In this document: piece after piece, positions 1 through 64,000 of the stretch | Layout: every line of letters begins with the position of its first letter | Numbering within the stretch: position 1 is the first letter of the stretch | Source of the DNA: Acinetobacter corruptisaponis | Lineage (GTDB): Bacteria > Pseudomonadota > Gammaproteobacteria > Pseudomonadales > Moraxellaceae | Assembly: GCF_030053775.1 (NCBI RefSeq) | Contig: NZ_CP125669.1 | Span: 2,661,962 to 2,725,961 of the forward strand | DNA length: 64,000 bases | Direction of reading: 5' to 3' | The notes under the pieces: generated by a model | Told to the model about the DNA's origin: nothing | The model's input: the letters and a program-made list of their open reading frames with translations, nothing else | Databases searched by the model: none | Position numbers and translations under genes: made by a program

Positions 1-1
1 T

Positions 2-466
2 CAGGTATCAGGTTTTACCCTGATAGAGTTGATGATCACGGTTGCAATCGTTGCAATTATCGCAGCGATTGCTATACCAAGCTATGACACCTATATACGC
101 CGTGCAGATTTATCCACGGCACAGCAGGAAATGCAAAAGATTTCTGCCTTATTGGAACAGCACCGTACGCGTAACTTTAGTTATGATGGCTTTGTATTCA
201 AAGGTACGCCGACTAGCAAAGGCCCTTACTTTGATGTTCCGAATGCAACCAATACGACTTTATTGCTGCCATTGGACAAATTAACGGGCAATCAAAAGTT
301 TACACTTACCCTTACCGTAAATTCACAAACCTGGTCACTGAAAGCCGTAAGTGAAAACCCTCAAAATTATTCTGCTTTGTTAACAAGCACGGGCTTTAAA
401 TGCAAAACCAAGACAGCAGCCAGTATTACCATCAATGGTTGTGGTAGCAACTCGGAAGACTGGTAG
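2..466 (+). CDS. pilE: Type IV pilin, PilE-like (5' end outside the window)
   Basis: Minor or major pilin subunit of a type IV pilus, used in twitching and DNA uptake. The open frame runs in from the left edge. Its first residues include the prepilin peptidase site, G followed by [10 protein letters not shown], with the conserved Glu five residues after the cut, and then a hydrophobic helix ([15 protein letters not shown]). The only thing missing is the short leader before the Gly. Two Cys near the C-terminus (in GFKCKTK and INGCGSN) can form the usual pilin disulfide loop. In Acinetobacter a pilE gene lies just before rpsP, which supports the name; FimT/ComE-type pseudopilins are the alternative. 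Confidence 0.85.
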
Positions 467-497
467 GTGCAGATCGCATCAAGATTAAATTTACAGT

Positions 498-506
498 TGT
501 GGATAA
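498..506 (+). promoter_or_regulatory. DnaA-box-like 9-mer before rpsP
   Basis: TGTGGATAA is the exact reverse complement of the consensus DnaA box TTATCCACA. It lies between the pilin stop and the rpsP leader. A single 9-mer can occur by chance, so a role in control is only possible. Confidence 0.25.
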
Positions 507-629
507 GCCTTAAATTAATCTTTCTTTCAGGGCAAATATGACGTAGAATATCGCCCTCTATGAAAGGGGTTTGAAGTGTTGCCGATGGTCGGCGCAGGGA
601 TAATCCGTAAAAATTATAAGGTTGTTCTC

Positions 630-887
630 ATGGTTGTTATTCGTTTAGCGCGCGGTGGTGCAAAAAAACGTCCATTCTATCAAATCGTTGTGACTGATAG
701 CCGCAATGCACGTGATGGTCGTTTCATCGAACGTATTGGTTTCTTTAACCCAACTGCACAAGGTCAAGCGGAAAAAGTTCGTTTAGATGCTGACCGTTTT
801 GCACACTGGATTTCACAAGGTGCCCAACCTTCTGAGCGTGTTGCTTCTTTAGCTGCTCAAGCTAAAAAAGCTGCGGCTACTGCATAA
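630..887 (+). CDS. rpsP: 30S ribosomal protein S16
   Basis: S16 is a small primary binder of 16S rRNA in 30S assembly. The protein (85 residues) begins [18 protein letters not shown] and carries [16 protein letters not shown], both family hallmarks. The frame is open 18 codons further upstream, but homologues begin at MVVIRL and an AAGG lies about 8 bases before this ATG. It is the first gene of the classical rpsP-rimM-trmD-rplS set. Confidence 0.97.
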
Positions 888-906
888 GTATTGTAGTAGA
901 TAGCCC

Positions 907-1455
907 ATGACACCAATACAGAATGTACCCGAAGATCGTATTCAGATTGGACAGTTACGTTCAGCTTATGGACTGAATGGGTGGCTCTGGGTTTATTCCA
1001 ATACTGAACCCATGAGCAATATGTTTGACTACCTCCCTTGGTACATTGAGACCAAGGCAGGTTGGCAAACAGTCGATGTAAAACGCTGGAAACCACATGG
1101 CAAAGGTCTGGTTGTTTCGCTAAAGGGTGTGAGTGATCGCACTGGTGCGGAAAATCTGGTGGGTGCCAATATCTGGATTGCCAAATCTCAGCTTCCAAAA
1201 GCAGATGTAGATGAGTATTACTGGTCAGATCTAAAGGGCTTAACCGTGTTGGGTCTTGGTGATGATGAGCAGGAAGTCAATCTCGGTCAAATCTTTGAGC
1301 TTTTTGAAACAGGTGCCAATGATGTTATGGTGGTCAAGGCCACTGCTGACAGTATTGATGCCGAAGAGCGCATGATTCCGTGGCATAAAGATGTGGTGCA
1401 ACGTGTTGATCTTGAAGCTGGTCGCATTTACGTCAATTGGGGCGTAGATTACTAA
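907..1455 (+). CDS. rimM: Ribosome maturation factor RimM
   Basis: RimM assists 16S rRNA processing and maturation of the 30S head. The N-terminal RimM barrel starts at about residue 11 (QIGQLRSAYGLNGWLWVYSN) and a PRC-barrel domain follows from about residue 95 (VDEYYWSDLKGLTVL to the end). The length of 182 residues is normal. It starts 19 bases after rpsP and is followed by trmD, as in most gammaproteobacteria. No strong Shine-Dalgarno is visible before the ATG, so translation may be coupled to rpsP. Confidence 0.95.
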   Translation: MTPIQNVPEDRIQIGQLRSAYGLNGWLWVYSNTEPMSNMFDYLPWYIETKAGWQTVDVKRWKPHGKGLVVSLKGVSDRTGAENLVGANIWIAKSQLPKADVDEYYWSDLKGLTVLGLGDDEQEVNLGQIFELFETGANDVMVVKATADSIDAEERMIPWHKDVVQRVDLEAGRIYVNWGVDY

Positions 1456-1501
1456 CTCTATTAGAGGATGGTAGCGCAGTAGGAAAATAAAGGAGTCTGC
1501 G

Positions 1502-2242
1502 GTGTTTTTTGCAGTCATCACATTGTTTCCTGAAATGTTTGAAGCGATTACAGCGTACGGGATTAGCGGTCGAGCCGCAAAAAAACAGATTGTACAAGTC
1601 ACTTGTATTAATCCGCGAGATTTTGCAGAGGGTAACTACAAACGGGTGGACGAGCGTCCTTTCGGTGGTGGTCCTGGTATGGTGATGATGGCTGAGCCGC
1701 TGGCAAAAGCAATTACCCATGCCAAACAACTTGCCTCGCAAGCAGGCTGTGTTCATGCTCCTGTGGTGTATATGTCACCGCAAGGCAAAACCCTAAATGA
1801 ACAGGCGGTACAGCAATTCGTTGATTATGATGGTTTGATTGTATTGTGTGGACGTTATGAAGGGGTCGATGAGCGTTTAATCCAGCATTATGTTGATCAG
1901 GAATGGTCAATTGGGGATTACGTGTTGTCGGGTGGTGAACTTCCTGCCATGGTATTGTTGGACAGCATTATTCGCCGTTTGCCCAATGTCATGTCTGACG
2001 AGCAATCTGCGATACAGGATTCTTTTGTGGATGGTCTGTTGGATTGTCCACAATATACCAAGCCTGACCATTTTGAGGGTTTGGATGTGCCTGAGGTACT
2101 TAAATCAGGACATCATGCCAATATAGAGAAATGGCGTTTTTTGCAGCGTTATCAACGTACTTTGGATCGCCGACCAGAGTTGGTGGAAAAAGTCGAGTTG
2201 AGCAAGCAGCAAAAAAAATGGCTACAAAATTCGCAGGATTAA
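1502..2242 (+). CDS. trmD: tRNA (guanine-37-N1)-methyltransferase
   Basis: Methylates G37 next to the anticodon of tRNAs, which prevents +1 frameshifts, using S-adenosylmethionine. The deep trefoil-knot motifs are present: [12 protein letters not shown] near residue 52, [12 protein letters not shown] near 113 and [15 protein letters not shown] near 133. The start codon is GTG, fixed by an AAAGGAG at 1489-1495, six bases upstream; 246 residues is the normal length. It lies 46 bases after rimM in the same operon. Confidence 0.97.
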
Positions 2243-2293
2243 GCCTATATCGGTTGATCCTTGCACCAGACGAGAAGCCTGGCTTCGAGTTCT

Positions 2294-2312
2294 ACTTAAA
2301 CTTGGTTTAAGT
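2294..2312 (+). promoter_or_regulatory. Perfect 8-bp inverted repeat in the trmD-rplS gap
   Basis: ACTTAAAC and GTTTAAGT are separated by three bases. The stem is AT-rich and has no T-run after it, so it does not look like a terminator. It could be an operator or part of the transcribed rplS leader. Confidence 0.3.
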
Positions 2313-2359
2313 TAAAAATAGGCTCTTTAAGGCAATTTTGTCCTAAAGGGAAAGTTAAA

Positions 2360-2417
2360 CGGGAGATATGCGCCTTAGCCTCTATTCCCAGCGGTGTAAG
2401 AGACCTCTTCTCTCCCG
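2360..2417 (+). ncRNA. Possible structured rplS leader
   Basis: CGGGAGA at 2360-2366 is fully complementary to TCTCCCG at 2411-2417. The distal arm ends 20 bases before the rplS start. The 195-base gap between trmD and rplS is long for this operon, and ribosomal protein genes often carry autoregulatory leaders. No known leader family was recognised. Confidence 0.3.
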
Positions 2418-2437
2418 CACATATTGGAGATTCCACA

Positions 2438-2809
2438 ATGAGTGGTAAACATCCTTTAGTTCAAGCTGTTGAAAATTCACAGTTAAAAACTGATATCCCT
2501 GCTTTTGCTCCTGGTGACACTGTTATCGTTCAAGTAAAAGTAAAAGAGGGTGACCGTGAGCGTCTTCAGGCGTTTGAAGGTGTTGTAATCGCGAAGAAAA
2601 ACCGTGGTCTAAACTCTGCTTTCACAGTTCGTAAAATTTCTAGTGGTGTTGGTGTTGAGCGTGTTTTCCAAACTCACTCTCCAATCGTTGCTAAAATCGA
2701 AGTGAAACGTCGTGGTGACGTTCGTCGTGCTAAACTTTACTACCTACGCGAGTTGTCTGGTAAAGCTGCACGTATTCGTGAGAAGTTGCCAGCGCGTAAA
2801 CAAGGTTAA
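2438..2809 (+). CDS. rplS: 50S ribosomal protein L19
   Basis: L19 sits at the 30S-50S interface. The protein (123 residues) shows the family core [35 protein letters not shown] and the tail [28 protein letters not shown] at 2426-2430 precedes the ATG. It closes the rpsP operon and is followed by a strong hairpin terminator. Confidence 0.97.
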
Positions 2810-2830
2810 TTTTAGCCTCGTTTTAAAGCA

Positions 2831-2859
2831 AAAAAATGCGCCATCTGGCGCATTTTTTT
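2831..2859. terminator. Bidirectional terminator between rplS and the lipase gene
   Basis: The stem AAAAAATGCGCC/GGCGCATTTTTT has a four-base loop ATCT. A run of A before it and a run of T after it make it work for both convergent genes. Confidence 0.9.
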
Positions 2860-2868
2860 ATACCTGTT

Positions 2869-3843
2869 TTACAGTCCCTGCAATTTCAGGCGGTTGGCAT
2901 GTTGACGGTAAATGTCCACTGGATCAGGTGCGAAAATTGATTTCAAGCCCAGCACCTGATTGACCTCATCAGCGTGGTTCCACGGCAGGTTGTCCCGAAC
3001 TGTCTTACCAAACTTGGCACTGCAACGGCTGACCATACCATCATTGTCACCTTTTATGTCAACAATCAGGCTCGTTCCCGCAAACAAGGGATCAAGTGGG
3101 TCAAGGATGTTGGTCAGTGCCTGTGTGCCAGAGAATGAATACATATAAATGCCTTTATCCTGATAAGTGCCCTCGCCACAGGCTGTGGTTGGTACGCCCA
3201 TTGGGAATCGGGTATTAAATGCCGTTGAGCCCTCAACCGAGATGCTGCGTCCTGCCGCCATCGCGTCATGTGGATAGCTTTTCGGGTTGAGTCCCTGTGA
3301 CCATGTAATCGCGCCTGAGAAGAAGTTGGCCATGGCTGCTCCAGCAGAGCCAAAGATGGTTCCATCGGTCTTCATCAGTAGGCTGGCCACAGGCGAGCCT
3401 TTATGTGTACCACTGACACTGGTCAGTGATGCCACCTTGCTCGGCATGATACCTGCAACATAGCGGATGGTTGGCCCCCCCTGACTGTGACCAATCAGGT
3501 TGACTTTTTGCTGCCCAGTAATGGCAAGGATTTCCTCAACTTGCTGAACCAGCTGTTCACCCCGAACCTCAGTTGAGTTAAACGGAGAAAGGCGTGTGGT
3601 CCAGACATTGGCACCATTTCGTGCAAGGTCAGGCAAGATCTGGTGCCAGTAATCGACACCTAAAGGATCACTGCCAACGCGTGAAAACCCTGCCACCCCA
3701 TGTACAAAAACAATGGGATACTTGGTTTTGGCATAGCTGGAGAGCACAAAGCTTTCCTTGACCTGGGTTGCGTTGGAAGCGTAGCTGGCTGACGCACTGA
3801 TTGCCATAATGGATACGGCAAGATAGCGAATAAGTTTTTGCAT
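2869..3843 (-). CDS. lip: Secreted triacylglycerol lipase, family I
   Basis: Extracellular lipase that splits triacylglycerols. A signal peptide (MQKLIRYLAVSIMAISASAS, cut near residue 20-23) sends it to the periplasm, from where type II secretion would export it. YPIVFVHGVAGF (about 42-53) is the oxyanion-hole loop and GHSQGG holds the nucleophile Ser120. The acid is expected in the KGDNDGMVS stretch and the His in LPWNHADEV. Two Cys (TACGEG and SRCSAK) fit the single disulfide of this family. Folding needs the steryl chaperone encoded just upstream. 324 residues is the normal size. Confidence 0.93.
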   Translation of the reverse strand: MQKLIRYLAVSIMAISASASYASNATQVKESFVLSSYAKTKYPIVFVHGVAGFSRVGSDPLGVDYWHQILPDLARNGANVWTTRLSPFNSTEVRGEQLVQQVEEILAITGQQKVNLIGHSQGGPTIRYVAGIMPSKVASLTSVSGTHKGSPVASLLMKTDGTIFGSAGAAMANFFSGAITWSQGLNPKSYPHDAMAAGRSISVEGSTAFNTRFPMGVPTTACGEGTYQDKGIYMYSFSGTQALTNILDPLDPLFAGTSLIVDIKGDNDGMVSRCSAKFGKTVRDNLPWNHADEVNQVLGLKSIFAPDPVDIYRQHANRLKLQGL

Positions 3844-3949
3844 GATATTACTCTCAATTTTTGTTTTTCATATGGGTCTTCATGTTCTTGCGAACTGACA
3901 TTGCATCCGTGCTAAATCGCATTATTTCAATGTCTTGTATTAGGTGTTG

Positions 3950-4993
3950 CTAGTTGCTAAAGGGTAAGGGACCTCCTTGGTCATAGACCGTTTCAAATGT
4001 TTGTAGACGTTGCTGTTCCTGTGTAGATTGGAACTGTTGTTGTTTGAGCTGTTGAATGGCCTGATCTTTGGCCGATGCACTCATATTGCTGTCCACAATG
4101 GTCTTGCGCTCATCCAGATAGGACTGTACGCGTTGTTTCCAGTCTGAGCGTTGCTGGTCCAGTTGTTCCAGACGTTGGGTGGCAGCCTCGCCAACCAAGT
4201 TGACCCGCATGTCCCGCAATTCCTGTGCTGAACCATTTCTGGCCTTGATCTGTTCAGTTAAGGAACGTAAATCCTCCAGTTTGGATAAATCCTTGAGGTT
4301 TTCCTGCCAATCCTGTGGAAGTTGGTCAAAGCGCTGTTGTAGCTGTTTAGCCTTGCTGACGGCATCCAGGTTTTTATTTTCTAAAATGCGCATACGGTCA
4401 AGCGTATATTGCTGGTAGATGTCCTCTGTACCAAACAGGCCTTCAATTTCAACTTGAGAAAAGAAACGCTGCTTTAGGTCATGCATTGCATCGAAGATTG
4501 CCTGAAAATAGCCATAACTTTCCTGAGCAGGCTGATTCATCTGCAATTTGCTCAGCTGTTCCCGATAGCTCAAATAACGTGACCATAATTCCTGAATCTG
4601 CTGCTGCTCCGATGCCTGAAAACCTTTGGCAATATAGCGCTGAAAATTTTGTCGGATTTCATCAATATTTCGTTCGCCATATTGGGAAATGAAATATTCA
4701 AAGCAGTCTCGGGTTAGCTCATTCACGACTAATTTTTGTGATGCATTAAACTGTAGTTTGCAGTTGATTTCAGTATCCATTTGGCTTGTGCTGTTAAAAG
4801 CTGCGTCACGTGCATGTGCTGGGCCTGAATTATCTGAATGGTCTGCTGAATTAAATGTGCTGCTGGATTGACCAGTTGATTTGAACTGTGGCTGCTGATC
4901 TTGAGGGTATAACCAATACACAACACTCAGCATTGAAATTGAAATGATCAATAAGCTACATAATAGGAATATTTTTTTTCTAATTTTATTCAT
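3950..4993 (-). CDS. lifO: Lipase-specific foldase (lipase chaperone)
   Basis: Inner-membrane-anchored foldase that gives the lipase its active shape in the periplasm. It has an N-terminal anchor (IFLLCSLLIISISMLSVVYWLYP), a Ser/Gln-rich linker, and the family signature RDCFEYFISQYGE, which matches the RxxFDYxLSxxGE motif. The rest is Gln-rich helix, typical of the embracing foldase. I chose the ATG at 4993, directly before the basic n-region of the anchor; the frame stays open to 5128, but that start would leave no room for divergent promoters with truB. The foldase gene precedes the lipase gene, the order known from Acinetobacter lipBA and opposite to Pseudomonas. Confidence 0.9.
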   Translation of the reverse strand: MNKIRKKIFLLCSLLIISISMLSVVYWLYPQDQQPQFKSTGQSSSTFNSADHSDNSGPAHARDAAFNSTSQMDTEINCKLQFNASQKLVVNELTRDCFEYFISQYGERNIDEIRQNFQRYIAKGFQASEQQQIQELWSRYLSYREQLSKLQMNQPAQESYGYFQAIFDAMHDLKQRFFSQVEIEGLFGTEDIYQQYTLDRMRILENKNLDAVSKAKQLQQRFDQLPQDWQENLKDLSKLEDLRSLTEQIKARNGSAQELRDMRVNLVGEAATQRLEQLDQQRSDWKQRVQSYLDERKTIVDSNMSASAKDQAIQQLKQQQFQSTQEQQRLQTFETVYDQGGPLPFSN

Positions 4994-5130
4994 TAAGCAT
5001 GATCCATTTGCTTTTAATTTCGAAAACGAAAGAAAATTTATCATATTTGTTGCTTTTTTAAACACGTAATTTTTAAAAATCCGATGAATAGTTTTGATAA
5101 AATACCGCTTTATAGTTTGACTTTTCATTT

Positions 5131-6024
5131 ATGAAAAAAAGTTCTTATCGCCATCTGAGTGGTGTCTTCTTATTAAATAAGCCCTTAGGTTTAAGTTCCA
5201 ATTCCGCACTTCAAAAAGTCCGCCGACTTTTTAATGCGCAAAAAGCGGGGCATACAGGTGCCCTGGACCCACTTGCAACAGGTCTGTTACCGATCTGTCT
5301 GGGGGAGGCCACCAAGTTTTCACATTATTTGCTGGATTCAACCAAGCGTTATCAAACCACGGTGAAGCTGGGGCAAACCACCGCCACAGGCGATGTTGAG
5401 GGTGAGATTCTCCAGCAGAGAGATGTGCCTGTTTTAACGGCAGAAAGAATTGAACAGGTATTGGCCCAGTTCCGTGGTGACATTCAGCAGGTGCCACCGA
5501 TGTATTCAGCCCTGAAACGTGATGGCCGTCCTCTGTACGAACTGGCGCGTCAAGGCATTGAGATTGAACGTGCAGCACGTCCTGTGACGATTTATGAGTT
5601 AAAACTGATTGATTTCACAGAGGACAGCTTAACTTTAGATGTAACTTGTTCAAAGGGAACTTATATTCGGGTCTTAGGTGAAGATATTGGTGAAGCTTTG
5701 GGCTGTGGTGGACATTTAACAAAATTACATCGTACTCAAACAGGGCATTTTGAGATTAATCCAGACTATACCATTGAATATCTGGAAAGCCTGACCCAGC
5801 AGCAACGGGATGCCTTGTTGCTTTCGGTCTATGCACCAGTCGAGCACTTTCCCAAAGTGCAGTTACCCGAGGGCCGTGAAAAGTATTTCTGCAACGGTCA
5901 GGAAAGCAATATTGAGCATGAGGCGGCGACTGAGGTGCTGGTATTTGATGGCGAACGCTGTCTGGGTTTGGCGGAAATCACTGATAAAAAACGTCTTGTA
6001 CCAAAACGCCTGTTAAATCTATAA
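5131..6024 (+). CDS. truB: tRNA pseudouridine-55 synthase
   Basis: Converts U55 of the T-loop of tRNAs to pseudouridine. The catalytic Asp is D46 in [23 protein letters not shown]-like strand ([18 protein letters not shown]) and [15 protein letters not shown] further mark the family. The C-terminal part (from about 240) is a PUA-like segment. 297 residues is normal. The gene is divergent from the lipase foldase gene and has no clear Shine-Dalgarno. It is the last translation-related gene of this end of the window. Confidence 0.96.
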
Positions 6025-6035
6025 GGTTAGTGTTG

Positions 6036-6806
6036 ATGGATTGGGAACTGATTCTGGGTCTGGTGTTCTTCGCTTTTTGTGCGGGAACCATTGATGCCGC
6101 AGTTGGTGGTGGTGGACTGATTCAGATTCCAGCATTGATGGGTGCATTACCACAAACAGCGCCAGCAACCCTGTTTGGGACCAATAAACTGGCCTCCATT
6201 TGTGGGACAGGTTCAGCCGCATTTTCATTTGTACGGCGTGTGAAGTTGCAGTGGTCGATATTGGCCGTGATCGCCGTGTTTGCCTTTATCAGCGCTTTTG
6301 TTGGTGCTGCCTGCGTCTCAATGGTGCCCACCCATATCCTGAGACCGATTGTATTGGTCATGCTGGTGGTGATCGCCATCTATACCTTTATGAAAAAACA
6401 GTTTGGGCAAGTGCATGTGGACCAGCGAATCACTCCAAAACTGCTGATTCTCGCTGCAATCGGCAGTCTCGCCATTGGTTTCTATGATGGAATATTTGGT
6501 CCAGGTACAGGCAGTTTCTTTATCTTCTTTTTTATTCGTTTTTTACAGGTCGATTTTTTACATGCATCGGCATTGTCCAAAATCGGCAATTTCATGACCA
6601 ATCTTGCGGCACTCAGCTTTTTCATTCCAACAGGCCATGTAATGTTTCAGCTGGGCTTGTTGATGGCGATTGCCAATATTGCAGGTTCATTATTGGGTGT
6701 GCGGTTGGCGTTAAAATATGGCAGTGGCTTTATCCGTATTTTATTCCTGATACTGGTCAGTATTCTGATTTGCCGATTGGCCTACCAGATTTTGATTGCA
6801 GCCTGA
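6036..6806 (+). CDS. TauE/SafE-family permease
   Basis: Predicted inner-membrane exporter of the sulfite/organosulfur TauE/SafE (DUF81) family. It has about eight hydrophobic helices and the repeated half signature: FCAGTIDAAVGGGGLIQIPALM near the start and GFYDGIFGPGTGSFFIFFFIRF in the middle, each with the Gly/Pro-rich re-entrant pattern of the family. GTG (6030) and TTG (6033) are alternative starts, but AAGG at 6023-6026 is well spaced only for the ATG. It begins 11 bases after truB, so it is probably co-transcribed. The substrate cannot be told from sequence. Confidence 0.88.
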   Translation: MDWELILGLVFFAFCAGTIDAAVGGGGLIQIPALMGALPQTAPATLFGTNKLASICGTGSAAFSFVRRVKLQWSILAVIAVFAFISAFVGAACVSMVPTHILRPIVLVMLVVIAIYTFMKKQFGQVHVDQRITPKLLILAAIGSLAIGFYDGIFGPGTGSFFIFFFIRFLQVDFLHASALSKIGNFMTNLAALSFFIPTGHVMFQLGLLMAIANIAGSLLGVRLALKYGSGFIRILFLILVSILICRLAYQILIAA

Positions 6807-6959
6807 GCTATAAAAATAAATTTTATATACAAAAACATACTGAAACAGCGCTGTTTTAAAAAGTGCCATTTTCTAATATGAAAGCTAGCCAAACAGAACA
6901 GCCCAATAAAGAATTTAAACATGGGTATGGATGATGTCAGCCAATCATAGAGGTGAATA

Positions 6960-7406
6960 ATGAATATATTTGAAGCACTGAGGGAAAGTCACGGACAACA
7001 GCGCAGTCTCTCACAACAGCTCATTCAAACCAGCGGACATACTGAAGAAAGGGAACAGCTGTTTAAACAGCTCAAGAACGAGCTTTATGCACACTCGGTT
7101 GCTGAAGACCGTTATTTATATATCCCCTTAATGTTTAATGATGTGGGGCTGGACATTACACGGCATGCACTGGCTGAGCACCATGAAATGGATGAACTGG
7201 TGGAGAAGCTTGAGGAAACTGACATGAGTAATCCAGGCTGGCTTGCCATCGCCAAACAGCTCAGTGAAAAAGTCCATCATCATTTAAAAGAGGAAGAACA
7301 CAAGTTTTTCCAGCAGGCGGGAAAAATTCTGGAAGATGCCGAAAAAGAAACTTTGGCAAAAAAATATCTTGCTGAATACCACAAATACAAAACCGTAGAA
7401 GCCTAA
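6960..7406 (+). CDS. Hemerythrin HHE-domain protein
   Basis: Four-helix protein expected to bind a non-haem di-iron centre, used for oxygen, NO or iron sensing. The ligand set is visible: His in RESHGQQR, His and Glu in YAHSVAEDRYLY, His in TRHALAEHHEMDELVEKL, and His/Glu in VHHHLKEEEHKFFQ. GAGGTG precedes the ATG. 148 residues is short for the family, so there is probably no output domain. It stands alone between a permease gene and convergent exporters. Actual function unknown. Confidence 0.87.
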   Translation: MNIFEALRESHGQQRSLSQQLIQTSGHTEEREQLFKQLKNELYAHSVAEDRYLYIPLMFNDVGLDITRHALAEHHEMDELVEKLEETDMSNPGWLAIAKQLSEKVHHHLKEEEHKFFQQAGKILEDAEKETLAKKYLAEYHKYKTVEA

Positions 7407-7434
7407 TATTTTCAATGAGGGAGAGAGAACAGCG

Positions 7435-8304
7435 TCATGCTGATGCCGCTGTTTTCTCTCCACGCAAGGTGACGCCAATGGAGGCAATCATAATACAGCC
7501 CAATGCCACCCATTGAATCAGGCTAATCTGTTCATGCAGTAAAAACAGTCCTGCCAATGCGGCCAGCGCAGGTGCAAGGCTGGACAGTGTGCCATAACTG
7601 AGTTTGCTCAATTGTTTCAGTGCCATCAAATCCAGCGCATAGGGAATTGCGGTTGCCAATAGGGCAATGAGCAGCGCCTTGCCCCAGTATTGGGTATCCA
7701 GCAAAGCGGGTGCATTGTTCCACAAACCAAAAGGCAGTAAAGTGATGGCGGACAGGCCAATGGCGATGGTCAGCGCATGCATGCCAATATTTTGCTGCAC
7801 CACACGATGCCCGAAATAAATATACAGTGCCCAAAAGAAACCAGCCCCGAGTGCGCATGCCGCGCCGACATAGGAAAAATTCTGGGCATTGGCATCATGC
7901 CACGGCACCATCAGGGCAATCCCTAAAATCGCAAAAGCCACCCAGATATAATCGCTACGCTGTTTAATTGAAAGCAGGGCCAGACCCAAGGGTCCAATAA
8001 ACTCCAGCCCCACAGCAATTCCCTGTGGCAATTTTCCTAAAGAACTGTAGAACAGGATGTTCATACAGCCTAAAGAGGCACTGTAAAGTAATAGGTCACG
8101 CCATTTGAGCTGTTTGAGTCTGGATAAAATTTTCCATGAGCGAAACATAATGGCAACCAGAACCGTGGCGAAACTGAGCCTTAAAATCGTGACGGTCAAT
8201 GGATGAAGGGTTGCAATCAACTGTTTGGCAAATGAGGCACTGATCTGGTAGGCCACCATGGATAAAACCATGTACAGCACGGCAAGCAACTGGAGATTTT
8301 TCAT
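7435..8304 (-). CDS. EamA-family (DMT) exporter, copy 2
   Basis: Ten-helix inner-membrane exporter of the drug/metabolite transporter superfamily, RhtA-like. Two EamA halves are visible; GFFWALYIYFGHRVVQ and ALDLMALKQLSKLSYGTLSSLAPALAALAGLFLLHEQIS are typical. The frame is open 31 codons upstream, but MKNLQLLAVLY is the natural start because it overlaps the stop of the preceding paralogue by four bases (ATGA). Both copies have 289 residues. The substrate is probably an amino acid or related metabolite, by family only. Confidence 0.88.
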   Translation of the reverse strand: MKNLQLLAVLYMVLSMVAYQISASFAKQLIATLHPLTVTILRLSFATVLVAIMFRSWKILSRLKQLKWRDLLLYSASLGCMNILFYSSLGKLPQGIAVGLEFIGPLGLALLSIKQRSDYIWVAFAILGIALMVPWHDANAQNFSYVGAACALGAGFFWALYIYFGHRVVQQNIGMHALTIAIGLSAITLLPFGLWNNAPALLDTQYWGKALLIALLATAIPYALDLMALKQLSKLSYGTLSSLAPALAALAGLFLLHEQISLIQWVALGCIMIASIGVTLRGEKTAASA

Positions 8305-9170
8305 ATGGCCTCTTTTTGCTGACGGGCATGCTGGGTGGTCACGGTGCAGCCAATGGATGCAATGATAATGGTCATCAAGGCCAGCCATTGATTCCACAGT
8401 AATGTTTCACCCAGAAAAATAAATCCAGACAAGGCTGCCACAGCGGGTTCCAGACTCATCAGGGTTCCAAAGCTGAGAGGTGTTAAATTGCGCAGCGCGA
8501 TCATCTCTAATGAAAATGGTAGTGCACTGGCTAAGATGGCTAGTCCAATAAAATAATATAAATTTGGCAGTTCAAACACATGTCCAACTGCACCAGAAAA
8601 AGCGGCGAAAGGCAGCAAGCATAACATACCAATGCTCATCCCCAAACAAACGGTATGATTGCCAGAAATGCCAGATGGTTTTTGCCCTGCAATGATATAA
8701 AATGCCCAGCATGCACCTGCACTGACTGCAAACAATACACCGATTAGGTCGAGACCCTGCTGGGCCTGTTGTAAGGGAAACAGCAGTACCAAGCCCAGAA
8801 TGGCACAGCCCACCCAGATAAAGTCGTATTTTTGACGGGCATGGTACAGCGCCACACTCAGTGGCCCAATAAATTCAAAGGCTACAGCCAAACCTAAGGG
8901 TAAGCGTTCCAGCGATAAATAGAACAGGGCATTCATCCCTGCGAGGGCCATGCCGTAGCTGAGGATTGCTTTCCAGCGTACATTGCTGAAATTGATCTTC
9001 CAGATTTTAAAGATGACAGCCAAAATCATTGCGCCAAAAAATAAACGCATGGCAGAGACAGTTAAGACTGGAAAACTTTGAAAGAGAATCTTTGCTAAAG
9101 AACCGCTACCCTGCACACATAACATGGCAATCATTAATAACAGTAAGGCATGTACAGGTGTTTTGGACAT
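8301..9170 (-). CDS. EamA-family (DMT) exporter, copy 1
   Basis: First of two tandem ten-helix EamA exporters. It shows GLAVAFEFIGPLSVALYHARQKYDFIWVGCAILG and the second-half signature FSLEMIALRNLTPLSFGTLMSLEPAVAALSGFIFLGE, which lines up closely with the downstream copy. The pair arose by gene duplication and may have split substrates. The stop codon overlaps the next start by four bases, so the two are translated together. No strong Shine-Dalgarno precedes this ATG. Confidence 0.88.
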   Translation of the reverse strand: MSKTPVHALLLLMIAMLCVQGSGSLAKILFQSFPVLTVSAMRLFFGAMILAVIFKIWKINFSNVRWKAILSYGMALAGMNALFYLSLERLPLGLAVAFEFIGPLSVALYHARQKYDFIWVGCAILGLVLLFPLQQAQQGLDLIGVLFAVSAGACWAFYIIAGQKPSGISGNHTVCLGMSIGMLCLLPFAAFSGAVGHVFELPNLYYFIGLAILASALPFSLEMIALRNLTPLSFGTLMSLEPAVAALSGFIFLGETLLWNQWLALMTIIIASIGCTVTTQHARQQKEAI

Positions 9171-9240
9171 GGGAGCAACTTAATTATTGGAACGATTGGT
9201 ATAAATAGAATCTATTTCACATAATAATTCAAACGCCCAT

Positions 9241-9270
9241 AAAAAAGCCACAGCTTAAACTGTGGCCTTT
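9241..9270 (-). terminator. serA terminator
   Basis: On the minus strand the stem GGCCACAG/CTGTGGC closes a six-base loop and is followed by a run of T. It lies 16 bases after the serA stop. Confidence 0.88.
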
Positions 9271-9285
9271 CCTGAATTGTCCTGA

Positions 9286-10518
9286 TTAGAACAATACACG
9301 TACGCGGATCGTACCTTCAACATTGTGCAAGGTATCCAGCGCTTCCTGAGATGCAGATGCATCCACATCCATCACAAGGTAACCAATGTCACCTTTGGTC
9401 ATTAAAGACTGACCTGAGATGTTGATGCCTTGCTCAGCAAATAGGGTGTTGATCTTGGACAATACACCTGGAATGTTCTTGTGGATGTGCAGTAGACGAT
9501 GTTGGCCTTCAGTCAATGGCAATGCGATTTCTGGGAAGTTCACCGCAGATAGGGTCATACCCTTATCTGAGTAAGCCACAAATTTCTCAGCAACTTCCAG
9601 ACCGATGTTCGCCTGCGCTTCCATGGTCGAACCACCCACGTGAGGGGTTAAAATCACGTTGTCCAAGCCACGAAGTGGAGACTGGAATTCTTCGCCGTTT
9701 GCTTTAGGCTCTTTCGGGAACACGTCAACCGCCGCACCCGCAATGTGGCCTGATTTAATCGCATCAGCCAAATCTTCGATGATGACACAGGTGCCACGTG
9801 CCGCATTGATGAAGATCGAACCCTCTTTCATCTGTGCAAACTGTTCTTTCTTAAAGAAGTTACGTGTAGATGGCACATCTGGAACGTGTAGGGAAACCAC
9901 ATCAGCAGTTGCCAAAAGCTCATCTAAAGAACCAATTTGACGTGCATTACCCAGTGGTAACTTGGTCACGGCATCAAAATAGATGACTTTCATACCCAGA
10001 CTTTCTGCCAATACAGAAAGTTGCGAACCAATTGAACCGTAACCAACGATACCTAAAGTCTTACCGCGTGTTTCAAACGAACCTACCGCAGACTTGTTCC
10101 AGCCACCCGCATGTGTATCCTTTGATTTTTCAGGAACACGGCGAAGTAATAAAATGGCTTCAGCAAGAACCAATTCAGCGACTGAACGCGTGTTTGAATA
10201 TGGCGCATTGAACACAGGAATACCACGGGACATCGCCGCTTTTAAATCGACCTGGTTGGTCCCGATACAGAAGCAACCCACCGCAATCAGTTTATTCGCC
10301 GCTTCAAAGACTTCCTCAGTCAATTGAGTACGCGAACGGATACCAATAAAGTGCGCATCCTTGACCGCCTCTTTCAAAGCTTCGCCTTCAAGCGCAGTCT
10401 TGTGGTAGTCGATGTTGGTATAACCCGCTGCATTTAAGGTATCGATGGCATTTTGATGCACACCTTCTAATAAAAGAAAACGGATTTTGTCTTTAGGTAG
10501 AGAAAGATGTTGGCTCAT
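9286..10518 (-). CDS. serA: D-3-phosphoglycerate dehydrogenase
   Basis: First step of serine synthesis: oxidises 3-phosphoglycerate with NAD. The protein (410 residues, the E. coli length) has LGIVGYGSIGSQLSVLAESLGMKVIYFD for NAD binding, SLHVPDVPSTRNFF, the catalytic Arg/Glu/His set in INAARGT, DVFPKEP and LTPHVGGST, and a C-terminal ACT domain (HKNIPGVLSKINTLFAEQGIN) that senses serine. The frame extends 47 codons upstream, but GGAG six bases before 10518 fixes the start. Members of this family also reduce 2-oxoglutarate to D-2-hydroxyglutarate, which links it to the divergent neighbour. Confidence 0.97.
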   Translation of the reverse strand: MSQHLSLPKDKIRFLLLEGVHQNAIDTLNAAGYTNIDYHKTALEGEALKEAVKDAHFIGIRSRTQLTEEVFEAANKLIAVGCFCIGTNQVDLKAAMSRGIPVFNAPYSNTRSVAELVLAEAILLLRRVPEKSKDTHAGGWNKSAVGSFETRGKTLGIVGYGSIGSQLSVLAESLGMKVIYFDAVTKLPLGNARQIGSLDELLATADVVSLHVPDVPSTRNFFKKEQFAQMKEGSIFINAARGTCVIIEDLADAIKSGHIAGAAVDVFPKEPKANGEEFQSPLRGLDNVILTPHVGGSTMEAQANIGLEVAEKFVAYSDKGMTLSAVNFPEIALPLTEGQHRLLHIHKNIPGVLSKINTLFAEQGINISGQSLMTKGDIGYLVMDVDASASQEALDTLHNVEGTIRVRVLF

Positions 10519-10876
10519 TACGGCTCCGCTACAAAGGCCAAAATTTAGTTGCCGTATCATAGCATAGAGCATGCAGTTATAGATATTTGCTTTAAAATTA
10601 CCACAGCAGAATTGTTGATAATTTTTCAGCTTCACATGAAATTTATGGCTGATACACATTTTGTTATGACAGTATCTTGATCCTGCGCTTTATCCCATGC
10701 CTGCTTCAATGTAAAATGCATGCAACTGGTGGTCAAACCTCAACGAGCTAGGGTTTGTGCTGTCCTGTAGCGTTTCTATATTTTGGATGTTTTCATCATC
10801 TTGTTTTTAATAGATTGAAAAATATGATGTTGCCATCCAGAAACCCGATATTTATTTCTTGCTAGGCCTGTAAACG
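10519..10876. promoter_or_regulatory. Divergent promoter region of serA and the D-2-hydroxyglutarate dehydrogenase
   Basis: A 358-base gap that must hold the promoters of both genes. The only symmetry I see is a 6-bp stem CAAACC (10734-10739)/GGTTTG (10752-10757). No open frame of note. Confidence 0.4.
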
Positions 10877-12286
10877 ATGAATGCTTCAGTCGCTTTAACA
10901 CCTGAGTTATTGACCCAACTAACGGCAATTGTGGGTGAAAACCGTATTAAAACCGATGCCGATAGTCTGCAAAACTGGGGGCGGGACCATACCAAACATT
11001 TTGATCCAAACCCATCAGTCATCGTTTTCCCGTCAAGCACGGAGCAGGTTCAAGCGATTGTGAAACTTGCCAACCAGTCCAATGTGGCAATTACACCATC
11101 TGGTGGTCGTACGGGTCTTTCAGCGGGTGCGGTGGCAACCAATGGCGAGATTGTCATCAGCTTTGACAAGATGAACCAGATTCTGGAGTTCTTCCCAGCC
11201 GACCGTATGGTGCGTGTGCAGCCAGGTGTGGTGACTGAACAGTTGCAGAACTATGCTGAAGAACAAGGTATGTATTACCCAGTGGATTTTGCTTCGGCAG
11301 GTTCAAGCCAAATTGGTGGCAATATCGGGACCAATGCGGGCGGTATTAAAGTTATTAAATACGGCATGACCCGTAACTGGGTGCTGGGCCTGACGGTGGT
11401 GACAGGTAAAGGTGATGTGATCCGTTTAAACAAGGGCATGATTAAAAATGCCACGGGTTATGCCTTGCAGCATTTATTCATCGGTGGTGAGGGGACTTTA
11501 GGACTCGTGACCGAGGCGGAAATCAAGCTAGAACGTCAACCACAAAACTTGCAGGTGATGGTGCTGGGTACGCCTGACTTTGAAGCGGTGATGCCTGTGT
11601 TGCATGCATTCCAGAAAGAAATCGACCTGACTGCGTTTGAATTCTTTGGTGAAGTTGCCATGCAGAAAGTCCTGGATCGTGGTCATGTACAACGTCCATT
11701 TGAAACCCAATGTCCGTTCTATGTGTTATTGGAATTTGAAGCGCCGTATGAACCAATCATGGACAAGGCCATGCAGATTTTTGAGCATTGCATGGAACAG
11801 GGTTGGGTGATTGATGGGGTGATGAGCCAAAGTCTGGAACAGGCACAAAGCTTATGGCGTTTGCGTGAAGATATTTCAGAGTCGATTGCGCCATTTATTC
11901 CATATAAAAATGATATTTCCGTATTGATTACCCATGTACCAGCATTTATTGCGGAAATTGATGCGATTGTGGCTGACAACTATCCAGACTTTGAAATTTG
12001 CTGGTTTGGTCATATTGGTGACGGTAATTTGCATTTAAATATTTTAAAACCTGAAAACTTAACTAAAGATGAGTTCTTTGCCAAGTGTCAGGTGGTGAAT
12101 AAATACGTGTTTGAAACAGTGAAAAAATATGATGGTTCGATTTCTGCCGAGCATGGTGTCGGGATGACTAAAAAGCCATATCTGGAATATTCACGTTCGC
12201 CTGAAGAAATTGAATATATGAAAGCGTTGAAGCTGGCATTTGACCCGAATGGAATTATGAACCCAGGGAAATTATTTGATCTGTAA
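10877..12286 (+). CDS. FAD-linked D-2-hydroxyglutarate dehydrogenase
   Basis: FAD enzyme of the GlcD/D-2-hydroxyacid dehydrogenase family. The FAD-binding (PCMH) domain covers about residues 40-220 with PSGGRTGLSAGAV and IGGNIGTNAGGIKVIKYG; the C-terminal domain has the metal and substrate motifs WFGHIGDGNLHLNIL and SAEHGVGMTKK. 469 residues. Divergent position to serA is the arrangement described in Pseudomonas stutzeri, where this enzyme reoxidises the D-2-hydroxyglutarate made by SerA and so pulls serine synthesis. D-lactate or glycolate as substrate is less likely but cannot be ruled out by sequence alone. Confidence 0.85.
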   Translation: MNASVALTPELLTQLTAIVGENRIKTDADSLQNWGRDHTKHFDPNPSVIVFPSSTEQVQAIVKLANQSNVAITPSGGRTGLSAGAVATNGEIVISFDKMNQILEFFPADRMVRVQPGVVTEQLQNYAEEQGMYYPVDFASAGSSQIGGNIGTNAGGIKVIKYGMTRNWVLGLTVVTGKGDVIRLNKGMIKNATGYALQHLFIGGEGTLGLVTEAEIKLERQPQNLQVMVLGTPDFEAVMPVLHAFQKEIDLTAFEFFGEVAMQKVLDRGHVQRPFETQCPFYVLLEFEAPYEPIMDKAMQIFEHCMEQGWVIDGVMSQSLEQAQSLWRLREDISESIAPFIPYKNDISVLITHVPAFIAEIDAIVADNYPDFEICWFGHIGDGNLHLNILKPENLTKDEFFAKCQVVNKYVFETVKKYDGSISAEHGVGMTKKPYLEYSRSPEEIEYMKALKLAFDPNGIMNPGKLFDL

Positions 12287-12333
12287 TGCTTGATTAGATA
12301 AAAGAATTTCTGTTAAAAGCGTATTGAAAGATG
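12275..12333 (+). repeat. Gene-end repeat, proximal copy
   Basis: This 59-base stretch covers the last three codons (Phe-Asp-Leu), stop and downstream flank of the dehydrogenase gene. It matches 12674-12732 at about 52 of 59 positions in direct orientation. Here the hairpin arm that would complete the terminator is lost. Confidence 0.85.
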
Positions 12334-12352
12334 TAATGCCAGTCAGTTAAGC

Positions 12353-12455
12353 TCTCTAAACCCCTCTAAATCTCCCCTTGATAAGGGGAGACTTGACGCA
12401 AATCAAATGCTTGTGAATTCTCTCCCTTTTTAAGGGAGGGTTATTTAGACTCTAT
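12353..12455. repeat. REPIN-like pair of inverted palindromes
   Basis: Two similar palindromes lie head to head. The first has a perfect 9-bp stem TCTCCCCTT (12371-12379)/AAGGGGAGA (12383-12391); the second has CTCCCTT (12422-12428)/AAGGGAG (12432-12438). The flanks also match when one half is reversed (TCTAAA and pyrimidine-rich arms). Such doublets are typical extragenic repeats of gammaproteobacteria. Confidence 0.6.
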
Positions 12456-12513
12456 AACTGATCAGCATTATATCGAAAGAAGTGCTTTCCTTTTTAAATA
12501 TAAATGATGAGGA

Positions 12514-12651
12514 ATGTATGATTTCTCAAGTTTCACCGAATCAGAAGCTCGCTATCTTGTAAAACAAATTCACCGCTATGGCTTTGACGAAGTCAGAAAT
12601 CGAATCATTACAGCAAGATTTGCAGAACTCACTCAAAAAAGGACGTGACTT
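12514..12651 (+). CDS. Candidate small ORF, 45 residues
   Basis: Frame beginning MYDFSSFTESEARYLVKQIH and ending with RFAELTQKRT. The composition is protein-like, with mixed charged and aromatic residues, but no Shine-Dalgarno is properly spaced (GGA touches the ATG). It overlaps another small frame (12578-12685), so at most one is likely real. It may instead be the remnant of a longer gene. No family recognised. Confidence 0.25.
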
Positions 12652-12685
12652 AGTAAAGAACCGTCAAAAGAAGTTTGATCTTTAA
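12578..12685 (+). CDS. Candidate small ORF, 35 residues, ending in the repeated gene end
   Basis: MALTKSEIESLQQDLQNSLK begins a basic, helical peptide that ends KKFDL. Its last codons (TTT GAT CTT TAA) lie inside the distal copy of the gene-end repeat and match the dehydrogenase C-terminus FDL in frame. The same frame upstream holds an in-frame TAA at 12560 after MISQVSPNQKLAIL, so it could be the end of a disrupted gene. No Shine-Dalgarno is visible. Confidence 0.25.
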   Translation: MALTKSEIESLQQDLQNSLKKGRDLVKNRQKKFDL

Positions 12686-12732
12686 TGCTTGATTAAATAA
12701 AGAAAACTCTGTTAAAAGCGTATCGAAAGATG
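12674..12732 (+). repeat. Gene-end repeat, distal copy
   Basis: Direct repeat of 12275-12333. This copy keeps the full terminator, so the sequence between the copies (about 340 bases) sits between the dehydrogenase gene and its original terminator. Confidence 0.85.
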
Positions 12733-12741
12733 CGCTTTTTT
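12714..12741 (+). terminator. Terminator in the distal gene-end repeat
   Basis: Stem AAAAGCGTAT/ATGCGCTTTT with one G-U pair, loop CGAAAG, and a T-run after it. Confidence 0.8.
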
Positions 12742-12790
12742 GTTATAACAAAATATCAATTCACAAGTAAATTTTAGTAAAGGATTTCTG

Positions 12791-13366
12791 ATGAAAATAT
12801 CTCATATTTTATTATTTTCTATTTTAAATATTCTGGCTATTAAGAATAGCCATGCTTTAACTGAAAGTCAGGAAAAAGTACAAGCTCTAAATGTAATGAA
12901 AAAATATGCAGAAGCTACAGCCTGTATGACAACTTTTGAAAAGGGTGAGGAAAGGCTTACAACAATAAAGGATGTATTTACAATAGATCGAGATCCATCT
13001 TTAGGGAGTTCTTCATATTTCATTTTATGGGGTGGTGATCAAGGCTGTAATGGAGGAAGTGGAACATGGTCTTCTATTATTTCAGAAGTTTCCCGATTCT
13101 CTGAAAATAGACCATTTTTAGTACAAAATCTTGATGCTCTAGGAACAGATATTTATGAAACGATAAATTTTCGCTTTATAGAATCAGTGAAAAAGCCTCA
13201 ACCAAAAACCTTGGAAATCATTTCATGGAATTATGCTGATGATAAATATGGGGGTAAAGATGGAGGAAATAACTTTCCAGCGAATAAGTTTAAATATATC
13301 GTCAAACAAGATAATGAAAATGAATGGAAAGTGATTAGTCAAACTCTTATTAAGCAGAATAAATAA
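12791..13366 (+). CDS. Exported protein of unknown function (AT-rich)
   Basis: 191 residues with a signal peptide (ISHILLFSILNILAIKNSHA, cut near residue 22). The mature part has two Cys (ATACMTTF and DQGCNGG) that could form a disulfide, and a Gly-rich stretch GGDQGCNGGSGTW. No family recognised. AAAGGA lies before the ATG. It is clearly more AT-rich than the flanking metabolic genes and is one base away from the next gene, so the two form an operon that was probably acquired together. Confidence 0.7.
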   Translation: MKISHILLFSILNILAIKNSHALTESQEKVQALNVMKKYAEATACMTTFEKGEERLTTIKDVFTIDRDPSLGSSSYFILWGGDQGCNGGSGTWSSIISEVSRFSENRPFLVQNLDALGTDIYETINFRFIESVKKPQPKTLEIISWNYADDKYGGKDGGNNFPANKFKYIVKQDNENEWKVISQTLIKQNK

Positions 13367-13367
13367 G

Positions 13368-14132
13368 ATGAACATCCACCAAGAAATTGAAAAGCTATTT
13401 CAACAACGCCAAGACATTCCATTATTTTATATTGAAAGTGGTAGTCGTTTATGGGGTATGGCCAGTCCTGACAGTGACTATGATGTACGGGGTTTCCATT
13501 TACCGAGTAAAGACCAATATTTTGACTATAAAAAGTACCGTGACCTGATTGAAGTCATGGACGGTGATTTTGACTTTGTGTCCTATGATCTGGATAAAAT
13601 GTTTGGACTGCTTGCCAAGAGTAATCCAACAGTTCTGGAATGGGTGCGAGCGCATATTGTTTATTTTAATGCCTTTCCAGAATGGCAAGGTTTTCGGGAT
13701 GGTCTGCTTGAACGCATTGATTATAGCGCTTTGTATCACCACTATTTGTCATTGGCGAAAGGTGGCATGAAAGTGATGCAAACCGCGGATAACTTTACTT
13801 ATAAAAAAGTATTTTATTCGATTCGTGGCTTGATGTCGGCAGAACTTGCGACACAGGAAATCATGCCTGAATTGCTGATCACCACATTATTTGAACAGGT
13901 TTCTGAGCATGATCCGTTGCGCCATTGGGCTGAGGATTATCTCGAAATCAAAAAGCAGCAGAAAGAAAAGGCACAGTTACCCGAAGCTGAACAGACGGCC
14001 ATTCTCAAGTTGCTGGATAATAAAATTGAGCAGCTAGCGGCAAGAGAGATGCAGAAAGCTGATCGACGTGCGAGTCTGGAAGCGTATTTAACCGAATATA
14101 GCCGTCATTTGAAACAGCATTATTATCAGTAG
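13368..14132 (+). CDS. RlaP/YcgL-like nucleotidyltransferase
   Basis: Predicted nucleotidyltransferase of the DNA-polymerase-beta superfamily (PF10127, COG3541). The catalytic core is visible at the N-terminus: FYIESGSRLWGMASPDSDYD, i.e. GS...DSDYD with the two metal-binding Asp, then DVRGFHLPSKDQYF and a third acidic strand DFDFVSYDLDKM. The C-terminal part is Gln/Glu-rich helix. 254 residues. The family is found with RNA ligases or in phages and defence contexts; its substrate is not settled. It starts one base after the secreted protein gene. Confidence 0.75.
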   Translation: MNIHQEIEKLFQQRQDIPLFYIESGSRLWGMASPDSDYDVRGFHLPSKDQYFDYKKYRDLIEVMDGDFDFVSYDLDKMFGLLAKSNPTVLEWVRAHIVYFNAFPEWQGFRDGLLERIDYSALYHHYLSLAKGGMKVMQTADNFTYKKVFYSIRGLMSAELATQEIMPELLITTLFEQVSEHDPLRHWAEDYLEIKKQQKEKAQLPEAEQTAILKLLDNKIEQLAAREMQKADRRASLEAYLTEYSRHLKQHYYQ

Positions 14133-14160
14133 AGGCTTGGTCTACTGATCATTTTATCTG

Positions 14161-14475
14161 TCAAATTCCGCTTTTTAAGATACGGATTTTCACATCAGCA
14201 ACATGCGCTTTGGTCGCTTCAAAATGCTGCTGCATGTGTGCAGTTTGCATATGGGCTTCCAGATGCGCTGTGCTTTGCCATTTCTCTAGCATCACAATGC
14301 TGTTTTCATCCTGTGTCTGCATGGCAATTGCTGGGAGATGGTCAATCAAAGGCTCATAACCATGACAGCCATCTTCCGCCAGTACGGTTGGAATGATTTT
14401 CTGAAAGGCATCCAGAACGGCCTGACGATGTTCTACACCTGCATGGGGGCGGATTTCAGCAATAATGGTCAGCAT
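14161..14475 (-). CDS. ygiN: Quinol monooxygenase YgiN
   Basis: Small ABM-fold enzyme thought to oxidise the quinols made by MdaB, closing a quinone redox cycle. The 104 residues match the E. coli protein closely from MLTIIAEIRP to IRILKSGI, including EDGCHGYEPL and SIVMLEKWQSTAHLEAHMQT. It lies 12 bases after mdaB on the same strand, the same pair as in E. coli. Confidence 0.9.
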   Translation of the reverse strand: MLTIIAEIRPHAGVEHRQAVLDAFQKIIPTVLAEDGCHGYEPLIDHLPAIAMQTQDENSIVMLEKWQSTAHLEAHMQTAHMQQHFEATKAHVADVKIRILKSGI

Positions 14476-14487
14476 GTTATTCCCTTG

Positions 14488-15078
14488 TTAATGTGCAGTT
14501 GCAAAAATTTGATCTAAATGGGCTTTGTAGGCTTCAAGATAACTTGGTACATTTGGCATCTTGATCACGTCATTGACGATAAAGGTTGGCAGTGCTTCCA
14601 TGCCTAGAAACTGGTTGGCTTTATGGAATGGTAAATACACGCCATCCACCCCAACACCATGAAAAAACTGCGCTGGATCGGTGAAAGCTTCCATCGGGGC
14701 ATTCCAAGTCAGCGACAGCATGTATTTCTTGCCCTGAATCAAGCCACCTGAACCATATTTTTTTGAGGCATCTGAACGGCTACGTCCATCGCTGGCATAG
14801 AGTGAACCATGACCAATGGTGAAAACCTCATCAATGTATTTTTTCATGGTCCACGGCGCACCCATCCACCAGCCTGGCATTTGGTAAATCACCACATCCG
14901 CCCATAAATATTTTTCAATTTCGGCCTGAATGTCATATTCGCTATCAGTACGTGTGACCTGTACCGTATGGCCCAGCGTTGTTAAATAACTTTCAGAAAA
15001 CTGGGTGAGGGTGTCATTCAATTCGCCATTGGAATGTTCAAATTGTTTGGCACCGTTAATAATTAGAATATTGCTCAT
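14488..15078 (-). CDS. mdaB: NADPH:quinone oxidoreductase MdaB
   Basis: FAD-dependent two-electron quinone reductase with a flavodoxin-like fold, protecting against redox cycling. The 196 residues follow E. coli MdaB nearly throughout: MSNILIINGAKQFEHSNG, VVIYQMPGWWMGAPWTMKKY and KYMLSLTWNAPMEAF. First gene of the mdaB-ygiN operon. It probably responds to quinone or oxidative stress, but I see no clear operator in the short upstream region. Confidence 0.93.
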   Translation of the reverse strand: MSNILIINGAKQFEHSNGELNDTLTQFSESYLTTLGHTVQVTRTDSEYDIQAEIEKYLWADVVIYQMPGWWMGAPWTMKKYIDEVFTIGHGSLYASDGRSRSDASKKYGSGGLIQGKKYMLSLTWNAPMEAFTDPAQFFHGVGVDGVYLPFHKANQFLGMEALPTFIVNDVIKMPNVPSYLEAYKAHLDQIFATAH

Positions 15079-15183
15079 GGGATACTCAAAAATAGATTGC
15101 TAAAACTTGAATGCATTTTAGGGAATCTATTCGTGAGTAAAAATGCGTAAACCAGCAAAATACTATTGATTAAAAATCAATAA

Positions 15184-16056
15184 TTAGCTGCTGTGCTTTG
15201 TTGCCTTATACACTTTACGAACCATCCAAATAGCAAATATGACTAGGTAGAATGCCCAGAATTGAATCAGCCAGAGTAGGGTTTCTTTAAAATAAGCTAA
15301 ACCGACTTTGAATGATTCTACAATTCGTGTCAGTAAGGGATCACTGTCCAATGTAGCGATGCGATGGATATTTAAATCATGGCGTTTACGGACTTTCGGC
15401 TGTTGATAGAACTCAAGCCGAATGGTGCTATAAGCCAGGCGGTCTTTGACTTCCAAATCGGTCAATTGTTGCAGTTGGTTGTTGACCGCATTGGATGGAC
15501 TGTTACTTTGGTTTGCGGTATTGAGCTTTTCTTCGAGTCGCTTTAATTCATAGCGTTTTGCTTCATAGCTTTGGCTGTTAAAGTTCAGCATAAGCGGCAG
15601 AAGATTATTCAGAAAAGTTGTGACTTGGTCATTGGGGAGGCGTACGGTGAGCTGTACGGTTGGCGTGATCTTTTCATAAATGTCGACGCTGCCATCAATG
15701 CGGTTACGCTGGGAACTGTCACTGACCTGATAATTGACCTGTTTCTCTTCGATGTAGCCATTGTATTGCAACAACTGTTGTTCCAGTGTTAATGTGGTTT
15801 TTAACACATCTTGCACTTCAAATTGCAGTTGGGCACTTTTGACCAGTTGACGGCTTTGCTCCAGGGCGCTTTGCTGGGTACTGACCAGTTGTTCTGGGTT
15901 TTTGGTGGCATTGGTGCGAATCGCTTCACTATCTAAGGCTGCGCTTTCTGTGGCAACCGCGGCATCACTTGCCGCACTTTCTTCTTTTTTGGAGCAGCCA
16001 GCCAAAGTGCTGCCCACGATTAAAATAATCGTTAAATTTCTGGCTAAATCTGCCAT
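15184..16056 (-). CDS. DUF4349-type lipoprotein
   Basis: 290 residues. Lipoprotein signal with lipobox LAGC (Cys20) followed by a Ser/Ala-rich linker. The central part (about 70-215) looks like the DUF4349 domain: paired strands and a coiled region (LKRLEEKLNTANQSN), ending with a transmembrane helix (LLWLIQFWAFYLVIFAIWMVRKVYK). The layout of a lipid or membrane anchor at both ends is unusual but is known in this family. Role unknown. It stands alone, divergent from a small lipoprotein gene. Confidence 0.75.
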   Translation of the reverse strand: MADLARNLTIILIVGSTLAGCSKKEESAASDAAVATESAALDSEAIRTNATKNPEQLVSTQQSALEQSRQLVKSAQLQFEVQDVLKTTLTLEQQLLQYNGYIEEKQVNYQVSDSSQRNRIDGSVDIYEKITPTVQLTVRLPNDQVTTFLNNLLPLMLNFNSQSYEAKRYELKRLEEKLNTANQSNSPSNAVNNQLQQLTDLEVKDRLAYSTIRLEFYQQPKVRKRHDLNIHRIATLDSDPLLTRIVESFKVGLAYFKETLLWLIQFWAFYLVIFAIWMVRKVYKATKHSS

Positions 16057-16237
16057 ATCATGATGCCCAATCTATTGTGATATTGATGTTATAAAATCAG
16101 TCTTTTTAATGCTTTATGTCACTATCAATCATCTGATCATGACAACAAATCTTTTGCAAGCCATATACATTTTATTGCTTGGCAATTAAGTTTTGCATAG
16201 TAGCATAAATGAGTCGGGCAAATTGGAACGATACAAA

Positions 16238-16609
16238 ATGCATAAAATCTGGATGATTCTGGGATGCAGCCTGTTTCTGGCAGCATGTAATCCACCTATT
16301 GCGCAATCACAGCAACAGGCGGCGGTGCAAAAAAGTACCGTAATGCATGCGGTTTTATTGGATCAGCCAAACCTGTTCCATGATGAAACCAACTTGAAAA
16401 TAGACCAGCAGTTTAATAGCGCTGAGAACCCAACCGATGCACAGGTGACGGTTGAACAGGCCCAGCAGGATGATTCAGTGATTGCGGTGCGAACTGAATA
16501 CCAGTTGAAACGTGATCAGGAGGTCTGGAAGATCGTGAACAAGAAACAAAGTTATCAATGTGCGAGGGGAGACAATACCGATAAATTCCAGTTTGAGCTT
16601 TGTCCATGA
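16238..16609 (+). CDS. Small lipoprotein of unknown function
   Basis: 123 residues with lipobox FLAAC (MHKIWMILGCSLFLAACNPP), then a Gln-rich mature part ending with two Cys (SYQCARGD and FELCP) that may pair. The frame is open 15 codons upstream, but MHKIWM gives the proper signal and has GGA about ten bases before it. No family recognised. Confidence 0.7.
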   Translation: MHKIWMILGCSLFLAACNPPIAQSQQQAAVQKSTVMHAVLLDQPNLFHDETNLKIDQQFNSAENPTDAQVTVEQAQQDDSVIAVRTEYQLKRDQEVWKIVNKKQSYQCARGDNTDKFQFELCP

Positions 16610-16963
16610 TTGACCTGTGAACTGTGGTTCAGCCTCAAAGATAGGCAAAACTGTGGATAACTTTTCGGTTATTCACATATCTAAACAATCATTGGGATTG
16701 TACAAATTGCGGTCATTTTGAAAAAATGCTAAAGTTGCGTCTGGCAATTTGGCCAAAAGGTAAAAAACATTTACCAGTCTCACGTAAATAAATCGTTTTT
16801 CTTATATACACCCTGTGAATACGGTGTTTTCACATTTATCACATGCTTTCTCACAGCATGACATCAAAATTTAAATCTCAACCATAAAGCCTTGTGGTGA
16901 TGATTCCATTTCCGTTTATGGGAAATGGAACGAACCCGAGTTGGTTATTTTTGTGAATAGAAC
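16610..16963. promoter_or_regulatory. Gap before the MdfA-like exporter, with a DnaA-box-like palindrome
   Basis: 354 bases with no gene. TGTGGATAAC at 16652-16661 and GTTATTCACA at 16668-16677 form a palindrome with one mismatch; the left half is an exact DnaA box and the right half differs by one base. A separate hairpin CATGCT/AGCATG lies at 16842-16860. Promoters are not certain. Confidence 0.4.
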
Positions 16964-18196
16964 ATGACAACAAATCATCAGAACATGACGTTAAACCGTA
17001 TAACGCTTATGTTTCCATTAGCCTTGGTGCTATTCGAATTTTCAGTCTATATCGGTAATGACCTGATTCAGCCAGCCATGCTGGCAATTACGGAACAATT
17101 TGGGGTCAGTGCCACCTGGGCGCCATCCTCCATGTCGTTTTACCTGCTTGGTGGAGCTACTGTCGCATGGCTATTGGGCCCACTGTCTGATCGGCTTGGG
17201 CGTAAAAAGGTTTTATTGGCTGGTGTGGCGTTCTTTACTCTCTGTTGTTTGCTTATTTTACTGACCCATAACATTGAGCAGTTCCTTGCCCTGCGTTTTT
17301 TACAGGGCATTGGCCTGACCGTGATTTCAGCGGTGGGCTATGCCGCCATTCAGGAAAGCTTTGAGGAACGTGATGCCATTAAGGTGATGGCGCTGATGGC
17401 GAATATTTCCCTGCTTGCGCCCTTGCTTGGCCCTGTATTGGGTGCTTTCCTGATTGATTATGTGTCCTGGCATTGGGGCTTTGTTGCAATTGCCGCCGTG
17501 TCATTTCTAAGCTGGTTTGGTCTAAAGAAATTTATGCCCTCCAGACAGGAGAGCCGAGCCAGACAGCCTTTTATCTATATTTTTGATGATTTCAAAAAGG
17601 TATTTACGAACCGCCGTTTCCTCAGCCTCAGTCTTGCCTTACCTTTGGTTGGCATGCCCTTGATGCTCTGGATTGCGCTTTCTCCCATTATTCTGGTGGA
17701 TGAACTCAAGCTGAGTAGTGTGCAATATGGTTTGGCGCAGTTTCCCGTGTTCTTTGGCTTAATCGCGGGCAACATTATCCTGATCAAGGTCATTGACCGC
17801 TTTCCCTTGGGTAGAACCATCTTGATGGGCTTGCCGATTATGCTGCTGGGAACACTGTTTCTGGTGTTGGGCGTGATCTGGCAAAGCTATCTGGTGCCCT
17901 GCTTGCTGATTGGCATGACCTTGGTAAGTTTGGGTGAGGGAATCAGTTTTTCCGTAATGTACCGCTTTGCCCTGATGTCTTCAGAGATGTCAAAAGGTAC
18001 GGTGGCAGCCGCTGTTTCCATGCTGTTGATGATCAGCTTTTTTGCGATCATTGAGCTGGTACGTGTGCTGTACACATATTTTCATATCTGGGCTTTTGCC
18101 TTGGCAAGTGTGGTGTTGATTGGCATCTGGTTTACCCAGCCACGGGCGGTACTGAAACAGATTATGCTGGAACGTCAAGCTGAGGGGATTCATTAA
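16964..18196 (+). CDS. mdfA: MdfA-family multidrug exporter (MFS)
   Basis: Twelve-helix proton/drug antiporter. It lines up with E. coli MdfA: LVLFEFSVYIGNDLIQPAMLAITEQF keeps the membrane Glu and Asp needed for substrate and proton binding, LLGPLSDRLGRKKV is the MFS loop motif, and LRFLQGIGLT carries the conserved Arg. GYAAIQESFEERDAIK and MSKGTVAAA are MdfA-specific. 410 residues. Typically exports cationic and neutral drugs such as chloramphenicol. The substrate range of this copy is inferred from the family. Confidence 0.9.
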   Translation: MTTNHQNMTLNRITLMFPLALVLFEFSVYIGNDLIQPAMLAITEQFGVSATWAPSSMSFYLLGGATVAWLLGPLSDRLGRKKVLLAGVAFFTLCCLLILLTHNIEQFLALRFLQGIGLTVISAVGYAAIQESFEERDAIKVMALMANISLLAPLLGPVLGAFLIDYVSWHWGFVAIAAVSFLSWFGLKKFMPSRQESRARQPFIYIFDDFKKVFTNRRFLSLSLALPLVGMPLMLWIALSPIILVDELKLSSVQYGLAQFPVFFGLIAGNIILIKVIDRFPLGRTILMGLPIMLLGTLFLVLGVIWQSYLVPCLLIGMTLVSLGEGISFSVMYRFALMSSEMSKGTVAAAVSMLLMISFFAIIELVRVLYTYFHIWAFALASVVLIGIWFTQPRAVLKQIMLERQAEGIH

Positions 18197-18199
18197 TAA

Positions 18200-18224
18200 A
18201 AAGCTGGGAAATCATCCCAGCTTT
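18200..18224. terminator. Terminator between mdfA and sodC
   Basis: Stem AAAGCTGGGA/TCCCAGCTTT with five-base loop. The better T-run is on the minus strand (from the A-run at the left), so it serves sodC as well as mdfA. Confidence 0.75.
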
Positions 18225-18252
18225 CAAATTTCTGTTTAAAACATCAACACAA

Positions 18253-18280
18253 CTGTGGATATCTTTTAGGATACCCACAG
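18253..18280. terminator. Second hairpin after sodC
   Basis: CTGTGGATATC/GATACCCACAG pair with a six-base loop and one G-T pair. It lies 16 bases after the sodC stop. The T-run is weak. Confidence 0.45.
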
Positions 18281-18295
18281 TACCTAAAATACTTT

Positions 18296-18877
18296 TTACT
18301 TAATCACACCACAGGCAACCCGATCTCCGCCACCGCCCAAAGGCTTAGGTGAATCCGAATAGTTGTCGCCACCTGCGTGAATCATGATTGCCCGACCCTG
18401 AATATCGGCAAGTTTCAGTCGTGGGGCAAGCACAGGCGTGGTTGCAAAACCCTTGTCATTCACGGTTAGGGCAGGTAGATCACCTAAATGTCCATCCAGT
18501 GGCGTACCGTGATGGGCAACTTTCTCTGGATTGAGATGCCCGCCCGCAGCGAGGGCGGCTCCCATTTTGCCCTCTTTTTCAGCAGCTTCACATGAGGCAT
18601 TTTCATGGATATGGAAACCATGCTCACCTGGAGAAAGTTTTCCAAGTGCAGGCGTGATGAGCAGGCCTTTCGGTGTTTGCTGGAAAGACACGGTACCAAT
18701 GGAGGCACCCACACCATTGGCATCCACCTGATGAACCGTGATCAGTTGTTTTTGGTCTGGTGATGTAGGCTGTGTCTGGATTTTATTTGCGTTGTTATCC
18801 AGATTAACCGATGAACAGGCAGCGATACTTAGGCCTAGGCAACTCAGTAGGGAAAATTTTTGAATCATTGAAGTCAT
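18296..18877 (-). CDS. sodC: Cu-Zn superoxide dismutase (lipoprotein)
   Basis: Periplasmic enzyme that removes superoxide. The signal ends in a lipobox ([10 protein letters not shown]), so it is probably membrane-bound. Metal ligands are visible: [13 protein letters not shown] (two Cu His and the disulfide Cys), [26 protein letters not shown] (bridging His and Zn ligands), and [11 protein letters not shown] (Cu His). The C-terminal [12 protein letters not shown] holds the active-site Arg and the second Cys. 193 residues. AAGGA nine bases upstream fixes the start. Confidence 0.95.
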
Positions 18878-18889
18878 TGCGAGGCATCC

Positions 18890-18914
18890 TTAATTGATTA
18901 TCTTTATCAATTAA
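18890..18914 (-). promoter_or_regulatory. Palindrome just upstream of sodC
   Basis: TTAATTGAT and ATCAATTAA are separated by seven bases. It lies over the Shine-Dalgarno and 5' leader of sodC, a place suited to a repressor or to RNA folding. The regulator cannot be named. Confidence 0.35.
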
Positions 18915-18982
18915 ATTCAAGCAAAGTTTAGGAGAACTCGCAAGCTTCTTTAATTATTTGATAACAAAAAGGTTAAATAACC

Positions 18983-20077
18983 CTATTTGCTTTCAGGTGG
19001 AGCCTCAAGTACGGCAACAGGTTCTTCCACATTCTCATGCAGCCATTCACGCCAAATCGCCAACAAAATTGCCAGAATCACTGGACCGATAAACAGGCCA
19101 ACCAGACCAAAGCTTGCGATTCCGCCCAGTACACCAAACATGATCAACAGGAATGGAATCTGGGTTGCGCCTGAAATCACCAATGGACGAATCACATTAT
19201 CCGAAGTGCTGACGATACAAACACCCCATGCAATCACCCCAATCGCTTCAACAGTCTGGCCCTGCGCAAACAGCCACAGACCAACACCGAAATAGGAGAC
19301 TGGTGTACCAAATGGAATCAGGGCTAAAATGAAAGTGACCATCGTCAGCAGCATTGGGTTCGGTACACCCGCAACAAAATAACTGAAACCTGCCAAAAGC
19401 GCCTGTGCAACGGCAGTCAGGCCTACGCCGTATACCACCGCACGGGTTGTTTCTGAAATGGTGTCAAGGTAATGATGCACACGTGGGCCAATCACCATTT
19501 CCATGGCACGGCTGACCTGTGCCAGAATCATCTGCCCATCACGATAGAAGAAGAACAGGGTCATGATGGCAAAAGTCAATTTGACCAAGTTGCGGCTAAT
19601 CTCACTGAGAACAAAACGCCCATAACTTAAATGGCTTTGAATCCATTCCGCAATATTCTTGGTAATGCTGTTTGGGTCATTACTCAGTTCGTTCACTGTA
19701 CGGCTAATGTCCTTGCCCACCACAGGCAGGTTTTTGATGAAGTCAGGAATCTGGATATGCCCTGAAAACAATTGTCTCTGTAAATTAAAATAGAGGTTAC
19801 GCCCTTCCAGTTGCAGCATGAAGATGGCGCAAATAAATGGAACCCCAATCACCAGAATGACCAGACTGATCATGATGGTGGCATTGAGGGTGGGACGATT
19901 TTCCCCAAAGAAACGGCGCTGTACCCATAAATATACAGGCCAGGTCATGTAGGCAATAATTGCCGCCCAAAGTACAGGCACAATAAAATATTTGAGAATA
20001 CTGAATCCCAAATAGATTAAGACAAAGAACAGTCCAAACAATAAAACACGTTGTAATGTGGGAGCGTATTGTTGCAC
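18983..20077 (-). CDS. AI-2E family transporter (PerM/YdiK type)
   Basis: 364-residue inner-membrane protein with about eight helices and the family pattern: FGLFFVLIYLGFSILKYFIVPVLWAAIIAYMTWP at the start, LFFFYRDGQ in the middle, and the Gly-rich end FGVLGGIASFGLVGLFIGPVILAILLAIWREW. The start is GTG with only a weak GGA upstream. Members export small molecules or act as Na+/H+ antiporters; the AI-2 link holds for few of them, so no substrate is claimed. Confidence 0.88.
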   Translation of the reverse strand: MQQYAPTLQRVLLFGLFFVLIYLGFSILKYFIVPVLWAAIIAYMTWPVYLWVQRRFFGENRPTLNATIMISLVILVIGVPFICAIFMLQLEGRNLYFNLQRQLFSGHIQIPDFIKNLPVVGKDISRTVNELSNDPNSITKNIAEWIQSHLSYGRFVLSEISRNLVKLTFAIMTLFFFYRDGQMILAQVSRAMEMVIGPRVHHYLDTISETTRAVVYGVGLTAVAQALLAGFSYFVAGVPNPMLLTMVTFILALIPFGTPVSYFGVGLWLFAQGQTVEAIGVIAWGVCIVSTSDNVIRPLVISGATQIPFLLIMFGVLGGIASFGLVGLFIGPVILAILLAIWREWLHENVEEPVAVLEAPPESK

Positions 20078-20417
20078 AAGCGTCCGTCTCTAAAGATAAA
20101 AGTTGAATAAAATCATATTAACTGAAAAATGTGTCCAGTAAAATTTTCATTCGGTAATTTCACGTTTAAATATCTGGATGAAATGAGGAGGATAAAGCTG
20201 ATGATATATCCAGCCAGTCGATTATTTTCAATGGAATGGTCCATGATCGGCAATATGTATAGCTCAGCATTTACCAAAGTTTTAAGGCTGCAATACAGCA
20301 ACTTACGATAGCAACATTTGCTATCGACTTTAATACAGGAGTTGGCAAAGAGTTACAAAGCGTATTGCTATATTGAATTCATCATACATCCATAAAGTGA
20401 ATTTAAGGAGCAGTTCG
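20078..20417. other. Gap with a small-ORF candidate and a hairpin
   Basis: 340 bases. It contains the small ORF at 20201-20311 and a perfect 9-bp hairpin CGATAGCAA/TTGCTATCG at 20306-20326 that starts at its stop codon. The remainder shows nothing I can name; promoters for both flanking genes must lie here. Confidence 0.35.
20201..20311 (+). CDS. Candidate small ORF with a strong Shine-Dalgarno
   Basis: 36 codons, MIYPASRLFSMEWSMIGNMY at the start and LRLQYSNLR at the end. GAGGAGG at 20185-20191 is a near-perfect Shine-Dalgarno, nine bases before the ATG, which is unusual for a random frame. The frame is open further upstream to 20129. A hairpin overlaps the stop. No family recognised. Confidence 0.3.
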   Translation: MIYPASRLFSMEWSMIGNMYSSAFTKVLRLQYSNLR

Positions 20418-20822
20418 ATGACACATTCAAATAATCAGGACAATATCTCTCCAAAAACAGGTCAGGACCATCATTCACAACCGAATAACAGCAATGGTAC
20501 ACAAGCCGAAAGCGCAGTGGCTGCTCTCATGAACGGTGATAAACTCAGTTATCAGCAGGTGGAAGGCCTGACGGACAGTGATCAATTACAGCAGGCTATA
20601 GAAAAGGAAGATATTCCTAAAAATCCTGAAAATGCCCTACAGGAGCAAGGTGCGGAACGTGAACAGGCAATCCAGTCAAATGATGGCAGTCACGGTAACG
20701 AGACCATCCGTAAAGCTGTAGAAAACCTCGATAGTGATGAAATGAGGCATAACCTGAAAGATGAGGGTGATGACACAGACCAACCTAGCCCAAATCCCGC
20801 ACCTTTCATTGAACCTAAATAA
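20418..20822 (+). CDS. Acidic, probably disordered protein
   Basis: 134 residues rich in Asn, Gln, Asp and Glu, with almost no hydrophobic core (QDNISPKTGQDHHSQPNNSN; ENLDSDEMRHNLKDEGDDTD). AAGGAG at 20405-20410 fixes the ATG; the frame is open 15 codons further upstream. It has no signal peptide. Such hydrophilic proteins in Acinetobacter are often stress-related, but no function can be assigned. Confidence 0.7.
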   Translation: MTHSNNQDNISPKTGQDHHSQPNNSNGTQAESAVAALMNGDKLSYQQVEGLTDSDQLQQAIEKEDIPKNPENALQEQGAEREQAIQSNDGSHGNETIRKAVENLDSDEMRHNLKDEGDDTDQPSPNPAPFIEPK

Positions 20823-20863
20823 AGATAGGTTTTCGTCGGTGCAGTTGCATAAATGGTCCATAC

Positions 20864-20892
20864 CTTGTTCCATCCTGCCGTGATGGAACAAG
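20864..20892. terminator. Hairpin between convergent genes
   Basis: Perfect 11-bp stem CTTGTTCCATC/GATGGAACAAG with a seven-base loop, just after the ParA stop. T-runs are weak on both sides. Confidence 0.55.
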
Positions 20893-20897
20893 ATGGT

Positions 20898-21542
20898 TTA
20901 AAACCATTGGCTTGGATCATCCACCAACTGATTTAAGACAGGCTGCCACTGACTCTGGATACTGACAAAGTTCTTCTGTGGCTTATCAAAAACACTGAGT
21001 CCCTGCATCGCCAATGTCCCATAGGCACTCCGTTCGGAAATCCATGCCACAGGCTGCTGCTCAATCTTGCTAAAGAAGTCCTGAATATCCTTTGAGCTGG
21101 CGCTATTTGGCTTGACCCGATTGGCAATCAGCAGAATCTGAACTTTGCCCTTACGAATTCGTTTGATGTCCTGCAAATGCTTGAGGAAGCGACGGGTACT
21201 GTCAATGTCGAAAAACGACGGCTGTAATGGGGTGACAATCGCATGTGCCTCACTAACCAGTTGCTCCGCATGTTCTCCTGAAAGGGCACCAGGCGCATCA
21301 ATAATCAGGTAGTCCAGATTCTTGGGTGCCTCACCAATCGATTTCTCATGTCGCCAGTCCAGACTCTGAATTTCGGTCACCGTTTTAGGACGCTGCTTGA
21401 GCCATTGTAAGGCGGATTTCTGGTTGTCCGCATCGGCCAGCGCAACCTTATAACCTTTTTGTGATAATGCCGCAGCAAGTGTAATCGCCGTCATGGTCTT
21501 GCCACAACCGCCTTTCTGATTTGCAATTAATATGGTTTTCAT
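20898..21542 (-). CDS. Orphan ParA-family ATPase
   Basis: 214-residue deviant-Walker ATPase of the ParA/MinD superfamily. NQKGGCGKTMTAITLA is the Walker A with the signature Lys, DADNQKSALQWLKQRP the A' region and YLIIDAPGALSG the Walker B. No ParB gene or parS-like site lies near, so it is probably not a chromosome partition ATPase but one that places a cell component. It is divergent from a resolvase-like membrane protein gene, with 99 bases between. Confidence 0.85.
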   Translation of the reverse strand: MKTILIANQKGGCGKTMTAITLAAALSQKGYKVALADADNQKSALQWLKQRPKTVTEIQSLDWRHEKSIGEAPKNLDYLIIDAPGALSGEHAEQLVSEAHAIVTPLQPSFFDIDSTRRFLKHLQDIKRIRKGKVQILLIANRVKPNSASSKDIQDFFSKIEQQPVAWISERSAYGTLAMQGLSVFDKPQKNFVSIQSQWQPVLNQLVDDPSQWF

Positions 21543-21641
21543 GAAATTTGCGTTTTAACGAGTCTCTTATATTCCATTCTACCTTAGCATCTTTTTCAGC
21601 GTGGTAGGTTACACTTTAGGCTCAGAACAGGGGGAAATTTT

Positions 21642-22109
21642 ATGTCAGTTTGGTTGGCAATGCTGATAGGCGGATGTATTGGTGTGGTGATCACCACCAT
21701 TATATTATCCAGCACACGCAATGGGCGTATTCAGGCGGAATATGAACAGTATATTGCTGAACTTGAGTTGGCACATAAACAGGCGCTGGTCGATGCACAG
21801 AAGCGCAGTGTCAACACCAGCCGCGCGGTGCTAAAGGGCAAAATGGCTGAGCAGTTTGCCCCCATTCTGCCTGAGTTTCAGTATCTTCCCAGTGATGCCA
21901 AGTTTCTGGGTGACCCCGTGGATTATGTGGTATTTGATGGCTATACCGACTTCCGTGATGGCGATGGTGATGCCGAAGACATTGAGGTGATCCTGCTGGA
22001 TATTAAAAGTGGCGGCGCACGCCTGAGCAAAGGACAGCAGGCCATTGCTCAGGCAATTCGTGAGGGACGAATCCGCTTCGAGACCCTGCGTATTGATTTT
22101 AATGATTAA
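21642..22109 (+). CDS. Membrane-anchored Holliday-junction-resolvase-related protein
   Basis: 155 residues. N-terminal helix (VWLAMLIGGCIGVVITTIIL), a coiled stretch, then a nuclease-like domain (about 70-155; PF10107 type). KFLGDPVDYVVFDGYTD and VILLDIKSGGARLSKGQQAI resemble the D...(D/E)xK core of restriction-like nucleases. Archaeal and bacterial relatives are called endonuclease-related, but the membrane anchor suggests another use. The last four bases overlap the convergent methyltransferase gene. Confidence 0.75.
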   Translation: MSVWLAMLIGGCIGVVITTIILSSTRNGRIQAEYEQYIAELELAHKQALVDAQKRSVNTSRAVLKGKMAEQFAPILPEFQYLPSDAKFLGDPVDYVVFDGYTDFRDGDGDAEDIEVILLDIKSGGARLSKGQQAIAQAIREGRIRFETLRIDFND

Positions 22110-22747
22110 TCCGCAATCTCAAGATTGAGCTTTTGTACCCGTGCCATCAGCATCTTCTGCGCGATGCTTGGAATGCCCTCTGCATCAAAATATTGCTTTT
22201 CGATAAACTTGAATTTTGCCTGTTGCAGGCTGCGTTCAATGTCCCGATTCAGGTGGCAGCCATCGCCAATACGTTTCTGAATTGGGGTAAGCAAGGTCTG
22301 TAAAGACTGGATCTTGACCGAGTTGGGATGCTTGACGTGCTCAACCAGATGGAAAGTTCCCGTTGGTTTCAGCACACGATAAATTTCTGCCAGTGCCTGA
22401 TCCAGTCGGGCAATACTACACAGTGTCCAGGTGGAAACCACATGATCTAGGGACTTGTCGGCAAAAGGCAGTTTCTCTGCATGCGACTGCACATGCTTGA
22501 CATGGAATGGTGCATGCTGAACCCGTTCAACCGCCAGATGGTAAATGTCTGGATTTGGTTCAAGCGCATACAGTGCATCGACATTGCCATAAAATGGAAT
22601 GTTTAAACCTGTTCCAAAACCAATCTCAAGCACTTCGCCCTCAATCGGCAGCAGCAGTTCACGGCGTTTATCCATCAGGCTGGCAGTTTGCATGACCTGA
22701 TTGAGCAGGTGCGGGAAAACCCGACGTTGATAAAATTGATAAATCAT
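22106..22747 (-). CDS. Class I SAM-dependent methyltransferase
   Basis: 213 residues of the Methyltransf_11 type. GEVLEIGFGTGLNIPFYG is motif I, ALEPNPDIYHLA the adjacent acidic loop, and LDHVVSTWTLCSIARLDQALAEIYRVLKPTGTFHLVEHV the following core. It lacks an obvious substrate domain; relatives are often compared with phospholipid or quinone methyltransferases. Convergent with the resolvase-like gene. Confidence 0.85.
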   Translation of the reverse strand: MIYQFYQRRVFPHLLNQVMQTASLMDKRRELLLPIEGEVLEIGFGTGLNIPFYGNVDALYALEPNPDIYHLAVERVQHAPFHVKHVQSHAEKLPFADKSLDHVVSTWTLCSIARLDQALAEIYRVLKPTGTFHLVEHVKHPNSVKIQSLQTLLTPIQKRIGDGCHLNRDIERSLQQAKFKFIEKQYFDAEGIPSIAQKMLMARVQKLNLEIAD

Positions 22748-22912
22748 AGAGTTCCATTCATTGATTTAAAAAAGGGGAGTGAAGTCGTCACAAAAATATG
22801 ACCAGAGAGCGTTTGACTGTTACCAAAAAAAGCACTTTCTTGCATGGTCTAAGCATACTATGAAGAGAAGTGATTTTCTAAGTTTTCAGTGATATTTTTG
22901 AGGATGGTCAGC

Positions 22913-23476
22913 ATGAACAAAAGCTTATGGATCAGTTTATGCATGGTGGCTGCGATTGGACAGGCACATGCATCCACCAGTGGTGCGGAATATAATATTG
23001 CCAATGGTTTATCGCCTATTTTAAAAGACCAGTCCATCTCTGTGTTGCAGCCTTTTTATGGTAATTTCCGTATCCTTGGTTCAAAGGTTTATCAGGATGA
23101 TGAACAGGCAAAATTCTCGCCAATTGACTATGCGGTGAGTTGGGGGCTGTTTGCCCAGCCTGAGATTGCCCGCACCATTTCAGTCACCCAGTATGACCGT
23201 TACCTGAACTGGAAAATGGACAGGCTGCCTGTCCCTGCCAATCAGGCGATGCAGATGGTGTCGAATATGCACATCATTCCCGCCAATCCCAAGATTGCCC
23301 AGCAGATTAAACAGGTAAAGCGCGGTGATTTGGTGCAGCTCAAAGGTGAGCTGGTTGAGGTGCGTGACAAGGATCTGGTGTGGAAGTCGTCATTGACCCC
23401 CACAGACACAGGGGATGGCGCCTGCGAGCTATTTCGTGTGAACTCTATCCAGTGGATTGAGAAGCAGAAGATTTAA
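22913..23476 (+). CDS. Exported protein of unknown function
   Basis: 187 residues with a signal peptide (MNKSLWISLCMVAAIGQAHA, cut after AHA). The mature part has LSPILKDQSISVLQPFYGNFRILGSKVY and a Trp/Tyr-rich middle; DYAVSWGLFAQPEI and LVQLKGELVEVRDKD are protein-like but match no family I know. GAGG about nine bases before the ATG supports this start over a GTG at 22889. Confidence 0.7.
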   Translation: MNKSLWISLCMVAAIGQAHASTSGAEYNIANGLSPILKDQSISVLQPFYGNFRILGSKVYQDDEQAKFSPIDYAVSWGLFAQPEIARTISVTQYDRYLNWKMDRLPVPANQAMQMVSNMHIIPANPKIAQQIKQVKRGDLVQLKGELVEVRDKDLVWKSSLTPTDTGDGACELFRVNSIQWIEKQKI

Positions 23477-23491
23477 ATTGGATCTTTCTTG

Positions 23492-23524
23492 AGATGTAGA
23501 GGGGCTAAATGCTCCTCTACATCT
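23492..23524. terminator. Bidirectional terminator
   Basis: Perfect 11-bp stem AGATGTAGAGG/CCTCTACATCT, 11-base loop, between convergent genes. Confidence 0.8.
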
Positions 23525-23533
23525 TTATAGGTT

Positions 23534-24103
23534 TTATTCAGTTTGCATTTTTGAATCAGCAGTTTGAGTGCTTTTCCAGTGATGCAACTGACTTTGTGCA
23601 TGCAGGTACTGGTTTAACTGATCCACCTGTTTGCCTGTGTCGGTTGTGCCTGTACCCGATAAAGTGCTTTGTTCCAGAGCTTTAGCCTGATTCTGCCAGT
23701 AATCCGACAAAAAACCCTGAATATAGCGACCTTGCTCGGTTTTTAATTCCAGATCTTTTAGCATCGTCAGTGCAGAGTGGATATTATCTTTCTGGCGCTG
23801 CTGTTCAAATTCTGGTGTCAGCGTATTGGCCTCTTTCATTTTTGCCAACTCGATTTCCATACTGTCACTCATTGCGGTAAAACGCTGGTCATAATCTTCC
23901 AGAATGGCAATGTCATGTCCATCATCAGGCGTGGCAGGGAATTGCTTGATGGGTGTCTGGTTCAGTTCGCCAATTGAATTGTTGACTGAACTGCCTTGCT
24001 TTTCATTATTTGGGACAGGTGGCTGGTCCTTGTTACAGGCACTGAGCAGTAGGGTGGTGCTGAGTACACAGCTTATTGCAAATATTGTTTTGATGTTTGG
24101 CAT
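23534..24103 (-). CDS. Lipoprotein of unknown function
   Basis: 189 residues with lipobox LLSAC (MPNIKTIFAISCVLSTTLLL). The mature part is Gln/Glu/Asp-rich helix, with ALTMLKDLELKTEQGRYIQGF. No family recognised. The ATG at 24103 is preferred over a TTG two codons earlier. It lies directly after the methyltransferase gene on the same strand, 12 bases away. Confidence 0.7.
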   Translation of the reverse strand: MPNIKTIFAISCVLSTTLLLSACNKDQPPVPNNEKQGSSVNNSIGELNQTPIKQFPATPDDGHDIAILEDYDQRFTAMSDSMEIELAKMKEANTLTPEFEQQRQKDNIHSALTMLKDLELKTEQGRYIQGFLSDYWQNQAKALEQSTLSGTGTTDTGKQVDQLNQYLHAQSQLHHWKSTQTADSKMQTE

Positions 24104-24115
24104 GGTCAACTCGAT

Positions 24116-24901
24116 CTATAATGAATTTGATGTTTTCTGAAAATGATATGCAAAAGTGGTGTAAGGAAAATCTATCTGATCTTGCGCAGTTAGCCCTGTA
24201 AAATCAAATACAATTTGTTCAAACCTTGCTTTAAGTGTTTGTCGCTGTTGTGCTGGCATTGCCGCAATAAAACTGGTGGACAGCAGGCGTTTGCTGACCA
24301 CCTGCTCGACTGTTCCCTGATGCAGTAACTGAAAGGTCTCTAGTTCCACAAATTTAAAGAGCTGCTGATTTTCAAATACCTGTTTCCATTTTTCACTATG
24401 GTAACGTGGGGTGTCTCCCTCAAGTGGTGCAATTTCATCCGCCAAGGCCCTGACCCAGTCAACCTGAATATCACGTTGGTTCCAGACCAGTCCCAGATGC
24501 CCTGATGGTTTTAATACGCGATGCATTTCGGTCAGTGTTTCAATGTTTGAGAACCAATGGAAAGACTGGGCACAGACCATGGCATCAACCGATTCATTTT
24601 GCAAAGGCAGTCGGTCACTAAAAGCCTGTACACATGCAACTGTTGGATGAGCCTGTTGAAGCTGTTGCAGCATTTCCGCCACGGGTTCCACCGCGATCAC
24701 TTTTGCCTGGATTTGAATGAGGTAGGGTAAGAATTTGCCAGTCCCCGAACCGAGGTCAATAACAGTGGAACTTTCACCTATCTGGAGGCGATCTTGTAGC
24801 CAAACCACTATTTCTTGCGGGTAACTGGGACGGACCTGCTGATACAGTTCAGCGCCTGAACCGAAGCCTTTTGCAGCGGATGGATGTAGGGATTGTGTCA
24901 T
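24116..24901 (-). CDS. Class I SAM-dependent methyltransferase
   Basis: 261 residues. STVIDLGSGTGKFLPYL is motif I, VIAVEPVAEMLQQL the acidic loop, VDAMVCAQSFHWFSN and MHRVLKPSGHLGLVWNQRD the later core motifs, as in UbiE/YafE-like and trans-aconitate-type methyltransferases. Substrate unknown. It precedes the lipoprotein gene on the same strand. Confidence 0.85.
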   Translation of the reverse strand: MTQSLHPSAAKGFGSGAELYQQVRPSYPQEIVVWLQDRLQIGESSTVIDLGSGTGKFLPYLIQIQAKVIAVEPVAEMLQQLQQAHPTVACVQAFSDRLPLQNESVDAMVCAQSFHWFSNIETLTEMHRVLKPSGHLGLVWNQRDIQVDWVRALADEIAPLEGDTPRYHSEKWKQVFENQQLFKFVELETFQLLHQGTVEQVVSKRLLSTSFIAAMPAQQRQTLKARFEQIVFDFTGLTAQDQIDFPYTTFAYHFQKTSNSL

Positions 24902-25016
24902 TTTTTGCGCTTTTTAATCTGTCTTATCTCTATAAAATAAGATACTCCGCAATAATGAATTGGCAAAGCCCTCATTTGATGCGTTTTTGATACCCGCCTA
25001 GGATCAACTTTTTAGT

Positions 25017-26300
25017 GTGAGCATGGATAAGCAAATAATATTTGAAGATGAACATATTCGCGTTATTTTTTTAAAAGGTTCAAGTGACGCTTTGGTGATT
25101 TCTTTTGGCGACCTGATTAGCCGTGCCAAAGGCATGTCGATTAATGCTGAAAAATCATTATTCAAGTATCAATACAATGTGATTGGCATTATGCCGAAAC
25201 AGAAATCGTGGTTCCCTAAAAGCAGCATGTTGCAAATGCAGCAACAGATTCAATCCATTTTGCAGCAATTCAAGGAAATTGTTGGCTATGGCGGTTCAAT
25301 GGGTGGCTATGCTGCAATTAAGTATTCAAACTTGTTGAATATGCAAAAAGTGGTGGCATTTGTCCCGCAATATTCAATTGATCCTGAAGTGGTGCAGGAC
25401 CGCCGTTATGCCGAATTTTTTGATGCCGCATTGCATCAGGATATGCAGATTCAGGCGGATGAAGTTGATCCAGCACGGGAATACATTCTGGTCTATGATC
25501 CTTACTATGCGGAAGACAAAGAACATTTCCTGAAAATACAGCCTTTGCTGCCGAATAGGCAGGTAATTCATCTACCATTTACAGGCCATGAAGCCTTGTC
25601 TGTGCTGGCAAGTTCACAACTGCTGCATGACTTTGTCCAGCAGCCTTTTGACATTACCTATTTCTATAAACGGGTGAGGGAGGTCAAAAAGCAAAGCAAG
25701 TTCTATTACCGTCAGGTGATTGATCATTTACTTGCCCGACATCATCAGGCCTTGCTAAGGATTTTACAGCAGAATGATTTTGAGCTGGATGAACGTTATT
25801 TTGATGCCGTGTTAAAACAAAAACTGGTGCAGCAATTATTTCGTTTAAAGCAGGGCACTGAACAGAACCTGCATAAATTGGGGATACCTATCCATTTTGT
25901 GCAGCATGCTCAGGCACAGGCTGCCAATGTAAAAACAACTCAGGATACTGCTCTGGTTTTTAATTTGGTGAGTTTAAAGCTTGAAAGCTATGAGGCTGAG
26001 ATCATTGAGGCTAACTCACAATACCTGCTGCCCTTAACAGCACAAGCCAATACTTTGGTTTCCCTTGAACTGAATCATGAAAGCTATTTGCTAACCATGA
26101 ATGATCGTGGGATTCATAAGCTAATCAAACAAGGTGAAGCTTTGCCACTCGACCAGTCTCCACTGGTTTTCAAGCAGTATGCGGATTTTTGTAGTATCAG
26201 CTATAAACAACTGACCTTGAGTTGTGATGCACAGGGATTGGGTCAGTTTGTTGAAAATAATATGGATGAGCAAACTCACCTACATCTTGTTGAATCGTAA
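25017..26300 (+). CDS. Unknown protein with a hydrolase-like nucleophile elbow
   Basis: 427 residues. The N-terminal 220 residues resemble an alpha/beta hydrolase core: VIGIMPKQKSWFP, then GYGGSMGGYAAIKYSN, where Ser sits in a GxSxG-type turn, then KVVAFVPQYSIDP, and a His in HLPFTGHEALSV that could complete a triad. The C-terminal half is helical with no recognised domain. No signal peptide, so cytoplasmic. A similar fold is seen in some glycan- or capsule-linked acyl enzymes. Starts at GTG 25017 or ATG 25023; neither has a clear Shine-Dalgarno. Confidence 0.65.
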   Translation: MSMDKQIIFEDEHIRVIFLKGSSDALVISFGDLISRAKGMSINAEKSLFKYQYNVIGIMPKQKSWFPKSSMLQMQQQIQSILQQFKEIVGYGGSMGGYAAIKYSNLLNMQKVVAFVPQYSIDPEVVQDRRYAEFFDAALHQDMQIQADEVDPAREYILVYDPYYAEDKEHFLKIQPLLPNRQVIHLPFTGHEALSVLASSQLLHDFVQQPFDITYFYKRVREVKKQSKFYYRQVIDHLLARHHQALLRILQQNDFELDERYFDAVLKQKLVQQLFRLKQGTEQNLHKLGIPIHFVQHAQAQAANVKTTQDTALVFNLVSLKLESYEAEIIEANSQYLLPLTAQANTLVSLELNHESYLLTMNDRGIHKLIKQGEALPLDQSPLVFKQYADFCSISYKQLTLSCDAQGLGQFVENNMDEQTHLHLVES

Positions 26301-26306
26301 ATAAAA

Positions 26307-26332
26307 AAGCCCTCTACAATCGCAGAGGGCTT
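26307..26332. terminator. Bidirectional terminator
   Basis: Stem AAGCCCTCT/AGAGGGCTT with an eight-base loop. The A-run on the left gives a T-run for the minus-strand gene. Confidence 0.85.
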
Positions 26333-26352
26333 GTTAGATTGAATTGAAAAGA

Positions 26353-26928
26353 CTAGTTTTCACCCACTTTGGTATTGGTGCCGACATTGGCATTTACGCC
26401 CAAGATTTTCACACCAACATTTGCACCTGCCTGAGCCTGTTTCTTATCTGCATTTAAGCCCGTTTGCGCTTGAATGGATGAGTTTCCAACATTAACCCCT
26501 GCTTGGGTATTCAGGCCAATTGATTTTTGCTCAGCCTGATGTTGCTGATGACGTTTTTTTGCTTCCGCTCTTTTTTCGGCAGCAAACTCCTTGCTATCAG
26601 CAGCTTTCTCTACCGCATAATCCTTACCGTTTTTAACCACTTTCGCGGTTTTATCCACCACCTGTGAACCCACATTGCTTGCTGTAGCCACAGTTTTCTG
26701 GGTTGCCTCCACACCTGTGTTTACAGCGGCATGACCGACATGATGAGCTGCGTGACCTACGCCTTGGGCGGTATTTTTTACTGCCCCTGCAACGCCACTA
26801 ATCAAGCCACCAGACTGTACATTGACCTGAGCTGAGCCATTGGCATTTACCCCGACGTTTTGTGCAAAAATAGAGGCAGAAGCGAGAATACTTGTTGTCA
26901 CGATAGCTGTTTTGATCATTTTCTTCAT
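26353..26928 (-). CDS. Exported repeat-containing protein of unknown function
   Basis: 191 residues. Signal peptide MKKMIKTAIVTTSILASASI (cut after IFA). The mature protein has Asn/Gly/Val/Ala repeats at both ends (NVGVNANGSAQVNVQSGG; QAGANVGVKILGVNANVGTN) around a Lys/Ala-rich helical middle (KEFAAEKRAEAKKRHQQHQA). The repeated strand units suggest a self-associating envelope protein. AAGGA seven bases before the ATG fixes the start. No family recognised. Confidence 0.7.
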   Translation of the reverse strand: MKKMIKTAIVTTSILASASIFAQNVGVNANGSAQVNVQSGGLISGVAGAVKNTAQGVGHAAHHVGHAAVNTGVEATQKTVATASNVGSQVVDKTAKVVKNGKDYAVEKAADSKEFAAEKRAEAKKRHQQHQAEQKSIGLNTQAGVNVGNSSIQAQTGLNADKKQAQAGANVGVKILGVNANVGTNTKVGEN

Positions 26929-27083
26929 TGCGATTTCCTTAAGCGATGTACCGTTTGGGGTACTTCATCAACGCAACTGCATCATAGCGGGCAAAAAAGC
27001 GGAAATGTATGGATTTCAGCAAAACTTTACAACCAGATTACAGCTTAAAAACACTTTGGAGAGAAATTATGGAGATGGCAAAT

Positions 27084-27530
27084 TTAGCCACACTGGTCTA
27101 AAGCAGTTTGGTTAAAGTAGCTTTTTAACTTGTCAAAGTTCTGTTTTACCTCAGGTTTCTGAATGTCAAATACTGTGGTTTTTCGCGTTTTCTGATCTAA
27201 TACAGGTTTTTCAGTGGTCGCATTGAATAAACGATTCGGCACATATTGATAGGTTTCAGAAAAAGCCCGACTCAACTGATTGCCTTTAAATTCCCATGAT
27301 TCCGTGCTCTGACCACCATCAAAATAACCTGTAAACTGGATCATGCAATGATCCTTATATTTATTTAAGGATGCCGCATTGGTGTTGGTATTGGGTAGGG
27401 CATCAATGTTCTGAACCTGTTGCAGTTGTTGCAAAGGTGGCTCGGTTTGGGTGGATAATGTAGAACATGCAGTGAAGCCAATACTACTGATTAAAGAAAG
27501 CAAAATGGTTTTAAAAGGCGTAACAGTCAT
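27084..27530 (-). CDS. Lipoprotein of unknown function
   Basis: 148 residues (or 152 from an ATG at 27542). Signal with lipobox GFTAC, Cys at about residue 22. The mature part has two further Cys (DHCMIQF and the end DQCG) that could pair. The AGGA at 27543-27546 touches the 27542 ATG, so the start at 27530 is preferred but not certain. No family recognised. It follows an exported protein gene on the same strand. Confidence 0.65.
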   Translation of the reverse strand: MTVTPFKTILLSLISSIGFTACSTLSTQTEPPLQQLQQVQNIDALPNTNTNAASLNKYKDHCMIQFTGYFDGGQSTESWEFKGNQLSRAFSETYQYVPNRLFNATTEKPVLDQKTRKTTVFDIQKPEVKQNFDKLKSYFNQTALDQCG

Positions 27531-27566
27531 TGTTTCATTCATTCCTGTAAATCTTGTTAAATCGTA

Positions 27567-27989
27567 TTAATTTGATGAAGGTTGGCTCAGTTCAGCACGC
27601 TCAATAGGCACATTGCCATCATTGGTTCCAACCACGGCATCTTTGGTGTCCTGCCATTTTTTAGCAGTATATTGTTTGGCTTTTTCAGTCTGTTCCTGAA
27701 CAATGACGGATTGTTCAGCAGTGTATTCTTTTGTGGTTTTCCACTTTTCACTCATTTTCTGAGAGGTGTTTTCAGATGCACCCTGAATTGAGCCACCAAG
27801 ATTTTGCAAGCCTTTACCTGTTTTATACAGTAATACACGGCCTAAGCTTGGATTGTCACCATAAGGAAGTGTTTTTTCAGCCGTTGCAGTATTTGCATTC
27901 GCCGTAGTTGTATTTGTTTCGGCTGCCCAAAGAGAAGACGATGCGATCAGTGTAGTCGTTAAATACAGTACAGGAACTTTTTTCATCAT
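27567..27989 (-). CDS. Exported small protein of unknown function
   Basis: 140 residues with a signal peptide ending in SSLWAAE. The mature part is Thr/Asn/Ala-rich, then helical with many Lys/Glu/Gln (TTKEYTAEQSVIVQEQTEKA). AAGGA six bases upstream fixes the start at 27989. It lies 36 bases before the lipoprotein gene and may form an operon with it. No family recognised; its Lys/Ala helix resembles that of the protein at 26353-26928. Confidence 0.65.
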   Translation of the reverse strand: MMKKVPVLYLTTTLIASSSLWAAETNTTTANANTATAEKTLPYGDNPSLGRVLLYKTGKGLQNLGGSIQGASENTSQKMSEKWKTTKEYTAEQSVIVQEQTEKAKQYTAKKWQDTKDAVVGTNDGNVPIERAELSQPSSN

Positions 27990-28199
27990 CGTTTGTCCTT
28001 AGAGCGAAATTTTTACAATACAAGTTTTATAGCTTATCGCCAAGTTCAAGAAAAGAATGTAGGTGATGTGAAATTGAGATATTAAGTTGTTGAAGTGTAT
28101 AAGACTATTGTGAGTTAATTGTTATATTTAAAGGTAATGCAATTTAAATTTAGCTTGTAAAATTAGTGGTATAAAATTTTATATTAATTAGAGGATTAT

Positions 28200-29060
28200 A
28201 TGATAAAGCCTAATACAGATTTATTTGAAGAGCTACGTGAAGGTATGGATATTATAAATATTGATAAAATGACTTTCCAAAAGTCATTATCCAAGTATGT
28301 GAAAATATCAAACCTATCAAGAAAAGTTTCTAAATTAGTCGCAGGAAGATTGGTGGATTATCGTAAAGGTTGGGCATCTATTCTTTTTACGAAAATCTGT
28401 GTTATATCAATCACCTTAAAAAAATTGGTAGACCACGATACTGGCAAAAAATATGCATTACATTGGGATTTTAGTTCAGCTTTTTCTTTGGTTAGGAATT
28501 TGATGGAATGCTACCAAACTTTTTATTACTTATGTATTGATAATATTTCAGATGATGAAGCATTAGCTCGTAAAAAACTGTTTAATTACCATGATTTTAT
28601 GGCTAGAGGAAAACTTTTTTATAAAATTGGTAATGAGGAAGTAAATGCAGAAATAAAAGAGCGCTTGATTAGTGAACTAGAGAGTACAAACTATTTTAAT
28701 CAATTAGATGTTAAACAAAAAAAACATTATTTGAAAGGTGATACAGCCTTTTTCTTAAGTCGAGAAGAAATTGAAGAAAGAATTGGGAACTCAAAAAATC
28801 ACTTTAAAATAAACTATCAGTTATTGTCTAGTTATACTCATAGTTATCCTATGGGGTTCTACCGTATGTTGGAAGCAGATAGAGGGACAGGCGTCAAAAC
28901 TGAGGTTGAAGAGAAATATACAGCTTTTTCATTAAGTATCGCTGAGGTATATTTGAGTTTGGCAATAATTGATATGCTAGAACTTTTTCCAGATATTTTA
29001 GATAAAATTAGTAAACAAGAAATACAATTATTAAATATAGAATATAAAGGTAATCTATAG
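28200..29060 (+). CDS. AT-rich unknown protein, DUF5677-like
   Basis: 286 residues, mostly helical, no signal peptide. DFSSAFSLVRNLMECYQTFYYLCID and NYQLLSSYTHSYPMGFYRMLEA resemble the DUF5677/HEPN-like proteins, in which Arg and His residues line a possible RNase site (here R..E in LVRNLMEC and H in YTHSYP). The gene and its 190-base upstream region are far more AT-rich than the neighbours, a sign of transfer. AGAGG lies before the ATG. Defence or a toxin-like role is possible but unproven. Confidence 0.6.
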   Translation: MIKPNTDLFEELREGMDIINIDKMTFQKSLSKYVKISNLSRKVSKLVAGRLVDYRKGWASILFTKICVISITLKKLVDHDTGKKYALHWDFSSAFSLVRNLMECYQTFYYLCIDNISDDEALARKKLFNYHDFMARGKLFYKIGNEEVNAEIKERLISELESTNYFNQLDVKQKKHYLKGDTAFFLSREEIEERIGNSKNHFKINYQLLSSYTHSYPMGFYRMLEADRGTGVKTEVEEKYTAFSLSIAEVYLSLAIIDMLELFPDILDKISKQEIQLLNIEYKGNL

Positions 29061-29093
29061 AAGTTGGAATAAGCAATCTTCAATAATTCTTAT

Positions 29094-29127
29094 AAGAAAA
29101 GAATCGCTTTTAGGCGATTCTTTTCTT
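29094..29127. terminator. Bidirectional terminator, 14-bp stem
   Basis: AAGAAAAGAATCGC pairs perfectly with GCGATTCTTTTCTT around loop TTTTAG. It separates the AT-rich unknown gene and glyS, both ending here. Confidence 0.9.
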
Positions 29128-29133
29128 ATTTTA

Positions 29134-31200
29134 TCAACCCTGCAACACACTCACATCCGCAATCGCCGTGAATAAATCACGCAACTGTGCCAATAAGCGT
29201 AGACGGTTGGCTTTCAATTCAGCATCATCCGCCATGACCATGACATTTTCAAAGAAAGCATCAATTGGCGCACGCAATGCAGCAAGTTTGGACAGTGCTT
29301 CAGTATAGTTACGTGCAGCAAGTAAAGGCTGAACCACAGGTGTCAACGCTTGAAGTTCTGCATAAAGTGCTTTTTCAGCCGCTTCAACTAGGTTAGCTTC
29401 AACCACAGTACCCTCTGGTGTTGCTTCTTTGGCAAGAATATTGGCAACACGCTTGTTTGCCGCAGCCAATGCAGCGGCTTCTGGCAAGGTGCGGAAATGA
29501 TTGACCGCAGTGACACGCTTGTCAAAATCAAGCGGAGATTTTGGCGCAAGTGCCTGAACCGCCTGAATCACATCAACGGCAACGCCTTGGTCTTCATACT
29601 TGGCACGGTAACGACCCTCAAGGAAAGCCACCGCATCGGCACGGGTTTTGTCGTGATCTTTAACAACGCCACCATAACCTTGCAAGGCAAAGTTCACAAG
29701 CTCTTCGATGGTCACATCAAGTTCATTTTCAATGATGAGACGCAAGATACCAATCGCAGAACGGCGTAATCCAAACGGGTCTTTAGAACCTGTCGGTGCC
29801 TGACCAATCCCGAAAATACCAACCAGCGTATCTAAACGGTCAGCAAGGGCGATGGTTGTACCTGTCTTGGTCTGCGGTAACACATCACCTGCAAACTTCG
29901 GTAAGTATTGCTCACCCAACGCTTCTGCAACTTCGTTGTTTTCACCCTCAAGGCGTGCATAATATGTACCTGCAATACCTTGAAGTTCAGGGAATTCACC
30001 CACCAGCTCAGAGGTTAAGTCACACTTCGACAATAACGCCGCTTTTTCAGCATCGGCAACATTCGCACCTGTAATGGGTGACAATGTCACAGCCAATTTT
30101 GCAATACGTTCTGACTTGTTCCAAAGCGTACCCAATTGAGCCTGAAACACCATATTGGCTAATTTTTCTTTACGGCTAGCGAGAGGCTGTTTCTGGTCTT
30201 GCAGGAAGAAGAATTCTGCGTCAGACAAACGTGGACGTACAACTTTCTCATTTCCTTCAATAATTTGAATCGGGTCTTTCGACTCAATATTTGAAATGGT
30301 AATGAAGTAAGGCTGTAATTTACCCTCGGCATTGATTAAGCAGAAATACTTCTGATTATCCTGCATGGTGGTAATCAAGGCTTCTTGAGGAACGGCTAAA
30401 TAACGTTCTTCAAAGCTTGCACGCAAAGCGACAGGCCATTCAACCAGACTGGTGACTTCATCCAACAGGTCTGCTGGCACAATGGCAGTGGCATTGACTT
30501 CATCTGCCAACTTTTTCACTTGTTCCTGAATGGTTACCTGACGCTTTTCAAAGTTGGCAACCACATACGCTTTTTCCAGCACTGCCAAGTAGTCATTGGC
30601 ATGTGCCAAAGTCACTGCTTCTGGTGCGTGGAAACGGTGACCATAGGTGACATTACCCGCTTTGTGATCCTGAATGGTGGCTTCAATGACTTGATCATCT
30701 TTTAGTAACACAACCCATTTTACTGGACGTACAAATTCGGTACGGCTTGCCGCTGAACGCATACGTTTGGCGATTGGCAAATTGTCCAAAGCTGTCTGTA
30801 AAATTTGTGGCAGTAAGGCATCAAGGCTTTGACCTTTGACATCTTTCAGGAAGCAAACTTTTTCAACTTTACCCGCCTGAAAGGTGGAAAGTTGGTCAAC
30901 GCCAATGCCTTGACCACGCATAAAGCCTTCAAGTGCTTTGGTCGGTTTACCTTCAGCATCGTAAGCCGCCTGAACAGCAGGGCCATCAAAGCGTTTTTGC
31001 GTGTCGGCCTGTGCTGCATCAATATCCACAATCTTCAGCGCTAAACGACGTGGCGCGGCATAAGCCTCAATAGAGGCAAAGTTTAAGCCTGCATCCTTTA
31101 AACCTTTTTCTGTTTCTGCCTTTAAGGCATCACGTAAGGTTTTTAGACTTTTGGGTGGAAGTTCTTCACAGCCCAATTCAAATAATACGGTATGTGTCAT
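29134..31200 (-). CDS. glyS: Glycyl-tRNA synthetase beta subunit
   Basis: Beta subunit of the alpha2beta2 glycyl-tRNA synthetase; it binds the tRNA. The 689 residues (E. coli length) begin [20 protein letters not shown], with [23 protein letters not shown] and the C-terminal [37 protein letters not shown] 31200 is chosen over a TTG two codons earlier. In most relatives it follows glyQ directly; here a broken tautomerase gene lies between. Confidence 0.97.
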
Positions 31201-31246
31201 GTTCAAATGTCTTCTAAAAATATTTATCTGTCATAAGCAAGATGAT

Positions 31247-31642
31247 CTAAACATCTACCTTAAACCCTAATGCAACATCGCAAGCCGCCTGACCACCACG
31301 AATCCCCCAGTTTTCCAATGGAAGATCGCGAACAATGATCGTCACTTACTTGGGTGGAATACCAAGCAACTCAAGATTGTTGACAATGCCTTGATAAAGG
31401 TTTCGTTTTGCATCCACAGAACGCCCAGCAAAGGCATCAATGCTAATCTGTGTATAAAACTCAGGCTGTTCCTGATGCGGTGGGCAGGCAAAACGATGCG
31501 GTAAATGGGCGATGAAACGGATATGTTTATCTTTTTCAGGAATCTGAAAGTGTTGAACCAAAGCCGAGTGAACAGCCTCAATGATGGCGATTTCCTGCTC
31601 AGTTGAGTATTCACGTCTTACTTCAATCACAACACTTGGCAT
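31247..31642 (-). pseudogene. Tautomerase gene broken by one in-frame stop
   Basis: The frame starts MPSVVIEVRREYSTEQE with the N-terminal Pro that serves as the base in this superfamily, and ends at a TAA at 31346-31348 after LLGIPPK (98 residues). Reading through that stop in the same frame gives VTIIVRDLPLENWGIRGGQA and a further 16 residues before TAG at 31247-31249. That tail holds the NWGIRGGQAACD block conserved in the 4-oxalocrotonate-tautomerase-like family (PF14552), giving 132 codons with the stop read through, the normal family size. A GAA to TAA change would explain it. The short form may still be made. Confidence 0.85.
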
Positions 31643-31676
31643 TTTGATCTTCCTAAATCAGATGTTATTTTTCCAT

Positions 31677-32657
31677 TTATGTACTGGCTTTGTTCTGTGC
31701 AGCTTCCGCTTCAACCTGTGCCTTGAGTTGGGCCAATACCTCATCACGCAAATGCGGTTCTGCCATTGGGAAGCCAAGTTCCGCACGTGCCTGTACATAG
31801 CTTTGGGCAATGGCACGGGCAAGGGTACGCACACGCAAGATATAACGTTGACGCTCAGTCACAGAGATTGCACCACGTGCATCCAGCAAGTTAAAGGTAT
31901 GTGATGCTTTCACCACTTGTTCATAGGCTGGTAGAGAAAGCTTGGCTTCGATTAAACGGTTGGCTTCTGATTCATAGAAATCAAACAGTTCAAACAGTTT
32001 GTCAACAGGTGCGTATTCAAAGTTATAGGTCGATTGCTCAACCTCATTTTGATGGAATACATCACCGTAGGTCACCGTACCAAACTGACCTTTGGTCCAT
32101 ACCAGATCATAAACGGAATCGACACCTTGCAGGTACATGGCCAGACGTTCCAGACCGTAGGTGATTTCACCTGTCACTGGATAACATTCAACGCCACCGA
32201 CTTGCTGGAAGTAAGTGAACTGGGTTACTTCCATGCCGTTCAGCCAAACTTCCCAACCTAAACCCCATGCACCTAGTGTTGGAGATTCCCAGTTGTCCTC
32301 AACAAAACGAATGTCATGCGTCAGCGTATCAATACCGATGGCTTTTAAAGAATCGAGATAAAGTTGCTGAATGTTGTCTGGGTTTGGCTTAAGCACAACC
32401 TGAAACTGATAGTAGTGTTGCAGGCGGTTTGGATTCTCACCATAACGGCCATCTTTTGGACGACGTGACGGCTGAACATAGGCCGCATTCCAGGTTTCTG
32501 GGCCTAATGCACGTAAGAATGTTGCAGTGTGGAATGTTCCCGCACCCATTTCCATATCATAGGGTTGTAATACGACGCAGCCTTGCTCCGCCCAATAGTT
32601 TTGTAGGGCAAGAATTAAGCCCTGAAATGTGTCAATATGCGAGATCGCACGGCTCAT
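31677..32657 (-). CDS. glyQ: Glycyl-tRNA synthetase alpha subunit
   Basis: Catalytic class II subunit that activates glycine. The 326 residues show the family blocks [52 protein letters not shown] and [21 protein letters not shown]. It is about 20 residues longer at the C-terminus than E. coli GlyQ, with an Ala/Glu tail. First gene of the glyQ-glyS unit. Confidence 0.97.
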
Positions 32658-33033
32658 GCTGTATCCGTTATAAATTTAGGAAAAATTGTCCCTAAGTATA
32701 AGGATTTTGGGGGGGAGTGGCAAAGGCTTAATGCGGGGAAAATTGCTGAGGTGATAGCCTGGGTTTTTGCGTTCCCATCATCCTGCTGATCAGATTGTGA
32801 GCCTCATCATTTTAATGTTAGGATGTGCAATGTAATCTTTTTCATTGTTACGATAAAAAATTCGCGAAAAATCGACTTGAGGTTCATTTCCTATTCTTGG
32901 GGAAAATACTCAGTTCGACACATATCCCAATCTTTAAGGTTCGGTCAGCGTTCATCAGGGCTTGAGATGTTATCAGGCATCGTTAACAGGTTTCCACAGT
33001 TTTACTGTGCCTGATTTTTCGATAGGACGCTTT
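32658..33033. promoter_or_regulatory. Divergent gap between glyQ and the Tet(A)-like exporter gene
   Basis: 376 bases. It must hold promoters for both genes. I see no TetR gene and no clear tet-type operator pair. No other feature is supported. Confidence 0.35.
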
Positions 33034-34221
33034 ATGAATCGACCTCTATTTATTATTTTTGCAACTATTGCGCTGGATGCTGTTGGTATCGGGCTTATTT
33101 TTCCGATTCTTCCCTCATTACTGCAAGATATGACACACAGTACCCATATTGCCGTATATATGGGGATATTGGCCAGTCTGTATGCGGCCATGCAGTTTAT
33201 CTTTTCTCCCTTGTTAGGGGCTTTAAGTGACCGATGGGGCCGTAGGCCGATCCTGCTGATTTCACTTGCTGGTTCAGCAGTCAACTATCTGTTTCTGGCC
33301 TTTTCGCATAGCCTACTTTTCCTGTTTCTGGGGCGTATTATTGCTGGGATCACCAGTGCCAATATGGCTGTTGCAAGTGCCTATATTTTCGATGTTTCTC
33401 AGGAAAGCAGTCGTGCAAAATATTTTGGTTTAATCAATGCCATGTTTGGCGCAGGCTTTATTATTGGTCCTGTGCTGGGTGGATTTCTGGGTGAATACTG
33501 GTTAAGGCTACCTTTTCTGGTGGCGGCCATGTTGACAGGATTTAACCTTTTACTTGCCTATTTTGTTTTACCCGAATCTCGACAGGTGACCTCAAGGAAA
33601 GGGCCATTACCCACATTAAATCCTTTGAAAGTGTTTGCTGGTGTTGGTTCAGTTCATGGTGTACTTCCCCTAATTGCAACTTTCTTTATCTTTAGTGCCA
33701 TAGGGGAAGTGTATGGGGTTTGCTGGGCATTGTGGGGACATGACACGTTTCAGTGGAATGGGTTTTGGGTTGGCTTTTCGCTAGGGATGTTTGGTCTATG
33801 TCAAATGCTGGTTCAGGCCTTTATCCCACGCCATGCTTCAAGCATATTGGGTGACCGTAACACCGTGCTGATAGGTATAGCCTGTACCTGTGTGGCTTTA
33901 TACGTGATGGCCTTTGCCAAAAGTGGCTGGATGATTTTTGCGATTATGCCTATTTTTGCGTTGGGAAGTATGGGTACGCCCTCACTCCAAGCCTTGGCTT
34001 CCCGACAGGTTTCTGCCGAACAGCAAGGCCAGTTTCAGGGTGTGATTGCATCTACAGTGAGTTTGGCATCCATGATTGCCCCCTTGTTTTTCTCCATGCT
34101 TTATTTCCAGTTTCAGGCGCAATGGCCAGGTGCAATTTGGCTGAGCGTGATTGTGATTTACCTGATTGCCTTGCCAGTTATTTTGTACAGTACCCGAACT
34201 GTTTTATCTAAAGGAACTTGA
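33034..34221 (+). CDS. Tet(A)-like MFS exporter
   Basis: Twelve-helix exporter strongly similar to class A-type tetracycline/H+ antiporters: NRPLFIIFATIALDAVGIGL at the start keeps the first-helix Asp, LLGALSDRWGRRPILLISLAG is the loop-2/3 motif with the essential Asp, and GRIIAGITSANMAVASAYIF and AMFGAGFIIGPVLGGFLG follow. The frame is open 24 codons upstream, but AGGA six bases before 33034 fixes the start. 395 residues. Whether it exports tetracycline is unknown; there is no divergent tetR, so it is probably a native chromosomal relative. Confidence 0.85.
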   Translation: MNRPLFIIFATIALDAVGIGLIFPILPSLLQDMTHSTHIAVYMGILASLYAAMQFIFSPLLGALSDRWGRRPILLISLAGSAVNYLFLAFSHSLLFLFLGRIIAGITSANMAVASAYIFDVSQESSRAKYFGLINAMFGAGFIIGPVLGGFLGEYWLRLPFLVAAMLTGFNLLLAYFVLPESRQVTSRKGPLPTLNPLKVFAGVGSVHGVLPLIATFFIFSAIGEVYGVCWALWGHDTFQWNGFWVGFSLGMFGLCQMLVQAFIPRHASSILGDRNTVLIGIACTCVALYVMAFAKSGWMIFAIMPIFALGSMGTPSLQALASRQVSAEQQGQFQGVIASTVSLASMIAPLFFSMLYFQFQAQWPGAIWLSVIVIYLIALPVILYSTRTVLSKGT

Positions 34222-34324
34222 AATAACAGTGCATTGAAACGACAAGCCATGACGTAAAACTGCTTTTGATCACTTATGTTTGAGCAAAAGCTTATGTTAA
34301 TTTTTTACCTCTCGTTCGTTGTGT

Positions 34325-35602
34325 ATGGTGGTGAAAGGCGTGTCTGATCGCATTCGTGAAAAACTGCAAATTCTTGCGGACGCCGCCAAATATGATGTGT
34401 CCTGTTCTTCCAGTGGCAGTGACCGTAAAAATAAGGACAAAGGTTTAGGCGATACCAGTCATGGTGGGATTTGCCACAGCTATACCGAAGATGGCCGTTG
34501 CGTTTCACTGCTCAAAATCCTGTTGAGCAATGTCTGTATTTTTGACTGTGCCTATTGCGTGTCACGCCGTTCCAATGATGTCAAACGGGCTGCTTTTACC
34601 GTTCAGGAAGTGGTTGATTTGACCATGAACTTCTATCGGCGTAACTATATTGAAGGGCTATTTCTAAGCTCAGGCATTTTCAAGTCGGCAGACCATACGA
34701 TGGAAAGAATGCTTCAGGTGGTGAAGAAACTGCGTCTGGAAGAAAACTTTAATGGTTATATTCACCTTAAAACCATTCCAGGAGCATCGCCAGAGCTGAT
34801 CCACGAAGCGGGACTTTATGCAGACCGAATGAGCATCAATCTGGAAATGCCGACTGAAATTGGTTTAAAAGCCTTTGCTCCTGAAAAATCCCATCAGGAA
34901 GTGCAGAAAGATTTGGGACTGGTTCGAGATCGCCTGATTCAGCTCAAGGATGAACGCCAGATCATCAAGCATGTGCCGAAATATGTACCCGCAGGACAGA
35001 CCACACAAATGGTGGTGGGGGCACATCAGGAAACCGATCAGGATATTCTACTCATGGCGGATCATCACTATAAGGAATTTAAACTCAAGCGGGTCTATTT
35101 CTCAGGCTATATCCCGATCAATACAGAAAATAGCTACTTACCTGTGGTGGGTTCCGCACCACCACTTTTGCGCGAAAATCGGCTCTATCAGACCGATTGG
35201 CTGATGCGTTTCTACGGTTTTCAGGTCAATGAAATTGTCAATGAACGATTTCCAAATCTGGACCTTGATGTTGATCCCAAACTGAGTTGGGCGCTACGCC
35301 ATCCTGAACAGTTCCCAGTGGACTTAAATCGGGCGGATTACCACATGATTCTGCGTGTGCCAGGGATTGGGGTGAAATCAGCCAAGAAAATTGTACAGGC
35401 ACGCCGTTTTGGCAAGGTGCATATTGATTTGTTGAAACAGCTCGGTGTGGCCTATTCACGGGCAAAATTCTTTATCCGTTGTGAAGACAGCCCACGTTTC
35501 CAGAAAGAACTTTCCTCCAGTTACATTCGTCAACAGATTTTAACGCAGGGTTCATCCAAGTATGTTCAGCAACTCTCTCCACAGTTAAGTCTGGGATTTT
35601 AA
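34325..35602 (+). CDS. DNA-repair-associated radical SAM protein
   Basis: 425 residues of the 'putative DNA modification/repair radical SAM' type (TIGR03916, COG4277). The 4Fe-4S motif CIFDCAYC (CX3CX2C, Cys71, 75, 78) is unmistakable; three more Cys lie before it (SCSSSG, GICHS, GRCVS). A helix-hairpin-helix near the C-terminus (ILRVPGIGVKSAKKIVQARRFGKV) suggests DNA binding. It is 17 bases before a DUF4130 gene, the usual partner. The start could be TTG 34319 or the ATG chosen. Reaction unknown. Confidence 0.85.
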   Translation: MVVKGVSDRIREKLQILADAAKYDVSCSSSGSDRKNKDKGLGDTSHGGICHSYTEDGRCVSLLKILLSNVCIFDCAYCVSRRSNDVKRAAFTVQEVVDLTMNFYRRNYIEGLFLSSGIFKSADHTMERMLQVVKKLRLEENFNGYIHLKTIPGASPELIHEAGLYADRMSINLEMPTEIGLKAFAPEKSHQEVQKDLGLVRDRLIQLKDERQIIKHVPKYVPAGQTTQMVVGAHQETDQDILLMADHHYKEFKLKRVYFSGYIPINTENSYLPVVGSAPPLLRENRLYQTDWLMRFYGFQVNEIVNERFPNLDLDVDPKLSWALRHPEQFPVDLNRADYHMILRVPGIGVKSAKKIVQARRFGKVHIDLLKQLGVAYSRAKFFIRCEDSPRFQKELSSSYIRQQILTQGSSKYVQQLSPQLSLGF

Positions 35603-35619
35603 TGATGTAAGGTGGAGGA

Positions 35620-36399
35620 ATGGTCTATTATTACTTTGATGGTTCAATGGTTGGATTACTGAATTGTGTATTTCGGGCATTCCAGTTCAGGGAGTTTCAG
35701 GTCAAGCTCTGTTTATTTAAAAATGCCCAACATGGACTGTTTTCCAGCATTGTTGAAATCCCCAATCATGAACAATATGCGCAACGGGTCTGGTCGGCAC
35801 TCCAGCGTAAACTTTCAAAGCCAGCCTTAAGGCAGTTTTATTTTGCCTATCTGTCTGAATCTTTGGAAGCGCACCAGCACTTACTCAATTACTGTATTTA
35901 TGTGTTTAGTCAGCAGGGTTCAGTCGAAACGGATTATTCGCATCCCAGTGTGTTGGCAATTTCTCAATGGACAAAAAAGGTGGGACGTGAAAAGCATCGT
36001 ATGGAAGCCTTTATCCGTTTTAAGAAAACCACCGATGGGCTATTTTTAAGTCTGGTTCGTCCAGACTTTAACGTGTTGCCCTTAATCCAGCCACATTTTA
36101 GGCGGCGTTATCAGGATCAACGCTGGCTGATTTACGATGAGCAGCGCAAGTTTGGCCTGTATTATGATTTGCACGAAATCCATGAGGTTTCACTGCAAGC
36201 GGATGAAATTGATCGCAATCTCGAAAATGGTTTCAGCCAAAGCTTTCAGTTGCAGCTTGACGAGCAGGAGGTTTTATATGACCAGCTCTGGAAAGACTAT
36301 TTTAACAGCATCAATATTAAGGAACGTCAGAATATTAGGCTGCATGTGCAGTATCTACCCAAACGCTACTGGCGTTATCTGAATGAAAAACTCATCTAA
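35620..36399 (+). CDS. DUF4130 protein, partner of the radical SAM protein
   Basis: 259 residues of the TIGR03915/DUF4130 'probable DNA metabolism' family: YYFDGSMVGLLNCVFRAF at the start, HPSVLAISQWTKKVGREKHRMEAFIRFKKTTDGLFLSLVRPDFNVLP in the middle and HFRRRYQDQRWLIYDEQRKFGLYYD. Many members are fused to or next to a uracil-DNA-glycosylase domain; here the protein stops after the DUF4130 part. It begins right after the radical SAM gene; GGAGG is almost against the ATG, suggesting coupled translation. Confidence 0.85.
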   Translation: MVYYYFDGSMVGLLNCVFRAFQFREFQVKLCLFKNAQHGLFSSIVEIPNHEQYAQRVWSALQRKLSKPALRQFYFAYLSESLEAHQHLLNYCIYVFSQQGSVETDYSHPSVLAISQWTKKVGREKHRMEAFIRFKKTTDGLFLSLVRPDFNVLPLIQPHFRRRYQDQRWLIYDEQRKFGLYYDLHEIHEVSLQADEIDRNLENGFSQSFQLQLDEQEVLYDQLWKDYFNSINIKERQNIRLHVQYLPKRYWRYLNEKLI

Positions 36400-36466
36400 A
36401 CCAGCTTATTACTGTCTGTAATCTTCCTCATTCAAATAAAACTTAAAAAATGCTGAACAAGCTGTT

Positions 36467-36490
36467 ATTGTTATGTTATAACGTAACAAT
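36467..36490. promoter_or_regulatory. Zur-like operator
   Basis: A 24-base palindrome ATTGTTATGTTA/TAACGTAACAAT with one mismatched pair, centred on GTTATAAC. The core GTTATGTTATAACGTAAC resembles the Zur boxes of gammaproteobacteria. It ends 35 bases before the start of an AztD-like zinc-binding protein gene, which supports zinc-dependent repression. Confidence 0.65.
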
Positions 36491-36525
36491 AATTTAAGAT
36501 CATTTGTCCAATAGGGGAAGTTACA

Positions 36526-37791
36526 GTGAAGAAAATAAAACAAGGCTATGTGCTGAGTGCGTTGTTGAGCAGTGTGTTGCTTTCAGCATGTGGAGGGGAT
36601 TCTTCAGGTTCATCGTCAACCGTTACACCCAAGCCAGAGCAACCTGCAAAAATCTATGAGGGGCGTTTGGCCATTGCCAATGATGACAGCGTTCGTCCCT
36701 TGCTCTCAGTTTATGATTTGGCGGATCAAAAGGTCATTCATACAACAGCGCTAAGTTATTCCCCATCCGCGATGTATGGCAGCCCGCAGTCACGTTATGC
36801 GGTAATGCTGAGCCGCAATGAGGGTGTAGTGCAGTTTGCAGACAGTGGCGTGCTGAACAAGGATAATCTGCTACAGAAGAATATGCCGCATGTATTGGCG
36901 TTTCAGCTCAAGGGTGCAACACCCGCACACTACCGTAGCTTTAATGGTTTGGCTGCATTGTTCTACGATGGCAGCGAAGTTGAAAGCTCCAAGTTTGATG
37001 TGTTTAATGATTCAGCGATTGAGAAACAGTCCATTTCCAGTCAGAAACTGCCTAAAAAACATCATGGTGTGGCTGAACCGCGTGGTGCCTATGTGCTCAG
37101 TACCTATTTAGCCAACGATGCCGATACACTCAGTATTGTGAAAAGCTATGAGTTGCATGGTGACCATTTCCACGAGGAACAGACTTTGGCAAATGGTTGT
37201 AACCGTTTGCATGGTGCAGCCTCCATTCAGCGATATGCTGCCTTTGGCTGTGAAGATGGGGTACTGGTGGTTGAACAAAAGGGAAGTCAATTTATTGATA
37301 AGAAAGTTTTAATTGATCAGCGAATTACCACCATTGCTGGACATGAAAAACTGGACAAGTTTGCTGCCTTTGCCACAGGAACGCATGCCTTGTTTGTTGT
37401 TGATCCAAACAATTTAAATGCAGTGGGTCTGGATTGGTCTTTAGGGGCAAAAGAGGCAGATGGCACAACGCCAGTGAAGCGTTTGCAGCAGGTGGTCAAT
37501 GCATCAGGTCACTATCTTGCGATTCTGGATAGTATGGGTATGGTGCATGTGGTGGATACGCAAAGCTGGCAACGCATCGGGCAAATCAAGGCCCTCCAAA
37601 ATGTAAATGCGACTGAACTTGCTAAAAGTCGTCTGGTGGTCAATGCAGCCACAGAGACGGTCTTTATCAATGATACGCAGGCTAAAACCATTGTGGAGCT
37701 GGACCTGAAAAATCTCAAAATAAAACAGACGATTCAGTTGAGTGATGTACCAAATACCTTTACCTGGCTGGGTGTTGCAAAGACATTTTAA
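36526..37791 (+). CDS. AztD-like beta-propeller lipoprotein, probable zinc chaperone
   Basis: 421 residues. The signal ends in lipobox LLSAC and a Gly/Ser linker follows. The mature part looks like a seven-bladed propeller (repeating VYDLADQKVIHT, YVLSTYLANDADTLSIVKSYELHGDHFHEE, VVDTQSWQRIGQI). His/Cys clusters (KHHGVAEPRG, LHGDHFHEEQ, NGCNRLHGA, FGCEDGVLVV) match the zinc-binding AztD family. A Zur-like operator precedes it. The start is GTG with GGGGAAG upstream. No aztABC transporter genes are adjacent. AztD is my best reading; other YVTN-type propellers are possible. Confidence 0.7.
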   Translation: MKKIKQGYVLSALLSSVLLSACGGDSSGSSSTVTPKPEQPAKIYEGRLAIANDDSVRPLLSVYDLADQKVIHTTALSYSPSAMYGSPQSRYAVMLSRNEGVVQFADSGVLNKDNLLQKNMPHVLAFQLKGATPAHYRSFNGLAALFYDGSEVESSKFDVFNDSAIEKQSISSQKLPKKHHGVAEPRGAYVLSTYLANDADTLSIVKSYELHGDHFHEEQTLANGCNRLHGAASIQRYAAFGCEDGVLVVEQKGSQFIDKKVLIDQRITTIAGHEKLDKFAAFATGTHALFVVDPNNLNAVGLDWSLGAKEADGTTPVKRLQQVVNASGHYLAILDSMGMVHVVDTQSWQRIGQIKALQNVNATELAKSRLVVNAATETVFINDTQAKTIVELDLKNLKIKQTIQLSDVPNTFTWLGVAKTF

Positions 37792-37992
37792 GACAAGTCA
37801 CGAATAGACTGGCAGCCCATAGAGTGGGCTGTTTTTGTTTGAAAGAGGATGATTGTTTCTTGTATGCACTTTATATACAAGACGTTTCTTAAACTATGCA
37901 AACAGGAAAGCGGCCACTAGAATTTGTAATGGAAAATTGAATAAGGTTGATAGCAGTATTTTTTAAATATTATAAAAAAACTGGAGAAAAAG

Positions 37993-38394
37993 ATGGTCAG
38001 GTTGAGCGTGAAAATACTGGGTTTGGCGTTGGTTATTTATGCAACGGCAGTACAGGCAGCGCCAGACCCTTATAACCAGTGTGTTGATGAAACGATTCAA
38101 CAATTAAATATTGGCCATATCAATAATGCCGTGGTGGAAATCTGTAGCAATAAAACCAAGACGTTATATGCGAAGCAAATTGTAAAACTATTGGATCAAA
38201 TTAAGAACCAAAGTAAGGATGACCAACAACCTGAACGTTACAGCGATATTATGAAATCACAACAGCTATGGAAAAACTTTGTTGATCAGGAATGTCGTAA
38301 TGCGGGTGCCTATATCGGTTCTCCCATGTATGAGTTCTGTCCGATGCAAAAATATGCGGAGCGCGTGGAACAGCTTAGTGAATACCTGAATTGA
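37993..38394 (+). CDS. Exported DUF1311/LprI-like protein
   Basis: 133 residues. Signal peptide MVRLSVKILGLALVIYATAV, cut after VQA. Four Cys in the mature part (QCVDE, EICSN, QECRN, EFCPM); the pattern SQQLWKNFVDQECRN with the C-terminal Cys and R...L resembles DUF1311 (LprI, lysozyme-inhibitor-like). GGAG lies six to seven bases before the ATG. Role unknown. Confidence 0.65.
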   Translation: MVRLSVKILGLALVIYATAVQAAPDPYNQCVDETIQQLNIGHINNAVVEICSNKTKTLYAKQIVKLLDQIKNQSKDDQQPERYSDIMKSQQLWKNFVDQECRNAGAYIGSPMYEFCPMQKYAERVEQLSEYLN

Positions 38395-38516
38395 TCTTGT
38401 CGGGTTTCAACAAATTTACTCATAACCTAAAACTATAATTTAAATACATCTTTGTTAGGAGATAGGCGTATACTGCGCAACGAATCAAAAACAACACTAT
38501 TCCAGCAAGGTGCATT

Positions 38517-39626
38517 GTGAGCTCTACCCAATCAGACTGGCTAAATTTTTTAAAACCCAACTATAAAGTTCTTCCCCTGAAAGAACGTCTTTACTCAGGC
38601 ATCGGTGCGTTGTGTGGCCTTGCCATATCATCACTGGTCAGTTGGTATGTACTGGGTGGCATGAATGCCTGGTATATCGCACCGATGGGTGCATCTTCAG
38701 TGCTTCTATTCGCGGTTCCCAACAGTCCACTGGCACAGCCCTGGAATGTGGTTGTTGGAAATACGCTGGCAGGGATTATTGGGGTGGCCTGTACTCAATA
38801 TTTACCTGATCTGACCAGCGCATTTAGTGTGGCGGTTGGGTTTGCGATTTTTATGATGATGACTACAGACTCCTTGCATCCACCAAGTGGGGCAGTGGCG
38901 ATTACCGCGGTTTTGGGTGGTGAGGCGGTACATCGTCTAGGATTTCATTTTGTACTGTATCCCGTGCTATTGAACTCGATTTTACTGTTGCTGTTTGCGG
39001 TATTTTTTAACCGTTTAATTGGGCGGCATTATCCCATTACCGCGCATGTCAATGAGCGCTCGAAAGACCCGACACCTACCCAGAAAGTCTCGATTCAACC
39101 CAAGGATATTGAATATGCCCTGGAGCAACATACCGAGTTGTTGGACATCAGCCAATATGATCTGGAAAAAATTATTCTGGAAGCACAGGAACACGCAAGC
39201 GAACGCTTGAATAGTTACTTTGTCTGTCAGGATATTATGAGTCGGGATGTCATTAAGCTACATGAAGATGATGATATTCATCAGGCCTTAGAGAAGTTCA
39301 AGGAAGTCAACCTCATGAGTTTGCCTGTCGTCAATGCGGAAGAAGAACTGGTTGGAACGCTGGCCTTATATGAGGTAGTGGAATGGTTTAAGGGTGCCGC
39401 TGATCCAAGAAATTCATGGCAGCATTATGTGAGACAGATTATGAGTCGCCGTGTCGTCACTGTGGAGCCATCACAGCCGATTCAGGATTTAGTCCCCTAT
39501 TTTGTGGAGAAATCCTTTAACTATATTCCTGTGGTAGAGAACCAGCGTCTCATTGGAATTGTGAGTCGTGCTGACATGATTGCAGCATTACAGCAACTCC
39601 TCAACCAGCAATATGTTTTAACCTGA
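38517..39626 (+). CDS. HPP-family membrane protein with two CBS domains
   Basis: 369 residues. The N-terminal 160 residues form four to five helices with the HPP motif SLHPPSGAVAITAVLGG; the C-terminal half has two CBS repeats (IMSRDVIKLHEDDDIHQALEKF and IMSRRVVTVEPSQPIQDLVPYF), which bind adenyl nucleotides. Plant relatives carry nitrite; the bacterial role is not settled. GTG start with AAGG upstream. Confidence 0.87.
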   Translation: MSSTQSDWLNFLKPNYKVLPLKERLYSGIGALCGLAISSLVSWYVLGGMNAWYIAPMGASSVLLFAVPNSPLAQPWNVVVGNTLAGIIGVACTQYLPDLTSAFSVAVGFAIFMMMTTDSLHPPSGAVAITAVLGGEAVHRLGFHFVLYPVLLNSILLLLFAVFFNRLIGRHYPITAHVNERSKDPTPTQKVSIQPKDIEYALEQHTELLDISQYDLEKIILEAQEHASERLNSYFVCQDIMSRDVIKLHEDDDIHQALEKFKEVNLMSLPVVNAEEELVGTLALYEVVEWFKGAADPRNSWQHYVRQIMSRRVVTVEPSQPIQDLVPYFVEKSFNYIPVVENQRLIGIVSRADMIAALQQLLNQQYVLT

Positions 39627-39641
39627 TTCAGGCAAAAAAAA

Positions 39642-39675
39642 GCTACGGTTGTATTAGGGGTAAATCAACCGTAGC
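39642..39675 (-). terminator. Terminator of the PspC gene
   Basis: Stem GCTACGGTTG/CAACCGTAGC with a 14-base loop; the run of A on the left becomes a T-run on the minus strand. Confidence 0.8.
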
Positions 39676-39696
39676 GACCAAAAGAGGAAAGAGGGA

Positions 39697-39966
39697 TTAG
39701 CGTTTTATGTGTTGATCTTCATAAACTGTCTTAACAGGTTGATGATAGCCTTGAACATGGTCAACACGTGCTGTCTGCTGTTTCGGAATTACCAGCCATA
39801 AAATCAGATAGACCAAAATGCCAGGAAAGGCCGCACTCATGAGTGAAACCACCACAAAGATCAGGCGTAACAAGTTTGCATTCCAACCAAAACGTTCCGC
39901 AATACCGCCCATTACACCAGCGATCATGCTTTGTTGGTTTGAGCGATATAAACCAGAATTGGCCAT
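39697..39966 (-). CDS. PspC-domain membrane protein
   Basis: 89 residues. PspC domain: MIAGVMGGIAERFGWNANLLRLIFVVVSLMSAAFPGILVYLILWLVIP, with the expected amphipathic stretch and membrane helix. In enterobacteria PspC senses envelope stress with PspB; neither PspA nor PspB is nearby. AAGGAG is the Shine-Dalgarno, and it is trapped in a long inverted repeat (see 39972-40045). Confidence 0.87.
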   Translation of the reverse strand: MANSGLYRSNQQSMIAGVMGGIAERFGWNANLLRLIFVVVSLMSAAFPGILVYLILWLVIPKQQTARVDHVQGYHQPVKTVYEDQHIKR

Positions 39967-39971
39967 TAAGT

Positions 39972-40045
39972 CTATCTCCTTAAATAAATGAAACAGCAGT
40001 AAAAAATAAAAAGGGTTTTGTTCAATGCTGTTATTTAGGAGATAG
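39972..40045 (-). promoter_or_regulatory. Leader hairpin enclosing the PspC Shine-Dalgarno
   Basis: In the 5' leader on the minus strand, CTATCTCCTAAATAA (40045-40031) pairs with TTATTTAAGGAGATAG (39987-39972), nine plus six base pairs with a one-base bulge; CAGC/GCTG extends it. The AAGGAG of the gene lies fully in the stem, six bases before the ATG. It could act as a thermosensor or switch of translation. Confidence 0.55.
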
Positions 40046-40073
40046 GGGCAAAGCTGAATTTTTAAAGTTTCAA

Positions 40074-40133
40074 TAGGCGAGAGAATAGTTACGGTATGTA
40101 ACTTGTTGATGGAAAAACCAACAGTATCGCCTA
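40074..40133 (+). ncRNA. Possible three-way-junction RNA
   Basis: TAGGCGA (40074-40080)/TCGCCTA (40127-40133) closes two inner hairpins, GTTAC/GTAAC (40088-40102) and TTGTTG/CAACAG (40103-40124). The arrangement recalls a riboswitch-type fold, but no family was recognised and the strand is unsure. Confidence 0.3.
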
Positions 40134-40205
40134 AAATGCACCGACTTAAAGCATATGGCTTGGGTTAATCGAAATTTCGGTCTTATCAAAATACTCCACG
40201 AATGG

Positions 40206-40259
40206 ACTTTTGGAGGCATATAACAAAACGGTTCAATCGTTTTGATCTTTCCAAAAAGT
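40206..40259 (+). ncRNA. Possible nested hairpin before the NlpE-like gene
   Basis: CAAAACG (40224-40230)/CGTTTTG (40238-40244) lies inside ACTTTTGG (40206-40213)/CCAAAAAGT (40251-40259), which has a one-base bulge. It is 54 bases before the start of the next gene, so it may be in its 5' leader. Confidence 0.3.
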
Positions 40260-40312
40260 TTATTTACTGGAATGGTGAGGGGAAATGGTCACGATATCGA
40301 TGTTAGAGATTT

Positions 40313-40963
40313 ATGGATATGCAGTTTAGGTTATTCTTATCGTGGTTTAGTGTAGGCACTCTATTGAGCTTTGGGTTGAGTGCCTGTGATAGCCATCACC
40401 CAGAATCCGCTAAACAACAGGCCCAGACGCAACCGAGTCATGAAGTCATGGAATCAGACCCGCAGCAGGGGATGTCATTAACCCAGGTTGCTGGGCAGGC
40501 TACCCTGCCTCATCCTGTGACACACAAGCATACGCCAACTAAACTGTCTGAAACCGAACTGGCCTATGTCGGGCGTTATCATGCGCGTATTCCATGTACC
40601 GATGATTTCGCTGGTTGTGTCAATAACGAGAAAGAAGCGGAATATATTATGAACTTGCTGGAGGATGGCTCTGTCTACTGGACCAATACCAGTTTCGGTC
40701 GTCTGGGTTCAGATTCATCGCGTAATGTTGCCAAAATTGAGCAAACCTGTAAGCAGGTGCAGTGGCATGTTGAGCCAGTGGAAAAAGAGATTGTGGTGCG
40801 CTGTGCTGCCGCTGACGTGAATTTATATTATGAGATCAATCAGGACCAGAATCTTGTGATGGATCTGGATAAAATCTGGAATGGGGATCAGGGGCGCAAC
40901 CGCAAGTTCTTTAAGGAATATCCATTTCCAAAGAAAGCCTATATTTTTGAAAAGGCGGAATGA
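40313..40963 (+). CDS. Lipoprotein, weakly NlpE-like
   Basis: 216 residues with lipobox LSAC (FGLSACDSHH). After a disordered linker, AYVGRYHARIPCTDDFAGCVNN resembles the Cys-containing start of NlpE/copper-resistance lipoproteins (GxYxGxLPCADC). A further Cys pair lies at QTCKQ and VVRCAA. The start may be ATG 40313 or 40319. The NlpE call is low certainty; the lipoprotein call is firm. Confidence 0.6.
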   Translation: MDMQFRLFLSWFSVGTLLSFGLSACDSHHPESAKQQAQTQPSHEVMESDPQQGMSLTQVAGQATLPHPVTHKHTPTKLSETELAYVGRYHARIPCTDDFAGCVNNEKEAEYIMNLLEDGSVYWTNTSFGRLGSDSSRNVAKIEQTCKQVQWHVEPVEKEIVVRCAAADVNLYYEINQDQNLVMDLDKIWNGDQGRNRKFFKEYPFPKKAYIFEKAE

Positions 40964-41070
40964 TCTTTTTTATCCTTAAGTAAACGAATAGGAAAAAGTA
41001 TCTCATGAGTTCCATTAGGTACTTTATTTTTATGGAATCCAAGATTGAAGCATTTAATAGAATTCCAAGA

Positions 41071-42255
41071 TTATAAAAAGGTTAGGATTTCTTGAGCCTT
41101 GTTCCTGGACCAACCAATAGCAAAATGTTTCTGTGCTAAAACGGGTGTGTTCAAATTAATGGATTTTATATGCCGTTCAGCATCTACACCATGTGTAATC
41201 ATCACTTTGGGTTGAAGATGTTGAATCAGGAAATCAAAAATAAAGGTGTCTTGATCAGATTGTGTCAGATCGGTTTTTTTGCGCGTGGGCAGGGCATAAA
41301 TATTTGTTTCCATGATAACTAGATTTAGATGAATACTGAGTAATGCATCATTGATCCATTCGATGACTCGGCGAGTATTGCTGAGTGCAGGTTTGCCAGC
41401 ATCTATACGGTCTTGTTGATAGGCTTGTAACCAGTCATTTTTATTGAAGCCTGTAGCTGGAGCAAAATATTTCCAAAACTCATCTGCTTGAGTCGCTGGA
41501 TTAAAACCAATAATTAAAATGTCAGTTTTTAGTGGATTGCCATTACAAACAAAAGGTCTGATGTTTTGATTGCCCGCCAAATTTTTTAATTCTTTATAAA
41601 ATTTTTCCAACGGTGTGGATGTATCAAAAATCTCTTTACTGAACTGTTGAATTGCTGGCTGGAATTCAGGTTGAACAATTGAATATCTTAAGGGCAGGGG
41701 TTCCTGATAAATTACTTTGCGGATGGGTATGTCATGTTGATCCATATCCCCTAAAACATATTTACGATGGTGTGTGGGGATGGCTTCATAAGCGATTCTT
41801 AAATATTCAATATTTTCTGCACAAGGGTGGGTTAAATAGTTTTCCCAAGCAATTTGACAACGTGCGCTTGAATCTGGACGATCATTGAGTTCATCAATAA
41901 TATCTATAACTTCCTTTATTAAATCATCATTGTTTTTATAGTATGAAAGAGAGGGGTAAATTCCAAATTCACCGAGGCTTTCTATCTCAAGTTTAGAACT
42001 TTCAGCGATTTGAACAGTAATTTTTCCCTCTTGAATCTCTTGCTTAAGTTGTTGCAGGTTAAAGTGCTGATAACCACATCTGATTGTACCATCCTGATAA
42101 ATAGACAGTGTTTCTAAAGAATATAAACACCCTGCTTCGTCAGGATCATATATTTCAAGTAAGACAAATACTGGAAGTGTTGTGCCAATGATAAAAGTTC
42201 CATCTTCTGCCTTTTTATAGATGCCATAATTTAGATTGCCTTTCCTAAATGTCAT
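41071..42255 (-). CDS. Unknown protein with a C-terminal uracil-DNA-glycosylase-like domain
   Basis: 394 residues. N-terminal part (about 1-110) has strand-rich DUF7638-like sequence (YGIYKKAEDGTFIIGTTLPV), then a helical part (RIAYEAIPTHHRKYVLGDMD). From about 225, NGNPLKTDILIIGFNPATQADEFWKYF resembles motif A of Mug/SMUG-type glycosylases (GxNPG..xxFWK), and VMITHG near 360 could stand for motif B. The usual catalytic Asn may be that of FNPAT. Alone, no partner next to it, although a DUF4130 gene lies 4.7 kb away. Confidence 0.6.
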   Translation of the reverse strand: MTFRKGNLNYGIYKKAEDGTFIIGTTLPVFVLLEIYDPDEAGCLYSLETLSIYQDGTIRCGYQHFNLQQLKQEIQEGKITVQIAESSKLEIESLGEFGIYPSLSYYKNNDDLIKEVIDIIDELNDRPDSSARCQIAWENYLTHPCAENIEYLRIAYEAIPTHHRKYVLGDMDQHDIPIRKVIYQEPLPLRYSIVQPEFQPAIQQFSKEIFDTSTPLEKFYKELKNLAGNQNIRPFVCNGNPLKTDILIIGFNPATQADEFWKYFAPATGFNKNDWLQAYQQDRIDAGKPALSNTRRVIEWINDALLSIHLNLVIMETNIYALPTRKKTDLTQSDQDTFIFDFLIQHLQPKVMITHGVDAERHIKSINLNTPVLAQKHFAIGWSRNKAQEILTFL

Positions 42256-42364
42256 TTTTATTTGCCTATATGATGTGGAGCTGTTTTATTTTTTTAGAAT
42301 AATCGAGAGGATAGGAAAATCACAATAAATCAGCGACATCATTTGACGTTGCTGTTTGGAAAAT

Positions 42365-42393
42365 AAAAAAAGAGCGCATCAAGCGCTCTTTTT
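42365..42393 (-). terminator. Terminator of the acyl-CoA dehydrogenase gene
   Basis: Stem AAAAAAGAGCGC/GCGCTCTTTTTT with a five-base loop. Confidence 0.9.
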
Positions 42394-42405
42394 TGTCAGT
42401 CCCGA

Positions 42406-44229
42406 TTAGTAATCGAAGCTGAAGTGTTCTGGTGCAAGTGAAGTCAAGGTACGGGAAGTCGAAACCATTGATTCTGCATGACCCTGCGCACGTGGCAACA
42501 AACGGTCAAAGTAGAAATCAGCAACCTTGATTTTTGCTTTATAGAATTCAGGAGTTTCAGCACCGTTGCCTGCTTCCAGTTTTTCAGAAGCAATCACAGC
42601 CTGCTGAGCCCAGAAGTAAGCCATCATCACATAGCCAGAGAACATCAAGAAATCAACAGAAGCTGAAGAAACGATGTCACGGTCTTTACGTGCAGCAAGC
42701 ATGATACGAACAGTCAAAGTGTTCCATTGAGCGCAAAGCTTGGTTAGGTCCCAGGCGAAGCGGCGTAGGTACTTGTTGCGGGCATGTGTAGCACAGAACT
42801 TCAAGATTTCAGCAGTATAGTCACGAACAACCTTGCCTTTTGAGCTTAGAAGAACTTTACGGCCGATTAAGTCAAGTGCCTGAATACCTGTAGTGCCTTC
42901 GTACAAGGTAGAGATACGTGCATCACGCGCGATTTGTTCCATACCCCATTCACGGATATAACCGTGACCACCAAAAACCTGCATACCATTGTTGGCAGAC
43001 TCTAGGCCAAGCTCAGTCAGGAAGCCTTTAAGAATTGGTGTATAGAAACCAAGTTTGTCATCAGCAGCTTCATAAGCGGCTTGATCACCACTTGCCAATG
43101 CATCCGCCATCTTATCTGCGAGTTTTGCAGCATGGTAGATCATTGAACGACCGCCTTCAGCAATCGCTTTTTGAGTCAACAACAAACGACGAACGTCAGC
43201 ATGGTGGATAATCGCATCACCTACACGCTCAGGCTCTTTCTTGCCAGAAAGGGCACGCATCGACATACGGTCTTTCGCATAAGGCAAAGCGCCCTGGAAA
43301 GATAATTCAGCATGTGCAATACCCTGAACTGCTGTACCGATACGTGCAGTGTTCATGAAAGTAAACATTGCATGCAAACCTTTGTTGATTTCACCAATGA
43401 GGTAACCAGTAGCGTTATCGAAGTTCAATACCGCAGTTGCTGATGCACGGATACCCATTTTGTGTTCGATTGAACCACAAGATACGGTATTACGCTCACC
43501 TACACCGCCGTCAGCAGTTGGGATGAACTTAGGCACGATGAATAACGAGATACCACGGGTACCAGCAGGTGCGTCTGGAAGACGCGCAAGCACGATATGG
43601 ATAATGTTTTCTGTTAAATCATGCTCACCCGCAGAGATGAAGATTTTAGTACCAGAGATTTTATATGTGCCATCAGCAGCAGGTTCAGCTTTAGTTTTAA
43701 CTTGACCTAAGTCTGTACCACATTGAGGTTCCGTTAAGCACATTGTGCCAGACCAGGTGCCTTCAACCAGTTTAGGCATATAAGTCGCTTTTTGCTCATC
43801 TGTACCGAACTGGATGATGGTGTTCATACAACCTGTACTTAAACCAGGGTACATGGTGAATGACCAGTTTGCAGTACCCATCATTTCAGATTTGATGAGG
43901 TTTAAAGACATTGGCAGGCCTTGACCACCAAACTCTTCAGGGTAGGAAAGACCTTGCCAGCCACCCATGACGAACTGGTCATACGCTTCCTTGAAGCCTT
44001 TAGGTGTAGTCACTTCACCATTGTTAAAGGTACAGCCTTCTTCATCACCTGACTGGTTAAGTGGAGAAAGTACGTTTTCGCAGTAATCTGCCGCACCTTC
44101 AAGAATCATATCAACCGTATCTGCATCTGCATTTTGACCACTTGCCAAAGTTTGGTAGTGTGCAGGATAATCAAACACTTCATTCATTAAGAAGCGAATA
44201 TCACGGAGCGGGGCTTTATAAGCTGGCAT
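42406..44229 (-). CDS. Acyl-CoA dehydrogenase, long type with extra C-terminal domain
   Basis: 607 residues. Catalyses the FAD-dependent alpha-beta dehydrogenation of acyl-CoA. FAD/substrate motifs are MCLTEPQCGTDLGQVKTKA, GNTVSCGSIEHKMGIRASATAVLNFDN and FGGHGYIREWGMEQIARDARISTLYEGTTGIQ; the Glu of YEGT is the catalytic base. The C-terminal extension (DUF1974-like) matches the FadE/PA0506-type long enzymes. AGGA eight bases before 44229 fixes the start over an upstream open frame. It stands alone here. Confidence 0.93.
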   Translation of the reverse strand: MPAYKAPLRDIRFLMNEVFDYPAHYQTLASGQNADADTVDMILEGAADYCENVLSPLNQSGDEEGCTFNNGEVTTPKGFKEAYDQFVMGGWQGLSYPEEFGGQGLPMSLNLIKSEMMGTANWSFTMYPGLSTGCMNTIIQFGTDEQKATYMPKLVEGTWSGTMCLTEPQCGTDLGQVKTKAEPAADGTYKISGTKIFISAGEHDLTENIIHIVLARLPDAPAGTRGISLFIVPKFIPTADGGVGERNTVSCGSIEHKMGIRASATAVLNFDNATGYLIGEINKGLHAMFTFMNTARIGTAVQGIAHAELSFQGALPYAKDRMSMRALSGKKEPERVGDAIIHHADVRRLLLTQKAIAEGGRSMIYHAAKLADKMADALASGDQAAYEAADDKLGFYTPILKGFLTELGLESANNGMQVFGGHGYIREWGMEQIARDARISTLYEGTTGIQALDLIGRKVLLSSKGKVVRDYTAEILKFCATHARNKYLRRFAWDLTKLCAQWNTLTVRIMLAARKDRDIVSSASVDFLMFSGYVMMAYFWAQQAVIASEKLEAGNGAETPEFYKAKIKVADFYFDRLLPRAQGHAESMVSTSRTLTSLAPEHFSFDY

Positions 44230-44468
44230 AATCTTAATCCTGTATTTGAATCGTTTTGGATTATCTGTTTCGATACTTTGATTATTCACAATGGTGATAA
44301 AAATACATTGATAAACACTATGGAAAAGACTGTCAGAAAAGCGAATTGATCAGGCGGTAGGGGCGTAAAAAAGTCATCTTCCCACTGATGTTTGAAACTC
44401 ATTTTAAATATGAAGATGATTAAATTTACAGTTGTAAATATAATGATATAAAGGTGTTTGGTAAAACT

Positions 44469-46778
44469 ATGCGTTTAAAATATTTAACTTTATGTGTATT
44501 GGGGTTTAGTCTTTCTGCATGTTCTCAGCATGTCATTAAAACCAATTCTGGTGCTGTAAACCTTGAACAGAAAGCCATTAACAGCATCAATGCGATGTAT
44601 GAATATCCAAGCTATGACTACCGTGGAAAGTTTAATGTCCATGTTGATCTGGACCAAAATAAAACCGTAAGCAAAGATGACAAGGCGGCTCTGGATGCCA
44701 ATGTAAAGCAAAAGGTCGATCAATATCTGCGCGACCAGAAAGTCAACCTCAACAGCGCACAGAAGCAGGCTTTATATGAAGCCCTTGCACAACAGCCAAA
44801 ACAGTTTGGCGGCAGCAAGGCGGACAAGTTTACCCGTGTCATGGCCAATGTTCTGAATGACATGCAGTTTGAATATGATGGTTCAGTGCATTACCGTCAG
44901 AAAATGGGATCATTCAACCTCACCGCGCGCTATGAAAAACCGACCTTGCTGCTACAGGCGAAAGTGCCCATGGTGCTTGACCTGAATGATTATAAGTTCT
45001 ATATCAACTACTTTGCCCTGATGCCCTATCTGGTGAATAAGGAAAACCAGAACAACTTGGCCTATCTGGACTTTTCTAAATACCAGCATCTGTTCAAGCA
45101 GGTGGATATCAAGAAATTTGCTGAGTATGTCAAGGCATCCAGTGCGGTGTATTACCGTCTGGCAAATCCAAATGACATACAGGCGCTTGCAGTTTCTTCA
45201 AATGACCATGCAGCAGGGGTTGTGGAAAAGATCCGCCTTAAAACATCGGTTGAGGAACTCATTCTTCAGGCAAACCTGTATAGCAAGGTCAATGAGAAAT
45301 ATCTGGTACAGCAGGTCCTAAATTTCAAGGAAAAGAGTTTAGAGAAACTGGTTACAGATGAGGTGGATGCTGCGGTTCAGTCAAAGGCTAAATCAGCGAG
45401 TTCCTCTGTGCTGGCTTCAAAAAACTCGGCAGATGATGCCAGTGTGGTCAGCCAGCAGCTTTATCGTCTGGTAAATCAACATCTGGGTGTTGATGATGCA
45501 GATGAGTCTTATGGTTCTGCTTCTGAAGATGCTGCGCAGGCTGCTGAACAGGAAGCAAATAATGTTGAAGATGCACCTGAAAACATAGATAAAGCTGCTA
45601 CAGATGAGCAGGGCTTGACTGCTGAACAGTGTCTGGCACTGCAAAATACTGCTAAAACCACTTATGGTGATGTGCAGTATTGCCAAACTGTTTACGACAT
45701 GGATGTATTTGGTCAGGAGACCACGCCACGCCTGGGAGCTTATCTGGAAAAACTGCAAGCCTTGGAAAAGATATTTGCAGCGTATGACCAAAACCAGTTT
45801 ATTGATGATCAGGCATTTAAGGCACTCTGGATCAAGCATCAGGCAGACATAGATGCAGCCTTGCCACCTGTGAGTCAACGCAACCCATTTGTGATGGATG
45901 TGGGACTGGATGCAAAGGGACGTGCAATTAAGCTAGATTATGACCTGAACTATGCCTTACCAGAATTCAAGTCACGCTTTAACCTGAAAGCGGATATGCA
46001 GATTTCAAACTACGGCAAGGCCACCCCGATTGATCAGGCACAGTTGAAACGTGCAAAAACATGGGCGGAAGCAAGCAAGGGTTCAATGCTGGAACAAGCG
46101 ATTGGCAGCTTCTCGGAAAAACTAGGCCAGTCTACCATTCAGGAACGTTCTGCACAGCCTTATACCCTGTCTCTGGATGACCAGCTAAAAGTGATTGCGG
46201 AACAGCGTTATGATGCAACCCATTCCTATGAACAAACCTATAAAGCTGTATTTATTGCCAAGCTGACTGAAAGCCAGCCACAGGTTGTGCAGCGTTATTC
46301 CACTCAGGAGTTGCAGGAAATCGCCAGTGTCTACGCCTACTGGTACTCGGATGAGGAGGTGTATAACCCAGAGGGCAAGGCACTGAAAGCGATTGAGGGT
46401 TTACAAGGCAAGCACCACCTTGAACAAGAAGACCAGTTTGATGACAAGCTGGGGCGGGCGGTGGACCGTATTGTGAACGATGCCATACGTGGTGATCAGG
46501 ATCGTCAGGCCCTGAAAAAGTTAAGGGCACAATACAAACAGCCACAGCAGCTTTTTGCCAAACAGTATCAAATCCAGTTTGAACGTGAAAATGGCGCATA
46601 TCCTGAGGAAAAAAACGTGCTGGAACAAACAGCCAATATTCTGGGGCAGGTTTATGTGGATGCACGCAAAAACCAGCTGTCTGAGAAGTCAATCAAGAAC
46701 TTAAAGGCTGAACATAATGAATTTATTGATTATGAAATCTTTAAGGATGTGTACCAGAAAATGCTGAGCAGCAAATAA
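44469..46778 (+). CDS. Very large lipoprotein of unknown function
   Basis: 769 residues. Lipobox LSAC (LTLCVLGFSLSACSQH). The mature protein has no recognised domain. It is rich in Lys, Gln, Asp and Ala, with long helical stretches. An Ala/Glu/Asp-rich linker lies at about 300-390 (SAKSASSSVLASKNSADDAS). A Cys pair (EQCLALQ, VQYCQTV) lies just after the linker. The start at 44469 gives a good signal; AAGGTG lies 12 bases before. Conserved Acinetobacter envelope protein is the likely class, function unknown. Confidence 0.7.
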   Translation: MRLKYLTLCVLGFSLSACSQHVIKTNSGAVNLEQKAINSINAMYEYPSYDYRGKFNVHVDLDQNKTVSKDDKAALDANVKQKVDQYLRDQKVNLNSAQKQALYEALAQQPKQFGGSKADKFTRVMANVLNDMQFEYDGSVHYRQKMGSFNLTARYEKPTLLLQAKVPMVLDLNDYKFYINYFALMPYLVNKENQNNLAYLDFSKYQHLFKQVDIKKFAEYVKASSAVYYRLANPNDIQALAVSSNDHAAGVVEKIRLKTSVEELILQANLYSKVNEKYLVQQVLNFKEKSLEKLVTDEVDAAVQSKAKSASSSVLASKNSADDASVVSQQLYRLVNQHLGVDDADESYGSASEDAAQAAEQEANNVEDAPENIDKAATDEQGLTAEQCLALQNTAKTTYGDVQYCQTVYDMDVFGQETTPRLGAYLEKLQALEKIFAAYDQNQFIDDQAFKALWIKHQADIDAALPPVSQRNPFVMDVGLDAKGRAIKLDYDLNYALPEFKSRFNLKADMQISNYGKATPIDQAQLKRAKTWAEASKGSMLEQAIGSFSEKLGQSTIQERSAQPYTLSLDDQLKVIAEQRYDATHSYEQTYKAVFIAKLTESQPQVVQRYSTQELQEIASVYAYWYSDEEVYNPEGKALKAIEGLQGKHHLEQEDQFDDKLGRAVDRIVNDAIRGDQDRQALKKLRAQYKQPQQLFAKQYQIQFERENGAYPEEKNVLEQTANILGQVYVDARKNQLSEKSIKNLKAEHNEFIDYEIFKDVYQKMLSSK

Positions 46779-46794
46779 TTTAATCCCCAAAAAG

Positions 46795-46824
46795 AGAACC
46801 TGCTGATTGCGCAGGTTCTTTTTT
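46795..46824. terminator. Terminator between the large lipoprotein gene and aroE
   Basis: Stem AGAACCTGC/GCAGGTTCT with a seven-base loop and T-run; it can serve both convergent genes. Confidence 0.85.
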
Positions 46825-46843
46825 GCCGAATTTTACTGAGCAA

Positions 46844-47632
46844 TTATAAAAAATCTTTGAGTTCAGGTTTGACTCCATTCCAGATTGAAAAGGCCTCAAT
46901 TGCCTGTCCAACCAGCATACCAAAGCCATCGGTGGATGGAACCTGACGTGCCTGAGCCTGATCCAGAAAGCTGGAGGGTTTGCCATAAGCCATTTCATAG
47001 GCATGATGGAAAAGTAGGGTTTCTGGCAGTTGTAATGCATCGCCCGTTAAACTTGCAGAAGTGGCATTAATTACAAAATCAAACTCACCAGAAAGTTGAT
47101 CCAGCCCTATCGCCTGTAATTCTGCCTGTGGTACAGCCTCTTTTAAATCTTCAACCAGTTGTTCTGCACGGGCGAGGGTACGGTTGGCAATCACGATTTG
47201 TTTTGCACCTGCCTGCACCAGTGGATAGATCACACCACGAGTTGCACCGCCTGCACCTAAAATTAAAATACGGCTATTTGCAAGATCCCAGCCCAGAGCC
47301 TGAATGGCGGCAACCAAACCTTGTCCGTCGGTATTGTCACCATAAAGTTTACCATCCTGCATCCATAAGGTATTCACAGCTTTGGCAATTTTAGCGCGTT
47401 CAGTCAGTTGATCACATAAGGCAAATGCCTGCTCTTTAAAGGGAACAGTCACATTCATTCCAGCACCGCCTTGCGCAAAAAAATCCTTTGCCGTATTTTC
47501 AAAGCCATCCAGCGGTGCAAGAATTTTTTTATAATTTAAATCAACGCCCGTTTTTGCTGCGAATGCATGATGTAATTCTGGTGAGCGGGATTGTTCAATT
47601 GGATTTCCAATTACAGCAAATTGTTTGGTCAT
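46844..47632 (-). CDS. aroE: Shikimate dehydrogenase
   Basis: Reduces 3-dehydroshikimate with NADPH in aromatic amino acid synthesis. FAVIGNPIEQSRSPELHH and GMNVTVPFKEQAFALCD (catalytic Lys), then LILGAGGATRGVIYPL and VIANRTLARAEQLVEDL for NADP, are all present. 262 residues. The frame extends 20 codons upstream of 47632, but the conserved start MTKQFAVIGNP is at 47632. Confidence 0.96.
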   Translation of the reverse strand: MTKQFAVIGNPIEQSRSPELHHAFAAKTGVDLNYKKILAPLDGFENTAKDFFAQGGAGMNVTVPFKEQAFALCDQLTERAKIAKAVNTLWMQDGKLYGDNTDGQGLVAAIQALGWDLANSRILILGAGGATRGVIYPLVQAGAKQIVIANRTLARAEQLVEDLKEAVPQAELQAIGLDQLSGEFDFVINATSASLTGDALQLPETLLFHHAYEMAYGKPSSFLDQAQARQVPSTDGFGMLVGQAIEAFSIWNGVKPELKDFL

Positions 47633-47692
47633 GGCGAAAATGATAAATAAAGAAAATAGGGGCAGTGTATAAAGTTGTGGAAATGATCGCAA

Positions 47693-49174
47693 TTAGCATG
47701 AGTGATTTTTAATCTCAGTTGCTAACTTTTGGATATTTTCCATAATTTCATCAACCGTATGTGCGGCATATCCAAATAGCACACCTGCCCTTTGAAATGA
47801 AGTTTGACAGTAGCGGGATAAAGGCTGGACAGCCAGTCCTAGTTTGCTACATTGAGCAGTGAAATCCTGCTCTGTCCATGAATCTTTCAGCCAACAGACC
47901 AAATGAATCCCTGAATCTGTTACCTCAATGGTTAGGACTTCTGAGAGGTGGGTTTCAATTGCGTGAATCAGCGCTTGCTGACGCTCATAACAGGCTTTAC
48001 GAACCTTTCGCACATGCCGCGCATAATGTCCCTCTTGAATAAACAAGCTCAAAACAACCTGTTCCAGATAAGAACTGCGAGTATCAATATGACTTTTTGC
48101 CAAACTGAATAGGTCAATGAGAGACTCGGGAATCACCATAAAACCTAAGCGAAATTCAGGAAACATCATTTTGGAAAATGTGCCTGAATAAATTACACGT
48201 TGCTGTTGGTCCAGACCCTGTAAGGCTTGAATAGGTCGAGTGCCATAACGAAACTCACTGTTGTAGTCATCTTCAAAAATCCATTTTTGTTGCTGGGCCG
48301 CCCAATCCAACAATGCCAAACGCCGAGTTAAACTGAGTGTGCCACCCAGTGGAAATTGATGTGAGGGTGCGGTGTAAACCAGTTTGGCTTGGGCATAATG
48401 CTGGGTGATGTCGGGAACTTTCATTCCCTCCTCATCACTACAAACTGGATGAACTGTTGTTCCGAAACTACGAAAAACGGCTAATGCGGCATCATAGCCT
48501 GGCTCATCCAGACATACCTGATCCTGTGCCTGTAATAGCGCATAAGCGGTTAAATGAATGGCCTGTTGTGTCCCGTTCACAATCAAAATTTGTTGTTCAG
48601 TACAATTGAGTCCACGTGTAGAGCGTACATATTGGCATATAGCCTGTCTTAAAGGCAGGTAGCCTTTTGAATCATGGGCCTGTCCAATCTGATGATAGGA
48701 TTGCCGCCATGCCCGCCCAAGCAGTTTTCCCCAAAGTTGATGTGGAAATAAATCCACGCAACCCACGCCAACATGAAAGGTGCGTTTACCTTGTGGTAAC
48801 TGCTGTTTTTGCCAGCAAGCTAAATGTTGGGCAAGGTGGGGATTTACATTCAGCGTTTCAGTTTTGGTTGATAGATGAAGATGCTGTTGGGTTTGCGCTT
48901 GGATCAACTGGTCAGGAATGGTTTCTGACACATAGGTTCCTGAGCTTGGTTTGGTAAATAAATAACCCTCATCCAGTAGTCGGTCTAAAGCTGACAATAC
49001 GGAATTACGGGAAATGGACATCATTTCTGCCAAAACTCGGCTTGAGGGCAGTTTTGTGCCAGCAGATAAACGACCATCTAAAATGGCATCCCTGAGCACC
49101 TCATATAATCCATCCCTGATGGAACCTTTTGGTAAAATCAAGTGGGGAAAATAGGCAGAGGACGAAATCGCCAT
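47693..49174 (-). CDS. MocR/PdxR-type transcription regulator
   Basis: 493 residues. N-terminal GntR winged helix (YEVLRDAILDGRLSAGTKLPSSRVLAEMMSISRNSVLSALDRLL) fused to an aminotransferase-like domain with the PLP Lys in YSGTFSKMMFPEFRLGF. It lies 103 bases from and divergent to a GNAT acetyltransferase gene, which it may control. The effector is probably PLP or an amino compound; target genes are inferred only. ATG 49174 is preferred to a TTG two codons earlier. Confidence 0.9.
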   Translation of the reverse strand: MAISSSAYFPHLILPKGSIRDGLYEVLRDAILDGRLSAGTKLPSSRVLAEMMSISRNSVLSALDRLLDEGYLFTKPSSGTYVSETIPDQLIQAQTQQHLHLSTKTETLNVNPHLAQHLACWQKQQLPQGKRTFHVGVGCVDLFPHQLWGKLLGRAWRQSYHQIGQAHDSKGYLPLRQAICQYVRSTRGLNCTEQQILIVNGTQQAIHLTAYALLQAQDQVCLDEPGYDAALAVFRSFGTTVHPVCSDEEGMKVPDITQHYAQAKLVYTAPSHQFPLGGTLSLTRRLALLDWAAQQQKWIFEDDYNSEFRYGTRPIQALQGLDQQQRVIYSGTFSKMMFPEFRLGFMVIPESLIDLFSLAKSHIDTRSSYLEQVVLSLFIQEGHYARHVRKVRKACYERQQALIHAIETHLSEVLTIEVTDSGIHLVCWLKDSWTEQDFTAQCSKLGLAVQPLSRYCQTSFQRAGVLFGYAAHTVDEIMENIQKLATEIKNHSC

Positions 49175-49277
49175 AATCAACTGGTACTTTAAAAATTATA
49201 ATAACTGTATCTTATGATGATACCACTCTCAACACTACACTTTGATCTTCCATAACGAAAGATGACGGAGTGTCAGG

Positions 49278-49733
49278 ATGCAGACTCAGGAAATACAGGT
49301 TATCCCTGTCCAGCAACAGGATTATCAGCAGTGGATACCCTATTGGCTGGCGTATCAGAATTTTTATAAAGTGGCACTTGCCAGTTCCACCACACAAACC
49401 ACATGGCAACGCTTTTTTGATGAAGCTGAGCCAGTTTATTGCGCCGTTGCCAAACGAGGTGAACAGGTGTTGGGTTTTGTACATTATGTCATTCACCGTT
49501 CAACTTGGGCTGAGCAAAACTATTGTTATTTAGAGGATTTATTTGTTTCACCAGAGGTGCGGGGGCAGCATGTTGGCAAGCATTTAATTGAATATGTTCA
49601 GCAGCAGTCCATTTTACAGCAGTGTGACCGCCTATATTGGCATACACAGGAAACCAACTATACCGCACAAAAACTCTATGACTGGATTGCCGAAAAGCCT
49701 GGGATTATTGAGTATCGGATGTGTTTAAATTAA
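49278..49733 (+). CDS. GNAT N-acetyltransferase
   Basis: 151 residues. The acetyl-CoA site is visible: YLEDLFVSPEVRGQHVGKHLIEYV (R/Q-x-x-G-x-G/A type). GGAG is eight bases before the ATG. The substrate is unknown; its position opposite a MocR regulator suggests a small amine or amino acid that the regulator answers to. Confidence 0.87.
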   Translation: MQTQEIQVIPVQQQDYQQWIPYWLAYQNFYKVALASSTTQTTWQRFFDEAEPVYCAVAKRGEQVLGFVHYVIHRSTWAEQNYCYLEDLFVSPEVRGQHVGKHLIEYVQQQSILQQCDRLYWHTQETNYTAQKLYDWIAEKPGIIEYRMCLN

Positions 49734-49739
49734 GTAAAA

Positions 49740-49767
49740 AAGCCAAAGCTGATCATTGCTTTGGCTT
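49740..49767. terminator. Bidirectional terminator
   Basis: Stem AAGCCAAAGC/GCTTTGGCTT with an eight-base loop, A-run to the left and T-rich right flank; shared by the GNAT gene and hemF. Confidence 0.85.
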
Positions 49768-49780
49768 TAATTCTTTATTT

Positions 49781-50758
<978 letters not shown>

Positions 50759-50785
50759 TCAAAACATAAAATCCATAAAAAAAGT

Positions 50786-50819
50786 AAGGGATTTTTACCT
50801 TTTAACATAAAAATCCCTT
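50786..50819 (-). terminator. Strong terminator, originally of ribA
   Basis: Perfect 12-bp stem AAGGGATTTTTA/TAAAAATCCCTT with a ten-base loop and T-run on the minus strand. It lies just after the duplicated ribA end, so it probably ended ribA before the insertion. Confidence 0.85.
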
Positions 50820-50858
50820 AATTGCCTTATTTTTAAACATTTTGAAAAAATGAATCAG

Positions 50859-50905
50859 AAGTCATCTTTTTTATATAGGTGATCCATCCGTTCACGTTTG
50901 GTTTT
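50859..50905 (-). repeat. Duplicate of the ribA 3' end
   Basis: 47 bases identical, same orientation, to 51428-51474, which hold the last 15 sense codons of ribA. Here the sequence is not in a functional gene; it lies three bases after the stop of the exported protein gene. Confidence 0.9.
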
Positions 50906-50908
50906 GAA

Positions 50909-51400
50909 TTAAGGCGTATTGAATGGTTTGCTATTTTGTTCAATCAAATCATTAACCTCTTCACCATACATCCAAGTATTGAGAATCCCTTCAGAACTTT
51001 CTAGACCTAGAATATCTAAAAATTGTTCAAAAGTTGTCGCAACTTGCTCTCTATCTTCGGTATCTAAATGATCAGGGTTAATCTGATGAATTCCTGCAGA
51101 GAGTGTTTGGAGTAGTTGTGCTTTTGTTGGTGGCGCTGAATTTTCATAATGTTTTATAAACTGTTGTGCTGTATCAGCAATTTGTTGATTGAGCTGATCT
51201 TTAAGCTGCTGATCTTGAACACCCGTATATAAAATGTTATCACCAATAAAGTGATCTTGTTTTTTGAATTGTTCTAATTGCTGAATGATATTTGCTGTAG
51301 TTGGAAGCATATTCTTGTCCAATGGATGATTTGTCGCTTGGATATAAGATGTACTGAGTAATGGTATAGCAGTGAGTAATAAAACTCTTATAAATTTCAT
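50909..51400 (-). CDS. Exported protein inserted after ribA, DUF4844-like
   Basis: 163 residues. Signal peptide MKFIRVLLLTAIPLLSTSYI. The C-terminal stretch LDTEDREQVATTFEQFLDILGLESSEGILNTWMYGEEVND resembles DUF4844 proteins; function unknown. It starts 24 bases after the ribA stop and ends at the duplicated ribA end, so it lies inside an insertion. It is AT-rich and stands on the same strand as ribA, with no promoter visible of its own. Confidence 0.7.
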   Translation of the reverse strand: MKFIRVLLLTAIPLLSTSYIQATNHPLDKNMLPTTANIIQQLEQFKKQDHFIGDNILYTGVQDQQLKDQLNQQIADTAQQFIKHYENSAPPTKAQLLQTLSAGIHQINPDHLDTEDREQVATTFEQFLDILGLESSEGILNTWMYGEEVNDLIEQNSKPFNTP

Positions 51401-51423
51401 TGCTCAGAGTCCCTGTGGTTATG

Positions 51424-52026
51424 TTAAAAGTCATCTTTTTTATATAGGTGATCCATCCGTTCACGTTTGGTTTTTAAATAATGTTCATTGAATGGATTAC
51501 GACCCACTGTAAGTGGAACACGCTCCACTACATTAATGCCAAGATCAGTCAATGCCTTTAATTTTAAAGGATTGTTGGTGATCAACTTCACTTCTTTGAC
51601 TTGCAAATGATCCAGCATAATGCTGCACATATCGTAACGGCGGGCATCGGCAGGCAAGTTCAACAGCAGGTTGGCATCGACCGTATCGTGTCCCTGATCC
51701 TGTAGGGCATAGGCACGAATTTTATTGGTCAGGCCAATCCCACGGCCTTCCTGACGCAAATATAAAATCACACCCTGACCCGCTTCATTGATCAGTCGTT
51801 GTGTGGCTTGCAGTTGAGGTCCACAGTCGCACTTCAATGAGGCAAAGGCATCACCAGTCAAACATTCAGAATGGATACGCACGAGTACGGGCTGATTTGG
51901 TGCAGTTTCTAGTCCTTTGGAAAGCGCCACATGCTCTTCGCCAGTTGCTGGGTCTTGAAACACGGAAATATTGAAGTCACCAAAAGCGGTTGGTAGCCTT
52001 GATGTTGCAACAAATTCAATTGGCAC
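51424..52026 (-). CDS. ribA: GTP cyclohydrolase II
   Basis: First step of riboflavin synthesis from GTP. Zn-binding Cys are in [21 protein letters not shown] and catalytic residues in [25 protein letters not shown]. 200 residues. The frame is open 11 codons upstream to a TTG at 52059, but homologues begin at (M)[15 protein letters not shown], which is the GTG at 52026. Its last 15 codons are duplicated downstream. Confidence 0.95.
51428..51474 (-). repeat. ribA 3' end, original copy
   Basis: 47 bases at the end of ribA (protein [15 protein letters not shown]), identical to 50859-50905. The repeat unit from copy to copy is 569 bases. Confidence 0.9.
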
Positions 52027-52185
52027 AGAACGCTCACTATGATAATAAAAAACAGTCAAAGTATAGCTTAATGTGTGAAGATTGCGTGAATTGGAATTTC
52101 TGATTTTTCACATAAGTTTTTCTTTTTCATACAAAGCACACAATAATGGTTGATAAACAGTGACATAATTCAGGATAATCTGCCA

Positions 52186-52204
52186 GCCAGTCCCTGAGAC
52201 TGGC
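52186..52204 (+). other. Small hairpin in the dxs upstream region
   Basis: Perfect 7-bp stem GCCAGTC/GACTGGC with a five-base loop, 128 bases before the dxs start. The gap of about 300 bases between ribA and dxs otherwise holds only their promoters. No thiamine riboswitch motif is visible. Confidence 0.35.
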
Positions 52205-52331
52205 ATGAGAATGTTTAGCACGACATCATTCGCCCATGTGGCTGATTGAAGGTAGATCATATTTAATTGTATGATTGCCCCCATTTAACCCAGCTTCGGA
52301 TTTGCCAGGCTTAAAAAGGCTTCGCCACATT

Positions 52332-54239
52332 ATGTTGTATACCGAAATTCCAACTCAACGTCCTGTTACGCCATTGTTAGATGGAATTGATCATCCACAA
52401 CAGTTACGTCAGCTCGAACAAGGCCTGCTCCCACAAGTGGCGGATGAGTTGCGTCAATATATTCTGTATGCGGCAGGACAAAGCGGTGGCCATTTTGGTG
52501 CAAATCTGGGAGTGGTTGAACTGACGGTTGCCCTGCATTATTGCTTTAACACACCCCAGGATCGTCTGGTTTGGGATGTGGGGCATCAGGCTTATCCACA
52601 TAAGGTGTTGACAGGTCGCCGTGACAGAATCACCACGATTCGTGCCAAAGATGGTTTGGCTGCATTTCCTGCCCGTGAAGAATCCGAGTTTGATACCTTT
52701 GGGGTAGGCCATTCATCAACAGCAATTTCTGCTGGTCTTGGTATGGCACTTGCGCGTCGCTACCAAAAAGACCTATGTGATGTGGTTGCCATTGTAGGTG
52801 ATGGTGCAATGACCGCAGGTATGGCCTTTGAAGCCATGAATGATGCGGTTGCCCATGATGCCGACCTGATCGTGGTACTGAATGACAATGATATGTCGAT
52901 CTCGTGCAGTACAGGCGGCTTTGCCAAGCACTTGGCGGCGATTTGGGAAACAGGTCAGTTGATTAATGTCAATGAACAGGGTGAAGCCTATGTTCAGCCA
53001 CATCCAAAATGGACCTATAACTCACGTCTGCACCAGTCGGCAACAGATGCTGCGGATAATCTGTTTAAAGCGATTGGTTTCGATTATTTTGGGCCGTTTG
53101 ATGGTCATGATGTGGAGCAGTTGGTACAGGTTTTCCATGCCCTGAAAAAACGTAAGGGTCCACGTCTGGTGCATGTCTATACCAAAAAAGGCAAGGGCTT
53201 TGCCCCTGCAGAAGCAGACCCAATTACCTATCATGCCATTACCAAAATTGCGCCCGTAGCTTGTGCGCCAGCGAAAACTTCTTCTTCAAAAGCAGCGCCA
53301 AAATATTCGGATGTGTTTGGGCAATGGCTCTGTGATGAAGCAGCGCAGGATGATCTTTTACTGGCGATTACCCCAGCCATGTGCGAAGGTTCAGGCATGG
53401 TGCAATTCGCACAGCAATATCCTGAACGCTTCTTTGATGTGGCGATTGCGGAGCAACATGCGGTTACGCTGGCAGCAGGTATGGCCTGCGAGGGTTTAAA
53501 GCCTGTTGTAGCGATTTACTCAACCTTTTTGCAGCGTGGCTATGACCAGTTGATCCATGATGTTGCGTTACAGAATCTGGATGTGACTTTCGGTATTGAC
53601 CGTGCAGGCTTGGTTGGCGAGGATGGCCCAACCCATGCGGGTGCCTATGACTATGCCTATATGCGTACAATTCCAAATATGGTGATCATGGCACCGAAAG
53701 ACGAAAATGAATGCCGTCAAATGCTGCATACTGCCTACCACTACAAAGGGCCAACAGCAGTACGCTATCCAAGAGGTGTAGGAACAGGTGTTGAAATTCA
53801 ACAACAGATGACTGCTTTGGAGATTGGTAAAGCTGAAATCGTTGCTGAATTTAATCAGGATGTTGAACAACAGATCAGTATTCTCGCCTTTGGTAGCCGT
53901 GTGGCAGCTTCAGTTGATGCCGCAGCGCAGTTTGCCAATCAATATGCAGTTGGTGTGCGTGTGGTGAACATGCGTTTTGTGAAACCACTGGATGAACAAA
54001 TCATTCGTGAGCTTGCTGAAAAGACCAACCTTTTTGTTACGGTGGAAGAACATGCAGTGATGGCGGGTGCGGGCAGTGCGGTGAATGAATTTCTGGCGCA
54101 GGCGAGAATTGTGAAACCTATCTTGAACCTTGGTTTGCCAGATGCATTTTTACATCAGGCGACACACCAGCAAATGCTGGCGGACTGTGGTCTGGATAGT
54201 CAGGGTATTTTAGCCTCAATTCAAAAGGCATGGTTTTAA
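52332..54239 (+). CDS. dxs: 1-Deoxy-D-xylulose-5-phosphate synthase
   Basis: First enzyme of the MEP isoprenoid pathway; condenses pyruvate and glyceraldehyde-3-phosphate with thiamine diphosphate. Motifs: [49 protein letters not shown] and the ND of [11 protein letters not shown] for ThDP-Mg, then [17 protein letters not shown] and [19 protein letters not shown] in the pyrimidine-binding part. 635 residues. The frame is open 19 codons upstream; [11 protein letters not shown] is the natural start. Divergent from ribA. Confidence 0.97.
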
Positions 54240-54289
54240 TCAACAAACCATGTGAATGTGGAAATAATTTTTCGCAACATTTTTTCCCT

Positions 54290-54325
54290 AAAAGCGCTTA
54301 TATTTGATAGAATATGAGCGCTTTT
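54290..54325. terminator. Hairpin after dxs
   Basis: AAAAGCGCTTATA pairs with TATGAGCGCTTTT with one G-T pair and a ten-base loop. T-run at the end of the arm; it could end dxs transcription or be part of the suhB promoter. Confidence 0.6.
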
Positions 54326-54371
54326 ATGCATTATTCTTTGTCAAAATCTTCAAATTTGTAGTGGGTGTTCA

Positions 54372-55202
54372 ATGGAACCTATGGTGGTTATGGCTGCGCG
54401 TGCGGCTCAAACAGTTGGTCAAGAGCTTTTAAAGGCACATCAAAATCGTCATAAACTCGATTTACAAGTTGAAGAAAAAGGCATTGATGGTCCAGTAACG
54501 CGTGTTGACCGTTACATCGAACAACTTACCATTGATACCCTCCGTAAAAGCTATAAAAACCACAGCTTCCTTGGTGAAGAGTTTGGTATGCAGGAAGGTA
54601 AAGGTCACGATGCAGACTGGTGCTGGGTGATTGATCCCCTAGATGGCACACAAAACTTTATTCATGGTTTTCCACATTTCTGTATCTCAATTGCGGTACA
54701 ACATAAAGGCGTAACTCAACACGGTGTGATCTATGATCCAGTGCGTGATGAATTGTTCTCTGCCAGCCGTGGCCGTGGCGCAGTGATGAACCAGCGCCGT
54801 ATTCGTGTCAATGTAAAAGATTCTTTGGAAAATACTTTCCTTGCTGTTGGTCATCCTTACCGTGCAAAACGTAATGGTGAAATTGTTTCTTATGCAGAAC
54901 AGCATTTCGCTTCATTATTGGCTGTAACCAAATCAGGTGCGCAAATCCGTCGTGGTGGTTCTGCCGCACTGGACTTAGCTTATGTGGCTGCGGGTCGTTT
55001 TGATGGTTTCTTCGAGCTTGGCTTGAAGCCATGGGATATTGCCGCGGGTGAGTTGATTATTAAGGAAGCGGGTGGTGTCGTAGTCGATGCACGTGGTGGC
55101 AATGATTCATTGGACAATGGTCAGGTGCTTGCCTGTTCGCTTAAAATGTTAAAACCTTTGATGCAGGCGGTCGTTCCAGCTTGGGGCGAAGCTGCAAAAT
55201 AA
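54372..55202 (+). CDS. suhB: Inositol-1-monophosphatase family protein SuhB
   Basis: Mg-dependent phosphatase fold; SuhB also aids rRNA transcription antitermination. Motifs: SFLGEEFG, WVIDPLDGTQNFIHGFPHF (DPLDGT metal site), GGSAALDLAYVAAGRFDGFFELGLKPWDIAAGELIIKEAGG. 276 residues. It lies between dxs and a kinase-like gene. Confidence 0.95.
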   Translation: MEPMVVMAARAAQTVGQELLKAHQNRHKLDLQVEEKGIDGPVTRVDRYIEQLTIDTLRKSYKNHSFLGEEFGMQEGKGHDADWCWVIDPLDGTQNFIHGFPHFCISIAVQHKGVTQHGVIYDPVRDELFSASRGRGAVMNQRRIRVNVKDSLENTFLAVGHPYRAKRNGEIVSYAEQHFASLLAVTKSGAQIRRGGSAALDLAYVAAGRFDGFFELGLKPWDIAAGELIIKEAGGVVVDARGGNDSLDNGQVLACSLKMLKPLMQAVVPAWGEAAK

Positions 55203-55221
55203 TTTGTAGATTTCTAAAAAA

Positions 55222-55246
55222 GCCCTCAATATTTTGAGGGCCTTTT
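55222..55246 (+). terminator. suhB terminator
   Basis: Stem GCCCTCAA/TTGAGGGC with a four-base loop, then CTTTTTAT. The start of the next gene (55255) lies only nine bases later. Confidence 0.85.
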
Positions 55247-55254
55247 TATATGAA

Positions 55255-55851
55255 ATGATAAAAACAAGGTTAAATGAATTGTTGATCTATTTTATTGGTC
55301 CAGGCGGTGCGGGAAAAACAACCACGGCAAAGTTGTTGGCATCGCAATTAGGATGTGGATGCTATGATTTAGACGAATATTTTATGCAGGTCGAAAGCAA
55401 TATCGCACAGTACATTGCAGAATATGGCTATCCGCAATATGCGGCTCGAAATGTGCAATTATTTTTAGAATTACAACAAAAATCTGAAAATCAAGAAATA
55501 ATAATTATTGTATGCTCTTCAGGATTTATGACTTATTCAGAGGATACTCATCAAGACTATATAAAAATAAAGAATGAAATAGAGAAGCATAAATTCACCT
55601 TTTTATTGTTACCCTCATTGGAACTGGAAAAATGTGTTCAGGAAATTCTTACAAGGCAGATGACTCGGACGTATTTGAATGCTTCTTGGAAAAAGGAAGA
55701 GTTGAAGATCAGAACACGATTTCAACTGTATGTCAGATTGGATTGTCAAATTGTTTTAACGAATGAGGTGCCAGATATTATTGTGTCTGAAATAAGGGAA
55801 ATAATCGCAGGCTATATATTCTCAGATGGCTTGCTACCTATTGTTATATAA
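55255..55851 (+). CDS. Shikimate-kinase-like P-loop protein
   Basis: 198 residues. Walker A at the start, FIGPGGAGKTTTAKLLASQLG, then the shikimate-kinase-like YDLDEYFMQVESNIAQYIAEYG with the DxD. It also has an R in the lid region (EILTRQMTRTYLN). It lacks other shikimate kinase signatures (no GGG), so the substrate may be different. AT-rich, unlike suhB. It starts right after the suhB terminator and must have its own promoter or read-through. No Shine-Dalgarno is visible. Confidence 0.65.
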   Translation: MIKTRLNELLIYFIGPGGAGKTTTAKLLASQLGCGCYDLDEYFMQVESNIAQYIAEYGYPQYAARNVQLFLELQQKSENQEIIIIVCSSGFMTYSEDTHQDYIKIKNEIEKHKFTFLLLPSLELEKCVQEILTRQMTRTYLNASWKKEELKIRTRFQLYVRLDCQIVLTNEVPDIIVSEIREIIAGYIFSDGLLPIVI

Positions 55852-55935
55852 GTATAATTTAAAAAAATAGTAGGGAACTGGAAGAATGGCTTTAGCAAAG
55901 AATTGTTATCGAATTACGAAAACCTATTAAAAAAG

Positions 55936-55963
55936 GTGACTTTTAAAATTATTCTGCTATAAT
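55936..55963 (+). promoter_or_regulatory. Promoter of the RNA helicase gene
   Basis: TATAAT at 55958-55963 is a perfect -10 box; GTGACT at 55936-55941 with a 16-base spacer is the likely -35. Transcription would start near 55970, giving a leader of about 270 bases. Confidence 0.6.
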
Positions 55964-55965
55964 CC

Positions 55966-56106
55966 GCGCACGCACTTAAATTCCAGTTCATTACCTGAAC
56001 ATTCAGTTCTATTCATATTATGCGCACGCTGTCCATAGAGAGGACCACATCTTGCGCCCAAATCGCTTAGCGATTCTTCAGGTTGAGGCAGTAATCAAGC
56101 GTGCGT
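55966..56106 (+). ncRNA. Structured 5' leader of the RNA helicase mRNA
   Basis: GCGCACGC at 55966-55973 and 56022-56029 can each pair with GCGTGCG at 56099-56105. A further hairpin AATCGC/GCGATT lies at 56070-56084. The two identical left arms compete for one right arm, which would allow two alternative folds. DEAD-box helicase genes are known for long, autoregulated leaders. Confidence 0.45.
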
Positions 56107-56141
56107 TTAGTCCACATCGTCGTTATTCGGATTGCCACTGA
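56052..56141 (+). CDS. Candidate leader peptide, 29 residues
   Basis: From a TTG: LRPNRLAILQVEAVIKRAFS then PHRRYSDCH. GAGAGGA (56037-56043) is well placed about eight bases before it. It lies inside the structured leader and contains the right arm of the stem, so its translation would change the fold. No known leader-peptide family. Confidence 0.3.
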   Translation: MRPNRLAILQVEAVIKRAFSPHRRYSDCH

Positions 56142-56239
56142 ATTGTACTTATATTCAGCTTGAGTCGCTTTGCCGCTTGTTGCCGATGTCTATTTTTTGT
56201 ATTTATTAAAATGGAGCACCCATTAGGGTGAAACTCTCT

Positions 56240-58162
56240 ATGAGCAAAACTTTTGCCGAATTTTCCTTACATGAAACCCTACAACAAGCACTTGAAGGTT
56301 TAGGCTTTACTAGCCCGACACCTGTACAGGAACAAGCGATTCCAGCTGCTTTAGCAGGTAAAGATTTATTAGTTTCAAGCCAGACTGGTTCTGGTAAAAC
56401 AGCCGCATTCCTACTCCCGACATTAAATGCTTTAGCGGGTCAGGAAACTTTTGTGCCATTTAAAGAGCGCATGAAAGCAGTGACTCAACCAAGCATCTTG
56501 GTTTTATGCCCGACACGTGAATTGGCTCAACAGGTTAGCCAGGACGCGATTGCATTTGTACGTCACATGAAAGGTGTTCGTATTGCCGCAATCATGGGTG
56601 GTATGCCTTTTGGTAAGCAAATTCAACAGCTTAAAGGTGCACAAGTCATTGTTGCAACCCCAGGCCGTTTACTTGACTTGGTTAATCGTCGTCAGTTGAA
56701 ACTTGATAAAGTTGAATCATTGATCGTTGACGAAGCTGACCGTATGTTAGACCTTGGCTTCTCTGAAGATTTGGAAGCGATCAGTGATCTGGCTGCAAAC
56801 CGTAATCAAACACTCATGTTCTCTGCAACATTTGCGGACCGTATTATCCGTTTAGCAGAACGCATGATGAACGATCCTGAGCGTATTGCGATTGAGACAG
56901 GCCATAGTACTAATACTGATGTAACTCAAACATTGCATTGGACAGATGGTTTTGAGCACAAGAAAAAATTACTGACTCACTGGTTGTCTGACGAATCAGT
57001 TGATCAGGCGGTTGTTTTTGCAAGCACGCAAGAAGATACCGACATGCTGGCTGAAGAATTGGCTGAAGCAGGTCACTCGGTTGTTGCGCTACATGGTGCG
57101 ATGCCACAAACCGTTCGTAACCGTCGTTTACGTAGCATTCGTGAAGGTCGTGCAAAAATTCTGGTGGCAACTGACGTTGCGGCGCGTGGTTTAGACGTAC
57201 CAACCATTTCTCACGTAATTAACTTCGGTTTACCGATGAAAAATGAAGACTATGTACACCGTATTGGCCGTACAGGCCGTGCGGGCCGTTCAGGTCAGGC
57301 GATTACCTTGGCGACTTACCGTGAACGCGGCAAAATTCGTGCCTTGGAAGATTATTTAGATGCGCGTTTAAATGTATCTGAAATCGAAGGTCTAGAGCCA
57401 TCTCCACCTCCTGCACGTTCAGGTCGTGATGGTGGTGGTCGTGGCCGCGGTGGTAATGGCGGTGGCCGTGATGGTGGCGGTCGTGGCCGTGGTGGTTTCG
57501 GCGGTGGTCGTCGTTTTGAAGGTGAAGGTAACTTCAAGCGTCGTGAAGGCGGTGATGATCGTCCACGTCGTAGCTTTGATGACAAACCTCGTGGTGAGCG
57601 TCCAGCGTTTGGTGGTGAAGACCGTCCACGTCGCGAATTCAATTCAGATCGCCCACGTCGTGAGGGTGGTTTTGAAGACCGTCCACGTCGCGAGTTCAAT
57701 TCTGATCGCCCACGCCGTGAGGGTGGTTTTGATGATCGTCCAAAGCGTAGCTTTGGTGGTGAAGACCATCCACGTCGTGAGTTCAATTCTGATCGCCCAC
57801 GTCGTGAGGGTGGTTTCAATGATAAGCCACGTTTTGATGCGAATGATGACAACCGTGGCAATCGCGTAGACTATAAACCACGTCGTGAGGGTGGCTTCGG
57901 CGACCGTCCAAAACGTGATTTTGGTGATCGTCCACAACGTGAGGGTGGCTTCGGTGACCGTCCAAAGCGCGATTTTGGTGATCGTCCACAACGCGAGGGT
58001 GGTTTCGGTGACCGTCCAAAACGTAGTTTCGGTGATGACCGTCCAAAGCGCAGTTTTGGCGATGACCGTCCAAAACGTAAGTTCGGCGGTGAAGATCGTC
58101 CAGCGCGCGGCACTCGTGAGGAAACTTTCGGTGGCGACCGTCGTCGCAAAAATGACTTTTAA
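56240..58162 (+). CDS. DEAD-box ATP-dependent RNA helicase with repeat tail
   Basis: 640 residues. Helicase core motifs in order: Q motif GFTSPTPVQEQAIP, SQTGSGKTAAF, PTRELAQQ, VDEADRMLDLGF, SAT, and HRIGRTGRAGR. From about 385 there is a Gly/Arg-rich tail (RGG type), then repeats of DRPRREGGF and GDRPKRDF units, which bind RNA. RhlE/DeaD-like, probably acting in ribosome assembly and RNA decay, often cold-induced. AGGGTG before 56240 favours this ATG over a GTG at 56228. Confidence 0.9.
   Translation: MSKTFAEFSLHETLQQALEGLGFTSPTPVQEQAIPAALAGKDLLVSSQTGSGKTAAFLLPTLNALAGQETFVPFKERMKAVTQPSILVLCPTRELAQQVSQDAIAFVRHMKGVRIAAIMGGMPFGKQIQQLKGAQVIVATPGRLLDLVNRRQLKLDKVESLIVDEADRMLDLGFSEDLEAISDLAANRNQTLMFSATFADRIIRLAERMMNDPERIAIETGHSTNTDVTQTLHWTDGFEHKKKLLTHWLSDESVDQAVVFASTQEDTDMLAEELAEAGHSVVALHGAMPQTVRNRRLRSIREGRAKILVATDVAARGLDVPTISHVINFGLPMKNEDYVHRIGRTGRAGRSGQAITLATYRERGKIRALEDYLDARLNVSEIEGLEPSPPPARSGRDGGGRGRGGNGGGRDGGGRGRGGFGGGRRFEGEGNFKRREGGDDRPRRSFDDKPRGERPAFGGEDRPRREFNSDRPRREGGFEDRPRREFNSDRPRREGGFDDRPKRSFGGEDHPRREFNSDRPRREGGFNDKPRFDANDDNRGNRVDYKPRREGGFGDRPKRDFGDRPQREGGFGDRPKRDFGDRPQREGGFGDRPKRSFGDDRPKRSFGDDRPKRKFGGEDRPARGTREETFGGDRRRKNDF
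57570..58115 (+). repeat. In-frame tandem repeats encoding the helicase tail
   Basis: Units of about 27-48 bases recur (CGTCCACGTCG, GATCGTCCACAACG, GAGGGTGGTTTC), encoding EFNSDRPRREGGF three times and FGDRPKRDFGDRPQREGG-type units about three times. The repeats keep frame, so copy number may vary between strains without loss of function. Confidence 0.8.
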
Positions 58163-58186
58163 TCGATAAAAACCGATGAAAAAACT

Positions 58187-58212
58187 AAGCCAGTTGTAAA
58201 ACTGGCTTTTTT
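58187..58212 (+). terminator. Helicase gene terminator
   Basis: Stem AAGCCAGTT/AACTGGCTT with a four-base loop and T-run. Confidence 0.9.
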
Positions 58213-58272
58213 ATTTGGGATTAGTCAGGTAAAATTGTTAAAATGTGTGCTAATTCAAATTTTGTATAAGAA

Positions 58273-58485
58273 ATGAAAAGGGTTAATCAAAACAAAAGTC
58301 TTTTGAGTCAAATGTGGTCTTTCATATGCAATGATGGACTGCCATGCCTTTTTGTCATTTTGATGCTGTGTAATGGCCTGTTTTTCGCCTATGCACTTTT
58401 TGATGCCAATCACGCCGATTCCCTAAATGTCAATTCCAGCCAAACTACCAGTCAGGTCGTCTCAAAAAATAACTACATAAATTAA
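58273..58485 (+). CDS. Small membrane protein candidate
   Basis: 70 residues with one clear transmembrane helix (LPCLFVILMLCNGLFFAYALF) and a polar, Ser/Asn-rich C-terminus. The Shine-Dalgarno is weak. It sits between the helicase terminator and mlaF on the same strand. A real single-span protein is plausible but unproven. Confidence 0.45.
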   Translation: MKRVNQNKSLLSQMWSFICNDGLPCLFVILMLCNGLFFAYALFDANHADSLNVNSSQTTSQVVSKNNYIN

Positions 58486-58579
58486 TAATCTTCATACGTC
58501 GCTTATCAAAATAAAAACAACGATTTAATCTTTCAGTGTATAGTATGCGTGCATAAAAAGTGCAGGAATGAATGCCATT

Positions 58580-59398
58580 ATGAATAACAAATCTCCTCTC
58601 GATAGCGAAGCCCTAATTGAAGTTAAAAACCTGAGCTTTAATCGAGGAGAACGCGTCATTTATGACGATATCAGCCTTAAAATTCGACGTGGTCAAATTA
58701 CTGCCATTATGGGACCATCAGGTACAGGTAAAACCACTCTATTGCGTTTGATTGGCGGACAACTGAGTCCTGATCAGGGCGAAGTTTTACTGGATGGTAA
58801 AAATATTGCATCCATGTCACGCAATGAGTTGTTTGCTGCGCGTGCCCGTATGGGTATGTTATTCCAGAGTGGTGCGCTGTTTACTGATATGTCAGTGTAT
58901 GAAAATGTGGCATTCCCGATTCGTGCACATACCAAATTGCCAGAACACCTCATTGCAGAACTGGTGGCATTAAAACTTGAATCAGTCGGTTTACGTGGTG
59001 CTGAGCAGTTGATGCCAACTGAGCTTTCGGGTGGTATGAACCGACGTGTGGCTTTGGCACGTGCCATTGCACTTGATCCTGAACTGATCATGTATGATGA
59101 ACCGTTTGCAGGACAGGACCCGATTGTGATGGGGGTGCTTACCCGTTTAATCCGTTCCCTGCGCGAAGCGTTGGATTTAACGACCATTGTTGTCTCACAT
59201 GATGTCTCAGAGACACTGTCGATTGCCGATTATATTTATGTGGTGGCGGAAGGCAAAATTCAGGGTGAAGGTTCACCTGAACAATTAAAAAATCACGCAT
59301 CGCCATTTGTGCGCCAGTTTTTAACAGGTTCGGTTGAGGGACCTGTCGAATATCAATTTACTCACCAAGCATATTTAGATAACGAGGTTCGTCCATGA
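58580..59398 (+). CDS. mlaF: Mla phospholipid transport ATPase MlaF
   Basis: ATP-binding subunit of the inner-membrane MlaFEDB complex that moves phospholipids between the membranes. Walker A GPSGTGKTT, ABC signature LSGGMNRRVALARAIALDP, Walker B LIMYDEP, and the His switch VVSHD are all present. MNNKSPLDSE (58580) is preferred to the ATG at 58568, whose AGGA is too close. Its stop overlaps mlaE (ATGA). Confidence 0.94.
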   Translation: MNNKSPLDSEALIEVKNLSFNRGERVIYDDISLKIRRGQITAIMGPSGTGKTTLLRLIGGQLSPDQGEVLLDGKNIASMSRNELFAARARMGMLFQSGALFTDMSVYENVAFPIRAHTKLPEHLIAELVALKLESVGLRGAEQLMPTELSGGMNRRVALARAIALDPELIMYDEPFAGQDPIVMGVLTRLIRSLREALDLTTIVVSHDVSETLSIADYIYVVAEGKIQGEGSPEQLKNHASPFVRQFLTGSVEGPVEYQFTHQAYLDNEVRP

Positions 59399-60174
59399 AT
59401 GCGATTGCCTGGCTAGGTAGACTCGTTATTGAGCGAATAAAGGGAATTGGTGCTGCGGCACTGATGCTCCTGCAAGTTTTATTTTCCATGCCATCCAAAG
59501 GTGGCTTTCAGCGTTTTGTGTACCAGATGTATCGTGTTGGGGTGATGTCCCTGCTGATTATCGCAGTTTCAGGCTTGTTTATTGGCGCTGTTCTTGGCTT
59601 GCAGATGTATAGCATTCTGGTCACCTTTGGCAGTGAGGCGATGCTGGGTACAGCAATTTCACTGACATTACTGCGTGAACTGGCATCTGTGGTAGCTGCC
59701 TTGCTGTTCGCAGGCCGTGCAGGTTCAGCATTGACCGCTGAAATTGGTTCCATGAAGCAGAGTGAACAGCTTGCCAGTATGGAAATGATCGGGGTTGATC
59801 CACTTCGGCAAATTGTTTCTCCACGTTTATGGGCAGGGATTGTCAGCTTGCCAATGCTCACCGTGATTTTTGCAACCATTGGCATTATTGGTGGCAAGAT
59901 GGTGGGTGTTGATTTCTTGGGTGCTGATGAAGGTTCATTCTGGAGTGGCATGCAAAGCAGCGTGCAGTTCTGGCATGACATTTTCAATGGCACCATTATT
60001 AAAAGCATTGTATTTGCCCTGATTTGTACATGGGTAGCGGTCTATCAGGGCTATGCCTGTGACCCGACACCTGAAGGTATCGCGACTGCCATGACCAGAA
60101 CGGTCGTATATTCTTCACTTTGTGTATTAGGTTTTGATTTCGTGTTGACTGCGGTCATGTTCGGAGGGATTTAA
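59395..60174 (+). CDS. mlaE: Mla permease MlaE
   Basis: Inner-membrane permease of the Mla system. 259 residues. Five to six helices with the MlaE family blocks FIGAVLGLQMYSILVTFGSEAMLGTAISLTLLRELASVVAALLFAGRAGSALTAEIGSMK and PSLRLWAGIVSLPML-like region (VSPRLWAGIVSLPMLTVIF). Start overlaps the mlaF stop, stop overlaps the mlaD start (TAATG), so the operon is translationally coupled. Confidence 0.95.
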   Translation: MNAIAWLGRLVIERIKGIGAAALMLLQVLFSMPSKGGFQRFVYQMYRVGVMSLLIIAVSGLFIGAVLGLQMYSILVTFGSEAMLGTAISLTLLRELASVVAALLFAGRAGSALTAEIGSMKQSEQLASMEMIGVDPLRQIVSPRLWAGIVSLPMLTVIFATIGIIGGKMVGVDFLGADEGSFWSGMQSSVQFWHDIFNGTIIKSIVFALICTWVAVYQGYACDPTPEGIATAMTRTVVYSSLCVLGFDFVLTAVMFGGI

Positions 60175-60851
60175 TGAAATCACGTACTAGTGAGCTGGCC
60201 GTAGGTATTTTTGTCATTATCTTCGGTATCGCTCTATTTTTTCTTGCGATGAAGGTCAGTGGCCTAGTTGGTACCAATTTACGTGACAGCTACAGCATGA
60301 CAGCGCAGTTTGATAATGTGAATGGTTTAAAACCACGCGCCAAGGTAACCATGAGTGGTGTCACCATTGGCCGTGTAGAATCCATTACCCTTGATCCAGT
60401 GTCGCGTCTGGCAACAGTCAAGTTTGACCTTGATGGTAAGTTGACCAGCTTTAGTCCAGAGCAACTCAAGGAAGTGCAGAAGAACGCACTTGAAGAATTG
60501 CGCTACAGCGCTGACTATGAGCAGGCCGATGCCACGAAACAAAAAGAAATGGAACAGCAACTCATCCGCAACATGACCTCCATCACCAGTCTGGATGAGG
60601 ATGCTTATATTATGGTTGCAACCAATGGTCTTCTGGGTGAGAAATATTTGAAAGTGGTGCCTGGTGGTGGTGTGAACTACCTTAAACGTGGTGACGTGGT
60701 TTCAAATACCCAGGGTACAATGGATTTAGAAGATTTAATTAGCAAATTTATTACAGGTGGTGCTGGTAAAGCCACAACTGGCTCAACCGCAACAGAGGGT
60801 TCAACTTCGCAGCCAGCCGCCGCTGAAGCAGAACCATCTTTCGCTGAGTAA
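60174..60851 (+). CDS. mlaD: Mla MCE-domain lipid-binding subunit MlaD
   Basis: 225 residues. One N-terminal membrane helix (AVGIFVIIFGIALFFLAMKVSGL) and a periplasmic MCE domain (YSMTAQFDNVNGLKPRAKVTMSGVTIGRVESITLD and TNGLLGEKYLKVVPGG), which forms the hexameric lipid channel. A Thr/Ser/Ala-rich tail follows (after 195). An insert of about 40 residues (LKEVQKNALEELRYSADYEQ) splits the MCE domain, as in Acinetobacter MlaD. Confidence 0.95.
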   Translation: MKSRTSELAVGIFVIIFGIALFFLAMKVSGLVGTNLRDSYSMTAQFDNVNGLKPRAKVTMSGVTIGRVESITLDPVSRLATVKFDLDGKLTSFSPEQLKEVQKNALEELRYSADYEQADATKQKEMEQQLIRNMTSITSLDEDAYIMVATNGLLGEKYLKVVPGGGVNYLKRGDVVSNTQGTMDLEDLISKFITGGAGKATTGSTATEGSTSQPAAAEAEPSFAE

Positions 60852-60871
60852 TTTAGGTTAGGAGATTGTCC

Positions 60872-61504
60872 GTGAACACATTATTGAAACAAACGCTAAC
60901 AGCAAGCGTATTATCGGCTATGCTTGCAACCACAGCATTTGCAGCACCAACAGAAACTCCACCTGATTTTGTCAAGCGTGTTGCTGATGGGCTGATTACC
61001 CGTTTAAAGGCAGATAATGCGAAATTACAGAATAACCCAGCTTTGGTAAGAACGATTATTCGTCAAAATCTTGACCCATATGTAGACTCACAGGCGTTTA
61101 CACGTATTGTGTTAGGTACTTATGCCAATAACCAATATACCAATGCTGCACAGCGTGCCCAGTTTGAGAAAAACTTCCGTGAGGTGATCATCGAAAACTA
61201 TGGTGGTGCTTTCGCGAAATACACCAACGAAAGCTACACCATGCGCCCTTATAAAGCGTCAAACAGTAAAAACCCTGTGGTGACGCTGGACTTCCTGCAC
61301 AATGGTGAAAAGATTCCTGTGTCATTCCAGTTAACCGATAAGGGCGATCAGTGGAAAGTACGTAATATCAATGTGTCTGGCATTGACCTTGGTTTACAGT
61401 TCCGTAACCAGTTTGCGGCAACTGTTCAGCGTAATGGTGGTGATATCAATAAAGCGATTGCAACCTTTAAACCAGATGCAGATGCTGCCGTAAGCAAAAA
61501 ATAA
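60872..61504 (+). CDS. mlaC: Periplasmic phospholipid carrier MlaC
   Basis: 210 residues. Signal peptide ending AFA and then the MlaC fold: DPYVDSQAFTRIVLGTYANNQYTNAAQRAQFEKNFREVIIENYGG, which forms the lipid pocket. It shuttles phospholipids between outer-membrane MlaA and MlaFEDB. The GTG at 60872 is chosen because GGAG lies seven bases before; the frame opens two codons earlier at a TTG. Confidence 0.95.
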   Translation: MNTLLKQTLTASVLSAMLATTAFAAPTETPPDFVKRVADGLITRLKADNAKLQNNPALVRTIIRQNLDPYVDSQAFTRIVLGTYANNQYTNAAQRAQFEKNFREVIIENYGGAFAKYTNESYTMRPYKASNSKNPVVTLDFLHNGEKIPVSFQLTDKGDQWKVRNINVSGIDLGLQFRNQFAATVQRNGGDINKAIATFKPDADAAVSKK

Positions 61505-61515
61505 GGTGGTGACGG

Positions 61516-61803
61516 GTGATTCAGTATATTGACCAGCAGTTAGTCGTTTCCAGGACGATTAACTTTGAAAATGCGGAACAGGTTTATCAGGCTGGATTAA
61601 AACATATTCAACAGCACAAGGGTTTCCCCTTGATTGTTGATTTGGCTCAGCTTGAAAATGGTAATACCTTGTCTTTGGCTGTATTGGTGCAATGGTTGCG
61701 CCAAACACCTGAGAACAAAGGCCTGCATTTTAAAAATGTGTCTGAGAAGATGCTGAAAATCATCCAGGCCAGCCATCTACAGGATGACTTGAAGTTAATT
61801 TGA
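61516..61803 (+). CDS. mlaB: STAS-domain subunit MlaB
   Basis: 95 residues, STAS domain (FPLIVDLAQLENGNTLSLAVLVQWLRQTPENKGLHFKNVSEKMLKIIQAS), with Thr in the conserved position. It regulates the MlaF ATPase. Starts at GTG 11 bases after mlaC. Last gene of mlaFEDCB and followed by a strong terminator. Confidence 0.93.
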   Translation: MIQYIDQQLVVSRTINFENAEQVYQAGLKHIQQHKGFPLIVDLAQLENGNTLSLAVLVQWLRQTPENKGLHFKNVSEKMLKIIQASHLQDDLKLI

Positions 61804-61821
61804 TCAAAATCTTGTAGAAAT

Positions 61822-61847
61822 AAAAAAGCACCGTCAGGTGCTTTTTT
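61822..61847. terminator. Bidirectional terminator of the mla operon and corA
   Basis: Stem AAAAAAGCACC/GGTGCTTTTTT with loop GTCA. Confidence 0.9.
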
Positions 61848-61848
61848 A

Positions 61849-62862
61849 TTAAATCCATTTTTTCCAGCGGAAATACACCATCGGCAACACCAGAAATGCC
61901 ATCAGAATACCTGTGACTATCCAGAAACTGAGATTGCCATGTGCAAAGGGAAGCACGTCAGTGTTCATGCCATAAATACTGGCGATCAGCATCGGCGGCG
62001 CAAGCATACTTGGCAAGATCGAGAATCGACGAATCGTGTCGTTCTGTTCGGTGTTAATGAATCCAGAGGTGGTATCCAGCAAGAAGCGTACTTTTTGGAA
62101 CAGGAAAGCATCATGTTCGACCAGCGAGCGAACATCCTCACTTAACTCACGAATGTCAGCATCATAAATATGGCTGCCTAAAGCGCGTGGACGAGATAAA
62201 AAGGTCAGTACCCGACGTAGATCAATCAAACACAGCTGGGCTTTTCCGAGCATGTCTTCCTGCTGTGCCAGGCGTGTAATCATGTCATCCAGATCCAGCA
62301 CCTTTTCACGGTGATGGTTATTCAACACTTCGGTTGAGTATCTTTCCAAGTCTTTGTGGATATCTTCGAGGATATCCGCAAGTTCATCCAGCTTTGCCTC
62401 AAGCAGGCCCAATAAAATCCAGGTCGGATCTTTATAGTCCATGTCATAGTCATTGCGCCGCGCACGCGCACGGAACGCACGGAACGCCACCAGCTTTTCA
62501 CCACGCAGGGTAAACAGGCGGTCTTTATGCAGAATGAACGCAACCGTTTGCACCATTGCCAGCATGTGGGATGATTCTTCCGCATCTCCATCCACCTGAT
62601 AATTTTTATTCTTTGTTAAAAAATAGGTGCTGATATGTAAAATACCATCGTCATCGCGGTAAAATCGCGCCGATGAGGAAATGTCTTCAAGTGACTTTAA
62701 GGTGGGCAGGTTACGGTCATAGGCATCCAGCACCCATTGTTGTTCTTCCTGCGAGGGGGCGATGAGGTCAATCCACACCAGTTCAGGGTGCAGATCAAAG
62801 CTGCCGTTGATGGTTGCATCTTCTAGACTACCGCGCTCTGTGGCATAAAAGGCTTCAAGCAT
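61849..62862 (-). CDS. corA: CorA-family magnesium/cobalt channel
   Basis: 337 residues. Long helical cytoplasmic domain and two C-terminal membrane helices with the signature GMN in ASIYGMNTDVLPFAHG, after the first helix, and VLPMVYFRWKKWI at the end. GAGGA nine bases before the ATG fixes the start. Transports Mg2+, and Co2+ and Ni2+ as well. Confidence 0.93.
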   Translation of the reverse strand: MLEAFYATERGSLEDATINGSFDLHPELVWIDLIAPSQEEQQWVLDAYDRNLPTLKSLEDISSSARFYRDDDGILHISTYFLTKNKNYQVDGDAEESSHMLAMVQTVAFILHKDRLFTLRGEKLVAFRAFRARARRNDYDMDYKDPTWILLGLLEAKLDELADILEDIHKDLERYSTEVLNNHHREKVLDLDDMITRLAQQEDMLGKAQLCLIDLRRVLTFLSRPRALGSHIYDADIRELSEDVRSLVEHDAFLFQKVRFLLDTTSGFINTEQNDTIRRFSILPSMLAPPMLIASIYGMNTDVLPFAHGNLSFWIVTGILMAFLVLPMVYFRWKKWI

Positions 62863-63206
62863 GTCTTTTTTCCTCGCGCAGTCAATATCAGACTTTCTGC
62901 TTTCATAGAAAGTCAGCGTGTATTTTAGACAAGGATCGGCTGAAAAACACTTGCCTAAACGTTATTTTGTTAAAAATCTTGTTACATAGTCTACTTTAGC
63001 AGCATGACAGTTATATAAAACGGCTTTAATTGTATGAATTCTATATATGTTTTCTGTGTGAGGCTGCCAGATTACGGTCCTATTGATCTAAAGAATTATC
63101 GTTGTCCAGATGAGTCATGGCTGGGCAGGACAATACCGAATCTATGGTTGTTTCAGTTTAAGTGTAATGGATGTATTGGTTGAAATTTAAGTGTGAGGAA
63201 AGGGTA
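62863..63206. other. Gap between corA and the NUDIX gene
   Basis: 344 bases that hold the two promoters of divergent genes. I see no repeat, hairpin or open frame worth naming. Confidence 0.4.
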
Positions 63207-63602
63207 TTGAAAACGATTACTGTGGCTGCCGCTGTCATTTTAAATGAGCAGAATCAGTTGCTTTTAGTGCGTAAACAGAATACGCAGGCATTTATGCAGG
63301 TGGGTGGAAAACTGGAACTGAACGAAGCACCTGAATTGACCATCCAGCGTGAGATTTTGGAGGAGATTGGCTGTGAATGTGAGATTAAACAGTTTATTGG
63401 ACAGTTTGAAACCGCGGCGGCAAATGAACCAGATCATGTTCTGGTGAGCTATGTTTATTCAGTTGAATTAAAGCAGGTTCCACACATTGCGGCTGAAATT
63501 GCTGAGATGAAGTGGATCAATTTGGATGATCAATCCACAGTATTGGCACCACTGACTAAAGAGGTGGTGATTCCATGGTGTCAGCAAAACCTTGTAAGCT
63601 AG
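63207..63602 (+). CDS. NUDIX hydrolase
   Basis: 131 residues. The NUDIX box GKLELNEAPELTIQREILEEIG matches GX5EX7REUXEEXGU completely and should bind Mg. It hydrolyses a nucleoside diphosphate linked to another group; substrate unknown (8-oxo-dGTP-like or ADP-ribose). TTG 63207 with GAGG 8 bases before is preferred to an ATG at 63171 that has no Shine-Dalgarno. Its last 47 bases overlap comF on the other strand. Confidence 0.85.
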   Translation: MKTITVAAAVILNEQNQLLLVRKQNTQAFMQVGGKLELNEAPELTIQREILEEIGCECEIKQFIGQFETAAANEPDHVLVSYVYSVELKQVPHIAAEIAEMKWINLDDQSTVLAPLTKEVVIPWCQQNLVS

Positions 63603-63999
63603 ACTCGCGATGTTGTGCGGCTGCCAAACATACACTATGGATCTGTTGGCAGCCGAGCTGTTCCAGCACTTTCGACAAGGCGGTAATCGAACTTCCTGTA
63701 GTCACCACATCATCCACAATCAGCACCTTTCGATAGCGGACTTTTCCTGATGGGTCGGCAATAAATTGCTGCTCAATATCTTCCAATCTCTCTAGACGTG
63801 AAAAGCCTTTTTGTGAGTGTTGTGCCAGACGTTGTACAGGCTGCCAGACAGGAACATTCAGGTTATGCCCCAGCACTTTAGCCAATAGTAGGCTCTGGTT
63901 AAAACCGCGTTCTGCCAAGCGATCTGTGGAAATTGGCATTGGTATAATGGCCTGGACTTTGGGAAGCTTGAGCTGTAGCAACAGGCCATTCAATAAACG
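63556..63999 (-). CDS. comF: ComF-family phosphoribosyltransferase (5' end outside the window)
   Basis: Competence/DNA-uptake-linked protein of the phosphoribosyltransferase fold. The PRPP site VLIVDDVVTTGSSITALSKVLEQLG is clear; the upstream AERGFNQSLLLAKVLGHNLNVPV and HSQKGFSRLERLEDIEQQF fit ComF. The frame stays open to the window edge, so the N-terminal zinc-finger part is outside. The end overlaps the convergent NUDIX gene by 47 bases. Confidence 0.9.
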   Translation of the reverse strand, partial: RLLNGLLLQLKLPKVQAIIPMPISTDRLAERGFNQSLLLAKVLGHNLNVPVWQPVQRLAQHSQKGFSRLERLEDIEQQFIADPSGKVRYRKVLIVDDVVTTGSSITALSKVLEQLGCQQIHSVCLAAAQHRESSLQGFADTMESPPL

Positions 64000-64000
64000 T

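Follow-up and report, generated by a model that had tools for sequence, protein, structure and literature searches.

The ribA-hemF gene slot of Acinetobacter and a DUF4844 allele followed by a second ribA end

Background

MGE-free hotspots turn over their gene content by recombination at the flanking core genes and are over-represented in naturally transformable bacteria, according to a 2017 study (PMC5635113). Hotspots of this kind are already known. The gap between ribA and hemF in Acinetobacter spp. resembles them in that variable content lies between fixed core genes, no mobile element is recognisable, and recombination appears to occur in the flanks. However, these hotspots appear to have been described among within-species strains of 80 species, whereas the ribA-hemF slot is small and was compared between species; moreover, the crossovers were located in one case, and one irregular join left a repeat behind. 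What is new is this slot and its short, located edges.

Integrative elements may target the 3' ends of genes and rebuild them. Homology-facilitated illegitimate recombination (HFIR) was reportedly described in Acinetobacter baylyi by de Vries and Wackernagel in 2002. It combines one homologous and one illegitimate crossover in this naturally competent species, and its products were described with a deletion (PMC3240628). In the literature on Acinetobacter, no paper on the ribA-hemF slot was found; in the text that could be searched, the genus and the two genes were mentioned together in one paper, apparently a metabolic-network study of other bacteria.

The window, that is, the whole stretch of 64,000 nucleotides analysed here, comes from Acinetobacter corruptisaponis (contig NZ_CP125669.1). 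It contains a DUF4844 gene in the ribA-hemF gap, followed by a second copy of the ribA end.

Results and discussion

All features of the locus lie on the minus strand. The upstream core gene ribA (GTP cyclohydrolase II; 51424..52050; PF00925, E 1.5e-63) is an ORF ending with the stop codon TAA at 51424-51426. It is followed by a 23-nt spacer (51401..51423), for which visual inspection gave no alignment to those of other DUF4844 species, and by the cargo, an ORF encoding a DUF4844 protein of 163 aa (50909..51400; PF16133, E 1.3e-19; solved homologue 4l3u). Then come the second ribA end (50859..50905), a post-ribA spacer of the empty-site type (50821..50854), the ribA terminator hairpin with both arms (50785..50820), the T tract with the hemF upstream region (50723..50784), and the downstream core gene hemF (oxygen-dependent coproporphyrinogen oxidase; 49781..50722; PF01218, E 1.3e-120). 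The hairpin has 14 bp and a T tract (-15.8 kcal/mol, z -4.7), in agreement with the initial annotation, which had placed a strong terminator after the copy. Between aroE and hemF (47693-49733) are genes for a regulator of the GntR/aminotransferase type and for a GNAT acetyltransferase. Unlike the window, A. baumannii VB958 has aroE adjoining hemF; in its record ribA also adjoins hemF, with nothing annotated between them.

The last 47 nt of the intact ribA (51428..51474) recur exactly and in the same direction at 50859-50905, at an offset of 569 bases; the initial annotation had both the coordinates and the spacing right. This is the longest exact direct repeat of the 64-kb window. The runner-up, of 26 nt, lies in a DEAD-box helicase gene, whose 3' part (57616-57993) contains short exact repeats of 21-26 nt. 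Directly after the second ribA end stand C and TGA; in the intact gene, T and TAA take their place. Ungapped extension of the repeat yields 71 nt at 90% identity. The 12 nt adjoining the 47-nt core (50906..50917), which contain the DUF4844 stop codon, have six mismatches to ribA; beyond these, 11 of 12 nt in the 3' end of the DUF4844 gene match again in register (the CCATTCAAT patch, 50918..50929). When the plus strand was scanned, a 12-nt block in register with ribA reached an equal level of match in 4 of about 64,000 stretches of 24 nt. None of the other 24-nt stretches of the DUF4844 ORF reached this level in the same scan.

To score tail copies, the best ungapped copy of each genome's own ribA end was sought in the first 2,000 nt after ribA. 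The score is 53.5 in the genome of the window; among the other 106 species no copy was above background, the best score being 13.5. The 47-nt core differs from the ribA of each of these 106 species by at least three bases. Identical 47-nt ends do exist between different species, in 9 of 595 pairs of a 35-species set and in 19 pairs among all 107. Since such pairs exist, the identity of the two ribA ends in the window supports, but does not prove, their origin from the same species. The two ends fit two alleles of one species, or a recent homogenisation.

The ribA-hemF gap was compared in 107 species drawn from 174 genomes with a ribA match, mostly by the strength of the match to the ribA end, which was observed in 147 of 175 genomes; the sample is not random, and distant species are under-represented in it. 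The gaps of the other species were classed by the longest ORF, among the matches listed. The initial annotation had proposed to look for empty sites and for other cargo in Acinetobacter genomes, and both are present: 49 of the 107 gaps are empty, 38 contain a HemN-like gene, 10 DUF4844, 2 both DUF4844 and a HemN-like gene, 2 a gene for a 132-aa protein, 2 a gene for a 180-aa protein, and 4 something else. Empty gaps span 65-195 nt, and 40 of the 49 are 125-133 nt long. The 30-species clade of the window has 14 empty alleles, 10 with DUF4844, three with HemN-like genes, two with the 132-aa and one with the 180-aa cargo. In the other species with DUF4844 the order is ribA-DUF4844-hemF (nine species) or ribA-DUF4844-HemN-like (two species), and all are without a tail copy. 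The same two core genes enclose differing gene content among relatives throughout the 107 species, as in a hotspot. The comparison indicates that the gap is a slot that is either unoccupied or filled by small genes that differ among related species.

The HemN-like protein is of the radical SAM type (PF04055), and its match to the HemN C-terminal domain (21.7 bits) is below the cut-off of 24. Its gene stands beside hemF, opposite in direction, in 40 of the 107 species (38, and the 2 that also have DUF4844). HemF is the oxygen-dependent counterpart of HemN-type proteins. The 132-aa cargo matches immunity protein 22 (PF14112) with 22.4 bits where the cut-off is 27; this weak match is a hint of self-protection genes, and of nothing beyond.

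In the alignment, the ribA stop codon is followed in the clade's empty alleles by the spacer, the terminator 5' arm, the loop, the 3' arm and a run of T's. The nine other DUF4844 alleles of the clade are without the spacer and the 5' arm and pick up again at the 3' arm (AAATCCCTTACTTT). The clade's 132-aa (n=2) and 180-aa (n=1) alleles pick up at this arm too, and the motif sits 70-71 nt before hemF in all 12 of these other DUF4844, 132-aa and 180-aa alleles. By alignment and stem search, the 3' arm (50785-50798 in the window) is the common right edge of the cassettes of related species. Within the clade, the T tract and the hemF upstream region are conserved across the empty alleles and those with DUF4844, 132-aa or 180-aa cargo. 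At the position of the terminator, the three HemN-like members of the clade differ in sequence, and no 3' arm motif was detected in them.

The stem search covered 33 alleles, leaving aside G022 and G019 (DUF4844 with a HemN-like gene), G075 (180-aa) and HemN-like alleles from species not in the clade. All 17 empty alleles (14 from the clade and three from outside) and the window have a stem of 10 or more pairs with no more than one mismatch; it was found in none of the nine other DUF4844 alleles and not in the one 180-aa allele. In the two 132-aa alleles the stem is limited to 8 pairs including one mismatch, possibly a 5' arm in decay. Judging by these alignments and stems, the cassettes of the clade replace the spacer and the terminator 5' arm, rather than being simply inserted.

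Among the 13 clade alleles with DUF4844, 132-aa or 180-aa cargo, only that of the window continues past the cargo with another ribA end and an entire unit of the empty type. The empty-type spacer at 50821..50854 aligns with that of the empty-site species and is missing from the other DUF4844 alleles of the clade. The downstream unit of 132 nt shares 82-89% identity with the 12 best-matching empty sites in the clade, with the remaining two scoring lower; the best clade matches to hemF of the window are at 85-88%. Removal of 569 bases from the window leaves a gap of 132 nt, compared with 126-131 nt in the clade empty sites (n=14).

Cassettes are exchanged among relatives of the window. A flank tree was built from dxs, the first 540 nt of ribA, and hemF. 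Filled and empty sister genomes, with full support, are G095 (DUF4844) and G092 (empty), G093 (DUF4844) and G034 (empty), and G158 with G032 (DUF4844) and G033 (empty). The DUF4844 state requires eight changes on this tree, at least five of them on well-supported branches, gains and losses being indistinguishable. The DUF4844 labels cluster no more strongly than shuffled labels (150 of 500 shufflings as low); all slot states taken together do cluster more strongly (0 of 200). The cassettes of G073 and G166 are 96.0% alike, the flanks 83.8-87.6%. Conversely, the sisters G166 and G121 are 96-99% alike in the flanks and 72% in the cassettes. The 132-aa cassettes of G130 and G172, which are not sister species, are 96.1% alike, and their flanks 85-88%.

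At the informative sites, those where the sister G121 differs from G073, G166 follows its sister in the ribA body (94:1), the donor in the cassette (147:9) and its sister again in hemF (107:14). The last 60 nt of ribA are mixed, three sites against three, the final three being donor-like; the last 75 nt before hemF are also mixed, with six sister-like and two donor-like sites. By this pattern, the left crossover lies within the final ~15 nt of ribA, and the right crossover ~25-55 nt upstream of hemF, immediately beyond the 3' arm of the terminator. The same picture emerges if G073 is replaced by G140, with sister-like to donor-like ratios of 88:0 in the ribA body, 3:4 in the ribA end, 19:136 in the cassette, 9:3 before hemF and 115:10 in hemF. 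Some scattered sites of the opposite type persist. For G166 and for G130/G172, then, the history of the cassette is unlike that of the flanks, with crossovers in the flanks, and these patterns indicate that cassettes pass between species via exchange at the flanks. The slot offers a compact natural case of integrase-free cassette exchange between species with edges that can be located, in one clear case on the left to the last ~15 nt of ribA and on the right to the stretch from the terminator 3' arm to hemF. Exchange with short edges at such a small slot thereby becomes testable in a transformable laboratory Acinetobacter. The wider importance is modest. As a side observation, the DUF4844 gene of G121 (L013/L015) is interrupted by stop codons, and its sister G166 has an intact allele close to that of G073, which belongs to another lineage.

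Because an empty-type unit with both terminator arms follows the cargo, a structure unique among the 13 clade alleles, the window locus is probably a hybrid, in which a DUF4844 allele and an empty allele became connected at a single irregular junction. Both types of allele are present in the clade, and the parts of the window stand in the order of the first followed by the second. The DUF4844 allele would have contributed a ribA end and the DUF4844 gene, and the empty allele a ribA end, the spacer, the full terminator and hemF. One crossover would have occurred within the homologous flank. The other join would have used short homology between the 3' end of the DUF4844 gene and the last ~50 nt of ribA, with the junction in the 12 nt that contain the DUF4844 stop codon or adjoining them, so that the product carries a second, non-coding ribA end behind the DUF4844 gene. 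We favour, short of proof, the 11/12 patch as the short homology that guided the irregular crossover, over a copied piece of 71 nt of which six bases may have been altered afterwards.

We infer, rather than observe, delivery of the DNA by natural transformation, the origin of both ribA ends from one species, and which allele was the resident. The nearest relatives in dxs, ribA and hemF did not single out either side as the resident one. The genome contains the ComEC and DprA families, which accords with transformation but says little, since they are also present in the majority of 14 control genomes. The nearest species differ from that of the window by 12-17% in dxs, ribA and hemF, and its branch has no well-supported position within the clade. 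A search for a donor among the relatives yielded none, the flanks being 12-17% and the DUF4844 cassettes 33-40% different from all those compared. A product of one homologous and one illegitimate crossover, as proposed here, is of the kind that HFIR yields, but the window event is inferred from the product alone: the irregular junction is visible, and the parents and the homologous crossover were not observed in the one genome of the species. Under HFIR, the deletion would be hidden in ribA.

As the tail copy is found in one of 107 species, it is most likely a scar and not the customary way of filling the slot. It looks like an informative accident, a by-product of the same exchange process. 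The initial annotation had read the locus as a ribA-terminator unit opened by a 569-base insertion that restored the gene end. Excision of these bases does give a gap of the empty type, but as the usual route of filling such an insertion is unsupported, since 11 other species have the same gene in the same slot and no tail copy. A hybrid of two alleles is a better reading of the locus than a mobile insertion of 569 bases.

It is unlikely that such an insertion was the primary event, with a piece carrying a ribA end and DUF4844 entering an empty site, either as a circle that recombined once or by integration targeted to an end, and the cassettes of other species arising later as deletion products. 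The geometry fits, as the locus minus 569 bases is an empty site of normal length, and the conservation of the downstream unit is about that expected of a resident empty allele. However, no integrase was seen by eye in the insert, DUF4844 has no phage match (50,697 records) and one distant plasmid match (72,556 records), and the other 106 species, including the 11 with DUF4844 beside ribA, lack the tail copy. Moreover, three types of cargo have a common right edge in alleles devoid of a tail copy, so that the same deletion would be needed each time.

Gene conversion could also explain the identity of the 47-nt ends. An old, diverged duplication of the tail would then have had its 47-nt core recently overwritten from ribA, in keeping with the sharp edges of identity: the neighbouring 12 nt contain six mismatches, the core none. 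We regard this as quite improbable, as it requires an extra step and survival of the 11/12 patch, and explains the empty-type unit only if a hybrid origin is assumed in addition. Replication slippage, which can produce short direct duplications and is a known source of them, is very improbable indeed as the cause of a local duplication in a resident DUF4844 allele with no second allele involved, for it gives no source for the empty-type spacer and 5' arm, missing in the nine other DUF4844 alleles of the clade, an objection that falls if the allele of this lineage never lost them.

If the locus is indeed a hybrid of two alleles, recombination between the repeats would delete the DUF4844 gene exactly and restore the empty site. 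A further reading, to which we give little credence, takes the 47-bp repeats as making DUF4844 a reversible module, whose exact deletion would leave ribA, spacer and terminator intact and would let populations of this species switch between empty and filled states without foreign DNA, with the ribA end serving as an integrase-free docking edge throughout the clade.

The DUF4844 ORF has a GC content of 33.9%, compared with 44.5% in ribA and 45.8% in hemF. Its product matches PF16133 at 70.9 bits (Pfam gathering cut-off 25) and belongs to the same family as the protein of structure 4l3u. The initial annotation had described an AT-rich gene for an exported protein between the copies. The base composition bears this out; export is a reading by eye of the N-terminus, which is hydrophobic and resembles a signal peptide. 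The protein has seven residues after the last E-x-N, compared with four to six in the other nine clade alleles (counted by eye), which puts its stop codon near the usual place. Four DUF4844 relatives have a lipobox-like cysteine (LSGC or LNGC), and four have LSGY there; the protein of the window has neither, again by eye. A lipid anchor, judged in this way, may come and go among these proteins. The crystal structure 4l3u is that of a DUF4844 homologue, ABAYE3784 of A. baumannii AYE; the entry gives the fold and names no function. A fold search with a model of the DUF4844 protein (pLDDT 68.6) produced no match below E 0.001 beyond 4l3u, and no paper with the term DUF4844 was found in the text that could be searched. 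Our working guess is that DUF4844 is an accessory exported protein retained by some lineages and not by others.

DUF4844 was found in 14 of 175 Acinetobacter genomes, beside ribA in 12 and elsewhere in two, G150 (after a beta-ketoacyl synthase gene) and G028. At E <= 1e-5 no match was found in the 50,697 phage records, and the one distant match in the 72,556 plasmid records is from a Chryseobacterium plasmid; a mobile element as the carrier of DUF4844 was rejected on these grounds. In line with the initial annotation, which had noted no transposase, neither a transposase nor an integrase was seen by eye among the ORFs of at least 50 aa in the insert (50859-51474), whose sole long ORF is DUF4844. 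Elements that target gene ends share with the window a direct repeat of the gene end flanking the insert. However, in the window no integrase was seen, the repeat recurs in no other species, the cargo is a single gene, and elsewhere this cargo occurs without the repeat. Such an element is unsupported, there being no recombinase ORF by eye in 50859-51474 and the repeat being present in one of 107 species.

Four records of the plasmid collection match ribA: CP040042.1, NZ_CP077849.1, NZ_CP064203.1 and NZ_CP104448.1. One of them (539 kb) contains ribA, hemF, aroE and dxs, and the other three are 3.7-4.1 Mb long; they are probably chromosomes or pieces of chromosomes. The gaps of G108 and G042 (L089, L096) are otherwise empty gaps with ~280 extra bases, which start with GGGTCTGTTGACATTT and end with AAATGTCCACAGACCC, a near-inverted copy. 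By eye, this insert looks like a MITE.
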